The notes under the pieces were generated by a model, which was not told where the DNA came from, did no database searches, and saw nothing but the letters and a program-made list of their open reading frames with translations. From assembly GCF_003363135.1 (NCBI RefSeq), contig NZ_QRBB01000002.1, forward strand, positions 186,001-250,000: 64,000 nt of DNA, read 5' to 3'. Position 1 is the first letter of the stretch. Every line of letters begins with the position of its first letter. This document shows, piece after piece, positions 1 to 64,000 of the stretch. The position numbers and the translations under genes were made by a program. This DNA comes from Alteriqipengyuania lutimaris. Its GTDB lineage: Bacteria > Pseudomonadota > Alphaproteobacteria > Sphingomonadales > Sphingomonadaceae.

Positions 1-2102
1 TCCTGTGCGTCACCTTCACCAACAAGGCCGCGCGCGAGATGCGCGAGCGCGTTGGCCGCCATATCGGCGACGCGGTCGAAGGCATGCCGTGGCTCGGCAC
101 CTTCCACGCGATCGGCGCCAAGATGCTGCGCCGCCACGCCGAACTGGTCGGCCTGCAGAGCAATTTCACGATCATCGATCCGGACGACCAGCTGCGCCTG
201 CTCAAGACGCTGATCTCTGAGGCAGATCTGGACGAGAAGCGCTGGCCCGCGCGCCAGCTCGCCGGGCTGATCGACCGGTGGAAGAACCGCGGGCTCAATC
301 CCGGCGATCTCGATACGGTCGAGAACGAAAGCTACGCCAACGGGCGCGGCAGCCAGCTTTATTCGACTTATCAGAGGCGATTACAGGCACTTAACGCCTG
401 CGACTTCGGCGACCTGCTGCTGCACATGCTGAATGTGTTTCGTCAACATACCGACGTGCTGGCGCAGTACCAGAACCGCTTCAAATACATCCTCGTCGAC
501 GAATATCAGGACACCAACCAGGTCCAGTACCTGTGGCTCCGCCTGCTTGCGCAGGAGCGCAAGAACATCTGTGTGGTGGGCGACGACGACCAGTCGATCT
601 ACTCCTGGCGCGGCGCGGAAGTGGCGAACATCCTGAAGTTCGAGAAGGACTTTCCCGGCGCCAAGGTCATCAAGCTGGAGCAGAACTATCGCTCCACCCC
701 GCACATCCTCGGCGCGGCATCGGGCCTGATCGGGGAGAACAGCCAGCGGCTCGGCAAGGAATTGTGGACCGAAACCGACACGGGCGAGAAAGTCCGCGTC
801 ATCGGCGTGTGGGACGGGCCCGAGGAAGCGCGCCGCGTGGGCGAGGAGATCGAGAGCCTCGAGCGTGGCGGCGTGGGCCTCGACGAGATCGCGATCCTCG
901 TGCGGGCGCAGTATCAGACCCGCGAGTTCGAAGACCGCTTCATCCAGATCGGGATGAACTACCGCATCATCGGCGGCTTCCGCTTTTACGAGCGCGCCGA
1001 GATTCGCGATGCCCTCGCCTACCTGCGCGTGATTGCGCAGGCGGCGGACGATCTCGCCTTCGAACGGATCTACAACCAGCCCAAGCGTGGTCTCGGCGCC
1101 AAGACGCTGGAGAAGATGTACCAGCACGCGCGGCGCACGGGCATGCCGCTCGCCGCCGCATCGCTCGAACTGGCGGACAGCGACGAACTGCCTGCGCGTG
1201 CGCGCGGGACGATCGGCACGCTGCTGCGCCAGTTCCTCAAATGGCGCGAAGAGTCAGACAGTCTTGCCCCCGCCGAACTGCTGCGCACCGTGCTGGAGGA
1301 AAGCGGCTACCAGGCGATGCTCGAGAACGAGCGTTCGGTCGAAGCCAAGGGCCGGCTGGAAAACCTCTCCGAACTCGTCCGCGCGATGGAGGATTACGAG
1401 ACGCTCGGCGATTTCCTCGAACACGTCGCGCTCGTGATGGATAACGAGGCGAATTCCGAAGACGCCAAGGTCACCATCATGACCATCCACGCGGCCAAGG
1501 GGCTGGAGTTCGATCACCTCTTCCTGGTCGGGTGGGAAGAAGGCGTCTTCCCGAGCCAGCGTGCGCTCGACGAAGGGGGGCTCGCCAGCCTCGAAGAAGA
1601 ACGCCGCCTTGCCTACGTGGCGATCACACGCGCGAAGAAGGCGTGCACGATCATCCATGCCGCCAACCGGCGCATCTACGGCCAGTGGACCAGCTCGCTC
1701 CCAAGCCGTTTTATCGGCGAGCTGCCCGAAGACCATGTCGACAGCGAAACGACGATGTCGGGCGGCGCATCGCTATGGCGTGCCAACTGGAGCGAGCAGG
1801 ACGATCCCTTCGCCCATGTCTCGCGCGACCGGCCCGATCGGTCGACCGCTCGCGGGCCGGGATGGCAGCGTGCGCTCGCCACCGGCTACGAGACGAAGCC
1901 CGCACGGGTGCAGGAAAGCCGCCGCTCCGCCGCCAGCTTCGCCGCCAAGCCGCGGACCGACGTGGCGCTGGGCGCACGCGTCTTCCACGACAAGTTCGGT
2001 TACGGCACGGTGATGAGCCAGGAAGGCAACAAGCTGGAAATCGAGTTCGAGACCAGCGGCACCAAGCGCGTGATCGACAGCTTCGTGAAGCTGGCGGACT
2101 AG
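1..2102 (+). CDS. uvrD: ATP-dependent DNA helicase UvrD/PcrA/Rep family (5' end missing)
   Basis: Superfamily 1A 3'-5' DNA helicase of repair and replication restart. The reading frame is open from the window edge (first whole codon at base 3), so the N-terminus with the Walker A lysine lies outside. Visible motifs in order are Ia (TFTNKAAREM), II (DEYQDTN, near base 500), III (GDDDQSIYSWRG), IV (QNYRST), V (TIHAAKGLEFD) and VI (RLAYVAITRAKK). The last 45 residues (GARVFHDKFGYG onward) match the Tudor-like C-terminal domain of PcrA/UvrD that contacts RNA polymerase. About 700 residues are visible, consistent with a 750-790 residue protein. UvrD versus PcrA is only a naming choice here; uvrA and recA lie elsewhere in the window. 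Confidence 0.95.
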   Translation, partial: LCVTFTNKAAREMRERVGRHIGDAVEGMPWLGTFHAIGAKMLRRHAELVGLQSNFTIIDPDDQLRLLKTLISEADLDEKRWPARQLAGLIDRWKNRGLNPGDLDTVENESYANGRGSQLYSTYQRRLQALNACDFGDLLLHMLNVFRQHTDVLAQYQNRFKYILVDEYQDTNQVQYLWLRLLAQERKNICVVGDDDQSIYSWRGAEVANILKFEKDFPGAKVIKLEQNYRSTPHILGAASGLIGENSQRLGKELWTETDTGEKVRVIGVWDGPEEARRVGEEIESLERGGVGLDEIAILVRAQYQTREFEDRFIQIGMNYRIIGGFRFYERAEIRDALAYLRVIAQAADDLAFERIYNQPKRGLGAKTLEKMYQHARRTGMPLAAASLELADSDELPARARGTIGTLLRQFLKWREESDSLAPAELLRTVLEESGYQAMLENERSVEAKGRLENLSELVRAMEDYETLGDFLEHVALVMDNEANSEDAKVTIMTIHAAKGLEFDHLFLVGWEEGVFPSQRALDEGGLASLEEERRLAYVAITRAKKACTIIHAANRRIYGQWTSSLPSRFIGELPEDHVDSETTMSGGASLWRANWSEQDDPFAHVSRDRPDRSTARGPGWQRALATGYETKPARVQESRRSAASFAAKPRTDVALGARVFHDKFGYGTVMSQEGNKLEIEFETSGTKRVIDSFVKLAD

Positions 2103-2150
2103 CGCGCCAGAGCCGCCAGCGCGCCGCATCGCACGCTGGCCCCTTTCAGG

Positions 2151-3542
2151 TCAGGTCGCGCTGACCGAGAGGAAATCGGGCTTGGGCCCGTTCCATTCGC
2201 CAGCGGGGATCACCTCGTTGTCGTCCCTGCGACCGCGGCCGCGAGGAGGTTTGCCTTCGTTGGCGCGGGCAGGCTTCTGCTCGTCGCGCCGCGGCCTGCG
2301 CTCGCGCGAGGGCTTGGCCTGCGTTTCGTCATCCTCATCGCGTGACGGCGCTTCGGCCTTGTCGTAGTCGGCGCGCTTCGAGCTCCGCTCGCGCTTCGGC
2401 TTCGCGTCGACCAGTTCGACGCGGACGTCTTCCTTGCCGAAAGGCTTGATCTTCGATTCGGTCAGCTTCTCGATATTGGCGAGCGCTTCTTCATCGTCGC
2501 TCGTGACGAAGGTGAAGGCGCGGCCCTTGGCCCCGGCGCGGCCGGTACGGCCGATCCGGTGGACGTAATCGTCGGGATGCCACGGCGTGTCGAAGTTGAA
2601 GACGTGGCTCACGCCTTTGACGTCGAGTCCGCGCGCCGCCACGTCGCTGGCGACCAGAATGTTGATCTCGCCCGCCTTGAAGCGGTTGAGTTCGGCGATC
2701 CGGCTCGACTGGTCCATATCACCGTGGATTTCGCCACTGGCGAAGCCGTGGCTCTGCAGGCTCTTGTTGATCTCGCGAACCGTCGTCTTGCGGTTGGAGA
2801 AGATGATCGCGGTCTCGACGTGATCATTCGCGAGCAGCCAACGCAGCGTCTCGGACTTTTCGCGCGGTTTGACCGGAATCTTGAACGCGGTGATATTCTC
2901 GTTGGTGGACGCCGCACGGCTGACCTCGATCCGCTTGGGATTGTCGAGGAACTTCTGCGCCAGCTTCTCGATCGGAGGCGGCATCGTCGCGCTGAACAGC
3001 AGCGTCTGGCGCGTTTCGGGAAGTTTGGAACAGATATGCTCGATATCGGGAATGAACCCCATGTCGAGCATACGGTCCGCCTCGTCGATCACCAGCAGCT
3101 CGCAGCCGTTGAGCAGGATCTTGCCCCGCTCGAACAGGTCCATCAGGCGACCGGGCGTGGCGATAAGCACGTCGACGCCTTCGTTGAGCGCCTTGATCTG
3201 GTCGCCCATCTGGACGCCCCCGATCAGCAGGACGAGCGAGAGGTCGTGCTGCGCGCCGTATTTCTCGAAATTCTCCGCCACCTGCGCCGCGAGTTCGCGC
3301 GTCGGCGCGAGAATCAGGCTCCGCGGCATCAGTGCGCGGCGCCGGCCCGAGGCGAGAATATCGATCATCGGGAGCACGAAACTGGCAGTCTTGCCGGTCC
3401 CGGTCTGTGCGATGCCGATGATGTCCTTCATCATCAGAACGGGCGGAATCGCCTGCGCCTGGATCGGCGTGGGCTCGCTGTAACCGGCGGCTTCCACCGC
3501 CTGGAGCAATTTATCGGAGAGGCCGAGATCGGCGAATGTCAT
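2151..3542 (-). CDS. DEAD-box ATP-dependent RNA helicase (RhlE-like)
   Basis: RNA-dependent ATPase that remodels structured RNA, with likely roles in ribosome assembly or mRNA decay. Of 463 residues the first 370 are the two RecA-like domains: Q motif at about 22-33, Walker A AQTGTGKT at 45-52, PTREL at 80-84, DEAD at 153-156, SAT at 184-186, and the motif VI signature HRIGRTGRAG. The tail after residue 370 is highly charged (many K, R, E, D) and low in complexity, as in RhlE-type proteins where it binds RNA. It is convergent with the helicase gene before it. The exact subfamily (RhlE or another) cannot be fixed by eye. Confidence 0.95.
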   Translation of the reverse strand: MTFADLGLSDKLLQAVEAAGYSEPTPIQAQAIPPVLMMKDIIGIAQTGTGKTASFVLPMIDILASGRRRALMPRSLILAPTRELAAQVAENFEKYGAQHDLSLVLLIGGVQMGDQIKALNEGVDVLIATPGRLMDLFERGKILLNGCELLVIDEADRMLDMGFIPDIEHICSKLPETRQTLLFSATMPPPIEKLAQKFLDNPKRIEVSRAASTNENITAFKIPVKPREKSETLRWLLANDHVETAIIFSNRKTTVREINKSLQSHGFASGEIHGDMDQSSRIAELNRFKAGEINILVASDVAARGLDVKGVSHVFNFDTPWHPDDYVHRIGRTGRAGAKGRAFTFVTSDDEEALANIEKLTESKIKPFGKEDVRVELVDAKPKRERSSKRADYDKAEAPSRDEDDETQAKPSRERRPRRDEQKPARANEGKPPRGRGRRDDNEVIPAGEWNGPKPDFLSVSAT

Positions 3543-3651
3543 TCAGTTTTCCGGATGTGGTGGGCTTATACGGCCGAGTCCTCGCGGGAAAGTCCCCCGA
3601 CGAGGCGCGCGCGGCTTCGCTCAACTCCGCGCAAATGTCAAGAAAATGCGC

Positions 3652-4227
3652 CTACTCGGCAGGGACGAGCTGACGGATCGCGCCGATCTTGCAAGTCGCG
3701 CCATTGCGTGCCCGCAGGATATCGCGCCCAACGCACAGTTCGCCATCATCGGTCGGTTCGACGTAGAAGCCGAGGTAAAAGTCGCGCGCATTGCACGATT
3801 TGCGCAGCTGGGCGCGGATCATCCGGTTGTCCGACAGGTAGAGCACCAGATCGCGCGGCGACACGGTCTGCACCGCGACAATGCTGCGCGCGGGCAGGCA
3901 TTTCCCGATCTTGCGCTGGTCGTAGCGACGCGGCAGCACCTGCCGCCAGTCAGCCACCATCTCGCGGGTATTGGGCCTGCGGGGCGAGACGCGGATCATG
4001 ATTTCCTGACGGATGCGCACCTGGTGCGCTTCGCTGTCCTTGCGCCATGCATCTGCGGCGAGCCAGCCGGGTGCGGTCGGCTCCCTCATCTCGATCGGCG
4101 CCTCTGTCGCCATGGCATCGAAGTCCAGAATCGAGGATTGCAGACTGGGCCGGGAATAAGGCACATCGCTCTCGCTCACCCCGAGGGGCGTCCATGTGCT
4201 GGCCAAGAATGCAGCGATGAAAAGCAT
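3652..4227 (-). CDS. exported hypothetical protein
   Basis: 191 residues. I chose the ATG at 4227 over the more upstream in-frame start because it is preceded by a GAGGAA-type ribosome site and opens with a short hydrophobic segment (LFIAAFLAS) that reads as a signal peptide. The C-terminal half has four cysteines in a repeated pattern (CLPARS, KSCNARDFYLGFY, ELCVGRD, ATCKIG), suggesting a small disulfide-stabilised periplasmic domain. I believe this cysteine layout recurs in sphingomonad hypothetical proteins, but I cannot name a family. It is divergent from the FAD-linked oxidase gene. Confidence 0.7.
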   Translation of the reverse strand: MLFIAAFLASTWTPLGVSESDVPYSRPSLQSSILDFDAMATEAPIEMREPTAPGWLAADAWRKDSEAHQVRIRQEIMIRVSPRRPNTREMVADWRQVLPRRYDQRKIGKCLPARSIVAVQTVSPRDLVLYLSDNRMIRAQLRKSCNARDFYLGFYVEPTDDGELCVGRDILRARNGATCKIGAIRQLVPAE

Positions 4228-4386
4228 GTACGTGCCGATTTCCTCACAGGCGGCGTCAAAACCGCCCCGCTCGATCCCCCCGGAGCGCTCGGAGATAACC
4301 CCTTCTTTTGAATGACGGCTTAATTGTAGCAGCCGCCACACTCAATGGGCTGGCAAGACGCAGTCCCAGTGTGGCATGGCGGCAAC

Positions 4387-5829
4387 ATGAGCGATGGGTT
4401 TCTCGAAGCAGCAAGTGATCTTCTCGGCCCACGCGGGCTGACGCGCGATGCGCAGGTCATAGAGCCGTGGCTGACCGACTGGCGCGGCCGCTATCATGGC
4501 AACGCGCTCGCGCTCGCCTCACCCGCAAACACGCGAGAGGTCGCGCAACTGGTGAAGCTATGCGCGCAGCATCGCGTGCCGATCGTGCCGCAAGGCGGCA
4601 ACAGCGGCATGTCGGGCGGGGCTACGCCCGACGATACCGGGCGCTCGATCCTCCTGTCGCTGCGCCGGATGGACGCCTTCCGCGGCTGGGACGAGGATGC
4701 GCGGCAGGTGGTATGCGACGCGGGCGTCGTCCTGCAGACCCTGCACGAGGAGGCGGACAAGCGCGGCCTGCGCTTCCCGCTGACGCTCGGCGGCAAGGGG
4801 TCGGCCACCATCGGCGGCCTCGTCTCGACCAATGCGGGGGGCACGCAGGTGCTGCGCCACGGGACGATGCGCGCGCAGGTGCGCGGGCTCGAGGCCGTGC
4901 TGCCCGATGGCACCGTCCTCGACACGCTGGCGGCGCTCAAGAAGGACAACCGCGGCTTCGACCTGAAGCAGGTGCTGATCGGCTCGGAAGGCACGCTTGG
5001 CATCGTCACTGCCGCCACGCTCAGGCTTCTGCCCCGCATCGCCGCCCGAAGGGTGCTGTTCGTGGGCCTTGCGTCGGTCCAGCAGGCGCGCAGGCTGCTG
5101 CTGCTCGCCGCCCGGCAAATGGGCGATGCGCTGGAAGGCTTCGAGATCATGCCGCGCGACGCGCTCGACGCGGTCCTCGCCTACGAGCCGACTGCGCGCG
5201 ACCCGCTCGAAGCGCGGCATGACTGGTACGCACTGCTCGAACTGGTGGCGGACGAGGCGCAGGCAGGCGAGCTCGAAGGCAGAGCCACGACCCTGCTCGA
5301 GAGCGCGCTGGAAAAGGCTCTGGTCGAAGACGCGACGATCGCCGCCAACGAAACCCAGGCCGAAGCTTTGTGGGCGCTGCGCGACGGCATTTCCTCGGCC
5401 GAGCGCGCGCATGGCCCGGCGGTACAGCACGATATCTCCGTGCCCCCCGAGGCGATGCCCGATTTCATCGAGCAGGCCAGCACCAAACTGGAGAAAAGCT
5501 TCGCAGGCACCCGCGCGGTCGCTTTCGGCCATCTCGGCGACGGCAACGTCCATTTCCACCTGCGGGCGCCCGAAGGGGCCCAAGGTGGCGAGTGGGAGAA
5601 TGCGGATGGCAAGGCGATCAGCGCTGCGGTCCACGATCTGGTGACACAATGGGGCGGCTCAATCAGCGCCGAGCACGGCATCGGCCAGATGAAGCGCGAA
5701 GAACTCGCCCGCCTTGCCGATCCGGCCGCACTGACCATCCTGCGCGGCGTGAAGCAGGCGCTCGATCCGCTGGGCATCATGAATCCGGGCAAGCTCGTCC
5801 CGCTTGCCAGCCAGCGGCCCGCCGCCTAA
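4387..5829 (+). CDS. FAD-binding oxidoreductase, GlcD / D-2-hydroxyacid dehydrogenase type
   Basis: Flavoenzyme of about 480 residues predicted to oxidise a D-2-hydroxyacid (D-lactate, glycolate or D-2-hydroxyglutarate). The N-terminal PCMH-type FAD domain is marked by PIVPQGGNSGMSGG, the TIGGLVSTNAGG pyrophosphate-binding stretch and LIGSEGTLGIVT. The C-terminal FAD-oxidase domain has GHLGDGNVHFH and ends in HGIGQMKRE plus LDPLGIMNPGKLVP, all hallmarks of the D2HGDH/D-LDH group. The start is the ATG at 4387, where similarity to the family begins; an ATG at 4345 adds 14 unlikely residues. The substrate is not determined by the sequence. Confidence 0.9.
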   Translation: MSDGFLEAASDLLGPRGLTRDAQVIEPWLTDWRGRYHGNALALASPANTREVAQLVKLCAQHRVPIVPQGGNSGMSGGATPDDTGRSILLSLRRMDAFRGWDEDARQVVCDAGVVLQTLHEEADKRGLRFPLTLGGKGSATIGGLVSTNAGGTQVLRHGTMRAQVRGLEAVLPDGTVLDTLAALKKDNRGFDLKQVLIGSEGTLGIVTAATLRLLPRIAARRVLFVGLASVQQARRLLLLAARQMGDALEGFEIMPRDALDAVLAYEPTARDPLEARHDWYALLELVADEAQAGELEGRATTLLESALEKALVEDATIAANETQAEALWALRDGISSAERAHGPAVQHDISVPPEAMPDFIEQASTKLEKSFAGTRAVAFGHLGDGNVHFHLRAPEGAQGGEWENADGKAISAAVHDLVTQWGGSISAEHGIGQMKREELARLADPAALTILRGVKQALDPLGIMNPGKLVPLASQRPAA

Positions 5830-5905
5830 AGGCGCGGTTTCGCGACCAGGGGGCGCGCACCGGCGCTCGTCCCTCGACTTCTTTCAGCCGTTTACGGAGA
5901 GACCG

Positions 5906-6691
5906 ATGGCCAGCGCGCCGCAACAGCCCCAGCTTCCGATGTTCTACCAGGACCTGATGCCGCTCAACACGCGGGATCACATGAAGTTCCGCAACCGCTT
6001 GAGCGATTCGGCACCGTGGCTTGCGAAGCAGCATGTCGTGCCGCTGACCGCCGACGAATTCATCCAGGCTGCGCGTCACTATCCGATCGTATTCTCCTCC
6101 GGCGAAAATCCGCTGCCGCTGGCGCTCATGGGCCTTAACGAAGGCGTGAACACCTTCTTCGACGATTCCGGCAAGCTGATCGATCAGGTCTATGTGCCGG
6201 CATACATCCGCCGCTACCCCTTCATCCTCGCGCGCCTTTCGCAGGAAAGCGACGACCTCTCGCTGTGCTTCGACCCGACCTCCGAAGCGGTCGGCGAGTT
6301 CGACGAGGGTGAGTTGCTCTTCAACGAAGACGGTTCGACCACCGATCAGACCAAGTCGATCCTCGATTTCTGCGAGAAGTTCGAACAGGCAGGTCTGCGG
6401 ACCAAGGTCCTGACAGAGGAACTGACCAAGCATGACCTCCTGATGGAAGGCGAAGTCGGTATCCAGCGCGCCGCCGATCCCGACAAGCCTTACGTTTACA
6501 AGGGTTTTCGCATGATCGACCAGGAAAAGCTGGCCAATATCGATGGCGAAACGCTGGCCAAGTGGAATCGCGACGGCATGCTGTCGATCATCTACGCCCA
6601 CCTGACCTCGCTCGAACTGATGCGCGTCATCTTCGGCCGTCAGGAACAGCAGGGCAAGATGCCTGCAGCCAACCAGCAGCCTGCCGGCTGA
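5906..6691 (+). CDS. SapC family protein
   Basis: 261 residues. It matches the SapC family, first named from the Campylobacter S-layer locus and common as a stand-alone gene in sphingomonads; its biochemical role is not known. Recognisable parts are the N-terminal segment placing a residue-rich 'FYQDLMPLN' start, the PIVFSSGENPLPLALMG core, the YVPAYIRRYPFI segment and the terminal stretch around AHLTSLELM. There is no signal peptide or membrane segment, so it is probably cytoplasmic. The ATG at 5906 has GGAGAG upstream. No S-layer gene is visible nearby. Confidence 0.85.
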   Translation: MASAPQQPQLPMFYQDLMPLNTRDHMKFRNRLSDSAPWLAKQHVVPLTADEFIQAARHYPIVFSSGENPLPLALMGLNEGVNTFFDDSGKLIDQVYVPAYIRRYPFILARLSQESDDLSLCFDPTSEAVGEFDEGELLFNEDGSTTDQTKSILDFCEKFEQAGLRTKVLTEELTKHDLLMEGEVGIQRAADPDKPYVYKGFRMIDQEKLANIDGETLAKWNRDGMLSIIYAHLTSLELMRVIFGRQEQQGKMPAANQQPAG

Positions 6692-6725
6692 GGCGACCCG
6701 CCGACAGGCGCGCACGCGACACTTC

Positions 6726-6754
6726 TTGACAATGCTGCAGCGCACCCCAGATTT
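6726..6754 (+). promoter_or_regulatory. candidate sigma-70-type promoter for the small RNA
   Basis: A perfect TTGACA (6726-6731) is followed after 17 bases by a weak -10-like AGATTT (6749-6754). This would start transcription near 6761, exactly where the first hairpin of the candidate RNA begins. The -10 match is poor, so the call leans on the -35 box and the geometry. Confidence 0.45.
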
Positions 6755-6761
6755 GTATTGT

Positions 6762-6869
6762 CCGGGCGGCACTCCCCCCTCTTAGCCGCCCCGGATAGGC
6801 ACGCTTCCAAGCGTGCTTCCTCCCTGAACCTTGGCCACCTCGTGCAATTGCGCACGGGGTGGTTTTTTT
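6762..6869 (+). ncRNA. candidate three-hairpin small RNA with C/U-rich loops and intrinsic terminator
   Basis: There is no coding potential, but strong structure fills the gap after sapC. Hairpin 1 pairs 6762-6770 with 6785-6794 (GC-rich, one bulge) around a 14-base loop dominated by C and U. Hairpin 2 pairs GCACGC (6799-6804) with GCGTGC (6811-6816) and is followed by single-stranded UUCCUCCCU. Hairpin 3 pairs CCACC-CGTGC with GCACG-GGTGG (6835-6862) and ends in seven T (6863-6869), a textbook Rho-independent terminator. Exposed CCUCC-type loops are typical of alphaproteobacterial regulatory RNAs that pair with Shine-Dalgarno sequences. I cannot place it in a named family. Confidence 0.6.
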
Positions 6870-6890
6870 ATTCGAGGAGGTGCGCCACGC

Positions 6891-7835
6891 CTACTCGGCG
6901 GCGAGTGGCAGGCCATGTTCGCGCCGTTCGGACAATATCTCATCCGCCAGCGCGCGGACCAGCTCCGCCAGGAGCCGCGCCACTGCGGGCATGCGTGCGC
7001 TGGCACTCTCGAAACGCGCATCGAGATAGAGCGAACGACACACTTCGAGCTGGAGCGCATGGATATCGAGCGCCGGCTTGCCGTGCCGGTCGAGCACGTA
7101 GCCGCCGGCGTAGGGCCGGTTATGCGCGACCCCGCGATCGTGCTGGCCGAGGAAATGCAAAGCGCGGCCTGACACCGCGTCGCCGCACGATACGCCGAAG
7201 CGGTCGCCGACGACGAATTCGACCGCCCTCTCGCCCGGATGGCGTGCGCGCAGGGGCGGCATCGAATGCAGATCGACCAGCAGCGCCACGCCCCATACGC
7301 GCCGGATCTCGCCAAGCGCGCGGCTCAGCGCACGATGATAGGGCTCGTGTATCCCCGCGATCCGCGCAGCCACATCGGTTTGCGACAGCGGCCTGCGCCA
7401 GATTTCGCCAACGCCGGCGACGCGGCGCGGCACCAGGCCCAGCCCGCTGCGGGCGCGGCGATTGGCGCTCGAATGCACATGCCCGTCGGGGCGCGAATCA
7501 CCGATCATCGACCAGTCGATATCGTCGGCTGCGCGGTTGAGATCGAGCATGGCGCGCGGCGCATGCGCCACCAGCGACGCCGCGCCCGCCTGGTCCGCGA
7601 CCGCCAGCGCCAGCTTGTCGACCAGACGATCTTCCAGCCGCAACTTCGCGAGTCCGGGGTTCTGCATGTCTGCATCGAGACTTCGCGGATAGGCGCGGCC
7701 GCCGTGGGGGGCAGCCACCAGCACGGGCACCCGCGCCTCGCTCACACCGGACAGAGTAAAGGCGGGCGCGCCGCTTCCCGGGATCATTCCGCCGTCGATT
7801 TTCCTGTGCGAATCGCTGTTCACCGGCGTCTCCAT
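6891..7835 (-). CDS. N-formylglutamate amidohydrolase family protein
   Basis: About 314 residues, FGase family. These enzymes hydrolyse N-formylglutamate in the last step of one histidine degradation route, or related N-acyl amino acids. Family features are VLVAAPHGGRAYP near the N-terminus, LEDRLVDKLA, the APRAMLDLNRA segment, LLVDLHSMPP with likely metal-binding Asp/His, and NRPYAGGYV. No other hut genes are nearby, so histidine catabolism is not supported by context. The start is uncertain: ATG 7835 is used, an ATG at 7787 is also possible, and TTG 7871 would extend it. It is convergent with the candidate small RNA. Confidence 0.85.
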   Translation of the reverse strand: METPVNSDSHRKIDGGMIPGSGAPAFTLSGVSEARVPVLVAAPHGGRAYPRSLDADMQNPGLAKLRLEDRLVDKLALAVADQAGAASLVAHAPRAMLDLNRAADDIDWSMIGDSRPDGHVHSSANRRARSGLGLVPRRVAGVGEIWRRPLSQTDVAARIAGIHEPYHRALSRALGEIRRVWGVALLVDLHSMPPLRARHPGERAVEFVVGDRFGVSCGDAVSGRALHFLGQHDRGVAHNRPYAGGYVLDRHGKPALDIHALQLEVCRSLYLDARFESASARMPAVARLLAELVRALADEILSERREHGLPLAAE

Positions 7836-7934
7836 CGCGCCGACGCTGGACCGGATGCGGATTTGTGTCAAAGCAGGGCAAGGCTCTGTCTTGCCAAAGA
7901 TTCCTTAAGCGCTGCCCGCTATGCATGCAGACCT

Positions 7935-8327
7935 ATGAGCAAACTTACACCATTTCGGCGGATCCTCCTCGCGGAGGACGAAGATGCCATGCGGACCTAT
8001 CTCACCCGTGCTCTCGAAAAAGCAGGCTACGGAGTCGATTCGGTCGATTGCGGGACGGCCGCCCTGCCCCTCCTGGAGGGCGGATCCTACGACCTTCTTC
8101 TGTCCGACATCGTGATGCCGGAAATGGACGGGATCGAGCTGGCACAGCGCTGCAACGAGATCAGCCCGGCAACGAAGGTGATGTTCATTACCGGTTTCGC
8201 GGCCGTCTCGCTCAAGGCAAGCGCTGACCAGCCGCGGGCCAAAGTGCTGTCCAAGCCGTTTCACCTGCGCGATCTCGTTCTGGAGGTCGACCGGGTATTC
8301 GCCGATGCACGCGAGGCTCAATTATAG
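7935..8327 (+). CDS. cpdR: single-domain response regulator CpdR
   Basis: 130 residues, a lone receiver domain. In Caulobacter and relatives CpdR is phosphorylated by the CckA-ChpT relay; in its unphosphorylated form it acts as an adaptor that directs ClpXP to degrade CtrA and other substrates. Seen here are the acidic pocket LLAEDEDAM, the phospho-acceptor Asp in LLSDIVMPEMDG, the Thr/Ser switch in MFITGFAAVSL and the Lys in VLSKPFHLRDLV. The 'FITGFAA' and 'KVLSKPFHLR' wording is diagnostic for CpdR rather than for DivK or generic CheY-like proteins. There is no output domain. The partner kinase gene cckA is at 19915-22374. Confidence 0.92.
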   Translation: MSKLTPFRRILLAEDEDAMRTYLTRALEKAGYGVDSVDCGTAALPLLEGGSYDLLLSDIVMPEMDGIELAQRCNEISPATKVMFITGFAAVSLKASADQPRAKVLSKPFHLRDLVLEVDRVFADAREAQL

Positions 8328-8409
8328 AGCCTCGCAATTGCCTCTTGTACCATGCGCGAAGCACGGCTAGATGGCGCCTCCGCTGTTTCGACGGCATACC
8401 CGATGGTGC

Positions 8410-8484
8410 GGGCGTATAGCTCAGGGGTAGAGCACTATGTTGACATCGTAGGGGTCCCAAGTTCAAATCTTGGTACGCCCACCA
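8410..8484 (+). tRNA. tRNA-Val (anticodon GAC)
   Basis: A full cloverleaf is visible. The acceptor stem GGGCGTA (8410-8416) pairs with TACGCCC (8474-8480). The D arm contains AGCTCAGGGGTAGAGC. The anticodon stem CTATG/CGTAG holds the loop TTGACAT, with GAC at the anticodon positions. The T arm contains GTTCAAATC. Discriminator A8481 is followed by an encoded CCA (8482-8484). Confidence 0.96.
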
Positions 8485-8495
8485 TCGAGGGCAGA

Positions 8496-8521
8496 AGGCG
8501 TCGCGTTGCGGCGCCTTTTTT
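8496..8521 (+). terminator. Rho-independent terminator after tRNA-Val
   Basis: AGGCGTCGC and GCGGCGCCT form a 9-pair stem (one G-U) around a GTT loop, followed by a run of T ending at 8521. It lies 11 bases past the tRNA. Confidence 0.8.
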
Positions 8522-8611
8522 GCATTCGGGCTCGGCGAATCTTCGTCCGGCTGCCCCAAAGGCGGTAGGCCCCCTGCGGCACCATTAGGCGTGCGGCCCG
8601 TTTGGCCGGGC

Positions 8612-9304
8612 ATGAGCACCATCCTACTTTTCGGGCCGACCGGCGGCGTCGGGCAGGAAATCCTGCGACAGGCAGCCGACCGCTCGATTACCGTGCGCGC
8701 CGCCGAGCGTCACTGGAACGACGACCCCGCGCCCGAGATGGAGTATGAGCGGCGCGAGGCAAACGTGCTGCATGACGACCTCTCCTCCCTCATGGAGGGA
8801 TGTGACGCCGTGGTCTCGGCGATCGGCCTGCCACGCGAACCGAAAGCTCTCGCGGATCCGCCGCCGCTCTACACCGAAGGCGCGGTGCGCATGGTGCAGG
8901 GAATGCGCAAGGCGGGTGTCGCAAGGCTGGTCGTCATCTCGGCAGCTTTTGCCGATCGCGACGCCACGGTGCCCTTCTGGTTCAAGGCCGCGACCACGCC
9001 CCTGCGCCGGGTATTTCGCCAAATGGCCGAGATGGAGCGGGTGCTCCGTGTCGTCGAGGATATCGAATGGACCGCCGTGCGCCCCGGCTGGCTGCTCGAC
9101 CGCGAACTGACGCGCGATTATCAGCTCTCCGAAGACGACCTTCCAAATGGCACCCTGCGCACGCGTCGCGCCGATCTGGCAGATTTCATGCTCGATTGCG
9201 CAGAAACCCGCGATTGGATGCATGGATTTCCCTTCATCGCCCGACGCGAAAGCGATGATCTGGAGAGCCCGGGTGCGCTGATCGAGGAGATCAAGGGCGG
9301 CTGA
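8612..9304 (+). CDS. NAD(P)-binding Rossmann-fold protein (NmrA/atypical SDR)
   Basis: About 230 residues. The N-terminal LLFGPTGGVGQEIL carries the GxxGxxG dinucleotide-binding turn directly after the first strand. The later segments DAVVSAIG, ARLVVISAAFADRD and WTAVRPGWLLDRE match the NmrA / NAD(P)H-binding family of atypical short-chain dehydrogenases, which often lack the classical YxxxK pair; none is evident here. Members serve as redox sensors, epimerase-like enzymes or quinone reductases, so no substrate can be assigned. The ATG at 8612 directly precedes the Rossmann strand and is preferred over the GTG/ATG seven codons upstream. Confidence 0.8.
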   Translation: MSTILLFGPTGGVGQEILRQAADRSITVRAAERHWNDDPAPEMEYERREANVLHDDLSSLMEGCDAVVSAIGLPREPKALADPPPLYTEGAVRMVQGMRKAGVARLVVISAAFADRDATVPFWFKAATTPLRRVFRQMAEMERVLRVVEDIEWTAVRPGWLLDRELTRDYQLSEDDLPNGTLRTRRADLADFMLDCAETRDWMHGFPFIARRESDDLESPGALIEEIKGG

Positions 9305-9407
9305 GCGTTCCCGGCGCGCCCGCCCTCCTTGCGTGCGCCTCGCCACCTGCTAAAGCCGCGCCATATTTCACCCAATCAGGCAACATCCGGACCAGCAGGG
9401 ACGAATA

Positions 9408-10640
9408 ATGGCGAAAATTCAGGTCAAGAACCCGGTCGTCGAGCTCGACGGCGACGAAATGACGAAGATCATCTGGCAGTGGATTCGCGAGCGGCTGATC
9501 CTGCCCTATCTCGATATCGATCTTAAGTACTACGACCTTTCGATCGAGAAGCGCGACGAGACCGAGGACCAGATCACGGTCGATGCCGCCAACGCGATCA
9601 AGCAGTACGGCGTGGGCGTGAAATGCGCCACGATCACCCCCGACGAAGCGCGGGTCGAGGAATTCGACCTCAAGAAGATGTGGGTCTCGCCCAACGGCAC
9701 GATCCGCAACATCCTGGGCGGCGTGGTCTTCCGCGAGCCGATCGTGATCGACAACGTGCCGCGGCTGGTGCCGGGCTGGACCGACCCGATCGTGGTCGGC
9801 CGCCATGCCTTCGGCGACCAGTACCGCGCCAAGGACACGCTGATCCCCGGCAAGGGCAAGCTGCGCCTCGTCTTCGAAGGCGAAGATGGCGAGAATATCG
9901 ACATCGACGTGTTCGAATTCCCCAGCCCCGGCGTCGCGATGGCGATGTACAATCTCGACGATTCGATCCGCGACTTCGCGCGCGCCAGCTTCCAGTACGG
10001 CCTCGACCGCAAGTGGCCGGTGTACCTGAGCACTAAGAACACCATCCTCAAGAAGTACGATGGCCGCTTCAAGGATCTGTTCCAGGAAGTGTTCGACGCC
10101 GAATACAAGGCCGATTTCGACAAGGCCGGGATTACCTACGAACACCGCCTGATCGACGACATGGTTGCCGCCGCGCTCAAGTGGAGCGGCAAATTCGTGT
10201 GGGCCTGCAAGAACTACGACGGCGACGTGCAGTCGGACATCGTGGCGCAGGGCTTCGGCTCGCTTGGCCTTATGACCTCCGTGCTGATGACGCCCGACGG
10301 CAAGACCGTGGAAGCGGAAGCCGCGCACGGCACCGTCACCCGCCACTATCGCCAGCACCAGGAAGGCAAGGCGACCTCGACCAATCCGATCGCCAGCATC
10401 TTCGCGTGGACGCGCGGCCTGATGTATCGCGGCAAGTTCGACGACACGCCCGAAGTGGTGAAGTTCGCCGAAACGCTCGAGAAGGTCTGCATCAAGACGG
10501 TCGAAAGCGGCCAGATGACCAAGGACCTCGCGCTGCTGATCGGCCCGGGCCAGAGCTGGCTGACGACCGAGCAGTTCTTCGAAGCGATCGTCACCAATCT
10601 CGAAGCCGAGATGAAGAAGCAGGGCCTCGCCCCGGCGTAA
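9408..10640 (+). CDS. icd: NADP-dependent isocitrate dehydrogenase, class II (eukaryote-like)
   Basis: 410 residues, converting isocitrate to 2-oxoglutarate and CO2 in the TCA cycle while reducing NADP. The N-terminus [21 protein letters not shown], the substrate loop [12 protein letters not shown], the [24 protein letters not shown] metal-binding region and the [13 protein letters not shown] segment are nearly diagnostic for the homodimeric class II enzyme of alphaproteobacteria and mitochondria rather than the E. coli type. Length matches the family (about 405). The GNAT-nitrilase fusion gene starts 4 bases after its stop, so the two are probably cotranscribed. Confidence 0.97.
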
Positions 10641-10644
10641 ATCG

Positions 10645-12300
<1,656 letters not shown>

Positions 12301-12345
12301 CGTTCGGGCCTTCATTGTTGCACCGCGCCAGTATAGTCTGCGCCC

Positions 12346-14136
12346 ATGGCGGGTGAACTCGAACCGACGACAGCGATCTCCGACGCGCTGGTGATCCTGG
12401 GCGCGGCCGGGATCGTCATCCCCCTCTTCGCGCGCTTTCGCATCACGCCCGTGATCGGCTTCCTGCTGATCGGCATCCTCGTCGGTCCCTACGGCCTCGG
12501 CGCACTGACGCCGGAAGTTCAGTGGCTTCGCGCGGTGACGATATCGGAGCCGGATTCGCTCGATATCTTCGCCGAATTCGGCATCATCCTGCTGCTGTTC
12601 ACCATCGGGCTGGAACTCAGCTTCAACCGGCTGTGGCAGATGCGAAAGCTCGTGTTCGGGCTCGGCGCGGCGGAGCTGCTGATCATCGGATCGTCGATCG
12701 GCGTCGTGCTCGCCATGATGGGCCAGTACTGGACCGGCGCGATGGCGCTAGGCCTCGCGCTCGCGCTGTCGTCGACCGCGATCGTGCTGCCGATTTCGGG
12801 CACGTCGTCACCGGTCGGCAAGGCAGCGCTGTCGATGCTCCTGTTCGAGGATGTGGCGATCGTGCCGATCATCTTCATGCTGGGCGCGCTGGCTCCCTAC
12901 GCCCAGGCCGACGGGCTGACAGGCCTGTGGACCACGCTGTGGCAAGGCGCGGCAGTGGTCGCCGTGCTGCTCGTGGCGGGACGCTACGTCCTGCCTATCC
13001 TGTTCGCACAGGCCGCGCGGACCAAGAGCCCCGAGGTATTCCTTGCCGCTACGCTAGTGGTCGTGATCGGCGCGAGCCTTGCCACCGGCATGGCAGGCCT
13101 TTCCCCTATCGTGGGTGCGATGATTGCGGGCCTGCTGATTGCCGAGACCGATTTCCACGGCGAGGTCGAGACCATTATCGAGCCGTTCAAGGGCCTCGCG
13201 CTCGGTATCTTCCTCATCACCATCGGGATGAGCATCGACCTTGAGGCCCTGCGCGACAATCTGGCCATGATCCTGACCGCCGTCATTCTGGTGTTGACGT
13301 TCAAGGCGGTCGTCACGGGCGTGCTGCTGCGGATGATGGGGGCCCGCCGCAACACCGCCACGGAAACCGGCATCCTGATGGCCAGCCCGTCCGAAACCAC
13401 GCTCATCGTGCTTTCGGCGGCCAGCACGGCCATGCTGATCCAGCCCGGTACCGTGCAGTTCTGGCAGATCGTTACCGCGATCGGTCTGACAATCACGCCG
13501 ATTCTCGCCTTCGTCGGCCGTGCGGTCGCGCGCCGCGTCGATCCCGTACCCGATGTCGCACAGGACGATTCGGCGCCGGCCGGCCGCGTGATCGTCGTCG
13601 GCGGGGGGCGCGTGGGCCGCCTCGTGTCGGACATGCTGCGGGTGCATGATCAGCCCTACATCACGATCGAATCGGACGCCGATCTCGCGATGCAGGACAA
13701 GCGCGATGGCTATAATGTAATCTTCGGCAATGCGGCGCGGCTGGAGACGCTGCGCGCCCTGCGGGTGGAGGATGCCGCCGCGATCGTCCTCACGATGGAT
13801 GCGCCGGTTCTGGCCCAGCGGCTCGTCTCGCGCTTGCGCAAGACCTACCCGGATCTCCTGATCGTCAGCCGTGCGCGCGACGCGGCCCACGCAGCGGCGC
13901 TGTACAAGGCAGGCGCGAGCCACGCGGTGCCAGAGACGCTCGAAAGTTCGCTGCAGTTATCCGAAGCGGTGCTGGTCGATGTCGGCGTCGCCATGGGGCC
14001 GGTGATCGCGTCGATCCACGAGAAGCGGGACGAGATGCGCAAGCAGATCCAGACCGACGGCGCGCTCGACCATGTGCCCAAGCTGCGCACCAGCACCGCG
14101 CCACCCAGCTCGTCGGCCACGGCACCCGCCGAATAG
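12346..14136 (+). CDS. CPA2 monovalent cation:proton antiporter with RCK/TrkA-N domain (YbaL/KefB type)
   Basis: 596 residues. The first about 400 form the 12-13-helix sodium/proton exchanger membrane domain, with typical stretches IGFLLIGILVGPYGLG, FGIILLLFTIGLELS and ALSSTAIVLP. Residues about 410-530 form a cytoplasmic RCK N-domain with the nucleotide-binding loop VIVVGGGRVGRLVSD and an acidic residue at the end of the second strand (TIESDAD). Such proteins exchange K+ or Na+ for protons, gated by NAD(H) or glutathione adducts. No KefF/KefG-like partner is adjacent. The C-terminal 40 residues are probably disordered. Confidence 0.92.
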   Translation: MAGELEPTTAISDALVILGAAGIVIPLFARFRITPVIGFLLIGILVGPYGLGALTPEVQWLRAVTISEPDSLDIFAEFGIILLLFTIGLELSFNRLWQMRKLVFGLGAAELLIIGSSIGVVLAMMGQYWTGAMALGLALALSSTAIVLPISGTSSPVGKAALSMLLFEDVAIVPIIFMLGALAPYAQADGLTGLWTTLWQGAAVVAVLLVAGRYVLPILFAQAARTKSPEVFLAATLVVVIGASLATGMAGLSPIVGAMIAGLLIAETDFHGEVETIIEPFKGLALGIFLITIGMSIDLEALRDNLAMILTAVILVLTFKAVVTGVLLRMMGARRNTATETGILMASPSETTLIVLSAASTAMLIQPGTVQFWQIVTAIGLTITPILAFVGRAVARRVDPVPDVAQDDSAPAGRVIVVGGGRVGRLVSDMLRVHDQPYITIESDADLAMQDKRDGYNVIFGNAARLETLRALRVEDAAAIVLTMDAPVLAQRLVSRLRKTYPDLLIVSRARDAAHAAALYKAGASHAVPETLESSLQLSEAVLVDVGVAMGPVIASIHEKRDEMRKQIQTDGALDHVPKLRTSTAPPSSSATAPAE

Positions 14137-14150
14137 CTGGGGCGGGTTTC

Positions 14151-14175
14151 GGACCTTCTGCCCTGCCCAACCGTT
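14151..14175 (+). promoter_or_regulatory. possible EcfG (general stress response) promoter
   Basis: GGACC (14151-14155), 16 bases, then CGTT (14172-14175). The alphaproteobacterial EcfG consensus is GGAAC-N16/17-CGTT, so there is one mismatch in the -35. It lies 23 bases upstream of the start of a small hydrophilic protein gene, the sort of gene often under EcfG control. Short motif, so low confidence. Confidence 0.3.
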
Positions 14176-14197
14176 GGTGGGAAAAGGAGAAAATCTT

Positions 14198-14386
14198 ATG
14201 TCCGATATCGATCCGACCAAGCCGCTTCCGAATGACGAGAAGTTCAAGCCGCAGAATGTGCAGGGTCAAGGCAAAGCCAAACCCTCCGCGCGCCGTGACG
14301 CGTCACGGCCAGCAGATACCGGCGGCGAAGATCTCGGCAAGGGGTCCAGCGGCGACACCCGGCGGGCAGCCAAGGGCGCCCGCTAA
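14198..14386 (+). CDS. small hydrophilic protein, probably disordered
   Basis: 62 residues, rich in K, D, G, P and S, with no hydrophobic core and no cysteines. The ATG at 14198 has a strong AAAGGAGA ribosome site seven bases upstream, which supports translation of this short frame. The composition resembles stress-induced hydrophilic proteins, and a possible EcfG promoter lies just upstream. I do not recognise a family. Its 3' end is convergent with alaS, and both stop codons fall inside a shared inverted repeat. Confidence 0.65.
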   Translation: MSDIDPTKPLPNDEKFKPQNVQGQGKAKPSARRDASRPADTGGEDLGKGSSGDTRRAAKGAR

Positions 14387-14416
14387 ACGCTCGGCCACGA
14401 TCGGCGTTTAGGCGCC
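14375..14416. terminator. inverted repeat spanning both stop codons of convergent genes
   Basis: GGCGCC-CTAAACGC (14375-14390) faces GCGTTTAG-GCGCC (14404-14416). The stop codons of the 62-residue gene (14384-14386) and of alaS (14408-14410) lie in the two arms. There is no T-run, so it may stabilise 3' ends or act as a bidirectional, weak terminator. Confidence 0.5.
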
Positions 14417-17071
14417 GATGGTCTCACGCAGCATATTTCGTACTGCATCCAGAGCGGCCTCGGCGCGCGTTGCGTCGGGGCCGCCTCCCTGTGCCATGTC
14501 CGGGCGACCGCCGCCGCCCTTCCCACCCAGTTCAGCTACGCCCGCACGCACCAGATCGACCGCGCTGAAGCGCGATGTCAGGTCTTCGGTAACTGCAACC
14601 GCGAAGGCCGCCTTGCCTTCGTTCGTCGCGCAGATCGCGGCCACGCCTGAGCCCAGGCGCTGCTTTGCCTCGTCCAGCAGCGGGCGCAGCTCTTTGGGAT
14701 CGAGCCCGTCGACGATCTGGCCCGAGAAGGCGACGTCGCCGATCGTTTCGCTACCGGCTTCTGGCGCAGCCCCTCCCCCGCCGAGCGCGAGCTGCTTCTT
14801 CGCCGCCGCAAGATCCTTCTCGAGCCGCTTGCGCTCATCGAGCAAGGCTTCGACCCGCGAGGCCACCTCGTCCGGCGTAGTCCGCAGGACGGCTGCGGCC
14901 GACTTGAGCATTTCCTCGCGCTCGACCAGCCATTGGCGCGCGGCATCGCCAGTAAGCGCTTCGATCCGGCGCACGCCGGAGCTGACCGCGCTTTCCGACA
15001 CGATCCGGAAGAGCTGAATGTCGCCGGTGGCGTCGACATGGGTGCCTCCGCACAATTCGACCGAATAGGTACGGCCCTCGTCGGCCGCGCGGCCCATCGA
15101 GAGCACGCGGACCTCGTCGCCATACTTTTCGCCGAACAGCGCGAGCGCACCCGCCGCAACCGCATCGTCAGGCGTCATCAGGCGGGTCGACACCTGCTGG
15201 TTTGCGCGAATCTCGGCATTCACCTCGTCTTCGATCGCGACGATATCCTCGTCGGTCAGCGGGGTCGGCTGCGAGAAGTCGAACCGCAGGCGATCTTCTG
15301 CAACCAATGAGCCCTTCTGCGTGACGTGACCGCCAAGGCGATTGCGCAGCGCGGTGTGGACGAGGTGCGTGGCGGAATGGTTGGCACGGATGCGGTCGCG
15401 CCGCTCCGCATCGATCGAAAGCTTTACCTCGTCGCCGACTTCAACCGATCCCGCTTCGACGCGGGCATGGTGAGCGTGCAGTCGGCCGAGCGGCTTGCCC
15501 GTGTCGCGTACGGCAATGCGCAAGCCTTCATGCGTCGAAATCGTGCCGCTATCGCCCGATTGCCCGCCGCTCTCGCCGTAGAACGGTGTCTGGTTGGTGA
15601 GAATGGTGACCTCGTCGCCCGGCTCCGCGCGTGCGACTTCTTCACCGTCCTTCACGATGGCCACGACGCGCCCTTCGCCATGGGTGGCGGAATAACCGAT
15701 GAACTCGGTGGCGCCTTCGCGCTCCGCAATCGTGAACCAAACTTCGCTGTCGGCGGCTTCGCCGCTGCCTTTCCATGCTGCACGCGCGGCTTCGCGCTGT
15801 TGCTGCATCGCCGCGTCGAAGCCCTCGCGATCGACGGAGATACCCTGGGCGCGCAGCGCGTCCTCGGTCAGGTCGTAGGGGAAGCCATAGGTGTCATAGA
15901 GCTTGAAGGCGACCTCGCCGTCGAGACGATCGCCTTCGGACAGGGTCCCGGTCGCGTCGTCGAGCAGGCGCAGGCCTTTCTCGAGGGTCTCGCGAAAGCG
16001 CGTTTCCTCGCGCTCCAGCGTTTCCTCGATTAGGGCTTGGCCGCGGTTGAGCTCCGGATAGGCCTGGCCCATTTCGCCGACCAGCGTCGGGACGAGCCGG
16101 TGCATCAGCGGCGTCTTCGCGCCCAGCAGGTGCGCGTGGCGCATGGCGCGGCGCATGATCCGTCGCAGGACGTAGCCGCGCCCTTCGTTGGAAGGAAGCA
16201 CGCCGTCGGCAATCAGGAAACCCGTGGCACGAAGGTGGTCCGCGATGACGCGGTGGCTCGCCAGAGTATCGTCGTTTGCGCTTTCGTGAAGCTGGGCCTC
16301 GGCCGCCGCGATCAGCGTCTTGAATGTGTCGGTGTCGTAATTGTTGTGAACGCCCTGCATGACGGCAGCAATGCGTTCCAGCCCCATGCCCGTATCGATG
16401 TTCTGGTTGGGCAGGTCGCCGACGATCTCGCCCGCGCGCTGCTCGTTCTGCATGAAGACGAGGTTCCAGATTTCGACGAAGCGATCCCCGTCCTCCTCGG
16501 GCGTGCCCGGAGGCCCCCCAGCAATGTGATCGCCATGGTCCCAGAATACCTCTGAGCACGGGCCGCACGGGCCGTCATCGCCCATCGCCCAGAAATTGTC
16601 CTTGGTGGCGATCCGGATGATGCGATCATCGGGCAGTCCGGCGATCCTCTTCCAGAGGGAATAGGCCTCGTCGTCGGTGTGATAGACCGTGGCGAGCAGC
16701 CGGTCGGGGTCGAGGCCGAATTCGCGCGTCAGCAGGTTCCAGGCATGTTCGATCGCCTGTTCCTTGAAATAATCGCCGAACGAGAAATTGCCGAGCATCT
16801 CGAAGAAGGTGTGGTGGCGCGCGGTATAGCCGACATTGTCGAGATCGTTATGCTTCCCGCCTGCGCGAACGCACTTCTGCGCGCTCACGGCCCTTGGGGC
16901 CGGCGGCGTCTCGAGGCCGGTGAAAACGTTCTTGAATGGCACCATGCCCGCATTGACGAACATCAGGGTGGGATCATTGTGTGGGACCAGCGGCGCGGAG
17001 GCCACGGGCAGGTGGCCATTGCCTTCGAAGAACTCGATGAAAGTCCGGCGGATATCGTTGGTGCTCGTCAT
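14408..17071 (-). CDS. alaS: alanyl-tRNA synthetase
   Basis: 887 residues, the usual length. It charges tRNA-Ala and edits mischarged Ser/Gly. The N-terminal class II core includes [16 protein letters not shown] and the motif 2 region. The editing domain has its zinc ligands in HSATHLVH (about residue 562) and in [10 protein letters not shown] (about residue 672). The C-terminal DHHA1 oligomerisation domain is present, ending with [16 protein letters not shown]. The start [15 protein letters not shown] matches the family N-terminus. It lies downstream of recA on the same strand, separated from it by a terminator, so it is probably transcribed independently. Confidence 0.98.
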
Positions 17072-17161
17072 AGGACTTGCGAGTTAGGCAAAAGCGGTGC
17101 GACCGACAAGCTTTCGCGATCGCTCTTTGCGCCTGAATGGCGAACAAAGGCGCCGGATACG

Positions 17162-17208
17162 AAAAACCGGTCGCGATGCAGCCCGGGAAGGCATGCACGG
17201 CGACCGGT
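17162..17208 (-). terminator. Rho-independent terminator of recA
   Basis: Inverted arms ACCGGTCGC (17166-17174) and GCGACCGGT (17200-17208) are followed, on the minus strand, by five T (17162-17166 read in reverse). It lies 50 bases past the recA stop and separates recA from alaS. Confidence 0.7.
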
Positions 17209-17257
17209 CTTCCGGGTTTCCGGGCGCAAGTCGCGGCGCCCGCTTGAGAAGAAGCGA

Positions 17258-18319
17258 TCAGTCCTCCGCGTCAGGGCCGACCATCATCTCCTCGGCGACA
17301 TCGTCGGTCTTGCCGCGGATCGCAGCCTCCAGCTTGTCGCAAATCTCGGGGTTTTCCTTCAGGAAGGTCTTCGCATTCTCGCGTCCCTGGCCGATCCGGG
17401 TGCTGTCGTAGGAGAACCAGGAACCCGACTTCTCCACCAGGCCCGCCTTGACGCCCAGATCGAGGATCTCGCCGATCTTGGAAATCCCCTGTCCGTACAT
17501 GATGTCGAATTCGACCTGCTTGAACGGGGGCGCGACCTTGTTCTTGACCACTTTTACCCGTGTGGAGTTGCCGATAATTTCGTCGCGATCCTTGATCTGG
17601 CCGGTGCGACGGATGTCGAGCCGGACGGAAGCGTAGAATTTCAATGCGTTACCGCCGGTGGTCGTCTCCGGATTGCCGTACATGACGCCGATCTTCATGC
17701 GCAGCTGGTTGATGAAGATCACCATACACTTGGAACGGTTGATCGACCCGGTGAGCTTGCGCAGCGATTGGGACATCAGGCGCGCCTGAAGGCCGACGTG
17801 GCTGTCGCCCATCTCGCCTTCGATTTCGGCGCGCGGGACAAGCGCAGCCACCGAGTCGACCACCAGCACGTCGATCGCGTTGGATCGGACCAGCGTGTCG
17901 ACGATTTCGAGCGCCTGCTCGCCCGTATCGGGCTGGGAGACGATCAGTTCGTCGATATCGACGCCCAGCTTGCGGGCGTAGACCGGATCGAGCGCGTGTT
18001 CGGCGTCGACGAATGCAACCGTTCCCCCAGCCTTTTGGCATTCGGCCAGCACATGCAGCGCCAGCGTCGTCTTGCCCGAGCTTTCCGGCCCGTAAACTTC
18101 GATCACCCGGCCCTTGGGCAGGCCGCCGACGCCGAGCGCGATGTCGAGCCCCAGCGAGCCGGTCGAGATCGATTCGACATTCATCGCCTCCTTCGAGCCC
18201 AGTTTCATGGCCGAGCCCTTGCCGAAGGCCCGGTCGATCTGCGCGAGTGCGGCGTCGAGCGCCTTTTGACGGTCCACGTTGCTTTCCTTGTCTACCAGCT
18301 TGAGTTTCGCAGCAGCCAT
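17258..18319 (-). CDS. recA: recombinase RecA
   Basis: 353 residues. It forms the filament on single-stranded DNA for homologous recombination and stimulates LexA self-cleavage. Walker A is GPESSGKT, Walker B lies in [10 protein letters not shown], the L1/L2 DNA loops are around GEMGDSHVG and [20 protein letters not shown], and the ATP-cap region [12 protein letters not shown] is typical. The C-terminus is acidic ([11 protein letters not shown]). Start [13 protein letters not shown] is usual for the group and has a GGAG-type ribosome site upstream. A LexA box sits about 100 bases upstream and a terminator follows. No recX follows; alaS does. Confidence 0.99.
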
Positions 18320-18410
18320 CGCACGCTCTCCTTTTTGTGCCTAGGGCAACCAACCGGTTTTGCCCCGAGGCCCGTTCGACAGCGACGGATGTACACTCTA
18401 TGTTCTTTCG

Positions 18411-18425
18411 GAACAAGAGGGGAAC
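18411..18425 (-). promoter_or_regulatory. LexA (SOS) box upstream of recA
   Basis: On the minus strand the sequence reads GTTC-N7-GTTC (GAAC at 18411-18414 and at 18422-18425 on the plus strand), the exact alphaproteobacterial LexA operator. It overlaps a candidate -35 (TTGTTC), with a -10-like TACATC 17 bases further on, so LexA would occlude RNA polymerase. Confidence 0.85.
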
Positions 18426-18512
18426 GCGAGTTTTTCGAGCGGGGCCTGCCGGCGACGAAAAAGGGGCGCACCGAACGACGCGCCCCAGGCTTTCGAAATT
18501 GGGCGTCGCGGA

Positions 18513-19115
18513 TCAGTTACGCGAGGGGAAGATGCCGTACAAAGCGACGCAATAGCGCATTACCTGGAAAGGCTGCATGTTGTTGACGGGTACCCCCTGG
18601 CCCACGTTCGAGGACACGATCGTGCCCTGATGCATCAGGTCGGTTCCAGGCGCCTGTTCGGTATAGGCATTCTGGGCGGCGCGCGCGAAGGAATTGTTGA
18701 TCGGATTGGGCTGATCGGCCGACACCCTCGCGATCGCGACCTGCGGGGTATGATTATGCGGCGGAAGATTGGAGGTCGTCAGCGTAGTTGTTTCCGTGCC
18801 GGCCATCTGCCCTATCGGGCGCGGCGTCAGGCCGGAGCCATTACCTTGACCGATCGGGGCCCGCCCCCGCAGATCGGGCAAACCGAAGGTGGTGCTCCCA
18901 TTACCGCCGTAGGTCGTGCCGTAAAGCGCGAAGAGCGCGGAGTTCTGGGAAATCGACAAGAGCTGTCCCGCCGCCTCCATGGTGTTGCGGGGGCAGAAGT
19001 TGTAGCCGGTCTGGATGATCTCGCCGATATAGAGCTCCTGTGCGGCGACCGGCGCCGGAAGCGTGGCGGCCGCAATCACGAGCGAGCTGGCAGCAAGCGA
19101 AAACTTGTAGGTCAT
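18513..19115 (-). CDS. exported phage tail-collar domain protein (copy 1)
   Basis: About 200 residues: a signal peptide (FSLAASSLVIAAATLPAPVAAQ) followed by the tail-collar fold (YIGEIIQTGYNFCPRN, the YGGNGSTTFGLPDLRGR core, then NLPPHNH). The family is known from tail-fibre collars of T4-like phages and from bacterial 'microcystin-dependent' MdpB-like proteins, where function is unclear. I start at ATG 19115, which has AAAGG upstream; a GTG three codons earlier is also in frame. The signal peptide argues for an envelope or secreted role, not a virion part. A paralogue lies immediately upstream on the same strand, about 80 bases away. No phage genes are adjacent. Confidence 0.85.
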   Translation of the reverse strand: MTYKFSLAASSLVIAAATLPAPVAAQELYIGEIIQTGYNFCPRNTMEAAGQLLSISQNSALFALYGTTYGGNGSTTFGLPDLRGRAPIGQGNGSGLTPRPIGQMAGTETTTLTTSNLPPHNHTPQVAIARVSADQPNPINNSFARAAQNAYTEQAPGTDLMHQGTIVSSNVGQGVPVNNMQPFQVMRYCVALYGIFPSRN

Positions 19116-19194
19116 GGTTTGCACCTTTCGAATCTGGAAACAGGCAGAATGCGCGGTGCCGGAATGACGATAAGCGCCGTCGGCACCGATTTGC

Positions 19195-19788
19195 TCAGTT
19201 GCGCGATGGGAACACGCCCGCGGTCGTTACGCAGAACCGCACGGCGAGGAATGGCTGCATGTTCGAAAACGGGATCCCCTGGCCAACGGTCTGCGAGACG
19301 ATCGTACCCTGATGCATCCGGTCCATGCCGGGGGCCTGCGCCGCATATCCGTTGTAGGCCGCTTCGGCCAAGCTGTTGTTGATCGGATTCGGATTGTCTG
19401 CCGGGACCGCGGCGACCGCCATGCGGGGGTCGTGGTTGTGCGGGGGAAGGTTGTTGAGGGTCAGCCCTACAGTCTCCGCACCGCCCATCGCGCCCGGCTC
19501 AGGGTTACCATTCATCAGGCCGATGGGGATGCGCCCGCGCAGATCCGGAAGGGCGAAGGTGCTGGTCCCGTTGCCGCCGAAATTGGTGCCGTAGAGCGAG
19601 AAAAGTGCCTCATTGCCCGAGATCGGCAGGATCTGCCCCTCGGCGGACATGGTCCACCTTGGGCAGAAGTCGAAGCCCACCATCTGGACCTGGCCGAGAT
19701 ATTCCTCTGGTCCGGCAAATGCCGGCGCCGGTGCCATCGCTGCCGCCATGGCAAGCGACGACACCACGACTGGTAGTGTCTTTTTCAT
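19195..19788 (-). CDS. exported phage tail-collar domain protein (copy 2)
   Basis: About 197 residues with the same layout as its downstream paralogue: a signal peptide starting MKKTLPVVVSSLAM and ending AFAG, then YLGQVQMVGFDFCPRW, the YGTNFGGNGTSTFALPDLRGR core, NNLPPHNH and a C-terminus ending PSRN. Both copies end in FPSRN and share TIVS..VGQG, so they arose by duplication. The ATG at 19788 is preceded by GGAGG on the minus strand. Two cysteines per copy (FCPR; RFCV / RYCV) could form a disulfide outside the cytoplasm. Function unknown. Confidence 0.85.
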   Translation of the reverse strand: MKKTLPVVVSSLAMAAAMAPAPAFAGPEEYLGQVQMVGFDFCPRWTMSAEGQILPISGNEALFSLYGTNFGGNGTSTFALPDLRGRIPIGLMNGNPEPGAMGGAETVGLTLNNLPPHNHDPRMAVAAVPADNPNPINNSLAEAAYNGYAAQAPGMDRMHQGTIVSQTVGQGIPFSNMQPFLAVRFCVTTAGVFPSRN

Positions 19789-19914
19789 GCGCGATCCTCC
19801 CCCCCTTATTCGGGAATTGCGCGACCCCTCGCCGCGGCACATCGGACAAGCCGACGACCGCTGCGGGCGCGATATTACCCATGCATACGGGAAAAGGAAG
19901 AGGAACTTCGGTCT

Positions 19915-22374
19915 TTACGAATTTGTACTATTGCCCTGCAAGACGAGACCGACCTTGCGCGAAATCTGTTCGACGCTGAAGGGCTTCGCGATGAAGTGCA
20001 TGTTTTCGATGCTGATCTCGTTGCGGAGCGTTTCTTCGGCATAGCCCGACATGAACAGGATCGGGATCTCCGGGCGGATCTTGCGGATCGCCCGCGCCAT
20101 CGCCGGGCCGTCCATCCCCGGCATGACGACGTCGGACACGATCAGATCGAACGCGGCACCATTGGCGATCTCGGCAAGCCCGTCCTCGCCGTCGGGCCGG
20201 GCGGTGACGGTGAAGCCGGCGCGCACCAGCGCCCGTTCGGCGACGGCGCGGACCATGTCCTCGTCCTCGACCAGCAGAATTCGCCCACCGTTCGACCATT
20301 CGAGCGCAGGTTCGGCCTGATCTCCGTCGTCCCGCCTGCCATCGCCGACCGAAGCGCCGTGGTGGACCGGCAGGTAGATCGCGAAACGCGCCCCCGGACC
20401 GAGACCGTCGCCGCCCTCGACATTTTCGACATAGATATACCCGCCCGACTGGCGGATGATTCCGTACACGGTCGAGAGGCCCAGACCGGTGCCCTTCCCC
20501 TGTTCCTTGGTGGTGAAGAAGGGATCGAAAATCTTGCTCATGACGGCGGGGGGGATTCCGCCACCGGTATCGCGCACGATCAGTGCGGTATAATCGCCGG
20601 GCGGCATGTCGGCGACGTGGTTGCGGGTCTCTTTGAGCGAGACCTTGCGGGTCGACATCACCAGCGTCCCCGTACCCTCGCCCATGCTCCCCCCCTGGGA
20701 GGCAATGGCATCGCGCGCGTTGACCGCCAGGTTGACGATGACCTGTTCGAGCTGCCCGGGGTCTGCCCTTACAGGACCGAGATCGCGATCGTGGCGCACG
20801 TGGAATTCGATCTTCTCGCCCAGCAGGCGCTTCAGCAACTGGCTGACTTCGGAGACCACGTCGGGCAGCTGCACCACTTCGGGCCGCAGCGTCTGCTGGC
20901 GGCTGAAAGCGAGCAATTGGCGGGTCAGACTGGCGGCGCGGTTCGAATTTGCGCGAATCTGCTGGATGTCGTCGTAATCGCTGTCGCCAGGCATGTGCCG
21001 CAGCAGCATGAGATCGCAATAGCCGATGATCGCGGTGAGCACATTGTTGAAATCATGCGCGACGCCGCCCGCGAGTTGTCCGATCGCCTGCATCTTCGTG
21101 GCCTGCGCGATCTGGCGCTTGAGCTCGGTTTCCTCCCTCGAGTCCGCCAGGGTGAGCAGCACCGCAGGTTCGCCAAGGCCGCGCACGCTGGCGAGGCCGA
21201 GCGATACCGGCTCTTCGGGAGAGGACGCCAGCCGCACGGCGACGTCGCCGCTCGCCGCTCCGCCCTTGCCGAAACGGCGGACGGCATCGGAAATCGCGCT
21301 CTTGTCCTCGCGCACGACGAGGTCTGAGGGGAAGGTCGGCAGGCCGCTGTCGGTGCGACCGATGGCGCGCAGGAAAGACGGGTTGGCGAAGAGGAAGCGC
21401 CCATCGCGATCGGTCATTGCAAGACCCAGCGGCAAGGCGCCAATCAGGGCCTCCAGCTTGGGAATCGTATCGATCGCGGCATTATCGGCCAGCGCGGCGT
21501 GCGCCTCTATCAGAAGCATCAGCGAGGGCGCGTCCTCGGGCCCGGCCGCCCAGTCGTCGTCGAGATCGTTCAGCGAGACATGGATCAGCTGGAAGGGCTC
21601 GCCCTCGCGGCCCGAGCGCGCGAAGAAAATCCGCTCTCGCTCGTCCAGCCGGAGGAAATCGGCGAATTCGCGGCCCGCAAGAGTGGCGGAACTGTCGCCC
21701 GTGGCACGCTCAGCAAAGGTCGGCGATGCGGCGCGCACGGTGCCCTCGGGCGAGGTCAGCGCGGCGACCACGCCTGCGCGATCGAGCATGCGGCCAAGCG
21801 GCCCGGCGAGCAGCTGGCCGACGTCCGAGGCCAGGTCCTCGCTCGACTCGCGGCGAAAGCGCCAGACGAGGTGGTCCTCGCCCCGCCCGGCTCGCTGCGC
21901 CTCGACCTCCCAGCGCACGTCGTCCTTGTCCAGCGACAGGTGCGAGGCATGCGATCGCCCGTCGCGCCAGGCCTCGCGCGCCGCCCTTAGCAGCGCTTCG
22001 GAGGCCTCGTCCTCACTCAGAGCAAGGTTCGGCGGAGCTTTCTCGGTCCCGAAGCGCGCGGAAAAAGCGCCACTTGCGCACACCAGCCGGTTGGCGCGGT
22101 CGGTGATCGCGACCAGCGCGCCCGGCTGGTCGATGGCGGCGAGAGTCACGCTCCAGTCGGGTGGTGCCAGTGCATCGGCCTGCCCACCGCTTGCCTTGTC
22201 GCGCAGGAGCAGCAGAAGCGCCATCAGTGTTGCAAGGCCGCCGGCATAGGCCGCAGTCAGGATGGGGAGCTCGCTCAGCAGCCAGACTGCGCCGATACTG
22301 ACGATCAGCGCCACCAGCAGCACCAGCCATCCAATGGGCGTGCCGCTGGGTACCGCTTCGTCGAATTGCCTCAC
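19915..22374 (-). CDS. cckA: hybrid sensor histidine kinase CckA
   Basis: 819 residues. It is the top kinase/phosphatase of the alphaproteobacterial CckA-ChpT-CtrA/CpdR relay that controls the cell cycle, motility and polarity. Two membrane helices lie near the N-terminus (WLVLLVALIVSIGAVWLL and the following GGLATLMALLLLL), then PAS-like sensory regions, a HisKA domain with phospho-His about residue 440 (GGVAHDFNN), an HATPase with DTGGGIPP and GTGLGLSTVYG, and a C-terminal receiver with Asp in SDVVMPGMDG (about residue 747). The start is GTG 22374, which overlaps the stop of the upstream DUF2062 gene by 4 bases (GTGA), implying coupled translation. CpdR is encoded at 7935-8327. Confidence 0.93.
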   Translation of the reverse strand: MRQFDEAVPSGTPIGWLVLLVALIVSIGAVWLLSELPILTAAYAGGLATLMALLLLLRDKASGGQADALAPPDWSVTLAAIDQPGALVAITDRANRLVCASGAFSARFGTEKAPPNLALSEDEASEALLRAAREAWRDGRSHASHLSLDKDDVRWEVEAQRAGRGEDHLVWRFRRESSEDLASDVGQLLAGPLGRMLDRAGVVAALTSPEGTVRAASPTFAERATGDSSATLAGREFADFLRLDERERIFFARSGREGEPFQLIHVSLNDLDDDWAAGPEDAPSLMLLIEAHAALADNAAIDTIPKLEALIGALPLGLAMTDRDGRFLFANPSFLRAIGRTDSGLPTFPSDLVVREDKSAISDAVRRFGKGGAASGDVAVRLASSPEEPVSLGLASVRGLGEPAVLLTLADSREETELKRQIAQATKMQAIGQLAGGVAHDFNNVLTAIIGYCDLMLLRHMPGDSDYDDIQQIRANSNRAASLTRQLLAFSRQQTLRPEVVQLPDVVSEVSQLLKRLLGEKIEFHVRHDRDLGPVRADPGQLEQVIVNLAVNARDAIASQGGSMGEGTGTLVMSTRKVSLKETRNHVADMPPGDYTALIVRDTGGGIPPAVMSKIFDPFFTTKEQGKGTGLGLSTVYGIIRQSGGYIYVENVEGGDGLGPGARFAIYLPVHHGASVGDGRRDDGDQAEPALEWSNGGRILLVEDEDMVRAVAERALVRAGFTVTARPDGEDGLAEIANGAAFDLIVSDVVMPGMDGPAMARAIRKIRPEIPILFMSGYAEETLRNEISIENMHFIAKPFSVEQISRKVGLVLQGNSTNS

Positions 22375-22979
22375 GCCTCGGCACCGTCGCGCGAAGCCTC
22401 GATGTCCGCTCGCCTGCGTGCGGCACGGATGAGACGGTTCTTGCGCCGGCGCCCCATCGCCAGACGCCAGAAACCCTTCGTGACGATATAGCCGAGGGGC
22501 GGAAACAGCGTGGCGAACAGCAGGAAGCCGAGCACGGTCGCGCCTGCGGCATCGAAAAGGCCGGCAAGCGACATGATGCTGTGATCCTCCAGCATCACGG
22601 CGCTGGTCTCCGGCGCGAAAGTCAGCACCTTGTGGCCCACCCGGTTGGCGGCCCAGACCCAGAACGGGAAGGTCAGCGGGTTGGTGACCAGCGTCACGCC
22701 GCTGGCGATCGGCACGTTGGCGCGAACGGTGAAGGCGAGGACCAGCGCCAGGAAGATCTGGCCGATCGGGATCACGAAGCCCGCAAAGAGCCCCAGTGCA
22801 ACCCCGCGCGGGACGTTGCGACGCGTGAAACGCCACAGCTCGGGGCTCAGGAACCGGTGTGCCATCGGCTTGAGAAAACGGTGTTCGGCCAGCCATTCGC
22901 GGTCGGTGTACCGACGCAGGTAGCCCCGAAACGCCGAACGCGAGGTCGGCTTGGTGAGGCTGTCTGTCGGCTGGCTCAT
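22371..22979 (-). CDS. DUF2062 membrane protein
   Basis: 202 residues. After a basic N-terminal region (RRYTDREWLAEHRFL) come hydrophobic segments around VALGLFAGFVIPIGQIFLALVLAF, the conserved NPLTFPFWVWAANRVG stretch and AGATVLGFLLFATLFPPLGYIV, ending in a strongly basic tail (GRRRKNRLIRAARRR). These match the DUF2062 family of small inner-membrane proteins, whose function is not known. Its stop overlaps the cckA start, so the pair forms an operon; this link to CckA has no established meaning. ATG 22979 is chosen because the family begins here. Confidence 0.88.
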   Translation of the reverse strand: MSQPTDSLTKPTSRSAFRGYLRRYTDREWLAEHRFLKPMAHRFLSPELWRFTRRNVPRGVALGLFAGFVIPIGQIFLALVLAFTVRANVPIASGVTLVTNPLTFPFWVWAANRVGHKVLTFAPETSAVMLEDHSIMSLAGLFDAAGATVLGFLLFATLFPPLGYIVTKGFWRLAMGRRRKNRLIRAARRRADIEASRDGAEA

Positions 22980-23157
22980 GGTGCTCGTTCGATGATGGTG
23001 TCGGGCAGCCCGCGGGGCAAGGAGTGTGCGTCGAATCTGGCCCTCTCCCGCAGGAGTGTTCCACCTAGGCAATATAGAATGGCCGCTTCCTTAATCGCCC
23101 ACATTGATCGATGCGATCCGCCTTAAAATTCGCGCTACCCGGCCATCGCCTGTGGAC

Positions 23158-23640
23158 CTAGCCGCGCTCGCGAAGAATCCGCGCCTTGTCGCGCTGCCAG
23201 TCGCGATCCTTGAGATAATCGCGCTTGTCCTTGGTCTGGCGCCCCTTTGCCAGCGCCAGTTCGACCTTCGCCCGACCCTGTCCGTTGAAATACACACAAA
23301 GGGGAACAAGCGTCATTCCCTTGCGCTCAACGGCACCCAAGAGCTTCTGAATCTCGCGTTCATGAAGCAGCAGCTTGCGTGGCCGCTTGGGCTCGTGGTT
23401 CAGACGGTTGCCGTGCGTGTATTCGGGAATGTTGGCATTGATCAGCCATGCCTCGCCATCGCGCACCTCGGCGTAGGATTCGGCGATCGCCGCCTCGCCC
23501 GAGCGGAGCGATTTGACCTCGGTGCCCTGCAGCGCGATGCCGGCTTCGAATTTCTCCTCCACCTCGTAATCGAAACGCGCGCGCCGGTTTTCGGCGACGA
23601 CCTTGCGCTTGTCGAAGGTGGCGGGTTTGGGACGAGGCAT
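23158..23640 (-). CDS. smpB: SsrA-binding protein SmpB
   Basis: 160 residues, the usual length. SmpB binds tmRNA and places it in stalled ribosomes for trans-translation. Recognised by [60 protein letters not shown] and the basic C-terminal tail starting at [20 protein letters not shown], which mimics mRNA in the channel. ATG 23640 begins [15 protein letters not shown], fitting the family; an upstream frame extension is not conserved-looking. The tmRNA gene itself is not in the window. dapA, often adjacent in alphaproteobacteria, is 4 kb away. Confidence 0.97.
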
Positions 23641-23755
23641 AAGGGGGCGCGATGTAGGCTGCCGCGGGCCAAAGGGAAAGGGGCGGCGCGAATCAATTGT
23701 CTTCACTGCGTTTTCTGGCAGGTTAGGAAGCAGGGGTTGGTTTCCGGGGGTTTAT

Positions 23756-25702
23756 ATGCCGCGTGTCGCGCAAATCGGGTCGCTGTGTGCGGCACTGTTC
23801 ATCATGTTCGCCACCGGGGCGCTGCAGGCCCGCGAACCCGCTCCCCTCTCCGCCTATGGCGCGCTGCCCGATGTCGAGGATGCCGCAATTTCTCCCAGCG
23901 GAGCCAATATCGTCTTCTTGGCGACGATCGATGGCCAGCGTCAGTTGGTATTCCTCGGCCCGGACCGGAACGTCATCGATCGGACCGGTGTGGGCGATGC
24001 GAAGATCCGCTATTTCGACTGGATCGGCGACGATCGCCTGCTGCTGGTGCTCAGCCAGACGCAGGATGTGTACGGCTTCACGGTCGACAAGCTCGAAATC
24101 GCGAGCGCGCGAATTATCACGGTCGGCTCCGATGGCGGGGTCGAGACGGTGTTCTCGGACGACCGGCGACTGCTGGACGCGGTTTTCGGCAGTCACGGAG
24201 TACGGCGGGTGGGTGGACATTGGGTCGCCTATTTCGGAGCGCTCGAGTTGAAGCGCGACAGTACCGGGCCAGGCTATGTCTTCGATCATGGCAGGCCGTT
24301 CCTCTACGCCTTCGACATCGACGCGACCAAATCGACCCGGGTCGCCAACGCCCCGGGCGAAGACACATCGCGCGACTGGCTGGTCGATCGCGACGGCAAG
24401 GTGGCGACAACTTTTGATATCGATAGCGACAATGGCCGCTGGGAAATTCGCAATGCGGACAACAAACGCATTGCCGAAGGCCGCGACGAGGCCGGTCGCG
24501 CCGGACTGATCGGCCTCGGGCACGACGGGACCTCGGTGATCTATTACCAGCGTGACGAGGAAGGCGGTACGGACTGGTTCGAGGTGCCGCTGGCCGGGGG
24601 CACCGCCCTGCCTTTCCTTGCCGAGGCCGATGTCGACCGTCTCTATTTCGACGAGTTGAGCGGTCGGTTGATCGGCTATCTCGATGCAAAAGAGGGCCCG
24701 GTCTTCGCCGACAAAGAACAGCAGGATGCAGCGCGCAAGATCCGCCGCGCCTTCGCCAAGCTGGACATGCAGATGGTCGACTGGACCCCGGAGCTGGATA
24801 AGGTGCTCGTCCGGAGCAGCGGCAACGCCGACAGCGGTTCCTATTACGTCGTCGATCTCACCACGATGCGCGGGCAAGTCTTCGCATGGGAACGTCTGGC
24901 TATCGAACCCGACATGGTCGGCCCTATCTCGACTTTCCAATACACCGCCGCCGACGGGCTGGAGATGGATGGCATCCTGACTTTGCCGCCGGAGCGTGAG
25001 GCAAAGGCCCTGCCGCTGGTCATGCTCCCGCATGGCGGGCCACATTCCGCGGATCGCGAGCAGTTCGACTGGTGGGCGCAGGCCTTCGCTTCGCGCGGCT
25101 TTGCCGTGTTCCAGCCCAATTTCCGCGGCTCCACCAATCGCGATCAGACTTTCAAGATCGCCGGGTACGGCGAGTGGGGCCGGAAGATGCAGACCGACAT
25201 TTCGGACGGGCTCAGGGCACTGGCGGAAAGCGGTATCGTAGACCCGAACCGCGCGTGCATCGTTGGTGCGAGCTACGGCGGGTATGCCGCACTTGCCGGG
25301 GTGACGCTCCAGCAGGGCCTGTATCGCTGCGCGGTGGCGGTTGCACCGGTCAGCGATATCAAGGCGATGTACAACGAGGAGGATCGCGCCGCGGACGGAC
25401 GGAAGATCACCAGGGCTTCGCTGCTGACCCAGCTGGGCCCTCGCGATGGCTGGGATTCGGTATCGCCCCGCCGTTTCGCAGACCGCGCGGACGCGCCGAT
25501 CATGCTTATTCACGGGCGTGAAGACACCGTCGTCCCCTTTCTGCATTCGCACAAGATGGCCGATGCGCTGAAGGACGCGGGCAAGCCATACGAGCTGGTC
25601 GCGCTGGATGGCGAGGATCACTGGCTGTCGCTCTCGACCACCCGGCTCCAGATGCTCGAGGCAGCGGTCGGCTTCGTCCAGAAGCACAATCCTGCGGACT
25701 AA
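23756..25702 (+). CDS. S9-family prolyl oligopeptidase-type serine peptidase, exported
   Basis: 648 residues: a signal peptide (SLCAALFIMFATGALQA), an N-terminal beta-propeller-like region with weak repeats, and a C-terminal alpha/beta hydrolase from about residue 400. The nucleophile is in GASYGGYAAL, the oxyanion region is LPHGGPHSADREQFDWWAQ, and the catalytic His is in DGEDHWLS. Sphingomonads have many such peptidases, often dipeptidyl-peptidase-like, acting on short peptides in the periplasm. The ATG at 23756 gives a clean signal peptide. It is followed 60 bases later by an aspartoacylase-like gene, possibly cotranscribed. Confidence 0.92.
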   Translation: MPRVAQIGSLCAALFIMFATGALQAREPAPLSAYGALPDVEDAAISPSGANIVFLATIDGQRQLVFLGPDRNVIDRTGVGDAKIRYFDWIGDDRLLLVLSQTQDVYGFTVDKLEIASARIITVGSDGGVETVFSDDRRLLDAVFGSHGVRRVGGHWVAYFGALELKRDSTGPGYVFDHGRPFLYAFDIDATKSTRVANAPGEDTSRDWLVDRDGKVATTFDIDSDNGRWEIRNADNKRIAEGRDEAGRAGLIGLGHDGTSVIYYQRDEEGGTDWFEVPLAGGTALPFLAEADVDRLYFDELSGRLIGYLDAKEGPVFADKEQQDAARKIRRAFAKLDMQMVDWTPELDKVLVRSSGNADSGSYYVVDLTTMRGQVFAWERLAIEPDMVGPISTFQYTAADGLEMDGILTLPPEREAKALPLVMLPHGGPHSADREQFDWWAQAFASRGFAVFQPNFRGSTNRDQTFKIAGYGEWGRKMQTDISDGLRALAESGIVDPNRACIVGASYGGYAALAGVTLQQGLYRCAVAVAPVSDIKAMYNEEDRAADGRKITRASLLTQLGPRDGWDSVSPRRFADRADAPIMLIHGREDTVVPFLHSHKMADALKDAGKPYELVALDGEDHWLSLSTTRLQMLEAAVGFVQKHNPAD

Positions 25703-25762
25703 TGCATCGGCAGCGACGCCGCGCGCTTGTCGCGCTGCCGATGCAGGTCGATAGGTAGGCAG

Positions 25763-26827
25763 GTGAGCGACACCGAACCTTTCGTGATCCATGACCGGCG
25801 CATCGCGCCCGGCACGTCCGCGATCCTCAAGATCCCCGTCAGCCAGCAGGTCACCGGCCTCGACGCGTCGCTGGCGCTCAAGGTGCTCCACGGCGCGAAG
25901 CCCGGGCCGGCGGTGTTCGTGAGCGCGGCGATCCATGGCGACGAGATCGTGGGCACGGCGATCATCCAGCGGCTGCTCGACCACCTGATGCCCAGCGAGA
26001 TGGCGGGCACGCTGATCCTTGCCCCTGCGGTGAATATCTACGGCTTCGCCTCGCACAGCCGCTACCTGCCCGACCGGCGCGATCTCAACCGGAGCTTTCC
26101 CGGTTACGAACACGGCAGCCTCGCCGCGCAGCTGGCGCATACCTTCCTCGAGCATGTGATCGACCGCTGTTCGCTCGGCATCGACCTGCACACGGCCGCC
26201 GTCCACCGCTACAACCTGCCGCAGATCCGGATTGCGTCGGACAGCCCGCACCTCACCGGACTGGCGATGGCCTTCGCCCCGCCGATCATCATCGAAAGCC
26301 CGCTGCGCCCCGGATCGATGCGCGCGCTCGCGGCCGATCGAGATGTGCCGATGCTGCTGCTGGAAGCAGGCGAGGCGCTGCGGTTCGACCGCTATTCGAT
26401 CAAGGTCGGCGTGGCGGGCGTGCTGCGAGTCCTGACGCATATCGGGATGATCGAGCGGTACGGCAGGGCGGAAGAAGTGGAGGTGCCGGTCCGCGCCAAC
26501 CGCTCGACCTGGGTTCGCGCGCCGAGGGGCGGCGTCTCGCGCCGCGTGCGAAAGTCGGGTGACATCGTGAAGCAGGGCGGCCTGCTGGCGGTGGTCGGAG
26601 GCCTGTTCGGCGAGGACGGGATGGAGATGGTGAGCCCGGTCGAGGGCGTGGTGATCGGCCATGCGACCTTGCCCATCGTGAACCAGGGCGATGCGATGTT
26701 CCACATCGCGGAGGTCGAAACGCGGGAGAATGCCGGCAAAGGGGCGCGCAGTATCGTCGACGCGATTGCGGTCAGCCAGCCGCCTCACCCGCCGACGACG
26801 CTGCTGGACGAGGACGAGGTGATTTAA
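25763..26827 (+). CDS. succinylglutamate desuccinylase / aspartoacylase family metallohydrolase
   Basis: 354 residues, M14-like zinc hydrolase. The zinc site is visible as HGDE in SAAIHGDEIVG plus the downstream His in GIDLHTAA; RRDLNRSFPG is the conserved substrate-binding arginine region. The C-terminal part (about 270-335) is a small beta-rich domain typical of this group. Substrates of the family are N-acyl amino acids or amides. GTG 25763 (VSDTEPF) is preferred because GGTAGGCAG precedes it; the in-frame codons upstream have no ribosome site. No arginine succinyltransferase pathway genes are adjacent, so a role in arginine breakdown is not supported. Confidence 0.88.
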   Translation: MSDTEPFVIHDRRIAPGTSAILKIPVSQQVTGLDASLALKVLHGAKPGPAVFVSAAIHGDEIVGTAIIQRLLDHLMPSEMAGTLILAPAVNIYGFASHSRYLPDRRDLNRSFPGYEHGSLAAQLAHTFLEHVIDRCSLGIDLHTAAVHRYNLPQIRIASDSPHLTGLAMAFAPPIIIESPLRPGSMRALAADRDVPMLLLEAGEALRFDRYSIKVGVAGVLRVLTHIGMIERYGRAEEVEVPVRANRSTWVRAPRGGVSRRVRKSGDIVKQGGLLAVVGGLFGEDGMEMVSPVEGVVIGHATLPIVNQGDAMFHIAEVETRENAGKGARSIVDAIAVSQPPHPPTTLLDEDEVI

Positions 26828-26846
26828 AGAAAGCGAACGCTAGACT

Positions 26847-27209
26847 TTAGTTTTCTCGATCCCTCTCTTTGATCCCCGATATCCAGTGCAGGAAAAGACC
26901 AATTAAAACCCCTGCGGCTGGAAAGAGCATGACCCATGGCCCCCACGGGGCAAGTCTTCCAGCCGATTTCTCGACCACTCTGCTCGCTTCGGTCCAGTTT
27001 TCCACCCCTTCAGTCCTCAAGGCGGCGCGAGCGTTTATAGACGAAATTTCCACTCCGAACGTCCAGCCTATCAATATTGCACAGAGGGCAAAAAATAGGA
27101 TCGCAACAGGCATCCTAATGCGGCGAAACTCACTGGGATGATTGTAGGCTAGCCAACCGATTCCTGGAACTGCGGCGGCAGTTATAGCGATGATGAGTTC
27201 GTTAATCAC
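26847..27209 (-). CDS. small membrane protein, unknown function
   Basis: 120 residues. Three hydrophobic stretches are seen: an N-terminal helix (IIAITAAAVPGIGWLA), a second (MPVAILFFALCAILIGW) and a third near the C-terminus (WVMLFPAAGVLIGLFLHWI), with a polar 45-residue loop between the second and third. I recognise no family. Its base composition is clearly more AT-rich than the flanking genes, and codon use differs (many ATA, TTT, TTA), suggesting recent acquisition. It lies alone between an aspartoacylase-like gene and dapA, convergent with the former. Confidence 0.6.
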   Translation of the reverse strand: MINELIIAITAAAVPGIGWLAYNHPSEFRRIRMPVAILFFALCAILIGWTFGVEISSINARAALRTEGVENWTEASRVVEKSAGRLAPWGPWVMLFPAAGVLIGLFLHWISGIKERDREN

Positions 27210-27234
27210 CTTTGCCCCAAACCCCTCCTAGAGT

Positions 27235-28116
27235 TCACACCAGCCCCGCATGCTCCAGCGCCTTGTCGACCGCGCGGCGGGCGGGTTCGGAGCATTCGGT
27301 CAGCGGCAGGCGGACCTCGTCGGTCATCCAGCTCTGCGTCCGCGATAGCGCGTATTTCACCGGCGCGGGGCTCGAATCCTCGAACATCGCATAGTGCAGC
27401 GGATAAAGCCGGTCGTTAAGTTCGCGCGCGCGGACCAGATCATTGTCAGCGCAGGCCTTCTGGAATTCGGCGCACAGCGCGGGGGCAACATTGGCGGTCA
27501 CCGAAATGCAGCCCGATCCCCCCGCCGCATTGAACGGCAGCGCGAGTTCGTCATTGCCCGAAAGCTGGCAGAAATCGCGGCTGATGCCCATGCGATGGTC
27601 CGAAACGCGCGACAGATCTTCGCTCGCATCCTTGATGGCGATGATCACGTCGGGGAATTTCTCCGCCAGCTCGCAGACCGTTTCGGGCAGGATGTCGGTC
27701 ACCGTGCGGCCCGGCACGTTGTAGAGCACGATCGGCAGCTCGCCATGCTCGGCCAGATGGCTGAAATGCGCGATCAGCCCCGCCTGGCTCGGCTTGTTGT
27801 AATAGGGCGCGACGCACAGACCTGCGGTCACCCCCGCCTTCTTGGCGAACTTGAGATGCAGCAGCGCGTTGTTGGTGTCGTTGCTGCCGCAGCCCGCGAT
27901 GATCGGCACGCGGCCCGCCGCCTGTTCCACGCACATCTCGATCACCCGGTGATGCTCGGCATTGGAGAGCGTCGAGGCTTCGCCCGTCGTTCCGCAGGGC
28001 ACCAGCGCGGCGCTGCCCTGCTCGATCTGCCAGTCGACCAGCGTGCGAAAGGCCGCCTCGTCCAGCTTGCCGTCCCGAAACGGGGTCACCAGCGCCGGGA
28101 TAGAGCCTGAGAACAT
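27235..28116 (-). CDS. dapA: 4-hydroxy-tetrahydrodipicolinate synthase
   Basis: 293 residues. It condenses pyruvate with aspartate semialdehyde in the lysine/diaminopimelate pathway. Present are PALVTPF at the N-terminus, the GTTGEASTLSNAEH loop with the catalytic Thr pair, the Tyr in YYNKPSQ, the VLYNVPGRT segment and the Schiff-base Lys in IIAIKDASED. ATG 28116 is preceded by AGGAGC on the minus strand and begins MFSGSIPALVTPF, matching the family start. It diverges from the lytic transglycosylase gene across 115 bases. Confidence 0.97.
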   Translation of the reverse strand: MFSGSIPALVTPFRDGKLDEAAFRTLVDWQIEQGSAALVPCGTTGEASTLSNAEHHRVIEMCVEQAAGRVPIIAGCGSNDTNNALLHLKFAKKAGVTAGLCVAPYYNKPSQAGLIAHFSHLAEHGELPIVLYNVPGRTVTDILPETVCELAEKFPDVIIAIKDASEDLSRVSDHRMGISRDFCQLSGNDELALPFNAAGGSGCISVTANVAPALCAEFQKACADNDLVRARELNDRLYPLHYAMFEDSSPAPVKYALSRTQSWMTDEVRLPLTECSEPARRAVDKALEHAGLV

Positions 28117-28231
28117 TTGAAGCGCTCCTGCATTGATATTATGTACGGGGCGGCAAACGGGGGAGTTTCCGCCCCGATTTCCAAGCACCCCGCCCATTCG
28201 TTCAGAGCCTGATAAGGAGCCTGTGGCCACA

Positions 28232-30184
28232 ATGTCCAGTATGACCCGACTTCCCTTTCTGGCCCTCGCCCTCGTTTCCACCACCTCCATCACGCCCCCC
28301 GCCTTCGCGCAGGACGCGGCGAGCTGGGACCGCGCCCGGGCGGAGCTGATCGCCAGCGCGCCCACGCAGATGACGCAGGCGGTCAACCGGTGGGAATATC
28401 TGATCGGGCAGGACGACCTGCCCTTCACCGAATATGCAGGCTTCCTGCTCGCCTATCCCGATTTCCCGCAGGCCGACCGCCTGCGCACCCGCGCCGAGGA
28501 TGCGCTGGATGAGAGCACGGCATCGCCCGAAAGCCTCGTCGCATACTTCGATGCGCTGCCACCGGTCACTAATGCGGGCAAGGCGCGCTACGCGCTGGCG
28601 CTGTCCTCCGTCTCGCGCCCCGAAGCCGCTGCAATGGCGCGCGAGGCATGGCGCAACGGCGAAATGAGCGCGACGAGCGAACCCTACCTCCTCTCGCTGT
28701 TCGGCAACCAGTTCACGCCCGAGGATGACGATGCGCGGATGAACGCGCTGCTGTGGCAGGGCGCGACCGAGGCCGCGCAGCGCCAGATCCGCCGCGTGTC
28801 GCCTGCCGCGCGCGACCGGTTCAGCCTGCGCCTTGCGATGATCCAGGGCTACGATCCGTCGAGCGCGGAAGTGCCCATCCCCGCCGATGCAACCCGCGAT
28901 GCGGGCTATGTCTACAACCTCGCCAAATATTACCGCCAGAACGGCCAGCTGCCGCAGGCGATCGCGCTGCTGGCGAACCGGCCATCCTTCGACTCCCCGG
29001 CGCATGATCCGGAAGCGTTCATCGGCGAAGCGCTCCGGATCGCGCGCGGCGCAGGCTCCGACCCATCGGCGAGCATCGCGGCCAAGGTCGACGATCTGTT
29101 CGCTCCCGGCACCGATGTCAGCAAGGGTGCCTATCGCCTGCGCGACGATTACACCTCGCTGATGTGGCTGGGCGGCACGAACGCCTACTGGAACCTCGGC
29201 CAGCCGGGTCGCGCGGCGCCGCTGTTCTATCGCTATGGCGCGGCGGCGCAGACGCCGCAGACCCGCTCCAAGGGCTTATACTGGGCGGGCCTCGCGTCCG
29301 AACGCGCGGGCGACCGCAGCGAAGCGAACCGCTATTACGAAATGGCCGCGCGCTATGCCGACCGCTTCTACGGCCAGCTCTCGCTCGCGAAGCTGGGCCG
29401 CGAGGTTCCGGCGCTGGGCGGCAACAACGTCGCCCTGCCGAGCACGCAACAGCGTACCGAGTTCGAGAATGCGGCCCTGACCAATGCGGTGCGCGAAGTC
29501 GCACGCGGTGCACCCTGGCAGGTCGGCATCCAGTTCTATCAGGCGATTTCCGACCGGGCCGAGACGCCCGAGGAACACGCACTGGTCGCCGAACTCGCAC
29601 GCGAGACCGGGCGGCGCGATCTGGCGGTCAATGTCGCCGAAGCGGCAGCCGCCGACGGCCACCGCGGCTTCGTGAGCCAGGGCTTCCCCACGGTGACGCC
29701 GCCGGGCGGGGCCAACTGGACGATGGTGCACGCGATCGCGCGGCAGGAAAGCCAGTTCGCGGCCAATGCGATCAGTCATGCGGGCGCGCGCGGGCTGATG
29801 CAGCTGATGCCCGCGACCGCGCGCGAGCAGGCCGGACAGCTCGGCCTTGGCTATAACCGCGACAACCTGATCGCCGACACATCCTACAACATGCGGCTGG
29901 GCGACGCCTATTTCGCGCGCATGCTCGACTATTACGGCGGCGCCTATCCGCTGGCGATCGCGGCCTATAATGCGGGCCCGGGGAACGTGAACCGCTGGCT
30001 GCGCGCCAATGGCGACCCGCGAACCGGCGGGATCGACTACGTGACCTGGATCGAACGGATTCCGATCTACGAGACCAAGAACTACGTCCAGCGCGTGATC
30101 GAGAATGCGGCCGTCTACGAGCAGCTCAATCCGAACCGTGCGATGACGGGGCGGCCCCGGATGGTGGGTGACTTCCTGCGCTGA
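28232..30184 (+). CDS. soluble lytic murein transglycosylase (Slt-like)
   Basis: 650 residues, periplasmic: a signal peptide (LPFLALALVSTTSITPPAFAQ), a long alpha-helical superhelical region of about 450 residues with tetratricopeptide-like helices, and a C-terminal SLT goose-type lysozyme domain. Its catalytic Glu is in IARQESQFAANAIS, followed by GARGLMQLMPATA, YNMRLGDAYF and AIAAYNAGPGNVNRW, all family markers. It cleaves the glycan strand to 1,6-anhydro products. The ATG at 28232 has AAGGAG 12 bases upstream. The greB gene follows after 20 bases. Confidence 0.95.
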   Translation: MSSMTRLPFLALALVSTTSITPPAFAQDAASWDRARAELIASAPTQMTQAVNRWEYLIGQDDLPFTEYAGFLLAYPDFPQADRLRTRAEDALDESTASPESLVAYFDALPPVTNAGKARYALALSSVSRPEAAAMAREAWRNGEMSATSEPYLLSLFGNQFTPEDDDARMNALLWQGATEAAQRQIRRVSPAARDRFSLRLAMIQGYDPSSAEVPIPADATRDAGYVYNLAKYYRQNGQLPQAIALLANRPSFDSPAHDPEAFIGEALRIARGAGSDPSASIAAKVDDLFAPGTDVSKGAYRLRDDYTSLMWLGGTNAYWNLGQPGRAAPLFYRYGAAAQTPQTRSKGLYWAGLASERAGDRSEANRYYEMAARYADRFYGQLSLAKLGREVPALGGNNVALPSTQQRTEFENAALTNAVREVARGAPWQVGIQFYQAISDRAETPEEHALVAELARETGRRDLAVNVAEAAAADGHRGFVSQGFPTVTPPGGANWTMVHAIARQESQFAANAISHAGARGLMQLMPATAREQAGQLGLGYNRDNLIADTSYNMRLGDAYFARMLDYYGGAYPLAIAAYNAGPGNVNRWLRANGDPRTGGIDYVTWIERIPIYETKNYVQRVIENAAVYEQLNPNRAMTGRPRMVGDFLR

Positions 30185-30204
30185 TCCGCGCTAACCGGGT
30201 CGGC

Positions 30205-30702
30205 ATGAAAGGCGACAACCCCATCACGCCCGCGGGCTACGCCGCGATGAAGGCGCGTTACGACCACCTGCTCGGCACCGCCCGGCCCGAGATCGTCGAG
30301 ATCGTCAGCTGGGCGGCAGGCAATGGCGACCGCTCCGAAAACGGCGACTACCTCTATGGCCGCAAGAAAATGCGCGAGATCGACCGAGAACTGGCGCATC
30401 TCGCGCGCCGGATGAAATCCGCGCGGGTGATCGACCCCGCCGACCAGCCCAACCGGGAGCGGGTGTTCTTCGGCGCGACCGTGACGCTCGTCGACGAGGA
30501 TGACCGCGAAAAGACGCTGACGCTGGTGGGCAACGACGAGGCCGAGGCAAGCGAGGGCCGGATCGGCTGGGGTTCGCCCATGGCCCGCGCGCTGCGTGGT
30601 GCCGAAGTCGGCGATACGCGAATGGTGAAAGGCCCCACGGGCCTGCGCGAATGGGAGGTGCTGGGCATTTCCTATCCCGAAAAGACGAGCCGGGCAGCAT
30701 GA
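30205..30702 (+). CDS. greB: transcription elongation factor GreB
   Basis: 165 residues. It stimulates transcript cleavage by backtracked RNA polymerase. The N-terminal coiled coil has the acidic tip pattern in NGDRSENGDYLYGRKKMREID, which with its length is more like GreB than GreA; the C-terminal FKBP-like domain includes VFFGATVTLVDED and the GWGSPMARAL segment. Its stop overlaps the ATG of the following exported protein gene (ATGA), so both are translated from one message. Confidence 0.93.
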   Translation: MKGDNPITPAGYAAMKARYDHLLGTARPEIVEIVSWAAGNGDRSENGDYLYGRKKMREIDRELAHLARRMKSARVIDPADQPNRERVFFGATVTLVDEDDREKTLTLVGNDEAEASEGRIGWGSPMARALRGAEVGDTRMVKGPTGLREWEVLGISYPEKTSRAA

Positions 30703-31190
30703 AGCGCGCTGCGCTGATGCTCGCGACGCTCGCGATGGCCTCGACCGCGCCCGCACTGGCGCGCTCTTCATTGGGCGTGTTCGACGATTGGGGCGCCTTC
30801 CGCGATCCGCGCCTGCCGCGATGCTATGCCATCGCCAAGGGCGAGCGCAGCAACGGCGCGCGCGATTTCGAGCCCTATGCGACCATCGGCACGTGGCCCA
30901 ACCGCAAGATCCGCAACCAGGTTCACGTGCGCCTGTCGCGCCGGCTTGCTCCCAATGGCGCGGTGACCTTGCGCGTGGGCGGCGACAGCTACGATCTGAC
31001 GGCTGGCGAAGCCGATGCCTGGGCGCTCGACCGGCGGATGGATGCGGCCATCGTCGCCGCGATGCGCGCAGGCAGCCGGATGAGCGTGAGTGCTACCGAC
31101 CGGGGCGGCAACCGCTTCACCGATCGCTACAGCCTCGCGGGCGTCGCCACCGCGATCGACGCGGCGACCATCGCCTGCGCGCGCGACTGA
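30699..31190 (+). CDS. exported IalB-like (invasion-associated locus B) protein
   Basis: 163 residues with a signal peptide (AALMLATLAMASTAPALA). The mature part carries the IalB-like pattern: DWGAFRDPRLPRCYAI, a WPNRKIRNQVHVRLS strand, then DRRMDAAIVAAMRAG, and a final Cys in DAATIACARD that can pair with the first to form a disulfide. IalB proteins are periplasmic and in Bartonella affect erythrocyte invasion; in free-living relatives the role is unknown. The ATG overlaps the greB stop. A strong terminator follows. Confidence 0.72.
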   Translation: MKRAALMLATLAMASTAPALARSSLGVFDDWGAFRDPRLPRCYAIAKGERSNGARDFEPYATIGTWPNRKIRNQVHVRLSRRLAPNGAVTLRVGGDSYDLTAGEADAWALDRRMDAAIVAAMRAGSRMSVSATDRGGNRFTDRYSLAGVATAIDAATIACARD

Positions 31191-31226
31191 GCCGACCTCC
31201 GCCAATCGCAGCTCCGAACAATAAAA

Positions 31227-31261
31227 GGGCGCGGCCCGCCAAGGCCACGCCCTCCTTTTTT
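31227..31261. terminator. Rho-independent terminator, likely bidirectional
   Basis: GGGCGCGGCC (31227-31236) pairs with GGCCACGCCC (31243-31252) with one mismatch, followed by CC and six T. On the minus strand four T from AAAA upstream follow, so it can also serve the convergent outer-membrane protein gene. Confidence 0.85.
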
Positions 31262-31278
31262 AGTCGGTCTGGCGTCGC

Positions 31279-31950
31279 TTAGAAGCGTGCGCCGACACCC
31301 ACGGTCACCTGGTGGCGATCGGTGTCGACATCGAAGCGTTCGCTGTCGGCCACGTCGTCCGCGAAATCGCCTTCCGCCCTCGAGTAGTTGGAATAGCGAT
31401 ACTCGATGTTCGTGAACAGATTGTTCCCGAAGGCATATTCGAGACCGCCACCGACGCGATAGCCGTCGAGGTCGTAGTCGGTTTCGAGTTCGGTCGTGCC
31501 GTCATTCGTGCGCAGGTCCAGCTTGGCGTTGGTGTAACCGCCCTTGGCGTAGAACATCATGTTCTCGTTGGCCTTCACGCCGACGCGCGCGCCGAGGTAC
31601 AGGTCACGGCCCGCCGACACGTTGCCGAAGCCGAAGCCTTCGAAATCGCCATTTTCGAAATCGGTGTCCGCGGTCGAGCCGGTCAGCTCTGCTTCGGGAC
31701 CGATCACGACACTGCCGAGATCGACGTCGTAACCGATCGCGCCGCCATACAGGAAGCCTTCGGCCGACTGGTCGTTGTTGTCTTCGTTGACATCGTCGTC
31801 GATGCTGCTGCCGGCGCGGAGCTGGTCGTAGCCGCCGGTGGCCTGCACGCGGAAACCGGAGAACGGCGAGTCCGTATCCACCTGCGCAGCGGCAGGCGTA
31901 GCGAGCGCGGCCATCGAAGCGGTGGCGAGAATTGCAAATGCAGTTTTCAT
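31279..31950 (-). CDS. outer-membrane beta-barrel porin-like protein
   Basis: 223 residues: a signal peptide (FAILATASMAALATPAAAQ) followed by about eight amphipathic strands. The mature protein is acidic, with alternating aromatic residues (GGYDQLRAG, FLYGGAIGYDVDLG, MMFYAKGGYTNAKLDL, FTNIEYRYSNYS) and a C-terminal strand ending in GVGARF, the terminal Phe signal for BAM insertion. This matches the OmpA-like/Omp25 'outer membrane beta-barrel' family (OMP_b-brl). ATG 31950 has AAGGAA upstream. It shares a terminator with the convergent greB operon. Confidence 0.9.
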   Translation of the reverse strand: MKTAFAILATASMAALATPAAAQVDTDSPFSGFRVQATGGYDQLRAGSSIDDDVNEDNNDQSAEGFLYGGAIGYDVDLGSVVIGPEAELTGSTADTDFENGDFEGFGFGNVSAGRDLYLGARVGVKANENMMFYAKGGYTNAKLDLRTNDGTTELETDYDLDGYRVGGGLEYAFGNNLFTNIEYRYSNYSRAEGDFADDVADSERFDVDTDRHQVTVGVGARF

Positions 31951-32222
31951 TTCAGATACTTCCTTCTTCATGGGTGCCGTCTGCGATGCGGCACACAGCG
32001 GAAGAATGGCCGACGGGCGACGAAGTTTCATGAATGTGACACAACAAGGATGTGTGGCATTACGGTAACATTCTTGCGCCGAGTTGCCCCGGGCGCAAGA
32101 CGGATTTCCGGAACGACCAGCGGCATATCCAAACGGCACCAATACCAACCTTAGTGAGTTTGGGGCCGCAGGCACCCCTGCCGTCCGCTCGTAGGACATC
32201 ACGTAAAAACAGGAGGATGTTC

Positions 32223-32762
32223 GTGGCTGAGATACCCGTAGAAAAGAAATCCAATATGAAATGGCTATGGATCGTGCTGCTGGCGCTGCTGGCAGCGCTG
32301 GTGCTGTGGTGGCTGCTGGCGGACGACGACGGCGAACAGGCGGCTGGCGAGCCCGTCGCGGTCGAACAGGGAACCGATCCTGAGATCGCCGACACCACGG
32401 CGGCTGCCGGGGCCATGACGATCGGCGCGATCCTCGCCAATCCGGAAGCTTTCTACGGCGAGGAAGGTTTCGAGGGCACGGTGACCGTCGGCGGACCGCT
32501 GACCGATCGCGGTTTCTGGATCGAGAACGATGGCGCGCGCATGTTCGCCCTGGTGATCGACGATCCCATCGATCGCACGATCGACATCAATACCGGTGCG
32601 ACCCTGCGCCTCGATGGCGGAACCATCCGCGAGGGTTCGACCATTGCCGCCGATGAGATCGAAGGCGACGGGCTCGATCAGGATACGATGGATGTTATCG
32701 CCGATCAGGACGCCGTCCTCGTGATCGACGAATCCAACATCACCATCGAAGACGAAGCCTGA
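32223..32762 (+). CDS. membrane-anchored hypothetical protein with OB-like C-terminal region
   Basis: 179 residues. AGGAGG (32211-32216) directly abuts ATG 32217, which is too close for initiation, while GTG 32223 is six bases away, so GTG is the better start. Residues about 12-33 form one hydrophobic helix (WLWIVLLALLAALVLWWLLA), then an acidic linker, then a domain (GEEGFEGTVTVGGPLTDRGFWIEN onward) that reads like a small beta-barrel that could bind ligand or nucleic acid. The fold is a guess. The PRC-barrel gene follows after 26 bases, so the two are likely an operon. Confidence 0.65.
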   Translation: MAEIPVEKKSNMKWLWIVLLALLAALVLWWLLADDDGEQAAGEPVAVEQGTDPEIADTTAAAGAMTIGAILANPEAFYGEEGFEGTVTVGGPLTDRGFWIENDGARMFALVIDDPIDRTIDINTGATLRLDGGTIREGSTIAADEIEGDGLDQDTMDVIADQDAVLVIDESNITIEDEA

Positions 32763-32788
32763 GCCAGCTCACACAACGGAGAACGCAA

Positions 32789-33106
32789 ATGTCATCCAAA
32801 TACGAAAATCTTCGCGAGCTGGACGATTACCAGCTGGTCCACGAAGACCAGGACCTGCGCGGCCACTCGCTCATGACCCATGACGGGCTGCATCTGGGAA
32901 CGATCAAGCGCATGCTCGTCGATCCCGATCATGATCATGTCGCCGGCCTCGTCCTCGAAGACAATCGCATCGTCCCGGTCTCGGAAATCGAGGTGAAAGA
33001 CGGCAATGCGCTGATCGATCCTGTCGACGCCGACGGCTTCGAACTCGCGCCGACCCCCAAACGCAACTTGTCGCGCGGGAGGGTCGCCGTTCGCCGCAGA
33101 GGCTGA
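32789..33106 (+). CDS. PRC-barrel domain protein
   Basis: 105 residues. The central part (HEDQDLRGHSLMTHDGLHLGTIKRMLVDPDHDHVAGLVLEDNRIVPVSEIEV) has the PRC-barrel pattern seen in photosynthetic reaction centre subunit H, RimM and many small stress proteins. There is no membrane segment. It follows a membrane-anchored gene and is followed by a terminator. Related genes are often stress-induced; here that is inference. Confidence 0.82.
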   Translation: MSSKYENLRELDDYQLVHEDQDLRGHSLMTHDGLHLGTIKRMLVDPDHDHVAGLVLEDNRIVPVSEIEVKDGNALIDPVDADGFELAPTPKRNLSRGRVAVRRRG

Positions 33107-33129
33107 TCGGCCAAATCCTGATGCTGAAT

Positions 33130-33172
33130 GCGGCGGCCTTTCCGGTTGAAGGAAGGGCCGCCGCAGTTTTTT
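33130..33172 (+). terminator. Rho-independent terminator
   Basis: GCGGCGGCC (33130-33138) pairs perfectly with GGCCGCCGC (33156-33164), with CTTTCC/GGAAG pairing further inward, followed by AG and six T. It ends the PRC-barrel operon before rlmN. Confidence 0.85.
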
Positions 33173-33251
33173 GAGGCTTGGCGGATTGCCTGCCGGAAGC
33201 CAATCGAGCGAGTTGGAATCTGTCCCAAACGCTCTATATACGCCCCTTCCC

Positions 33252-34505
33252 ATGGCCGACACAGACCTCATGACCACGCCCGGACCGATCGACCCGGTGC
33301 CGACCCCGCGCGATATCACGCCGCGGGCGGACGGACGCGTGGACCTGATTGGGCTGCCGAAGGCGCGCATCGCCGAGCTTTTCGAAGCGGCGGGGCTGGA
33401 CGCGAAGGCGGCCAAGCTGCGCTCCAAACAGGTGTTCCACTGGCTCTATCATCGCGGCGTAACCGAATTCGACGCGATGACCGACATCGCCAAGACGATG
33501 CGCCCGTGGCTGACCGAACGCTTCGTGATCGGGCGGCCCGAAGTGGTCGAAGCGCACCACTCGACCGACGGCACGCGCAAATGGGTGCTGCGGACCAGCG
33601 ACGGCAATGATTTCGAGATGGTCTTCATCCCCGATGCCGATCGCGGGACGCTGTGCATCTCCAGCCAGGTCGGCTGCACGCTCAACTGCCGCTTTTGCCA
33701 CACCGGCACGATGCGGCTCGTGCGCAACCTGACGCCGGGCGAGATCGTCGGCCAGGTCATGCTCGCGCGCGACAGCCTGGGCGAATGGCCCAAGGGATCG
33801 ATGGCCGGACTGGAGGACGTCGAGGACAGTTCGGAATATACCTCTGACGGGCGCCTGCTGACTAACATCGTGCTGATGGGCATGGGCGAGCCCCTCTACA
33901 ATTTCGACAATGTCCGCGACGCGATGAAGCTCGTCATGGACGGCGACGGACTTGCGCTGTCCAAGCGCCGCATCACGCTGTCGACCAGCGGCGTCGTCCC
34001 GATGATGGAGCGCTGCGGCGAGGAGATCGGCGTCAATCTGGCGGTCTCGCTCCATGCCGTGCGCAAGGACATCCGCGACGAGATCGTGCCGCTCAACAAG
34101 AAGTACGGCATCGAGGATCTGCTGCAGGCCTGCGCCGACTATCCGGGTGCGAGCAATGCGCGCCGGATCACCTTCGAGTACATCATGCTCAAGGACAAGA
34201 ACGACAGCGACGAGGATGCGCGCGAGCTCGTACGCCTGCTGCGCCAGTACGACCTGCCCGCCAAGGTGAACCTGATCCCGTTCAACCCGTGGCCCGGCAG
34301 CGACTACGAAACCTCCACGCCGGAACGTATCCGCGCTTTCTCGGACATCGTCTTCGAAGGCGGAATCAGCGCGCCGGTCCGCACCCCGCGCGGGCGCGAT
34401 ATCGGCGCGGCCTGCGGCCAGCTGAAGACCGCTGCGGAGAAGAAGAGCCGCGCCCAGCGGGATCGCGAAGCCGCGGAAGCTGCCGAGGAAAAAAGCCCCG
34501 CGTGA
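33252..34505 (+). CDS. rlmN: dual-specificity 23S rRNA/tRNA adenine C2-methyltransferase RlmN
   Basis: 417 residues. Radical-SAM enzyme that methylates A2503 of 23S rRNA and A37 of some tRNAs. It has the CxxxCxxC cluster motif in [12 protein letters not shown], the preceding [10 protein letters not shown], the [13 protein letters not shown] segment, and a C-terminal methyl-carrier Cys in [13 protein letters not shown] 20-residue insert after [18 protein letters not shown] is normal for alphaproteobacteria. ATG 33252 was chosen because the text upstream is not protein-like. The MOSC gene starts within its stop codon (GTGA), so the two are cotranslated. Confidence 0.96.
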
Positions 34506-35149
34506 GCCTGACGGTCGAAGCAATCTGCGCCGGACGCGCAGCCCTGCTTCCCGGCGACAAACGCAGCGCCATCTCCAAATCGCCAATCGACGGCCCGGTG
34601 GACATCGGGCCGCGCGGTGTGGCGGGCGACGAGCAGGTCGACCGCAGGCATCACGGCTTCCCGGCCATGGCCGTGCATCTCTACCCGGCAGACCACTACG
34701 CATGGCTGCGCGATCTGTTCGGTGATCGCCCCGCGCTGGCCGGGCCGGGCGGCATGGGCGAGAACCTGTTCGTGCACGGGGTCGACGAAACCGCAGTCTG
34801 CATCGGCGACCGGTTCCGCCTTGGCACCGCGATCATCGAGGTTTCCCAGCCGCGCCAGCCCTGCGCCACGATCGAACGCCATCTGGGCCGCAAGGGCATC
34901 GTCAAGGCGATCGTCGAGAGCGGGCGCTGCGGCATGTTCTTTCGCGTGATCGAGCCCGGCTTGGCCCAAGCGGGAGACACGCTGGACCCGATAGAGCAAG
35001 GGGCAGCCGACTGGACGGTGCGGCGCGCCTTCTGCCTAGTCTATAGGGGCGGCAAGCCGGATCGCGGCGAGCTGGAAGAACTGGCCAGCCTCCCTCGCGT
35101 ATCGGATCGGCTGGTCCACGACATTCGCCGCAAGCATCCGGCCACCTGA
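34502..35149 (+). CDS. MOSC domain-containing protein (YiiM-like)
   Basis: 215 residues. MOSC domains occur in molybdenum cofactor sulfurases and in enzymes such as YiiM/YcbX that reduce N-hydroxylated bases with Mo cofactor. Visible are the opening [61 protein letters not shown] (candidate Mo-ligand Cys) and a C-terminal helical part with [11 protein letters not shown] 34502 overlaps the rlmN stop. No Mo-cofactor biosynthesis gene is adjacent, but a molybdopterin lipoprotein gene lies about 3 kb downstream. Confidence 0.88.
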
Positions 35150-35250
35150 TCGTGGCGGTCGGACGGTCATCCCTGACCGCCAGCCAGCCACCGCTTGAAA
35201 CGAGCGCGCAGAGGTGTAACACCCCGATAACACACCAAGGGAGGTTTTGC

Positions 35251-36231
35251 TTGCGCACATTTCTGACGATTTTCGCCGCGTTCGGCCTAGGGCTCTCGAC
35301 CAGCGCCGCGGCCGATCCCGGCCCGCCGGTCGCCCCGACCGAGATCATGGTCGGCGAGCAACTGCCCTATGCCTTTTTCGCGACGCCCGAGGGTGAGGGT
35401 CCCTTCCCCGTCGTGATCGTCCTGGGCGGAAGCGAAGGCGGCGACATGGGTTCGCGCGGCTCGGCCCCGCGCTTCATCGATGAGGGCTATGCCGTGCTCG
35501 GCCTGCCCTACTACTCCCCGGGCTACCTCCCGCCCGAACGGCGGCTGCCCGACCTGCCCGAAGCATTCGATTCGATCCCGCTCGAAAAGCTCGCCATCGC
35601 GCGCGACTGGCTTCGTGCGCGCAAGGATGTGAGGGCCGACGCGATCGGGCTCTACGGCGTCTCCAAGGGAGCCGAATTCGTCCTCGCCGGTGCCAGCCGG
35701 ATCGACGGCTTCGCCGCGGTCGTCGCCATCGTGCCGAGCGACGTGATCTGGGAAGGCTGGGGCCCTCGCGCCGCGCCGGGCGAGGTCAGCAGCTTCTCAT
35801 GGAACGGCGAACCGCTGCCCTTCGTGCCCTATCTCGGCATGGAAGAGGAATTCGCGAAGTATGCGATCCCCGGCGCAGTCGTGCGTCTGCGTACCCCGCA
35901 GGATGCCGGACGCCGCGCCAATCCCGATCGCGTACCCGCCGCGCGCATCCGGGTGGAGGAGATCGACGAGCCCGTGCTGGTCGCGGGCGGCGATGCCGAC
36001 AATACCTGGGCCTCGGGCGCAATGGCGCAGAACATCGCCGAACGGCGCGCCGAAGCAGGCGGGCTCGAGACGGTCGCGATGATCTATCCCGAAGCCGGCC
36101 ATGCACTGTCGGGCACTGGCGTCCAGCGTAACGAGGGCACGTTTCGCTACGACGAGGCGACGCTCGCCGCGCAACAGGAAATCTGGCCCGCGACCCTCGC
36201 CTTCCTAGCCGAGCATCTGAAGGGCGAATGA
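35251..36231 (+). CDS. exported alpha/beta hydrolase (BAAT C-terminal / dienelactone hydrolase-like)
   Basis: 326 residues. Translation probably begins at TTG 35251: AAGGGAGG ends six bases upstream and the product then opens with a clean signal peptide (FLTIFAAFGLGLSTSAAA). The nucleophile motif is GVSKG in GLYGVSKGAEFVLAG, the acid is in VAGGDADNTWASG, and the His is in YPEAGHALSG, giving the full Ser-Asp-His set. The composition matches the acyl-CoA:amino acid N-acyltransferase C-terminal (BAAT_C) domain, often a thioesterase. Its stop overlaps the next ATG, and it heads an apparent five-gene operon. Substrate unknown. Confidence 0.85.
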   Translation: MRTFLTIFAAFGLGLSTSAAADPGPPVAPTEIMVGEQLPYAFFATPEGEGPFPVVIVLGGSEGGDMGSRGSAPRFIDEGYAVLGLPYYSPGYLPPERRLPDLPEAFDSIPLEKLAIARDWLRARKDVRADAIGLYGVSKGAEFVLAGASRIDGFAAVVAIVPSDVIWEGWGPRAAPGEVSSFSWNGEPLPFVPYLGMEEEFAKYAIPGAVVRLRTPQDAGRRANPDRVPAARIRVEEIDEPVLVAGGDADNTWASGAMAQNIAERRAEAGGLETVAMIYPEAGHALSGTGVQRNEGTFRYDEATLAAQQEIWPATLAFLAEHLKGE

Positions 36232-36848
36232 GCACCGATCGCGCGACGATTGCTTACTACGAGCAGGCCGCTCCGCACTACACCGCCAGCACCGCGCAGG
36301 ACTGGCACCGGCACCTCGACCCGTTCCTCGACAGGCTCGAGCCGGGCGCGTGGCTGCTGGAACTGGGCTGCGGGTGCGGAGCGGACGCCGCGCATATGGC
36401 GAAGCGCGGGTTCCGGGTCGATGCGACCGACGGCACCCGCGCCATGACCCGCAAGGCAAACGAACGCTTCGGAATCGACGCGCGCGTCATGCTGTTCGAA
36501 GAGCTAGACGCCTCGGCGCGGTACGACGCGGTGTGGGCCCATGCCTCGCTCCTGCACGCGCCGCGCGCGGACCTGCCCGGTATTTTCGGGCGGATCCATA
36601 CGGCGCTCAAACCCGGCGGCTGGCATTTCGCCAACTTCAAGCTGGGCGATGCCGATCATCCCGACGAAGGCCGCGATCCTCTGGGCCGGTGGACCAACCT
36701 GCCCGACGAGGCGGGGCTTGAGGCGGCCTATGTGCAAGCCGGCTTCGCGGTCGTCGAGACCGAACGCTATCGCGGCAATGGCTCGGACGGCGTCCAGCGT
36801 GACTGGCTGGCGCTCACTTTGCGCACGCGTTCCGGAATTCACCTTTAA
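36228..36848 (+). CDS. class I SAM-dependent methyltransferase
   Basis: 206 residues. The Rossmann methyltransferase motif I is WLLELGCGCGADAAHMAKRG, followed by motif II acid in VDATDGT and motif III-like DAVWAHASLLH; LKPGGWHFANFKLG is the usual post-III strand. The overall form resembles Tam/UbiE-type small-molecule methyltransferases. Start ATG overlaps the hydrolase stop (ATGA). The substrate cannot be read from the sequence; the operon also encodes a pteridine-reductase-like SDR, a cytochrome b and a molybdopterin lipoprotein. Confidence 0.88.
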   Translation: MSTDRATIAYYEQAAPHYTASTAQDWHRHLDPFLDRLEPGAWLLELGCGCGADAAHMAKRGFRVDATDGTRAMTRKANERFGIDARVMLFEELDASARYDAVWAHASLLHAPRADLPGIFGRIHTALKPGGWHFANFKLGDADHPDEGRDPLGRWTNLPDEAGLEAAYVQAGFAVVETERYRGNGSDGVQRDWLALTLRTRSGIHL

Positions 36849-36885
36849 TCCAGCGCGCCAGTGTGGTCTTATCGGGCCCGTGAAA

Positions 36886-37656
36886 ATGCGTGCCGTACTC
36901 GTAACCGGAGGCGCCCAGCGCGTCGGCGCGGCGTTCTCGCGGGCATTCGCCGCTGCGGGCTGGCACGTCGTCATCCATTATCGCTCGTCGCAGGAAGCGG
37001 CGGCGAAGCTCGCGGCCGAGCTTCCCTCGGCCGAGACCGTGCAGGCGGATTTCTCGCAAGGCGATGCGCCCGACCGGCTGGCGCGCAGCATTGCCGCGCG
37101 GCTCGACGACTGGCGTTGCCTCGTCAACTCGGCGTCGGTTTTCAAACCGGACGATGTAACCGCCCTCGATCCGGCGACGTACGACAAGGCCATGAGTGTC
37201 AACGCCCGCGCCCCTGCCCTGCTCGCCCAGAGCTATCTCGCCCATGCGAAGGCGCGCGCGGGCCGTCGCGTGATCCAGGTGACCGACCAGAAGCTCGCCA
37301 ACCCCAACCCCGATTTCTTCAGCTACACCATGAGCAAGCACGCGCTCGATTCGACGATCCGGATGCTCGCGCAGACGCGTGACAACGGGGGCGCCGCCCG
37401 GCTGGAGGATCGCGTCTACGGCCTCGCGCCCGGCGCCATCCTCGCCAGCCACGACCAGAGCGAGGAGGAGGCGGAGCGATCCCACCTACTCAACCTGCGC
37501 CGCCGCAGGACCATGCCGCATGACGTGGCGGAGGCGGCGGTGTTCCTCGCGGGCGGGGACCTCGCCAGCGGCGAGACGCTGTTCGTGGACAATGGCCAGC
37601 ACCTGCTGAGCCAGCCGCGCGATGTCATCTATCTCGAACGGGAGGGCGCGCGATGA
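36886..37656 (+). CDS. SDR oxidoreductase with pteridine-reductase signature (FolM/PTR1-like)
   Basis: 256 residues. The nucleotide-binding motif is TGGAQRVG: Arg replaces the usual central Gly of TGxxxGxG, which is the mark of PTR1/FolM pteridine reductases. HYRSS after strand 2 holds the basic residues for NADPH, NSASVF replaces NNAG, and the YTMSKHAL segment supplies the catalytic Tyr and Lys. The predicted activity is NADPH-dependent reduction of dihydropterins. ATG 36886 is used; a GTG two codons earlier is equally in frame. Its stop overlaps the start of the cytochrome b gene, so the operon link is tight. Confidence 0.82.
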   Translation: MRAVLVTGGAQRVGAAFSRAFAAAGWHVVIHYRSSQEAAAKLAAELPSAETVQADFSQGDAPDRLARSIAARLDDWRCLVNSASVFKPDDVTALDPATYDKAMSVNARAPALLAQSYLAHAKARAGRRVIQVTDQKLANPNPDFFSYTMSKHALDSTIRMLAQTRDNGGAARLEDRVYGLAPGAILASHDQSEEEAERSHLLNLRRRRTMPHDVAEAAVFLAGGDLASGETLFVDNGQHLLSQPRDVIYLEREGAR

Positions 37657-38387
37657 GCGGTTCGCACAAGGGGACCCGGCACTTCGTCTCGACCCGGATC
37701 TGGCACTGGATCAACCTGGTGGCGATCGTCTTTCTGTTCATGAGCGGCCTCAACATCTCCAACGCGCACCCCTACCTCTACTGGGGCCACTGGGGCTTCG
37801 CGCCCGAACAGGCATGGCTGGCGGTGCCGCGCTTTCCCGGCTGGATGACGATCCCCGGATTCTACAGCCTCGCCAAGGCGCGCGACTGGCATCTTCTCAT
37901 GGCCTTTCCCTTCGCCTTCGGCCTCCTTTTCATATGGGTCGCGATGCTGTGGAACGGCCATTTCCGGCGCGACCTCAAGACCGGCAGGCGCGAATGGCGC
38001 TGGCCCGCCATCAAAGCGGACATCGTCCAGCACCTGCGCTTCGATTTCAGCCACGAGGGTGCCAAGTACAATTTCCTGCAGAAGCTCGCCTACGGCGGCG
38101 TGCTTGGCGTATTGCTGCCGGGCATGATCCTGACCGGCCTCGCGATCAGTCCGGGAATGGAGCCGACCCTATGGTGGCTGGTCGATATCCTCGGCGGGCG
38201 GCAGAGTGCGCGCTCGATCCATTTTCTCTTCGCATGGGGGCTGATCGGCTTCTTCATCGTCCATGTCGCGCTGGTTCTGCTGACCGGGCCGATCGGCCAT
38301 TTGCGATCGATGACGCTGGGCGGCGATCACCAACCGACCAACCCGCCTTTCGCGAAGGACGCAGACAGGACGAGAGACGCCGCATGA
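37653..38387 (+). CDS. cytochrome b561/b6-type membrane protein
   Basis: 244 residues with four membrane helices: around LVAIVFLFMSGLNIS, LMAFPFAFGLLFIWVAMLW, LAYGGVLGVLLPGMILTGLAI and FLFAWGLIGFFIVHVALVLL. Likely haem ligands are the His in RIWHWINL, DWHLLMAF, SIHFLFAW and FIVHVAL, a layout typical of the Ni/Fe-hydrogenase-cytochrome b and formate dehydrogenase gamma group (Cytochrome_b_N / b561). It would pass electrons between quinone and the downstream periplasmic molybdopterin protein. It overlaps both neighbours by 4 bases (ATGA). Confidence 0.9.
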   Translation: MSGSHKGTRHFVSTRIWHWINLVAIVFLFMSGLNISNAHPYLYWGHWGFAPEQAWLAVPRFPGWMTIPGFYSLAKARDWHLLMAFPFAFGLLFIWVAMLWNGHFRRDLKTGRREWRWPAIKADIVQHLRFDFSHEGAKYNFLQKLAYGGVLGVLLPGMILTGLAISPGMEPTLWWLVDILGGRQSARSIHFLFAWGLIGFFIVHVALVLLTGPIGHLRSMTLGGDHQPTNPPFAKDADRTRDAA

Positions 38388-39136
38388 GCATCCTGATGAA
38401 ACGCCGCACCGTCCTGCTCGGCTCGGGCGCGCTAATGCTCGGCGCATGTTCGAAGGTGCAGCAGAGCGAAAGCGGGCGCCGAGTCTTCGAGGGCGTCGAA
38501 AACTGGCACCAGGGCCTGCAACGCGCGCTCACCGCGCGCAATGCCCTGGCCCCCGAATTCGCGCCCGAGCATATCTCGCCCTTCTTCCGCGGCAACGGCT
38601 CCACCGACCCGCAGAACGACGGCTATCCCGAACACGCCGCCAGCAATTTCGTTGACTGGCGCTTCACCGTGACCGGCCTCGTCGAACGGGAACTGTCGTT
38701 CTCGATGGACCAGATCATGCGGCTGCCCCAGCGCACGCAGATCACGCGCCATGACTGCGTGGAGGGGTGGAGCGCGATCGGCCAGTGGACGGGGCCGCAA
38801 CTTTCGACCTTCCTCGATCTGGCGCGGGTTCGCGACGGCGCGAACTACATCGTCTTTCGCTGCGCCGACGACTACACGCAGGGCCGCTATTACGAGAGCG
38901 TGGACATGATCGATGCCTTGCATCCGCAGACGATCATCGCGCACCGCCTCAACGGCCAGCCACTGCCGATCCGCAACGGTGCGCCGCTTCGCGCGCGGGT
39001 CGAACGCCAGCTGGGCTACAAGCATGCGAAATACCTCACCGGGGTAGAGGCGGTCGCCAGTCTCGACGATATCGGCCTCGGCCGGGGTGGCTACTGGGAG
39101 GACCATGGTGGCTATCAATGGTACGCTGGAATGTGA
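38384..39136 (+). CDS. molybdopterin-dependent oxidoreductase lipoprotein (MsrP/YedY-like, sulfite oxidase fold)
   Basis: 250 residues. N-terminus: KRRTVLLGSGALMLGACS, a basic-Arg segment plus lipobox with Cys22, so it may be exported by Tat or Sec and lipidated. The sulfite oxidase Mo-domain follows, with the Mo-ligating Cys at 125 in RHDCVEGWSAIGQWTG and the pterin-binding Arg/Lys in RLNGQPLPIRNGAPLR and GYKHAKYLTG. It is shorter than E. coli MsrP (about 330 residues), with no dimerisation domain. The upstream cytochrome b is the likely electron partner, standing in for MsrQ. Function by analogy: periplasmic reductase or oxidase of unknown substrate. Confidence 0.88.
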   Translation: MSILMKRRTVLLGSGALMLGACSKVQQSESGRRVFEGVENWHQGLQRALTARNALAPEFAPEHISPFFRGNGSTDPQNDGYPEHAASNFVDWRFTVTGLVERELSFSMDQIMRLPQRTQITRHDCVEGWSAIGQWTGPQLSTFLDLARVRDGANYIVFRCADDYTQGRYYESVDMIDALHPQTIIAHRLNGQPLPIRNGAPLRARVERQLGYKHAKYLTGVEAVASLDDIGLGRGGYWEDHGGYQWYAGM

Positions 39137-39233
39137 GTGCCTTGTCCGGGCTTGGCGACCGGGCATTGCGTCCGGGCATTGCCCGCGCGATAGAGCAACC
39201 GGCACGCCGGAAGGGACGATGAGAAGGTAGTCG

Positions 39234-39496
39234 ATGGCCGACAGCTGGAACGACGATCAGGTGCGGGTTCTGGTTGGGTGGAACGCACAGGACTTCGGAT
39301 CGAACATGGTCCTTCGGCTCGAAACGGTCGGCGATCTGCCGCAGAGCGACGACGACGTGCTGGTCTCGCGAATGGTCCTGAACCGGAACCAGGCGTGCAG
39401 CTGGGCAATATGCTTTGCGAGATATCGGGTGCCATGCCGCCGAAGACGGCCAGGCCCTCTCGGCTGGAACGCATGCTGACCAGAAAATCCGACTGA
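39234..39496 (+). pseudogene. small conserved hypothetical gene with a probable single-base frameshift
   Basis: It opens well (AGAAGG ribosome site; MADSWNDDQVRVLVGWNAQDFG), but after VLNRNQA (base about 39393) the frame runs into an Arg/Cys-rich nonsense tail ending at 39479. Reading one base shifted from 39394 gives VQLGNMLCEISGAMPPK and a natural basic C-terminus ending at 39496. Joined, the two halves make one coherent about 87-residue protein (a missing G in a GGCG(G)TG context). From memory, similar small sphingomonad proteins continue this way. It could be a real lesion or a sequencing error. Confidence 0.6.
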
Positions 39497-39539
39497 CCGT
39501 TGATTGAAGGCGAATACGCCGCAAACAAAGTGAGCTCCG

Positions 39540-40853
39540 ATGTCGAACAGGAACCATACCGACCTCATCGATAATGGCGGAACCCGCAGCCCGGCGAGCG
39601 TCCTGCTCAGCCGCTATCTGTCCGGCCAGATCACCTCGGGCAGTCTCGAAGTCCGGTTCGCCGACGGGACGCGCGAGCATTTCGGCCAGCGGGAGGCGGA
39701 CGGTGCGGGGATCGCGATCCGCTTTACCGACGGACGGGTGCCGCGAGAGATGCTGATAGACCCCGCGCTGGGCGCGGCCGAGGCCTTCATGGATGACCGG
39801 CTGATCATCGAACGCGGCGACATCATGCAGATGATCGCGCTTTTCGCGCGCAACGCGCCGTGGGAAGCGGGGGCCAGCTACACCCGTCCGCACGTGCTCA
39901 AGAAAATCGTCAACCGGATCGCCTTCCATGGCGAGCAGGTGAACAACGCCGTCCGGTCGCGCGCCAATGTCTCGCACCACTACGACATCGGCAACGATCT
40001 CTACCGCCTGATGCTCGATGCCGAGCACATGCAGTACAGCTGCGGCTACTGGCCCGAGGATCGCGGCGGCAAGGCCCTGAGCCTGGCGCAGGCGCAGGAG
40101 GCGAAGCTGGCGCATATCGCCGCCAAGCTCGCGCTGGAGCCCGGGCAGCGGGTGCTCGATATCGGGTGCGGCTGGGGCGGGATGGCCATGTTCCTCGCAT
40201 CGCGCGCGGACGTCCACGTCACCGGCATTACCTTGTCCGAAGAACAGGCGGCGCTGGCACGGGAACGCGTGGCCGAGGCCGGCCTTGCGGACAAGGTCAG
40301 CATCGAACTGGTCGATTACCGCGACCATGCGAATGCCGGCGCGAAGTACGACCGCATCGTCTCGGTCGGGATGTTCGAGCATGTCGGACAGGCGCAGTTC
40401 GACAGCTTCTTCCGCTGCACGGGCAAGATGCTCAAGGTCGACGGCGTGATGCTGGTCCATACGATCGGGCGCATGGGACCGCCGGGATCGACCGATGCCT
40501 TCACCCGCAAATACATCTTCCCCGGCGGATACATCCCCGCGCTGAGCGAAACCGTCGCCGCGAGCGAGAAGTGCCGCCTGATCGCCACCGATGTCGAGAC
40601 ATGGCGGCTGCACTACGCGCATACCCTGCGTGCCTGGTACGCCAATTGCGAAGCCAACCGCGATGCGATCGTGCGGATGTACGACGAACGCTTCTACCGC
40701 ATGTGGACTTTCTACCTCGCCGGGGCAGCGGCGGCATTCGAAAGCGGTGCCATGTGCAACTACCAGATCCAGTACGCGCGCCACCGCCATGCCCTGCCCT
40801 ACACGCGCGACTACATGGCGGAGGCAGAGGCGAACCTGCTGACCAGAGGCTGA
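39540..40853 (+). CDS. cfa: cyclopropane-fatty-acyl-phospholipid synthase
   Basis: 437 residues. It transfers a methylene from SAM to double bonds of membrane phospholipid acyl chains, usually in stationary phase or acid stress. Recognised by the N-terminal SCP-like region, NVSHHYDIGNDLYRLMLD, MQYSCGYW, the SAM site LDIGCGWGGMAMFLA, the VSVGMFEHVG segment and the C-terminal FYLAGAAAAFESG with YQIQYAR. All core residues are intact. The start ATG at 39540 is 43 bases past the frameshifted small gene; nothing else suggests an operon. Confidence 0.95.
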   Translation: MSNRNHTDLIDNGGTRSPASVLLSRYLSGQITSGSLEVRFADGTREHFGQREADGAGIAIRFTDGRVPREMLIDPALGAAEAFMDDRLIIERGDIMQMIALFARNAPWEAGASYTRPHVLKKIVNRIAFHGEQVNNAVRSRANVSHHYDIGNDLYRLMLDAEHMQYSCGYWPEDRGGKALSLAQAQEAKLAHIAAKLALEPGQRVLDIGCGWGGMAMFLASRADVHVTGITLSEEQAALARERVAEAGLADKVSIELVDYRDHANAGAKYDRIVSVGMFEHVGQAQFDSFFRCTGKMLKVDGVMLVHTIGRMGPPGSTDAFTRKYIFPGGYIPALSETVAASEKCRLIATDVETWRLHYAHTLRAWYANCEANRDAIVRMYDERFYRMWTFYLAGAAAAFESGAMCNYQIQYARHRHALPYTRDYMAEAEANLLTRG

Positions 40854-40934
40854 CGCGCGCGCGCGTCGCTCAAACGATTGATATTGGCCCGTTGGGACCC
40901 CAGATTGGGTGAAGGAACTCGAAGGGAAAGGCCA

Positions 40935-41198
40935 ATGGCTGGCGGATGGGCGCGCGATGGCGCGGTACAGGATCAGATCGACGACACGGTTTCGGACGCA
41001 GTGAGCGCGGCGCGATCGCGCATGCCGAGCGGCGAAAGCGAGGAATGGTGCGTCGAATGCGGCGAGGAAATCCCCGAGAAGCGGCGTGTCGCCCTGCCGG
41101 GCGTGAAGCGCTGTATGCAATGCCAGTCCGGCCGAGACGCCGCCGTTCGCAGCAGCGGGATCAACCGGCGCGGCAGCAAGGACAGCCAGCTGCGCTGA
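40935..41198 (+). CDS. DksA/TraR-family C4 zinc-finger protein
   Basis: 87 residues. The C-terminal half has the zinc finger CVECG-(17)-CMQCQ, with EEIPEKRRVALPGV between, just as in TraR and YbiI. The N-terminal part is a short helix lacking the long coiled coil of DksA, so like TraR it may work on RNA polymerase without ppGpp. ATG 40935 has GAAGGGAAAGG upstream. It lies between cfa and argG and is transcribed alone or with argG (63 bases). Confidence 0.85.
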   Translation: MAGGWARDGAVQDQIDDTVSDAVSAARSRMPSGESEEWCVECGEEIPEKRRVALPGVKRCMQCQSGRDAAVRSSGINRRGSKDSQLR

Positions 41199-41261
41199 GC
41201 CCGCCTTCTTCCTGCGGCAATCCGCGTTGCGCGGCCCGCAAACCGCTGCTAGCCGCGCGTC

Positions 41262-42500
41262 ATGAGCAGCGAACCCCATAACAACCGCGTCGTCCTCGCC
41301 TATTCGGGCGGCCTCGATACCTCCGTCATCGCCAAGTGGCTCGAAGTCGAGCGCGGGCTGGAGGTCGTCACCTTCACCGCCGATCTCGGCCAGGGTGAAG
41401 AGCTGGAACCTGCGCGCCGCAAGGCGCAGGCGATGGGCATTCCCGACAAGCACATCTTTATCGAGGATCTGCGCGAGGAGTTCGTGCGCGACTTCGTCTT
41501 CCCGATGATGCGCGCCAATGCGCGTTACGAGGGCGACTACCTGCTGGGCACGTCCATCGCGCGTCCGCTCATTTCCAAACGCCTCGTCGAGATCGCGCGC
41601 GAGACCGGTGCGGGCGCGATCGCGCACGGCGCGACCGGCAAGGGCAACGACCAGGTCCGCTTCGAACTGAGCGCCTACGCGCTCGACCCCGACGTCACCG
41701 TGATCGCCCCGTGGCGCGAATGGGACCTGACCAGCCGCACCGCGCTGATCGCGTGGGCGGAGGAGCACCAGATCGAGGTGCCCAAGGACAAGCGCGGCGA
41801 AAGCCCGTTCTCGACCGATGCGAACCTCCTCCACACCTCGTCCGAGGGCAAGGTGCTCGAAGACCCGTGGGAAGAGACGCCCGACTACGTCTACTCGCGC
41901 ACCGACCATCCAGAGGACGCGCCGGACACCCCGGAATACATCACGCTGGCGTTCGAGAAGGGCGACGGTGTCGCCCTGAATGGCGAAGCGATGAGCCCCG
42001 CCACGCTGCTCGCCGCGCTCAACGATCTGGGCCGCAAGCACGGCATCGGGCGGCTCGATCTGGTCGAGAACCGCTTTGTCGGCATGAAGTCGCGCGGCAT
42101 GTACGAGACGCCCGGTGGCGAGATCTACGCCCGCGCGCATCGCGGGATCGAGCAGATCACGCTCGATCGGGGGGCGGCGCACCTCAAGGACGAGCTGATG
42201 CCGAAGTATGCAGAGCTCATCTACAACGGCTTCTGGTTCAGCCCCGAGCGTGAGATGCTGCAGGCGGCGATCGACCACAGCCAGGAGCGTGTTTCGGGCG
42301 AGGTGCGACTCAAGCTCTACAAGGGCAATGCCTTCGTCGTCGGGCGGCGCAGCCCGCACAGCCTTTATTCGGAAGCGCACGTCACTTTCGAGGACGATGC
42401 GGGCGCATATGACCAACGCGATGCCGCCGGGTTCATTTCGCTCAACGCGTTGCGCTTGAAATTGCTCGCAAAACGCGACCAGCGCGCCTCGAAGGGCTGA
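41262..42500 (+). CDS. argG: argininosuccinate synthase
   Basis: 412 residues. Condenses citrulline and aspartate with ATP in arginine biosynthesis. Present are the PP-loop [13 protein letters not shown], the [12 protein letters not shown] citrulline/aspartate site, [15 protein letters not shown], and the C-terminal [18 protein letters not shown] segment (here [16 protein letters not shown]). Length and order match the family. The ATG at 41262 starts [17 protein letters not shown]. Confidence 0.98.
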
Positions 42501-42556
42501 ATCCGCGTAATAACCGACAAGTTTGACGAAAGGTCCGAAGTAGTCGGGCCAAATGT

Positions 42557-42584
42557 GGCGGAAGCGCGGCGAGCTGCTTCCGCC
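42557..42584. repeat. 9-bp hairpin between argG and rlpA
   Basis: GGCGGAAGC (42557-42565) and GCTTCCGCC (42576-42584) form a perfect stem with a 10-base loop. No T-run follows, so it is not a standard terminator; it may protect the argG message 3' end. Confidence 0.55.
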
Positions 42585-42624
42585 GTGGTTCCTCTTCCAG
42601 CATTAGGCACTAATTTGCCTCGTC

Positions 42625-43218
42625 ATGGACGGGAACAAAAACATCCTTCGCCGCGCGGCGTTGCCGACGCTTGCACTCAGCCTCTTCGCACTGCCGCTGG
42701 CAGGCGCGGTGGCGCAGGACGCGCCGGGCCAGCAGCCGCTCGTCGCGCAGATCGCGGCCCCTTCGCATTTGGAACCGCTGACCGACGAGATCGTGCCCGT
42801 CGTATCCGAAGACGCCGCCTTCGAAAGCAGCTTCGCCCGGTTCGACATCGATCCGCCCGCACCCGATGTGAGCGGCCGCACGGTCGACCTCGAAAGCTTC
42901 GATCCCCCGGTCGAGGTCGAGCCCGAAGTCTGGCGCAGCGGCGTCGCGTCCTATTACGGCGCCAAGTTCAACGGCCGCCGCACCGCGAGTGGCGAGCGGT
43001 TCGACATGAACGCGCTGACCGCCGCGCACAAGACGCTGCCCTTCGGCACGAAGGTGCGCGTGACCAATCCGAACACGGGCAAGAGCGTGGTCGTCCGCAT
43101 CAACGACCGCGGGCCCTATGCGCATGGTCGCGAGATCGACCTGTCGCGCCGCGCCGCGACCGAACTCGGCCTGATCCAGCGCGGCCACGGCACGGTGGAG
43201 CTCGCGCTGGTCAATTAG
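42625..43218 (+). CDS. rlpA: RlpA-like septal/peptidoglycan protein (DPBB domain)
   Basis: 197 residues with an N-terminal signal peptide (LPTLALSLFALPLAGAVAQ), a proline-rich linker and a C-terminal double-psi beta-barrel. The RlpA core is visible: GVASYYGAKFNGRRTASGERFDM, LTAAHKTLPFGTKVRVTN and VRINDRGPYAHGREIDLSRRAA. RlpA proteins cleave or bind denuded glycans at the division site. There is no lipobox Cys and no SPOR domain, unlike the E. coli protein. The catalytic Asp (INDRGP) is present. Confidence 0.93.
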   Translation: MDGNKNILRRAALPTLALSLFALPLAGAVAQDAPGQQPLVAQIAAPSHLEPLTDEIVPVVSEDAAFESSFARFDIDPPAPDVSGRTVDLESFDPPVEVEPEVWRSGVASYYGAKFNGRRTASGERFDMNALTAAHKTLPFGTKVRVTNPNTGKSVVVRINDRGPYAHGREIDLSRRAATELGLIQRGHGTVELALVN

Positions 43219-43381
43219 GCGCATATCCCTCGGGCGCCGGATGGCGCGTCGCCCCCCTCACCATCCTACGGTTGCATGATCCGCAACCCCGATCGGCGCC
43301 GGGAAAACGGACCGGCGCGCATCGCCATCCTCCTGAAAACGCGGTGCATTTTCGCCGGACGCCACGGCGCGGATCGCTTTG

Positions 43382-43408
43382 CCTGACACACCTGACACAG
43401 TGTCCAGG
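43382..43408. repeat. tandem 9-bp repeat and inverted arm beside the HTH gene
   Basis: CCTGACACA occurs twice in tandem (43382-43390, 43391-43399) and is followed by GTGTCCAGG, which makes a nearly perfect inverted repeat with the second copy. It lies just beyond the stop of the terminase-small-subunit-like gene. Meaning unknown; possible binding site for that protein. Confidence 0.5.
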
Positions 43409-43421
43409 GCCAAAAAACCGC

Positions 43422-43919
43422 CTATCCGATATATTCGCACCTTAGCTCTGGCTCGTCGCGCAGTTCGTCGAGCGCGAGGTCGAACTCGGCCGCCGCATCG
43501 CCCGCACACTCATCGCGCGCCAGCCGGTCGAGCCGCCCGAGATGCGCGAGCAGCAGCCGCGCGTCGTAGCGGCGGCGCGTCGCCACCGCCTCGCCGTGGT
43601 AGAAGATCGTCTCCTCCACCCCGTTGAGCGCGCGGTCCGCCAGCACCGCCTCGACCTGCGGCCGCGCGACCACCAGCGCGGCGTCCCACAGCGCCGCGAA
43701 GCGCGCGCAGGCACGCCGCATGCGATAGGCGGTCGAGCGCGAGACGCCCGCATCCCCGCACGCCGCCCGCACATTCCCGCACCCCGCCAGCGCATCGAGG
43801 AAGTCGCACTGCTGCGCGCGGCTGAACTGCTCTGGGATCGCGGGGAGCGCCGCATCGTCCTGCGGCGCGAGCGCGAGGCGGGTTTCGGGCGTATCGGCGG
43901 TGTCGGCGAGGTTGGGCAT
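43422..43919 (-). CDS. HTH protein resembling phage terminase small subunits
   Basis: 165 residues. Central HTH: FLDALAGCGNVRAACGDAGVSRSTAYRMRR, then ARFAALWDAALVVARPQVEAVLADRALNGVEETIFYHGEAVATRRRYD and a helical tail. The wording matches small 'terminase small subunit-like' HTH proteins often found alone in sphingomonad chromosomes. Such proteins bind DNA, but no large terminase, portal or other packaging gene is present, so this is an orphan regulator or domesticated phage gene. The ATG at 43919 is preferred since upstream codons are not protein-like. The 9-bp tandem repeats lie directly downstream. Confidence 0.7.
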   Translation of the reverse strand: MPNLADTADTPETRLALAPQDDAALPAIPEQFSRAQQCDFLDALAGCGNVRAACGDAGVSRSTAYRMRRACARFAALWDAALVVARPQVEAVLADRALNGVEETIFYHGEAVATRRRYDARLLLAHLGRLDRLARDECAGDAAAEFDLALDELRDEPELRCEYIG

Positions 43920-44152
43920 GGCATAGGTCCGCAAGCTGGCGCGAGCCAGACGGCGCGCGCGGGGTTGAGACGGACCGGACCATCTATCGGCGAACCCGCG
44001 TGTAGGACAGGTTTTGTGCGGGGGTGCGGGGATCGAGCGGCAGGGCAGTCCTCCCTCGCCCCTATCCCAATCGTCGGCCCGTAACCCTATCGTCACCCCA
44101 AAGTCGTCGGCCCGGACTTGCCCCTCGACCACGCCCCACTCCCTTCTCGTCA

Positions 44153-44193
44153 CCCCGGACTTGCCTGCCCCCGCGCAGGCGGGGGATCCGGGG
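44153..44193. repeat. REP-like palindrome, degenerate copy
   Basis: Outer arms CCCCGGA/TCCGGGG (44153-44159, 44187-44193) and inner stem CCCCCGC/GCGGGGG with a GCAG loop. It shares CGGACTTGCCTGCCCCCGC with the perfect copy 100 bases on. Confidence 0.7.
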
Positions 44194-44274
44194 TCGGTGC
44201 TTCTTCTTCACGCGCCCAGCAGAACGAGCGCAGGCGCGCCGCCGAGCCGCCCGCCAAGCAAAGAAGAAAGCACT

Positions 44275-44324
44275 GGCCCGGACTTGCCTGCCCCCGCCTG
44301 CGCGGGGGCAGGCAAGTCCGGGCC
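44275..44324. repeat. perfect 23-bp palindrome (REP-like)
   Basis: The arms at 44275-44297 and 44302-44324 are exact reverse complements around a 4-base CTGC loop, giving one of the strongest hairpins possible. It lies 24 bases past the stop of the 74-residue minus-strand gene. No T-run follows. The core motif recurs in degenerate form at 44153-44193. Confidence 0.85.
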
Positions 44325-44348
44325 GACGCGGAGGGAGAGCGAAAGCCC

Positions 44349-44573
44349 CTACCGCCCCCGCAATTCCTCGCGCACATGGACTGTCACCGAGACCGCCCTA
44401 CCCAGCAGCACTTCCTCGTTGCGCATATGACGAAGCAGCAGCGCGGGGTTCGGCGCAGCGCGCGTCCCGATGCGGCCTGCATCGACATGGGCCTGCCACG
44501 CTTCGAACGCCTCGCGCTCGGTCAGCGTGGGGTTGGCCGCGAGGTCGGGGTGCTGCGGGGAGGGTTTGGACAT
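44349..44573 (-). CDS. small hypothetical protein
   Basis: 74 residues. GAGAGG lies six bases upstream of ATG 44573, giving a proper ribosome site. The protein is mainly helical and charged (LTEREAFEAWQAHVDAGRIGTRAAPN, then ALLLRHMRNEEVLLGRAV) with no membrane segment or cysteines. I do not recognise it. It lies between the palindromic repeats and the NACHT-like NTPase gene, on the same strand as both neighbours, and may belong to either unit. Its GC-rich composition is like the core genome, unlike the NTPase gene. Confidence 0.5.
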   Translation of the reverse strand: MSKPSPQHPDLAANPTLTEREAFEAWQAHVDAGRIGTRAAPNPALLLRHMRNEEVLLGRAVSVTVHVREELRGR

Positions 44574-44681
44574 GGGGTGCCTCTCGGGTTCGTCGGAGCC
44601 GGGACCGGAGAGGCTAGTGGGGGAGAGGGGTGTAGGAAAACAGCCGTCCTAACATTAGTCCCTCGCGGCAACCCTCAACCA

Positions 44682-46742
44682 TTACGGCAGAGCGTTAGAA
44701 ATATATTCTACCGACTCCTTGGAAAACGTTTTTCTATATATTTCGCTGTAAGTGGAATTCGTCCTATCACCCAACACATCGGGATGGAGTACATACATCG
44801 CGCCGTCTATGGAAATGATACCATCATGGACTAACCTCTCCAATATAGCTTTGCCAGTGCCTTTCGTCATCCGTTCGTGGTCCAATTTCCTTCGGTATCT
44901 ACGCAAGCTTCCCTTACTATGCGATCGGAATGAGATCACAAATTTCCTAAAGCGCCTAAGTCCTTCGTCTACTCTGGGATCATCCGCTGCACGCTTGGGA
45001 GCCGAAAATGTGGTCCACGGATGCGCGCTTGAGTCTTCCCAACTAACAGTTAGTGCGACGTCCCCTCTTAAGCTCGGCACTCGCGAAATAGAGGGTGCCT
45101 CCAGTTCATCTGCTTCGAGGACAACTGCACCTTCACCGTCACGCGCACGCTCAATAATCCAGATCTGCGATGGACTTATCAGTTTTCGGCATTGGAGAGA
45201 TATCGGCGCCACCAAAAGAGCTTCACGCCCTGAACCAATCTCGACGTCAACCAGAGGCGACTGTATGTCTACGTCCTCTATGTATGGACCCAGCCTAATG
45301 ACGTTCGTCTCCTCGATAATGAACTGGAATATCTGAGGTTCGGCGGCCATTTTTCGTGAGACGCTAATCTCAACATCGCCCTCCAACAAACGCTCTTCAT
45401 CATCAATCTCGGTGCCGTATACCGTCAAGGTGGCCTTATCACCCAGGGCAAGTCCCGCGCGGATAGATGCATAAACGACGCCAACATGTGATGCCGGCAT
45501 CAGACTGACCTCAGACCCTTGCGCCTGCTCCGTCAAATCTTTCAGGTTTTCAAAATAGAATTCGGCCAAAAATGGATTTGCTTTAGCCCCTTTTTCGAGC
45601 TCCGTAGTAATTGCCGGGGCATCTTCGCCCCTGGCAAACATATCGTGAGCCGCTATAAATGCACCAAAGACCGCCGATGATGGCTCGCTCCCAGAAAGAA
45701 AGGGATGCTCATCAATCCATGTATTCAGAGCAGACGAATAAATTTCGAAATCGGTAGGGCTCAGACCCTCAATTTGCGGGGACCTTGATCCGTAAACACG
45801 GGCCGAAAGATGCCCCAACTGTTCAGGGGGAGTGTATAGCTTCTTGGCAAGGCTCTTGTCCTCAAAGGGCAGCGACTCTAACTTGCCCCTCTCCCTTTCA
45901 AGAATATAATCTACAATTGTGCGGAGCGTTATTGGCTGCTCCCCGCGCTCCACCTCAGAAATTAGAGTCGATGGATTTTCTTCACGCGCGACCCTTTGAG
46001 AAATCGCGTTCAAGACCGGCGCGTAACCGGCGAAGCGATCAGAATCAGCTTCTGTCTCCGCTCTGATTCGATCAATGAGAAGCTCAACGGCGGTATCTTC
46101 AACCTGAACATGCGCACTATCTTTTTTCAAGACCCGGAGTTGCGATTTTGCAAACTCAATCGACGTTTCCCGGTCAAAGAACCCGAGTTCCATCACGGCG
46201 ATTTTAGCCTTCTCGCCTTCCAGCCAAATCCAAGAGTCTTGGATTGCGCCCGTACGCCCCAATACCACTGTAGGAAGAGGCTTATTCTCGGACAGGTTCT
46301 TTATATCTGCCAAAAAGGCCTCAAACGCCTCTTGCGTTACCCTTATGCGCGCCTCGTCAACGCCGTCGATCACGATCCCGAGAGATCCCGAACGCCATTC
46401 GTTATAAAGGTCACATCTCGCAAGACCGCCGGAGATAGTGTTGGCGCCCACGGGCTCTGCCTTAGCCAAATCGACTAAAAGTGAATTCGTTCGAAAACAA
46501 AGCTGCTTGGCAAACGTCGATTTTCCGACTGCTCCGGGAGCGGAAATAAGAATAATATCGGCATCGTCCGCGCCTGCGGTTGAAAGCTCATCATCTAAGG
46601 TGAGACTCGCTTCCTGAAAACCGGCGAAGGGAGCATCAACCCCTGACCACCCAGCAATCATTTCCCCGTCAGGCGATTTGCTGGCCTTAAATGCTCTAGT
46701 CCAATATCCTTCAATAGGATAACTCAACGGCTTCGCTCCCAT
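44682..46742 (-). CDS. solitary NACHT-like P-loop NTPase, candidate defence protein
   Basis: 686 residues. A short N-terminal region precedes the Walker A at 67-76 (SAPGAVGKST, [AG]x4GK[ST] form) and a Walker B at 122-132 (GIVIDGVDEAR) whose hhhhDGhDE pattern is typical of NACHT/STAND ATPases. VLGRTGA (about 160) may be the sensor. Residues about 220-380 are helical, about 410-560 strand-rich, and 590-670 look like a winged helix (FRSHSKGSLRRY onward). No nuclease, protease, TIR or membrane effector motif is seen. The gene is markedly more AT-rich than neighbours and stands alone. NACHT-type NTPases are known as anti-phage sensors; defence is inference. Confidence 0.75.
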   Translation of the reverse strand: MGAKPLSYPIEGYWTRAFKASKSPDGEMIAGWSGVDAPFAGFQEASLTLDDELSTAGADDADIILISAPGAVGKSTFAKQLCFRTNSLLVDLAKAEPVGANTISGGLARCDLYNEWRSGSLGIVIDGVDEARIRVTQEAFEAFLADIKNLSENKPLPTVVLGRTGAIQDSWIWLEGEKAKIAVMELGFFDRETSIEFAKSQLRVLKKDSAHVQVEDTAVELLIDRIRAETEADSDRFAGYAPVLNAISQRVAREENPSTLISEVERGEQPITLRTIVDYILERERGKLESLPFEDKSLAKKLYTPPEQLGHLSARVYGSRSPQIEGLSPTDFEIYSSALNTWIDEHPFLSGSEPSSAVFGAFIAAHDMFARGEDAPAITTELEKGAKANPFLAEFYFENLKDLTEQAQGSEVSLMPASHVGVVYASIRAGLALGDKATLTVYGTEIDDEERLLEGDVEISVSRKMAAEPQIFQFIIEETNVIRLGPYIEDVDIQSPLVDVEIGSGREALLVAPISLQCRKLISPSQIWIIERARDGEGAVVLEADELEAPSISRVPSLRGDVALTVSWEDSSAHPWTTFSAPKRAADDPRVDEGLRRFRKFVISFRSHSKGSLRRYRRKLDHERMTKGTGKAILERLVHDGIISIDGAMYVLHPDVLGDRTNSTYSEIYRKTFSKESVEYISNALP

Positions 46743-46883
46743 CAGTCTGCAAGACCTTGCTAGTCTTCAAGACCTATCTTTACAGCAAATGTCAGGACCG
46801 CCAAGCGCAGCAATCGCCTAAGATGTCCAACACCCGGAGCGCCCCGGCTCGAAGCCGGCGCAGGCTAACATCAGATCGTACTT

Positions 46884-46942
46884 TCAATCCGCCGGTTCTG
46901 CCTGTCTTTCCAGCATCGGTTTCAGATAAGCGTCGGTGCCGC
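46884..46942 (-). pseudogene. remnant duplicate of the uvrA 3' end
   Basis: On the minus strand this reads GTDAYLKPMLERQAEPAD and a stop. It is closely alike to the true UvrA C-terminus ([15 protein letters not shown]) encoded about 80 bases upstream, with roughly three quarters identical bases over the YLKP region. It is in another frame than uvrA and separated from its stop by a palindromic repeat. It is either a displaced original 3' end of uvrA or a duplicated one. Confidence 0.6.
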
Positions 46943-46977
46943 TCTGGGGCTCGCTTGCCACCTCCTCCGGCCCCAGC

Positions 46978-46995
<18 letters not shown>
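46943..46995. repeat. REP-like palindrome overlapping the uvrA stop
   Basis: GGCCCC and GGGGC arms flank AGCCTACGCC (about 46962-46984), within a longer motif (GGCTCGCTTGCC through GCAGGCTCGTTCCGGG). The last codons of uvrA (RNEPAPA) are encoded by the repeat, so it appears to have been inserted into the end of the gene. Confidence 0.6.
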
Positions 46996-49977
<2,982 letters not shown>

Positions 49978-50150
49978 AGGCGAGCCCAAGTGGGGGCTCG
50001 CGGGGGGTTAGTCTAGGGGGAGAGCAATCGGGCGCCGACAACTGGCCCAGCGGCATCACTTCTCCGTTTTGCCATCGGTCCAATTTCGGACTTTGTTGTG
50101 TCTCAGTCGTTCGGCGCGGTCACAAGCGCGATATTTTGCCTGGCCGCCTG

Positions 50151-50435
50151 CTAAATGCCCTTCCGATCGACACAGACAGCGGTCTTCACCCCCTCGATAA
50201 ACGCATCGCCTGCAAAGTCGAATTCGCTTCCGGGGGTCAGCTGGTCTGTAGCCAACCGCAAGTGAAGCAGCTTTCGTGCTCTTTTGTCCTGGTTTTGAAC
50301 GACCAGCGTGAGGGTCTCTCCAGGTCGCTTCTCGACTGCTTTCAGGTTGACAATCAATCTCGTTCGAGATTCGTATTCCCTGAGCAAAACCTCAAGCTGC
50401 TTAAGAGAATATTTTTCCGGTCCGATATACACCAT
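50151..50435 (-). CDS. small hypothetical protein next to a lipoprotein gene
   Basis: 94 residues, mainly strands with many charged residues (KQLEVLLREYESRTRLIV, then TLTLVVQNQDKRARKLLHLRL), one Cys near the end, no signal peptide. AGGAGG stands just before ATG 50435, and GTG 50432 is also possible by spacing. It follows a lipoprotein gene by 14 bases on the same strand. Both are more AT-rich than the flanking genes, suggesting acquisition together. I do not recognise the family. Confidence 0.6.
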   Translation of the reverse strand: MVYIGPEKYSLKQLEVLLREYESRTRLIVNLKAVEKRPGETLTLVVQNQDKRARKLLHLRLATDQLTPGSEFDFAGDAFIEGVKTAVCVDRKGI

Positions 50436-50449
50436 ACCCTCCTAATCAC

Positions 50450-51454
50450 TTACTGCAGGTAGCTGTGATACGCAGAAAATTGCTGGTCATTCTGCAAGGT
50501 TTGAATCAGTGACGTGACTTCGTCAGCAGTACAAAATCCGCCCAGCAAGGCATTCTGGATAAGCTGGTCTACTGCTCGGACATCAGCTTCGGTCATTATT
50601 CCGTCGCGCATCGTTGCCGACACTTTGATGCCGTAAGCTTCGGCGAGCGCACCTAATCCTTGCCGCGCAACTGTAACGTTGTCATCACCCGCTCTAGCCT
50701 CAGTGAGTGCGGCGTTAAATACCTCGTAATTGAAGTCTCCGAGCTTTTCGGTCTGCCCGCTTTGAAGGGCAGCAACCTGCTCGGGAGTGCAGGCGAATCT
50801 GACGGCCCTATCGAAGCGCTCCTTCTGCTCGACCCGTTGCTTTACGGCTTCATCGGTCACTAGGGCGATCGCTTGGTCGAGCGTTCCAGCATTCTGATAT
50901 TCTACGAGGTCAGCCAATGCGGCTGTGAGAGGATAGTCAGCAGACGGAAGGCTCATTTTTTGTACAATACCGGTGCGGACCTTCAGCCTCTGAGCGTCCA
51001 TTCCAGCGATCAAGGCCACGGTCGTCTGGTCAAAATACAGGTTCTTGTCGATCGATGCGCTCGTACCGGCATAGACGGCGGAGACGGCCGCAAGCTCTTC
51101 GGCCGACTTTGCCGCGATGGTCGCCAGACCGGCGAGCCCCAATTGCGCTATGTCGAAACCCAGGACGAGCTCTCGCTGCTCGCCCGCGATACCCGTTCGA
51201 AACTCGTAATAACGAGCATCGATTGCCTGAAAATATGCCGAAAGAATCTCGTTCCGATAGACCCGCTGCGCGGGAGCGGACAGTTGACGATACTCCGATA
51301 CAACGTTGGGAATCCGGTAGAGTTTGACAACATCAATGGCATCGCTGGTCGAGATGACCGATTTCGGAGCGCCCCTTAGAGACACACAGCCCGTGGACCC
51401 AAAAGCGAAACTGCCAACCAGCGTAAGGAAAATTGCCTTTTTTACATCCAGCAT
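50450..51454 (-). CDS. hypothetical lipoprotein
   Basis: 334 residues. The N-terminus MLDVKKAIFLTLVGSFAFGSTGC is a type II signal with lipobox Cys23; GGGAGGG precedes ATG 51454. The mature part is almost wholly helical (SEYRQLSAPAQRVYRNEILSAYFQAIDARYYEF; AEELAAVSAVYAGTSASIDKNLYF), with three further Cys residues near the C-terminal half. Reads like an anchored periplasmic alpha-helical scaffold. I do not recognise it. The region is AT-richer than the core genome and includes the next small gene. Confidence 0.65.
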   Translation of the reverse strand: MLDVKKAIFLTLVGSFAFGSTGCVSLRGAPKSVISTSDAIDVVKLYRIPNVVSEYRQLSAPAQRVYRNEILSAYFQAIDARYYEFRTGIAGEQRELVLGFDIAQLGLAGLATIAAKSAEELAAVSAVYAGTSASIDKNLYFDQTTVALIAGMDAQRLKVRTGIVQKMSLPSADYPLTAALADLVEYQNAGTLDQAIALVTDEAVKQRVEQKERFDRAVRFACTPEQVAALQSGQTEKLGDFNYEVFNAALTEARAGDDNVTVARQGLGALAEAYGIKVSATMRDGIMTEADVRAVDQLIQNALLGGFCTADEVTSLIQTLQNDQQFSAYHSYLQ

Positions 51455-51792
51455 CGGCGCCCTCCCACAACCCCGGAAAGCCTTATTGGCGGTATCTTTA
51501 GCAGACTCCAAAAGGCCCAACAACACCGAAGACTTACTTCTACGAAGAATACCGCCTGAAAATTCGTCCACGTTTGAATTATGCACTACGGACTTCACGT
51601 GAACCAAATTGAAATTATCTTTTTTTATAAATATTTGTCATCCGAAGCAGAGGATTGCTCTCCCTGAGCGATCGATCTCGACCGAGCTAGTCGACCGCAG
51701 CGGGAAATGAGCGGATCGCTCGTGGTGACTGCGGAACATCCCCCGCGCCCACCCGCTGATCCATCGAACCCCCAATTCGAAGGAGCATCCCC

Positions 51793-52395
51793 ATGAAAGT
51801 ACTCGTCTCCGGCGCGACCGGGCATACCGGCCAGCGCCTCGTTCCGCAGCTGATCGAAGCGGGCCATTCGCCCATCGCGCTGGTGCGCGACGGCTCGGAC
51901 ACGTCGACCCTTCCAGCAGGCTGCACCACGCGCAGGGGCGACCTGACCGACCTGCCGCAGGATGTCTGCGAAGGCATCGACGCGGTGATCTTCGCCGCGG
52001 GATCGGGCAGCAAGACCGGGCCCGATATGACCGACAAGGTCGACCGCGACGGTGCCAAGGCGCTGGTCGACCGGGCCAATGCGGCGGGCGTGAAGCGCTT
52101 CGTGATGCTGAGCGCGCGCGGGGTCGACGATCCCGATCCGGACTCGGACCTCTATCACTACGCGCTCGCCAAGAAGGCGGCGGACGATCACCTGATCGCC
52201 TCGGGCGTGCCCTATACGATCATCCGCCCCGGCGCGCTGACGCATGACGACGGCCAGCGCGATATCCGGCTTGGCGACGATGTCGAAGGCAACGGCACCA
52301 CCGCACGCGGCGACCTGGCGGCAGTACTTGCCCGCGCGGTCGACGACGATGCGCTGGCGAACTGCGTCGTGCCGATGGAATCGGTCGGGATTTGA
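51793..52395 (+). CDS. NAD(P)-binding Rossmann-fold protein (NmrA/YwnB-like atypical SDR)
   Basis: 200 residues. The GxxGxxG motif is VLVSGATGHTGQRLV at the N-terminus. LTDLPQDVCEGIDAVIFAAGSGSKTG, RFVMLSARGVDDP and the YALAKKAADDHLIASGVPYTIIRPGAL segment (with Tyr/Lys pair) are typical of NAD(P)H-binding epimerase-like proteins such as YwnB. Start ATG 51793 has AAGGAG upstream. No flanking partner gives a pathway. Substrate unknown. Confidence 0.87.
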   Translation: MKVLVSGATGHTGQRLVPQLIEAGHSPIALVRDGSDTSTLPAGCTTRRGDLTDLPQDVCEGIDAVIFAAGSGSKTGPDMTDKVDRDGAKALVDRANAAGVKRFVMLSARGVDDPDPDSDLYHYALAKKAADDHLIASGVPYTIIRPGALTHDDGQRDIRLGDDVEGNGTTARGDLAAVLARAVDDDALANCVVPMESVGI

Positions 52396-52560
52396 AATCG
52401 ACGGGCGTCGGTCCCGCTCAACGGCGCGCTCCGCCCGGCCTCCGTCGCCGCCTCGATGGCGTAATTACCCTACCTAGCTCGTAGGCCATGAAGGGCTTAA
52501 TCCTCAGACCTACGGTCGCATCCACAAGGCCCGGATCACGGATCCGGACGGGAGAGCGGC

Positions 52561-53502
52561 ATGAGCGAGATAAAGCTGACCGGCGATCACATCCAGGCAC
52601 TCGCGCGGCGGAACAATTTCCGACCCGAAGCCGGGCAATATATCTTTTTCGGACTGCGCGGCATTTTGCCGGTCGACATCGGCGGAACAGATTTCGCATC
52701 GTCGCACCGGGTTCGCCTGACCGACATCAATCATCGCTACATGCGCTGCACACTCGGACAGTTCGATACCCAGAGCGGCAAAATCGCTGTCTTCCCCGGA
52801 TCCACCGTGCCGCACATCAATTATATCGCAAGTGCGCAGCGCCGGGGCGGCATCGGCGCGAACATGCTGATGCTGGGCCATTTCACCTACAAGCGCGGGG
52901 TGCACAAGCCCGGCAAGAGCGGCGGACATCGCGCGTTTCGCCAGGCTTCCTTCTTCCCCGCATGGCGATCGGCGGACGATTACGATTTCGATCTGGACGA
53001 CGAGGTCGACAATGATGGCGGCTATGTGTGGGACAACCTGCACTGTGCCTACAACGACAATATCGACGTTCCGAAATTCGCTTCTGCCGGATGCCAGGTC
53101 GTGTGCGGACGACAGGAGAGCCCCGAGGGCAAGAAGAACGAGACCGGCCCCTGGCGCAAGTTCGTCGCCAATGCCTATGGCGCGTCCTCGGCGCAAAAGA
53201 CCTACAGCTACTGCCTGTTCAACGGCGCAGAGCTGCTGTTGCTGGACGTGCGCAAGCCATCCGACATCTCGCAGTCCATTCGCTTCGGATCGAGCGGTCC
53301 GCTGGCACAGAAGGCGCAGGCGGCATTGCGCAAGGCAGGATTGCCTCTGGGCGAGCCGGACGGCGAGTTCGGGCGCAATTCGCTCGACGCCCTGCTGGCG
53401 TTCCAGACCCGCGAATTCGGTCCGGGAACCGCAGATGGCATCATCGGTCCGAACACGGCCGCGCGCCTGGGACTGAAGTTACCGACGCTGGCCGAGGCCT
53501 GA
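52561..53502 (+). CDS. cytoplasmic-looking protein with possible L,D-transpeptidase motif and C-terminal peptidoglycan-binding domain
   Basis: 313 residues with no signal peptide. The last about 70 residues form a PG_binding_1 domain (LAQKAQAALRKAGLPLGEPDGEFGRNSLDALLAFQTREFG). The N-terminal 240 residues are not a family I can name, but H161, S175 and C178 are spaced as H-x13-SAGC (HCAYNDNIDVPKFASAGC), resembling the H...[ST]HGC active site of YkuD L,D-transpeptidases. The spacing is one or two residues shorter than the consensus and HG is AG. A peptidoglycan enzyme exported without a signal, perhaps for lysis, is one idea. Start GAGCGGC... weak ribosome site. Confidence 0.65.
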   Translation: MSEIKLTGDHIQALARRNNFRPEAGQYIFFGLRGILPVDIGGTDFASSHRVRLTDINHRYMRCTLGQFDTQSGKIAVFPGSTVPHINYIASAQRRGGIGANMLMLGHFTYKRGVHKPGKSGGHRAFRQASFFPAWRSADDYDFDLDDEVDNDGGYVWDNLHCAYNDNIDVPKFASAGCQVVCGRQESPEGKKNETGPWRKFVANAYGASSAQKTYSYCLFNGAELLLLDVRKPSDISQSIRFGSSGPLAQKAQAALRKAGLPLGEPDGEFGRNSLDALLAFQTREFGPGTADGIIGPNTAARLGLKLPTLAEA

Positions 53503-53584
53503 TGGCGAGAGGCAGAATGATGCCGCGCGTCCGCGGCGTGGCTGGCATCGCATTGGCCGGCGATCGGTTCTATGCGGTGACGCC

Positions 53585-54127
53585 ATGCACCGCCTGTTCG
53601 TCGCCCTGCGTCCGCCCGAGGCCATCCGCGATCCGCTGATCGACACGATGGAGGGCCTCGACGGCGCGCGCTGGCAATCCGACGAGCAATTGCACCTCAC
53701 GCTGCGCTTCGTGGGCGAGGTCGACCGGGCGCAGGCCAATGATCTGGTGAGCGCGCTGCAGGCGGTCCGCGCGCCGGGCTTCCCGCTGCAGCTGCGCGGC
53801 GTCGGCACCTTCGCGCGGAAGGGGCGCCCGAGCGCGCTGTGGGCGGGTGTCGAGCGCAGCGAGCCGCTCGCCATCCTTCACCGCCGCGTCGAGCGGGCGT
53901 GTCGGGCGGCGGGGCTGGCGCCGGAAACGAGGCGCTTCGTGCCGCACGTCACGATCGCGCGCCTCAACGCCTCCACCGCCCCCGTCGGCGGCTGGCTGGC
54001 GACGCATGGGCGGCTTGCGCTGCCGGTGTGGCAGGTGGACAATTTCCAGCTGTTCGAGAGCCGGCTGGAGCGCGGCGGATCGGTTTACGAGCCGGTGGTC
54101 GAATTCCCGCTCGCCCCGGCAGACTAG
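53585..54127 (+). CDS. thpR: RNA 2',3'-cyclic phosphodiesterase ThpR/LigT
   Basis: 180 residues. Two HxT motifs give the 2H phosphoesterase active site: HLTLRFVGEVD near residue 40 and HVTIARLNAS near residue 125. RLFVALRPPEAIRD at the start is typical. Family members hydrolyse RNA 2',3'-cyclic phosphate to the 2'-phosphate and can ligate tRNA halves in vitro. The gene is followed at once by a convergent sulfotransferase-like gene. Confidence 0.93.
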   Translation: MHRLFVALRPPEAIRDPLIDTMEGLDGARWQSDEQLHLTLRFVGEVDRAQANDLVSALQAVRAPGFPLQLRGVGTFARKGRPSALWAGVERSEPLAILHRRVERACRAAGLAPETRRFVPHVTIARLNASTAPVGGWLATHGRLALPVWQVDNFQLFESRLERGGSVYEPVVEFPLAPAD

Positions 54128-55114
54128 TCAGAACAGCGTTTGCCGGACCGGCACCTGCAGCCCCGCCTGCTGCGCGATGATGCCGATCCACTCGCCCACC
54201 TTGGCGATCTCGTCCTCCACCACCGCGCTCTGTGTGGCGGAAGCGTCCGCGCGCGCCTTTTCGGCGAAGTCGGCCCCCGTCTTGGCATCGCTCGCGAAGA
54301 CCGGGCCCCGGGCGATCTCCTGCGCCTTCCCGCTGTCGATCGCGACGCCGGTGAAGTCGCCCACCGCCGCCAGCGTCCGGGCGCGCTCGGCATCGAAGCG
54401 GTCTCCGTCGAGCACGCGGGTGCGGTCCCCGTACCGGCGCGCGATCGCATCGAAGTAGCGCTGGTTGAGGAACCATGCGAGCCCGGCGGCCTGGAGGTCG
54501 GTCATCGCGAACTGCTCGCGTCCGTCCATTCCCAGGTCGATCCCGGCATAGGCCATCAGTTCGAGATAGAGCTGCCGCCCCCAGCGCCGCCCCATCATCC
54601 CCTTGCGGATCACCGCCGCGAGGAACGAGGGCAACGGGTTGGTCACAAGGATCGCCCTCGCCTGCGGCGCGGAGTCCATAAGCGCGGGGATCAGGCTGTT
54701 GGCGTGGTTGGTCGGCTTGACGAAGACGGCTTCGTCCTGCCCCCAGGGCCGCGCCAGCAGATCGACCACCGGGGCGACGAGCGGCTGTCCCCCCTGCCCC
54801 GCATTCACGAGGCTGCCGATCACGCCGGGCTCGCTTAGCCCGGCGGACACACCCGGACATTCGAGCGCGCGCACGAGGAGTGTCGACCGGCAAAAGGCGG
54901 TGTGGAAGATGAAATGCACGGGCCCCGGCGCGATCGCCGACCGGTCGAGTTGAGACAGCGCGATCGCCTGCGTCGGACCGGTGCGATCGGCCAGGAACCC
55001 TGTCTGCGACAGGGCTTCGCGCGTCAGGTGAAGGAACTCCAGCCGCCCCGCCGCCGGGTCGATGCGGTGCGGGATCCAGCGGGGATCGGCGGCGATGCTC
55101 TGAAAATCGGTCAT
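54128..55114 (-). CDS. sulfotransferase-like P-loop protein
   Basis: 328 residues. FIFHTAFCRSTLLVRAL near residue 70 reads as the 5'-phosphosulfate (PAPS) loop of sulfotransferases, and FVKPTNHANSLIPALM plus ARAILVTNPLPSFLAAVIRKG fit the 3'-phosphate binding region of that fold. No transmembrane segments. The family is weakly conserved, so substrate and even activity are uncertain. The stop abuts the end of thpR (convergent). The start ATG 55114 follows an unremarkable 300-base gap. Confidence 0.65.
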   Translation of the reverse strand: MTDFQSIAADPRWIPHRIDPAAGRLEFLHLTREALSQTGFLADRTGPTQAIALSQLDRSAIAPGPVHFIFHTAFCRSTLLVRALECPGVSAGLSEPGVIGSLVNAGQGGQPLVAPVVDLLARPWGQDEAVFVKPTNHANSLIPALMDSAPQARAILVTNPLPSFLAAVIRKGMMGRRWGRQLYLELMAYAGIDLGMDGREQFAMTDLQAAGLAWFLNQRYFDAIARRYGDRTRVLDGDRFDAERARTLAAVGDFTGVAIDSGKAQEIARGPVFASDAKTGADFAEKARADASATQSAVVEDEIAKVGEWIGIIAQQAGLQVPVRQTLF

Positions 55115-55413
55115 TGCCTCCTGCCGCTAGCCGAGCGGCGGCGCTGGCGCAAAACCCGATTTTCGCCCGGCGAAGCGGGATTCCTGGCCCAAGCATACGC
55201 TGGCCTGAGGACCTGCTTCGACGAATGGCGGACCTTTTGCCCCGGGTCGTCCGTTTGTTGAATGAAGGCGGCGATGGCCCGTGGCCCCCAACGCGTGGTC
55301 CGCCGCCCACGCTTACGACGCAGTCCTACGACGATCGCGACAGGAGAGGAAGCAATGATCGCCCCCAAGGCGACACCGATACAGGGAGAGGACGGCATCG
55401 GGGGCGACCTTCG
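55115..55413. other. intergenic gap between divergent genes
   Basis: About 300 bases of GC-rich sequence between the sulfotransferase-like gene and the lysozyme gene. I see no RNA structure, terminator or convincing frame; it should hold the divergent promoters. Confidence 0.5.
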
Positions 55414-56196
55414 ATGACCACTCTTGCAGCCCCCTCCGGTTCCGCGCGTGCCCATGGCGGACCCGCGATCGCGCGTAAGCAGCGCGGGCAACGCGCACGC
55501 ATGCGTCAGATGCGCGATGACGAGCAATCCGGGCGCAGGGACAAGTGGCGCAAGCGCCTCCTCAAACGCGCGCCGATCGCGCTTGCCGCGGTGTCGGTGG
55601 CCGCCGGTACGCTCGGCAGCCATCAGCCCGCAGCCACCCAGACGAGCAAGGATGTCGCCGGCTGGTCCTACCAGACCGACCTGCGTTCCAATCCCAGCTT
55701 CACGCGCGTCGATTCCTCGCTTCTGAGCACGAGCGAGCGCATGCAGCGCGCGCTGGCGCAGGAAGAGGGCATGAGGCTGACCGTCTATCGCGACGTCGCA
55801 GGCTACCCCACCGTGGGGATCGGGCACCTCGTGCTGCCTGAGGACGGCCTGAAGGTCGGCGACCGGATCACCCGCAAGCAGGCGATGGATTTCCTCGCAT
55901 CCGACCTGAAGAAGGCGGAACAGGCGGTCGTCAACGTGGTCGGCAATCTCAAGCTCTATCAGCACGAATTCGATGCGCTGGTCGACCTTGCCTATAATGT
56001 CGGCGAGGGAACGCTCTCGCCGCAAGAGAGCCCCGCGCTCAATCAAGCCATTGCGGCGGCCGATTACGATGGCATCGCGGCAGAACTCGACTATCGCTTT
56101 GCGGGGGGTGAGGTTGCTGGCGGGCTCATCCACCGATCCGAACGGCGCGCACAGATTTTCCTCGAGGCCGATTATGCGGATGTCCGTCCGGGCTAG
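55414..56196 (+). CDS. membrane-anchored phage-type lysozyme (GH24)
   Basis: 260 residues. After a basic N-terminal region (about 50 residues with many R/K) comes one hydrophobic segment (APIALAAVSVAAGTLG), then a linker and a GH24 endolysin domain from about 110. The catalytic triad spacing of T4 lysozyme is exact: E118, D127, T133 (E-8-D-5-T) in EEGMRLTVYRDVAGYPTVGIGHL. ALVDLAYNVGEG and GLIHRSERRAQIF are also typical. It is probably tethered with the enzyme outside the inner membrane, like SAR-type endolysins. The following lipoprotein gene overlaps its 3' end. ATG 55414 is the first plausible start. Confidence 0.88.
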   Translation: MTTLAAPSGSARAHGGPAIARKQRGQRARMRQMRDDEQSGRRDKWRKRLLKRAPIALAAVSVAAGTLGSHQPAATQTSKDVAGWSYQTDLRSNPSFTRVDSSLLSTSERMQRALAQEEGMRLTVYRDVAGYPTVGIGHLVLPEDGLKVGDRITRKQAMDFLASDLKKAEQAVVNVVGNLKLYQHEFDALVDLAYNVGEGTLSPQESPALNQAIAAADYDGIAAELDYRFAGGEVAGGLIHRSERRAQIFLEADYADVRPG

Positions 56197-56926
56197 ACTT
56201 GCCTGCCTTGCCTGCGCCGGCACACTTGCCGCATGCTCGCCAGCCAGCGAGGCCCAGGTACAGACCCAAGCCGAGAACGATCCCGCTCCGGCGGCGCAGG
56301 ACGACGTGTTCGTCCAGCAGACGCCGGACAACTGCCTGTTGCTCGTGTGGCAGGAGCAGGAGACGCGCGACGAGCAGTTCGACCTCGCCAACGATCATGC
56401 CGATGGCGGGGCGATTTCCTGCGCGACGGGCACCAGCGCGAGCCAGTTCGACCAGGCCCTCGCCGCCATCCGCGCCGCCGCGCGCAGCCAGAACAAGGCC
56501 GCCATCCTCGAAGAGGTCGGCCTGCCGTTGCTTTACATCGATGCTGCGGGCGAGCGCCGCGAACTGACCCGTTCGGACGATGTCGACGCGACCTTCGCCG
56601 AAGTGTTCGACGACGACGTGCTCGCGCTGCTGCGTGAGGTCGATCTCGACGCACTGACGGTCGTGCCCGAGCAGGGTGCTTTCGTGGAGCTGGGATCGGT
56701 CTGGCTGGTGGTGGACCGCAGCGGCGGACGCCCGCGGATCGTCACCGTCAACAAGCAGGCGCTGGGCGAGGCCGCCATGGCGGTGCGCGACGAGGCCGAG
56801 GCCGGCGGCGGGGAGACAGCGCCCGCGCGGCGATCGCGCCGGGATGCGGAACCACAACGCGACATGAACGCCGCGCCAGCCACTGTTCAAGATGCGGCTG
56901 CTACGCCATATCGCGATCCGAATTGA
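56174..56926 (+). CDS. hypothetical lipoprotein
   Basis: 250 residues. The start overlaps the lysozyme 3' end by 23 bases: MRMSVRARLACLACAGTLAAC places a lipobox Cys at residue 21. The mature part is acidic and includes an early Cys pair (DNCLLLVWQ; AISCATG), a helical part around ASQFDQALAAIRAAARSQNKAA and a strand-rich end. I recognise no family. Overlap suggests cotranscription with the lysozyme, and the M3 peptidase follows after 25 bases, so three envelope genes may form one unit. Confidence 0.65.
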   Translation: MRMSVRARLACLACAGTLAACSPASEAQVQTQAENDPAPAAQDDVFVQQTPDNCLLLVWQEQETRDEQFDLANDHADGGAISCATGTSASQFDQALAAIRAAARSQNKAAILEEVGLPLLYIDAAGERRELTRSDDVDATFAEVFDDDVLALLREVDLDALTVVPEQGAFVELGSVWLVVDRSGGRPRIVTVNKQALGEAAMAVRDEAEAGGGETAPARRSRRDAEPQRDMNAAPATVQDAAATPYRDPN

Positions 56927-56951
56927 TTTTCAGCAACGAGAGAGACCTTAG

Positions 56952-59225
56952 ATGCGCAGACTTCTAGCGACCGCCGCCACCCTCGCCCTTGCGGGCGGAT
57001 TTCACGGAGCGGCCCTCGCGCAATCGAGCGGCAACGAAGCAATGAGCGAGGCGAGCACCGCAATGGACGAAAGCGAGAACTACTTCGCCAGCGAAAGCAC
57101 GCTCCCCTTCAAGGCGCCCGACTTCTCCAAGATTTCCGAAGACGACTACATGCCCGCCTTCGAGCAGGGCATGGCGATCCAGCAGGCCGAAGTGCAGGCG
57201 ATCATCGACAATCCGGAAGCCCCGACCTTCGACAACACGATCGTCGCGCTCGAGAAGTCGGGCCGCATGCTCGGCCGCGTGGGCACGGTGTTCTTCCAGC
57301 TGACCGGCACCAACACGACCGACCGGCTGGACGAGATCAACACCGAGATCAGCCCCAGGCTCTCCGCGCATTCGGACAGCATCACGCTCAACCCCGCGCT
57401 CTTCGCGCGCGTCAAGGCGGTCTACGACAACCGCGCCGCGATGGCGATGACGCCCGAGGATGCCAAGCTGCTCGAGGAAACCTACAAGAGCATGGTTCAT
57501 GCTGGCGCGGAGCTGACCGATGCCGAGCGAGCCCGCGTGAAGGAAATCAACACCGAGCTTTCGACCGTCACCACCGAATTCGCGCAGGAAGCGCGCAATG
57601 CGATGGCCGAGCAGCCGGTGTTCTTCGACAGCCGCGAGGAACTGGCGGGCCTGTCCGAAAGCGACATCACCTCCGCCGCCAAGCTGGCCGAGGAAGAAGG
57701 GCAGCCGGGCAAGTTCGCGATCGCGCTGCAGAACACCACGCAGCAGCCGCTCCTGCCGAGCATGGAAAACCGCGCCGCGCGTGAAAAGCTGTTCAAGGCT
57801 AGCTACAACCGCGCCGACGGCACGACCGACATCGACACGCGCGAGCTCGTGGCGAAGATCGCCGCACTGCGTGCCGAAAAGGCCGCGCTGTTCGGCGAGC
57901 CCGACTGGGCGAGCTACACCATGTATGATCGCATGGTCGAAAGCCCGCAGGCCGCGCTCGACTTCATGGGCCAGATGGTCCCCGCGCTGGCCGAAACCCA
58001 GCGCCGCGAGGCAGGCGTGCTGAACGAGAAGATCGCCGAACAGGGCGGCAATTTCGAAGTCCAGCCGTGGGACTGGTATCGCTACGCCAACCAGGTGAAG
58101 GCGGAACGCTACGAGGTCGACGACGATGAAGTGATGCAGTATTTCCAGCTCGACAAGGTCCTGGAAGACGGCGTCTTCTACATGGCCGAAAAGCTCTACG
58201 GCCTGACCTTCGAACGGCGCACCGATCTACCGGTCTACCACCCCGACGTGTGGGTCTACAACGTTTTCGAGGAGAACGGATCGCAGCTCGGCATCTTCTA
58301 CTTCGACCCGTTCCAGCGCCCCTCCAAGCGCGGCGGTGCGTGGATGAGCAACTTCGTCGACCAGTCGTACCTGTGGGACGAAAAGCCCGTCATCTACAAC
58401 GTGCTCAACATCCCCAAGGCGCCCGAGGGCGAGCCGCAGCTGGTCAGCTTCGACTGGGTCAACACCGCGTTCCACGAATTCGGCCACGCGCTGCACGGCT
58501 TCTTCGCCTCGCAGAAATACCCGAGCCTGTCGGGCACGGCGACCGCGCGCGACTTCGTGGAGTATCCCAGCCAGGTGCACGAGATGTGGGCGACCTATCC
58601 CGAGGTCCTGCAGAACTACGCCAAGCACTACCAGACGGGCGAGACCATCCCGACCGAGCTGGTCGACAAGATCGAAGCCGCATCGAAGTTCAACCAGGGC
58701 TACGATTTCGGCGAAGTGGTCGAGGCGGCGCTGCTCGACATGAAGTGGCACGCGCTCTCTTCCGACGAAGCGGCGGCGATCGACACGCCCGAAGAGGTTT
58801 CGGCCTACGAGGACAAGTCGCTGCGCGAACTCGGCCTGGAAATCGATCTGGTCCCGCCGCGCTACCGCACGACCTACTTCAACCACATCTTCTCGGGACC
58901 GGCGGGTTATTCGGCGGGTTACTACAGCTATCTGTGGACCCAGATGCTCGACCGCGACAGCCGCGCATGGTTCCTCGAGAACGGCGGCCTGACGCGCGAG
59001 AACGGCGATCACTATCGCGAGACCGTGCTCAGCCAGGGCGGGACGATGGATTACGGCGAAATGTACCGCAACTTCGCGGACCGCGATCCCAACGTGCAGT
59101 ACATGCTCGTCGCGCTCGGCCTTGCCGAGGAAGCGCCGGGCACGCCCGGGCAGACCGTCGGCGACCCGTCCGACGGCAAGCTGCCGGCCAAGACGGTCGA
59201 CGGCGACGCGCCGATCGCCGAGTAG
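56952..59225 (+). CDS. M3-family peptidyl-dipeptidase (Dcp-like), exported
   Basis: 757 residues including a signal peptide (LLATAATLALAGGFHGAALAQ). Zincin: HEFGH in TAFHEFGHALHGFFASQKYPSLSGTATARDF with the third zinc ligand Glu in the PSQVHEMWA segment. Other M3 markers are FYFDPFQRPSKRGGAWM and FNQGYDFGEVVEAALLDMKWH. Dcp cleaves dipeptides from the C-terminus of oligopeptides, here in the periplasm. A terminator follows. It ends the presumed lysozyme-lipoprotein-peptidase group. Confidence 0.95.
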   Translation: MRRLLATAATLALAGGFHGAALAQSSGNEAMSEASTAMDESENYFASESTLPFKAPDFSKISEDDYMPAFEQGMAIQQAEVQAIIDNPEAPTFDNTIVALEKSGRMLGRVGTVFFQLTGTNTTDRLDEINTEISPRLSAHSDSITLNPALFARVKAVYDNRAAMAMTPEDAKLLEETYKSMVHAGAELTDAERARVKEINTELSTVTTEFAQEARNAMAEQPVFFDSREELAGLSESDITSAAKLAEEEGQPGKFAIALQNTTQQPLLPSMENRAAREKLFKASYNRADGTTDIDTRELVAKIAALRAEKAALFGEPDWASYTMYDRMVESPQAALDFMGQMVPALAETQRREAGVLNEKIAEQGGNFEVQPWDWYRYANQVKAERYEVDDDEVMQYFQLDKVLEDGVFYMAEKLYGLTFERRTDLPVYHPDVWVYNVFEENGSQLGIFYFDPFQRPSKRGGAWMSNFVDQSYLWDEKPVIYNVLNIPKAPEGEPQLVSFDWVNTAFHEFGHALHGFFASQKYPSLSGTATARDFVEYPSQVHEMWATYPEVLQNYAKHYQTGETIPTELVDKIEAASKFNQGYDFGEVVEAALLDMKWHALSSDEAAAIDTPEEVSAYEDKSLRELGLEIDLVPPRYRTTYFNHIFSGPAGYSAGYYSYLWTQMLDRDSRAWFLENGGLTRENGDHYRETVLSQGGTMDYGEMYRNFADRDPNVQYMLVALGLAEEAPGTPGQTVGDPSDGKLPAKTVDGDAPIAE

Positions 59226-59253
59226 AATTGAAAGATTACAAATGCGTACGGAA

Positions 59254-59282
59254 AGGCCGGGTCTCTGCACCCGGCCTTTTTC
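59254..59282 (+). terminator. Rho-independent terminator after the M3 peptidase
   Basis: AGGCCGGG (59254-59261) pairs with CCCGGCCT (59270-59277) around TCTCTGCA, followed by a T run. Convergent with the muramidase gene on the other side. Confidence 0.85.
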
Positions 59283-59329
59283 GTTCGGCTACCGGCGTTC
59301 CTGCGGTTTGACGCGCAACGCGGTGCGGA

Positions 59330-60361
59330 TCAGCCGTTGAGCAGCTTCTCCCACGTCTTGCGCCCCACGATCCCGTCGGCCGAAAGCCCTTTGGATGTCT
59401 GGAACGTCTTCACGGCCTCCAGCGTCTTCGGCCCGAAATCGCCGTCGTCGACGATGCCGAGCAACTGCTGAAGGAAGGCCACGTCCTCGCCCCTGTCGGC
59501 CAGCCTCACCGGCGCGCGCGATCGCCTGGCTTCGTCGGCCAGTCCCTTCTTGCCGGTCGGCTTCTTCTCTTCGGTCGTCAGCAGCGCGGCCCAGGTCTGC
59601 GCGCCCACGATCCCGTCGGGGTGGAGGCCCTTCTTTTCCTGGAAGGCAGTCACCGCGGCCTTGGTCGCCGGGCCGAAATCGCCGTCGGTCGCGATCCCCA
59701 GCAGTTCCTGCAGATGCATCACTGCCTGCCCCTCGTCCCCTGCGCGCAGCACCGGGAACGGGCTGTCGGTGCGCGCGCCGCCTTCGCTGAAATCTCGGTA
59801 GGCGCGGGCCATCTTCTCGTCGTACTTGTTCTTCCAGTAGTACTTGCCGTTGTAGATCCGGGCGAAGCCCTTCCAGTCGAGCCGCCGCAACTCGTCGTCG
59901 AGCCGCTTGGACTTGATGAACTCGACGAAGGCATCGAGCTGGCGCCCGGAATTCTCGACCATCGCGGCGACGAAGGAATCGACATCGTCGAAGCCGACCT
60001 CGCGGTGGTTGAAGCCCATGATCTGGAACGCGCCCCAGCTCGCGGACTTGAGTGCCGCCTCGCGATCGAGCGCGATGGCGCGCGCCAGCCGGTCGTATTC
60101 GCGCGCCCCGCCGGCATATCCGCCCCAGCTGGGCCAGGAGATGTCGGAATGGCTCTGCGAATGCTTGCCACCGGTATGGCGATGGAACCAGTGCCGTTCG
60201 AAAAGGATCTTCGGGCGTCCGTCGCGCTGGTAGCCGCCGCCTGCACTTTCCACCTGGGCCACGGCGCGCAGCGCGGGCACCGAACAACGCAGACTGCGGG
60301 CCGGACGCTCGAAATCGGCGGCCTCGAGGGGCGAGGGATCTCCTATGAATTCATCAGCCAT
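59330..60361 (-). CDS. N-acetylmuramidase with two C-terminal peptidoglycan-binding domains
   Basis: 343 residues. The N-terminal about 195 residues match the N-acetylmuramidase domain family (DUF3380-type): ALRAVAQVESAGGGY with likely catalytic Glu, KILFERHWFHRHTGG, ASWGAFQIMGFNHREVGF and RIYNGKYYWKNKYDEKMARAY. Two PG_binding_1 repeats follow (GEEGQ-type MHLQELLGIATDGDFGPATKAAV and VAFLQQLLGIVDDGDFGPKTLEAV). There is no signal peptide, as in phage endolysins. ATG 60361 has AGGAGG nine bases upstream; in-frame starts upstream do not. It is 52 bases past the ABC ATPase stop but may be a separate unit. Confidence 0.87.
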   Translation of the reverse strand: MADEFIGDPSPLEAADFERPARSLRCSVPALRAVAQVESAGGGYQRDGRPKILFERHWFHRHTGGKHSQSHSDISWPSWGGYAGGAREYDRLARAIALDREAALKSASWGAFQIMGFNHREVGFDDVDSFVAAMVENSGRQLDAFVEFIKSKRLDDELRRLDWKGFARIYNGKYYWKNKYDEKMARAYRDFSEGGARTDSPFPVLRAGDEGQAVMHLQELLGIATDGDFGPATKAAVTAFQEKKGLHPDGIVGAQTWAALLTTEEKKPTGKKGLADEARRSRAPVRLADRGEDVAFLQQLLGIVDDGDFGPKTLEAVKTFQTSKGLSADGIVGRKTWEKLLNG

Positions 60362-60413
60362 CACGCATATCCTCCTCGGAACAAGTCGAATGTCTGTTCG
60401 AAAGCGTGCGACC

Positions 60414-61172
60414 CTAGTTCTTCGTATCGTCTGTAGGATAGCAGGAAAGCACTTTTTCTCCAACATCGCCGTACCACCGCGCCCTTACGCCGAAGACTAC
60501 TTCGAGATTGGCGTCGGATAGGGCGTCGGCGGGCTCGCCGTCGGCATGAAGTGTTCCGCGGTCGAGCAGGATGATCCGGTCGGCGAGGTTGTGCGCCAGC
60601 GACAGGTCGTGGACCACGACCACCACACCCCGCCCGGCATCGGCCTGCAAGCGCAGGTGCCGCGCGAGCGAGGCCTGGTAGGCGAGGTCGAGCGAGGCGA
60701 AGGGCTCGTCCGCCAGGATGAAGCGCGGCTCGCCCGCCAGCACCCGCGCCAGCAACGCCCGCGCCCGCTCCCCGCCCGACAGGGTGGAGACGGGGCGGTC
60801 GGCGAAGTCTTCCAGCCCCATTGCCGCAATCGCCACCTCGACCGGCTCGTTTCGTCGGTCGCCATGCGCCAGCCGCCCGAGCGAGACGAGATTGCGCACG
60901 GAGATATCCCACGCGATCTGCGGTTCCTGCGGCAGGTAGCCGATCGCCTGCGCGCGGGTGCGCGGGTGCATGTCCGCCAGCCGCTTGCCGTCGAGGATCG
61001 CCTCGCCATCCGTAGGTCTCAGCACCCCTGCCAGCAGCCGCACGAGCGTCGATTTACCCGCCCCGTTCGGGCCGCAGATCGCGGTAATGCGCGCCGGTTC
61101 GATGCTTCCGGATACGCCCCGGAGCCGGTCGTCCAGCGTCAGACCGCGCGCTTCGATCACACTGGCGCTCAT
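60414..61172 (-). CDS. ABC transporter ATPase, BtuD/FecE type
   Basis: 252 residues. Walker A GPNGAGKST, Q-loop LPQEPQIAWDISV, signature LSGGERARALLARVL, Walker B ILADEPFASLDL and H-loop VVHDLSLAH are all intact. Family: importers of vitamin B12, haem or ferric siderophores. Its ATG overlaps the permease stop (ATGA), so it is the last gene of a substrate-binding-protein/permease/ATPase operon. The substrate is suggested as cobalamin by the neighbouring TonB receptor, not shown. Confidence 0.93.
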   Translation of the reverse strand: MSASVIEARGLTLDDRLRGVSGSIEPARITAICGPNGAGKSTLVRLLAGVLRPTDGEAILDGKRLADMHPRTRAQAIGYLPQEPQIAWDISVRNLVSLGRLAHGDRRNEPVEVAIAAMGLEDFADRPVSTLSGGERARALLARVLAGEPRFILADEPFASLDLAYQASLARHLRLQADAGRGVVVVVHDLSLAHNLADRIILLDRGTLHADGEPADALSDANLEVVFGVRARWYGDVGEKVLSCYPTDDTKN

Positions 61173-62134
61173 GTCAGGCCCATCCCACCGCCGCGGCGCA
61201 GGCGCAGCAGCAGCCACAGGAAGAACGGCGCGCCGATCAGCGAAAGGGCGATACCGAGCCGCAGCTCGCTCACCAGCGGCAGCATCCGCAGCACCGCGTC
61301 GGCCACCAGCACCAGCAGCCCGCCCGCAAGCGCGCTCGGCACGATCAGCGAGGACGGGCGGCGGTCGGTCAGCGGGCGCACCAGATGCGGTACCATCAGG
61401 CCGACGAAGCCGATGATCCCCGCCACCGCCACGCCGCTGCCAATGGTCAGGCCGACGCCCACCACCAGCAGCCAGAGCAGCCTCTCCATCGAAACGCCCA
61501 TCGAGCGTGCGGCGTCCTCTCCCAGTGTCAGCGCGTCGAGCGCGGCGCCGCTGCGCGCCAGCACCACGATCCCCGCGAGCGTCAGCGGCGCGGCCAGCAT
61601 CACGTCGGCCCAGCTGCGATCGGTCAGCGCGCCCATCAGCCAGGTGACGATCTCGCTCAGCGCCCAGGGATTGGGCGCGAGGCTGATGACGAGGCTGGTG
61701 AGCGCGCCCGCAAGGCTTGCGATCATCAGCCCGGCGAGCGTGAACAGCGCGATCCCACCGCCCCGACCCGCCAGCAGTGCCAGCAGCGCCATCGCCCCGC
61801 CCGCGCCCGCCAGCGCGAGGATGGGGAGGAGATATCCGCTCGCCGCGTAGCCCAAGGAGAAGCTCAGCACCGCGCCCAGCGCCGCGCCCGGTGCGATGCC
61901 GAACAGGCCCGGATCGGCCAGCGGGTTGCGCAGATAGCCCTGCATCGCCGCACCCGCCGCGCCCAGCCCCGCGCCCACGATCACCGCGAGCAGCGCGCGC
62001 GGCAGGCGCAGTTCGGAAACGATCAGCAGCGCGCGCGGCTCGTCGAGCGAAAGGATCGCGGCGCGGCCCGCCAGCAGCGAGAGCGGGATCGCGACCACGA
62101 GGCCGCCGAGCAATATCCAGCTGGCGCGAGTCAT
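61169..62134 (-). CDS. FecCD-family ABC permease, BtuC-like
   Basis: 321 residues, about ten membrane helices. Family features are PRALLAVIVGAGLGAAGAAMQGYLRNPLADPGLFGI (the FecCD hallmark), the EALTLGED-type coupling helix (here DALTLGEDAARSMGV) and GIIGFVGLMVPHLVR. It overlaps both the binding protein stop upstream and the ATPase start downstream by 4 bases, so translation of the three is coupled. Confidence 0.94.
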   Translation of the reverse strand: MTRASWILLGGLVVAIPLSLLAGRAAILSLDEPRALLIVSELRLPRALLAVIVGAGLGAAGAAMQGYLRNPLADPGLFGIAPGAALGAVLSFSLGYAASGYLLPILALAGAGGAMALLALLAGRGGGIALFTLAGLMIASLAGALTSLVISLAPNPWALSEIVTWLMGALTDRSWADVMLAAPLTLAGIVVLARSGAALDALTLGEDAARSMGVSMERLLWLLVVGVGLTIGSGVAVAGIIGFVGLMVPHLVRPLTDRRPSSLIVPSALAGGLLVLVADAVLRMLPLVSELRLGIALSLIGAPFFLWLLLRLRRGGGMGLT

Positions 62135-62961
62135 ACTGACCCGTCCCGGATCGCGGCCAGCCGATTACCCGCGCGGATGAGGCTCGGCCCGCCGCAGAAA
62201 TAGAGCTGCGGGTCGAACTGGGCGCGGCGCGTGTCGAGCTTGCGCAGGGCCGGGTGATGGAGCGTGCGCGACTGTTCGTCGCCCTGCGCGCCTGCATGGA
62301 GCAGGATGTCGGGCGGATCGACCAGTACCGCTTCCAGAGGCAGCCGGTCGCCCTGCCCCAGTCCGCGCGTCGCCGCAGCGGGTTGCAGCCCGACCCGGCG
62401 CATGAGGTCGACCACCAGCGCGCCGTCGCCCGGCACGATTCCGCCCGCCTGCCACAGGATCGCGGTCTGTCCCGCGTCGCCCGGGCGCGGCGCGGCATCG
62501 CCGAGCGCGCGTTCGATCCGCGCAACCAGCGCATCGCCCGCCTCCGTCTCGCCGACCGCGTCGGCCAGCGCGCGCACCTGCGCCAGGTTTTCCTCGACGC
62601 TGTTCGACATGCCGAGCACCACCACGGGTATGCCGAGCTGGTCGAGCGCGGCGCGGGTCGCGGGCGGCAGGAAGCTCGACGCGACCACCAGGTCGGCGTG
62701 TGCCGCAACGATCTCCTCCACCGAACCCCCGGTTGCAGGCCAGAGGCGCGCCTCGCTCACCGGCATCGACGCGGCGGAGGGGTCGTGGCTGTAATGCGAC
62801 ACAGCCGCCAGCTTGCCCGGCGCGATCTCGGCCAGGATCGCATCGCTGCACGGATTGAGGCTCACGATGCGCAAGCCGTCTTGCTCGCGCGGCTCCGGCG
62901 AGGGAGCACACCCCGCCAGAGCGCACGCGATCATGCCGCTCAGCAATGGCGCGGCGCGCAT
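62131..62961 (-). CDS. ABC transporter substrate-binding lipoprotein, BtuF-like
   Basis: 276 residues. Lipobox Cys18 in IACALAGC. The periplasmic-binding fold of the BtuF/FhuD class appears in RIVSLNPCSDAILAEI, SVEEIVAAHADLVVA and the linking helix; an Asp/Glu salt-bridge site for the permease is expected but not located. Its stop overlaps the permease start. Three bases separate its start from the receptor stop, so the receptor, binding protein, permease and ATPase form one operon. B12 is the likeliest substrate, with haem or siderophore as alternatives. Confidence 0.88.
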   Translation of the reverse strand: MRAAPLLSGMIACALAGCAPSPEPREQDGLRIVSLNPCSDAILAEIAPGKLAAVSHYSHDPSAASMPVSEARLWPATGGSVEEIVAAHADLVVASSFLPPATRAALDQLGIPVVVLGMSNSVEENLAQVRALADAVGETEAGDALVARIERALGDAAPRPGDAGQTAILWQAGGIVPGDGALVVDLMRRVGLQPAAATRGLGQGDRLPLEAVLVDPPDILLHAGAQGDEQSRTLHHPALRKLDTRRAQFDPQLYFCGGPSLIRAGNRLAAIRDGSV

Positions 62962-62963
62962 TG

Positions 62964-64000
62964 CTACAGCCCCACGCGGATCCCGGCGAAGGCCCCGCGC
63001 GGCGCCTGGTTGTAGCCGGCGGCGGTTTGGTACTCCTCGTCGAACAGGTTCTCGACCCGCCCGAAGACCTCGACCGGCCGCTCGCCCGCGATCAGCCCCA
63101 GCGGCACGCTCACGCGCAGGTCGAACACGGTGTAGCCATCCAGAAGCACGTTGTTGCCCGCATCGTCGAACGCCTCGCCCACGATCCGCAGATCGCCGCC
63201 GATGACGGGCGCGCCGATGGTTTCGGGCAGCGGCGCCCAGTCGAGCGACAGCGTGCCCGCGTGTTCGGGGCGCCGGGCCAGCCGGTTGCCGAAATTGGCG
63301 GTGCCATCGCTGCGATTTTCGGCCTCGGTATAGGCATAGGCGGCGCGCAGCCGCAGACCCTCGACCGGCGATGCGCCCGCTTCCACCTCGATCCCGCGCG
63401 CCCGCGCCTGCGTCACATTGTCGTAGGTGCCGAAGGGCCGGTTTTCGCAGATGCCGGTCTGGTCCGGACAGCCAATAAAGGCGATCAGGTTCTCGCTGTC
63501 GCGCTGGAAGGCGGTGACGCTGGCATAGAACGGCGAAATCCGCGTCCCGTAGGCGAGCCCCAGATCGTAGCTGGTGCTTTCTTCGGGCTGGAGCGCCGCG
63601 TTGCCGTAGTCGGAGAAGAGCTGGTACAGCGAAGGCGCCTTGAAACCTTCGCCCACGCTCGCGCGCAGGCGCAGGTCGGGCACGATCTCGTAGGTGAAGT
63701 CGCCGCCGAAGCTCGTCGCTCCGCCGAAATCCTCATGTTCGTCCTGCCGCAGGCCGAGATGGCCGGAAATGCCGCGGAATTCGATCCCGAGCTGCGCGTA
63801 GGCCCCGAAGATCGAGGTTTGGGCGTCGCTGACCGCCCCGTACGACGTGCTCTCGTAGTCGGACCAGAGGTTCTCGGCCCCGAAATTGACGATCAGCGGA
63901 CCGATCGGCCGCCATTCGCCGCGCAGTTCGACCCGTTCGGAACCCCCGTCGCTTTCGAACGTCGGGTCGAGCCCTGAGCCGGGCAGGTTCGCGCGCTCGA
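62964..64000 (-). CDS. TonB-dependent outer-membrane receptor, BtuB-like (5' end beyond window)
   Basis: The C-terminal about 345 residues are visible and the frame stays open to the window edge, so the signal, plug and TonB box are outside. Barrel strands alternate as expected (GAYAQLGIEFRGISGHLGLR; YDLGLAYGTRISPFYASVTAFQRD; RLRAAYAYTEAENRS), with FKAPSLYQLFSDYGNAALQPEES and the typical ending VFGRVENLFDEEYQTAAGYNQAPRGAF. That ending is common in BtuB-like receptors. The last residue is Leu, not the usual Phe. Any cobalamin riboswitch would lie upstream, beyond the window. Confidence 0.9.
   Translation of the reverse strand, partial: ERANLPGSGLDPTFESDGGSERVELRGEWRPIGPLIVNFGAENLWSDYESTSYGAVSDAQTSIFGAYAQLGIEFRGISGHLGLRQDEHEDFGGATSFGGDFTYEIVPDLRLRASVGEGFKAPSLYQLFSDYGNAALQPEESTSYDLGLAYGTRISPFYASVTAFQRDSENLIAFIGCPDQTGICENRPFGTYDNVTQARARGIEVEAGASPVEGLRLRAAYAYTEAENRSDGTANFGNRLARRPEHAGTLSLDWAPLPETIGAPVIGGDLRIVGEAFDDAGNNVLLDGYTVFDLRVSVPLGLIAGERPVEVFGRVENLFDEEYQTAAGYNQAPRGAFAGIRVGL

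Follow-up and report, generated by a model that had tools for sequence, protein, structure and literature searches.

A P-loop NTPase gene lying beside uvrA in Alteriqipengyuania lutimaris probably encodes a single-gene anti-phage protein that belongs to an unnamed family of NACHT-like (STAND-type) NTPases and forms exchangeable cargo at a chromosomal defence hotspot there, to judge from comparisons of its sequence, its site and its relatives. The components of this reading differ in strength: an anti-phage role is one that we hold with considerable confidence, operation as a STAND-type oligomerising switch is a view towards which we lean slightly, and the assignment of the output to a C-terminal module of the protein is tentative. 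Bacterial NLR-like switches are known with N-terminal effectors, and a family lacking one would show another route from recognition to immunity; the small size and single-gene nature of this protein also make it easy to test. In the open-access literature, which is not searchable by sequence, we found no paper naming either this NTPase family or a uvrA defence hotspot.

The uvrA site and its exchangeable cargo

Within the window, by which we mean the whole 64,000-nucleotide stretch of DNA analysed, the gene and its surroundings are laid out as follows; the gene names uvrA (from its sequence), rlpA and argG are presumptive.

43422..44153, minus strand: conserved ORF to the left of the cargo, by eye HTH-like and without a Pfam match
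44139..44337, no strand: GC-rich inverted repeat with arms at 44139-44185 and 44291-44337
44349..44573, minus strand: small conserved ORF of about 74 aa at the left boundary, frame read by eye
44638..46969, no strand: hotspot interval with differing content among relatives, here holding the NTPase gene and a uvrA remnant alone
44682..46742, minus strand: intact ORF for the NACHT-like P-loop NTPase, 686 aa from ATG
46727, minus strand: alternative start, TTG at residue 6 with GGAG upstream, giving 681 aa
46887..46970, minus strand: scar, 28 codons left from the 3' end of a second uvrA, PEEVASEPQSGTDAYLKPMLERQAEPAD
46978..49989, minus strand: uvrA, intact, 1003 codons with no internal stop, the right anchor of the hotspot

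All nine congeners searched lack the NTPase and carry other low-GC DNA to the left of uvrA (1.7-3.0 kb, GC 0.45-0.54). Their DNA similarity to the window ends at 44637 in six of the nine and restarts at 46970-47078 in every one, and the interiors of their cargos have no stretch of matching DNA longer than 150 bp in common. The left match fails to span the small ORF in L105 and L110 (the counterpart of this ORF in L108 has 79 aa), and L102 and L104 give short matches, two in all (63 and 74-76 bp), inside the window's scar region. What occupies the site in these congeners includes Septu PtuA in L107 (PADLOC E = 1.3e-154; the best model is the candidate PDC-M01A at 4.3e-175) with a weak HNH partner and, by Pfam and PADLOC, ParB_N with Mrr_cat, thymidylate synthase with a dCTP deaminase-like protein, IrrE and a weak HEPN match; Pfam returned no match for the L104 cargo or for one L102 gene. 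Related ParB-like genes are carried by L103 and L109, the former together with an IS-like gene.

The same alternation extends beyond the genus. A search of 59 family genomes (58 genera) for the site gave a match in 56, and among 20 of the best 22 other-genus matches (G433 and G439 being passed over), low-GC ORFs were found at the uvrA site in 18, counting as cargo those of >=110 aa with GC under 0.62 to the left of uvrA (in L199, about 2 kb from it). The remaining two are L202, which has rlpA near uvrA and no low-GC cargo, and L203, where the contig ends at the site. Three pairs among these 20 regions share cargo at the protein level, and L189 has ParB and Mrr genes in common with the congener L109. 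Among other-genus cargo, sequence matches to the PDB support a dGTPase (E = 9.2e-87) as well as a reverse transcriptase closest to AbiK (E = 1.5e-8); of the further hotspot cargos searched in the same way, four had no match and one a weak match. By eye we also read NACHT-like, Schlafen-like, KAP-like and DUF262-like cargo at uvrA sites. The original prediction of an orphan gene in an insertion hotspot is thus upheld by the differing low-GC cargo in 9/9 congeners and 18/20 other genera, and the site itself is a source of further candidates.

What had been called a uvrA scar proved to be the remnant at 46887-46970, with uvrA itself intact. Its encoded C terminus is 68% identical to the uvrA product of L104 and 52% to that of the window's own uvrA. 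Eight of the 29 relatives likewise have a second uvrA end (L110, L191, L193, L194, L195, L196, L198 and L199), those of L110, L198 and L199 being weak (E 4e-4 to 3e-3). Cargo, we infer, moves from one uvrA site to another and takes a piece of uvrA with it. The repeats noticed at the outset are likewise present: they are GC-rich, 34-47 nt long to the left of the cargo, and a copy 72-79% similar lies at 46967-47011, at the right edge of the cargo and overlapping the 3' end of uvrA. No recombinase was recognised by eye at the window site.

An NTPase with a NACHT-like core

The single 686-residue gene had been proposed without a strand; its intact frame lies on the minus strand, and the plus strand of 44682-46742 is interrupted by many stops. 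The TTG at 46727 is a plausible alternative start, the resulting 681 aa equalling the length of P0001. The difference in base composition from the surroundings also holds (gene GC 0.506 against 0.646 for the window; GC3 0.508 against 0.896 for uvrA). A promoter scan returned five promoter-like sites where 1.3 were expected, none of them upstream of the NTPase start, and found no terminator. No transmembrane segment is apparent in the protein, for which the highest 19-residue hydropathy is 1.09. The ORF is not a chance one, because it has 275 matches at E<=1e-3 and 103 invariant columns in 30 sequences.

The window protein hit no Pfam family, including the NACHT model PF05729, and nothing credible in NCBIfam (best E = 0.051), PADLOC (best HEC-04, E = 0.011, 12 bits), the PDB by sequence (best E = 0.14) or the PDB by profile (best 0.012, a clamp-loader P-loop). 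PF05729 itself has two matches in the same genome, both on another contig and neither the window gene. Motifs were located on an alignment of 21 diverse relatives:

46518..46541, minus strand: Walker A APGAVGKS, residues 68-75, from the 21 relatives aligned
46353..46370, minus strand: Walker B IDGVDE, residues 125-130, from the same alignment
46254..46259, minus strand: sensor-1-like GR, residues 162-163, with R163 invariant
46011..46034, minus strand: FAGYAPVL, residues 237-244, candidate STAND GxP motif
44823..44972, minus strand: basic segment, residues 591-640, with FRSHSKG (605-611), read from conservation and charge

The P-loop had been placed at residues 67-76 with Lys74, which agrees with a Walker A at 68-75 that contains K74, and the IDGVDE Walker B is where it was seen. 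Across the 21 relatives A68, G70, A71, G73 and K74 are invariant in Walker A, as are D126, D129 and E130 in Walker B, which fits the hhhhDxxDE pattern. The strand following Walker B ends in VVLGR, whose arginine is R163; the GR pair is what we presume to be sensor 1. Further on, GYAPVL (239-244) is conserved, and FAGYAPVL is our candidate for what we take to be the STAND GxP motif. The invariant or nearly invariant core of the family comprises Walker A, D91, Walker B, R163, FxGYxPVL and HPF, to which (nearly) invariant FRSHSKGxLxRxxxK adds itself near the C terminus.

In profile comparisons by hhalign, residues 40-310 aligned with a bacterial NACHT set at E = 2e-10 over 151 columns, running through Walker A, Walker B, the arginine strand and the F-containing segment that follows, and pairing R163 with the arginine of the NACHT set. 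Against an AAA+ set the alignment reached E = 4e-7 over 143 columns, in which Walker B was more poorly positioned, and five shuffled-column controls gave E of 0.5-0.9. The NACHT set held 11 of 14 bacterial proteins, three without a clear P-loop motif having been dropped, and the AAA+ set 16 of 20. The preference for NACHT over AAA+ is modest, given that the two profiles align with one another as well (1.7e-8 over 32 columns). Single-sequence Pfam matches of the 21 relatives to P-loop families in the NACHT neighbourhood are weak as well: NPHP3_N in 11 (best 0.0037), AAA_16 in eight (best 2.2e-4) and nSTAND3 in two. The original NACHT/STAND assignment is supported by the order of the motifs and by the profile values, yet without a match to the Pfam NACHT model, and we describe the window protein as NACHT-like rather than proven NACHT.

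Outside the NTPase core, information content is highest at residues 591-640 (2.95 bits, net charge +9), making this segment a candidate output or nucleic-acid-contact module. The most variable stretches are residues 1-60, 201-232 and 401-500 (1.66-1.79 bits). Pfam finds no domain in residues 1-60, and an N-terminal effector of the Avs kind has no room, because just 67 residues precede the P-loop; the original remark that no effector domain could be recognised accordingly stands for the N terminus.

Distribution and neighbourhoods of the family

The protein search returned its 275 matches, the window protein included, among 7,996 scored candidates. The 119 listed besides the window protein show 43-49% identity across 91-100% of the query, and distant relatives are 21-35% identical; the 30-sequence alignment joins the window protein with 29 picked by hand from these 119. 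A search started from two plasmid relatives (Acidithiobacillus and Alistipes) gave 144 matches, and the 120 listed include Pseudomonas proteins. Among close relatives of the host the gene is rare: one of 385 genomes of the class has it and one of 397 Sphingomonadaceae genomes has a credible copy, four further matches being at chance level (<=21 bits over 50-100 residues), while a phylum search of 398 genomes found the window's own gene and one 19-bit match. The family is thus large but accessory.

A scan of named genomes with two 8-residue patterns located 14 loci, 11 in Alphaproteobacteria and the others in gammaproteobacterial, Desulfovibrio and Phycisphaeraceae MAGs. Each of the 14 genomes holds one copy, which in G1132 and G1134 is divided between contigs or reading frames. 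A tree places the Desulfovibrio copy with that of Roseospirillum (100/100) and the Sphingomonas one with Brevundimonas and a copy from a viral contig (100/99), and the window copy takes no settled place in it. These groupings would fit horizontal spread of the NTPase, with contamination of MAGs a possible source of some placements.

Homologues do not always lie in housekeeping contexts. Defence genes (restriction, CBASS, TIR, AbiE) are found within 6 kb at seven of the 14 genomic loci (L003, L004, L006, L008, L009, L011 and L014), and none could be assigned within that distance at L002, L005, L007, L010, L012, L013 and L015. They include a type II methyltransferase (L004), TIR (L006), an MmeI-type enzyme (L011), DNA methylases (L009 and, as a partial match of 39 residues, L008) and AbiE with PDC-M54A (L014). 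The AbiE, ThsB, cyclase and TRIP13 matches were placed at L014, L006 and L003 by eye, and Pfam bears out TIR, SMODS and AAA. Five of the 14 loci (L004, L006, L007, L009 and L013) have an integrase, recombinase or MobA gene nearby. With PADLOC at E<=1e-8, 98 neighbour ORFs (35,791 aa) matched 159 families against 43 for 97 control ORFs (38,337 aa) of the same genomes, a rough comparison in that the counts are of families, not ORFs, and a single protein may hit dozens of models. The neighbour sample took 98 of the 123 ORFs of L002-L015, the omitted 25 being mostly outermost; for the control, seven central ORFs (six in one case) were taken from a single blind region in each genome. Of the families matched, 25 of the 159 and 25 of the 43 are listed, and PD-T4-6 and mads models predominate among those of the control.

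Two loci place the gene at the end of an operon. L003 reads WYL regulator (divergent), CD-NTase (SMODS), HORMA, TRIP13, NucC, NTPase, the last on the same strand as the CBASS genes with its ATG 68 bp past NucC. CBASS was assigned at this locus alone, and regular linkage to CD-NTase operons was not seen across the 14. On an Acidithiobacillus plasmid (L016) the order is WYL (divergent), multiubiquitin, ThiF E1, DUF6527, NTPase, with the NTPase overlapping DUF6527 by 7 bp. L003 and L016 have WYL proteins that share 57% identity, and L014 keeps a remnant of such a protein next to its NTPase. The NTPase was considered as a fixed part of multiubiquitin operons and rejected: the link is optional rather than general, since none of nine modules elsewhere shows the NTPase, L132 among them being uninformative with its contig ending about 0.4 kb past the DUF6527 match.

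Viral and prophage copies complete the picture. A first scan of IMG/VR gave ten contigs with relatives, one at 47% and nine at 32-33% identity; further scanning added two weak ones at 23 and 25%. In L026 the relative sits between a replication-nickase gene (phrog_91) and a portal gene (phrog_68) with a terminase beyond, flanks that we read as the putative gpA and gpQ of a P2-like prophage. This interval of P2-like phages is described as a hotspot of anti-phage systems, with old and tin in P2 itself, and the part of the source available to us does not describe the window NTPase family (PMC9122126). In L020 the relative lies downstream of a P4-like primase. By eye, 693-aa genes that begin almost identically are found next to tail-like genes in L021 and L022 and have other surroundings in L023-L025; because this near-identical start recurs in differing prophage settings, the NTPase appears to travel as a lone gene. 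No relative of the window or L024 protein was found among 50,697 deposited phage records (E<=1e-5), nor a near match to the prophage relative of L024 in E. coli genomes.

Alternative explanations and known systems

The candidate anti-phage role first put forward for this gene gains support, by association, from its place among hotspot cargo, the P2 gpA-gpQ locus and the CBASS neighbour. Weighing the other way are the seven loci without an assignable defence gene, several hotspot cargos in which neither a recognisable defence domain nor a PDB match was found, the lack of a PADLOC model for the window protein and that of relatives among the deposited phage records. The operon loci could instead make the protein an accessory of other defence systems (CBASS or ubiquitin-like conjugation), say as their regulator or recycler, that confers no defence by itself, and the final position after the CBASS genes, the 7-bp overlap with DUF6527 and the shared WYL regulator all point that way. 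We consider this rather unlikely, given an NTPase that stands alone in the window and, by eye, in prophages, with CBASS at one of 14 loci and no NTPase in the nine multiubiquitin modules elsewhere. MalT-like proteins are STAND-type transcription regulators, and the NTPase might similarly sense a signal and switch genes through a DNA-binding, winged-helix-like basic C-terminal part. Such a regulator would suit the basic, conserved C-terminal segment, the extra N-terminal HTH of the relative P0195 and one weak winged-helix Pfam match (SelB-wing_2, E = 0.1, in 1/21 members); it is nevertheless unlikely in view of loci that by eye offer no fixed partner genes, restriction and abortive-infection genes occupying the same site in relatives, and the occurrence of the gene as prophage cargo.

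Relatives on plasmids and viral contigs, and the integrase, recombinase or MobA genes near five genomic loci, would also accord with a mobile-element helper or a plasmid or prophage maintenance gene unconnected with immunity. Set against this quite improbable role are the recurrence of a near-identical gene start at several different prophage positions and, by eye, the lack of a transposase or integrase at the window site and in the nine congener cargos, bar the IS-like gene of L103. That a housekeeping AAA ATPase lies by chance in an AT-rich patch has in its favour the AAA+ profile alignment and the weak AAA_16 matches in eight of 21 relatives; it is contradicted by the absence of the NTPase from nearly all related genomes searched, with other cargo at the site in relatives, and we regard it as hardly credible.

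Returning to the anti-phage reading, we envisage that in an uninfected cell the NTPase core (about residues 60-300) would hold the protein off, the core's function as a switch being suggested by the motif and profile evidence. The C-terminal half, in its most variable part (about 400-560), might then bind a phage product, leading to nucleotide exchange and oligomerisation, upon which the C-terminal basic module (about 590-686, with FRSHSKG) could deliver the output, either through action on nucleic acid or by bringing in a host factor, so that phage growth or the cell would be stopped. Here the phage trigger, oligomerisation, the division into sensor and output and the type of output are conjectured from conservation. 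In its most specific form, which we put forward with clear reservation, the protein would be an inverted STAND immune switch of about 680 residues that lacks an N-terminal effector, acts on nucleic acid through an undescribed C-terminal basic module (FRSHSKGxLxRxxxKxxxxR), works alone as single-gene cargo and may be added to WYL-controlled CBASS or multiubiquitin operons.

STAND-type phage sensors are already known (PMC12724215), and seven systems with P-loop NTPase domains figure among 31 further validated ones in PMC13092281; what would distinguish the present case from known STAND sensors is an unnamed family without an apparent N-terminal effector. With bacterial NACHT/STAND proteins (bNACHT, NLR-related) it shares Walker A, the IDGxDE Walker B, the arginine after the next strand, the F-containing segment and the defence context of its relatives; unlike them it has no Pfam NACHT match, no N-terminal effector and no repeat sensor identified at sequence level, and its family has the conserved basic C-terminal FRSHSKG segment. 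Avs (AVAST) proteins resemble it as single-gene NTPase switches of prophage and defence contexts, but they pair an N-terminal effector with a C-terminal sensor (PMC12724215), whereas the window protein has its 67 residues before the P-loop and matches no PADLOC Avs model. The comparison with the P2 old/tin hotspot systems rests on the L026 relative in the same gpA-gpQ locus, the window copy being chromosomal. The CBASS operon that the L003 relative directly follows is complete and, we assume, of type III, but the window protein matches no PADLOC CBASS model. Septu (PtuAB) differs in that PtuA is an AAA_21/ABC-type ATPase, to none of whose models the window protein matches, and is alike in occupying, in the congener L107, the same uvrA hotspot.

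Cargo at the uvrA site

The site left of uvrA is a hotspot for defence cargo across the bacterial family. Differing low-GC cargo occupies this position in all nine congeners (regions L102-L110) and in 18 of 20 other genera (L187-L206), and genes for Septu, Mrr, a dGTPase and an AbiK-like reverse transcriptase are among it. In the window, the site comprises:

44638-46969, cargo hotspot left of uvrA
46887-46970, remnant of a second uvrA 3′ end, between the cargo and the intact uvrA

Such remnants at the junction of cargo and intact uvrA occur in the window and in 8 of 29 related regions (L110, L191, L193-L196, L198 and L199; three of the eight are weak). They are a likely trace of cargo having been exchanged from one uvrA site to another.

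In the congener region L110, the cargo (675-2439) combines a gene for thymidylate synthase with one resembling dCTP deaminase, a pairing reminiscent of nucleotide-pool defence.

Flanking sequences

A further AT-rich stretch (50151-51607, GC 0.54-0.57) lies on the 5′ side of uvrA and contains ORFs of 385 amino acids (lipoprotein-like by eye) and 94 amino acids, neither of which matched Pfam. The window also carries GC-rich repeats:

44139-44337, GC-rich repeat
about 43364-43430, GC-rich repeat

Among the matches listed, at least five of the genus's ten genomes contain further units resembling 44147-44206, and the repeat near 43364-43430 is present in dozens of copies; the search of one genome, G663, gave four matches in total.

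Relatives of the NTPase

Two NTPase relatives, P0195 and P0047 (823 and 862 amino acids), carry N-terminal extensions; precomputed domain annotation assigns P0195 a helix-turn-helix (PF01381), perhaps serving self-regulation.

A WYL regulator and the NTPase flank a CBASS operon in one genomic locus (L003, 5766-12022) and a multiubiquitin/E1/DUF6527 operon on an Acidithiobacillus plasmid (L016, 8926-14103). The bracketed modules are unrelated to each other; the two WYL regulators are of the same kind, with 57% identity.
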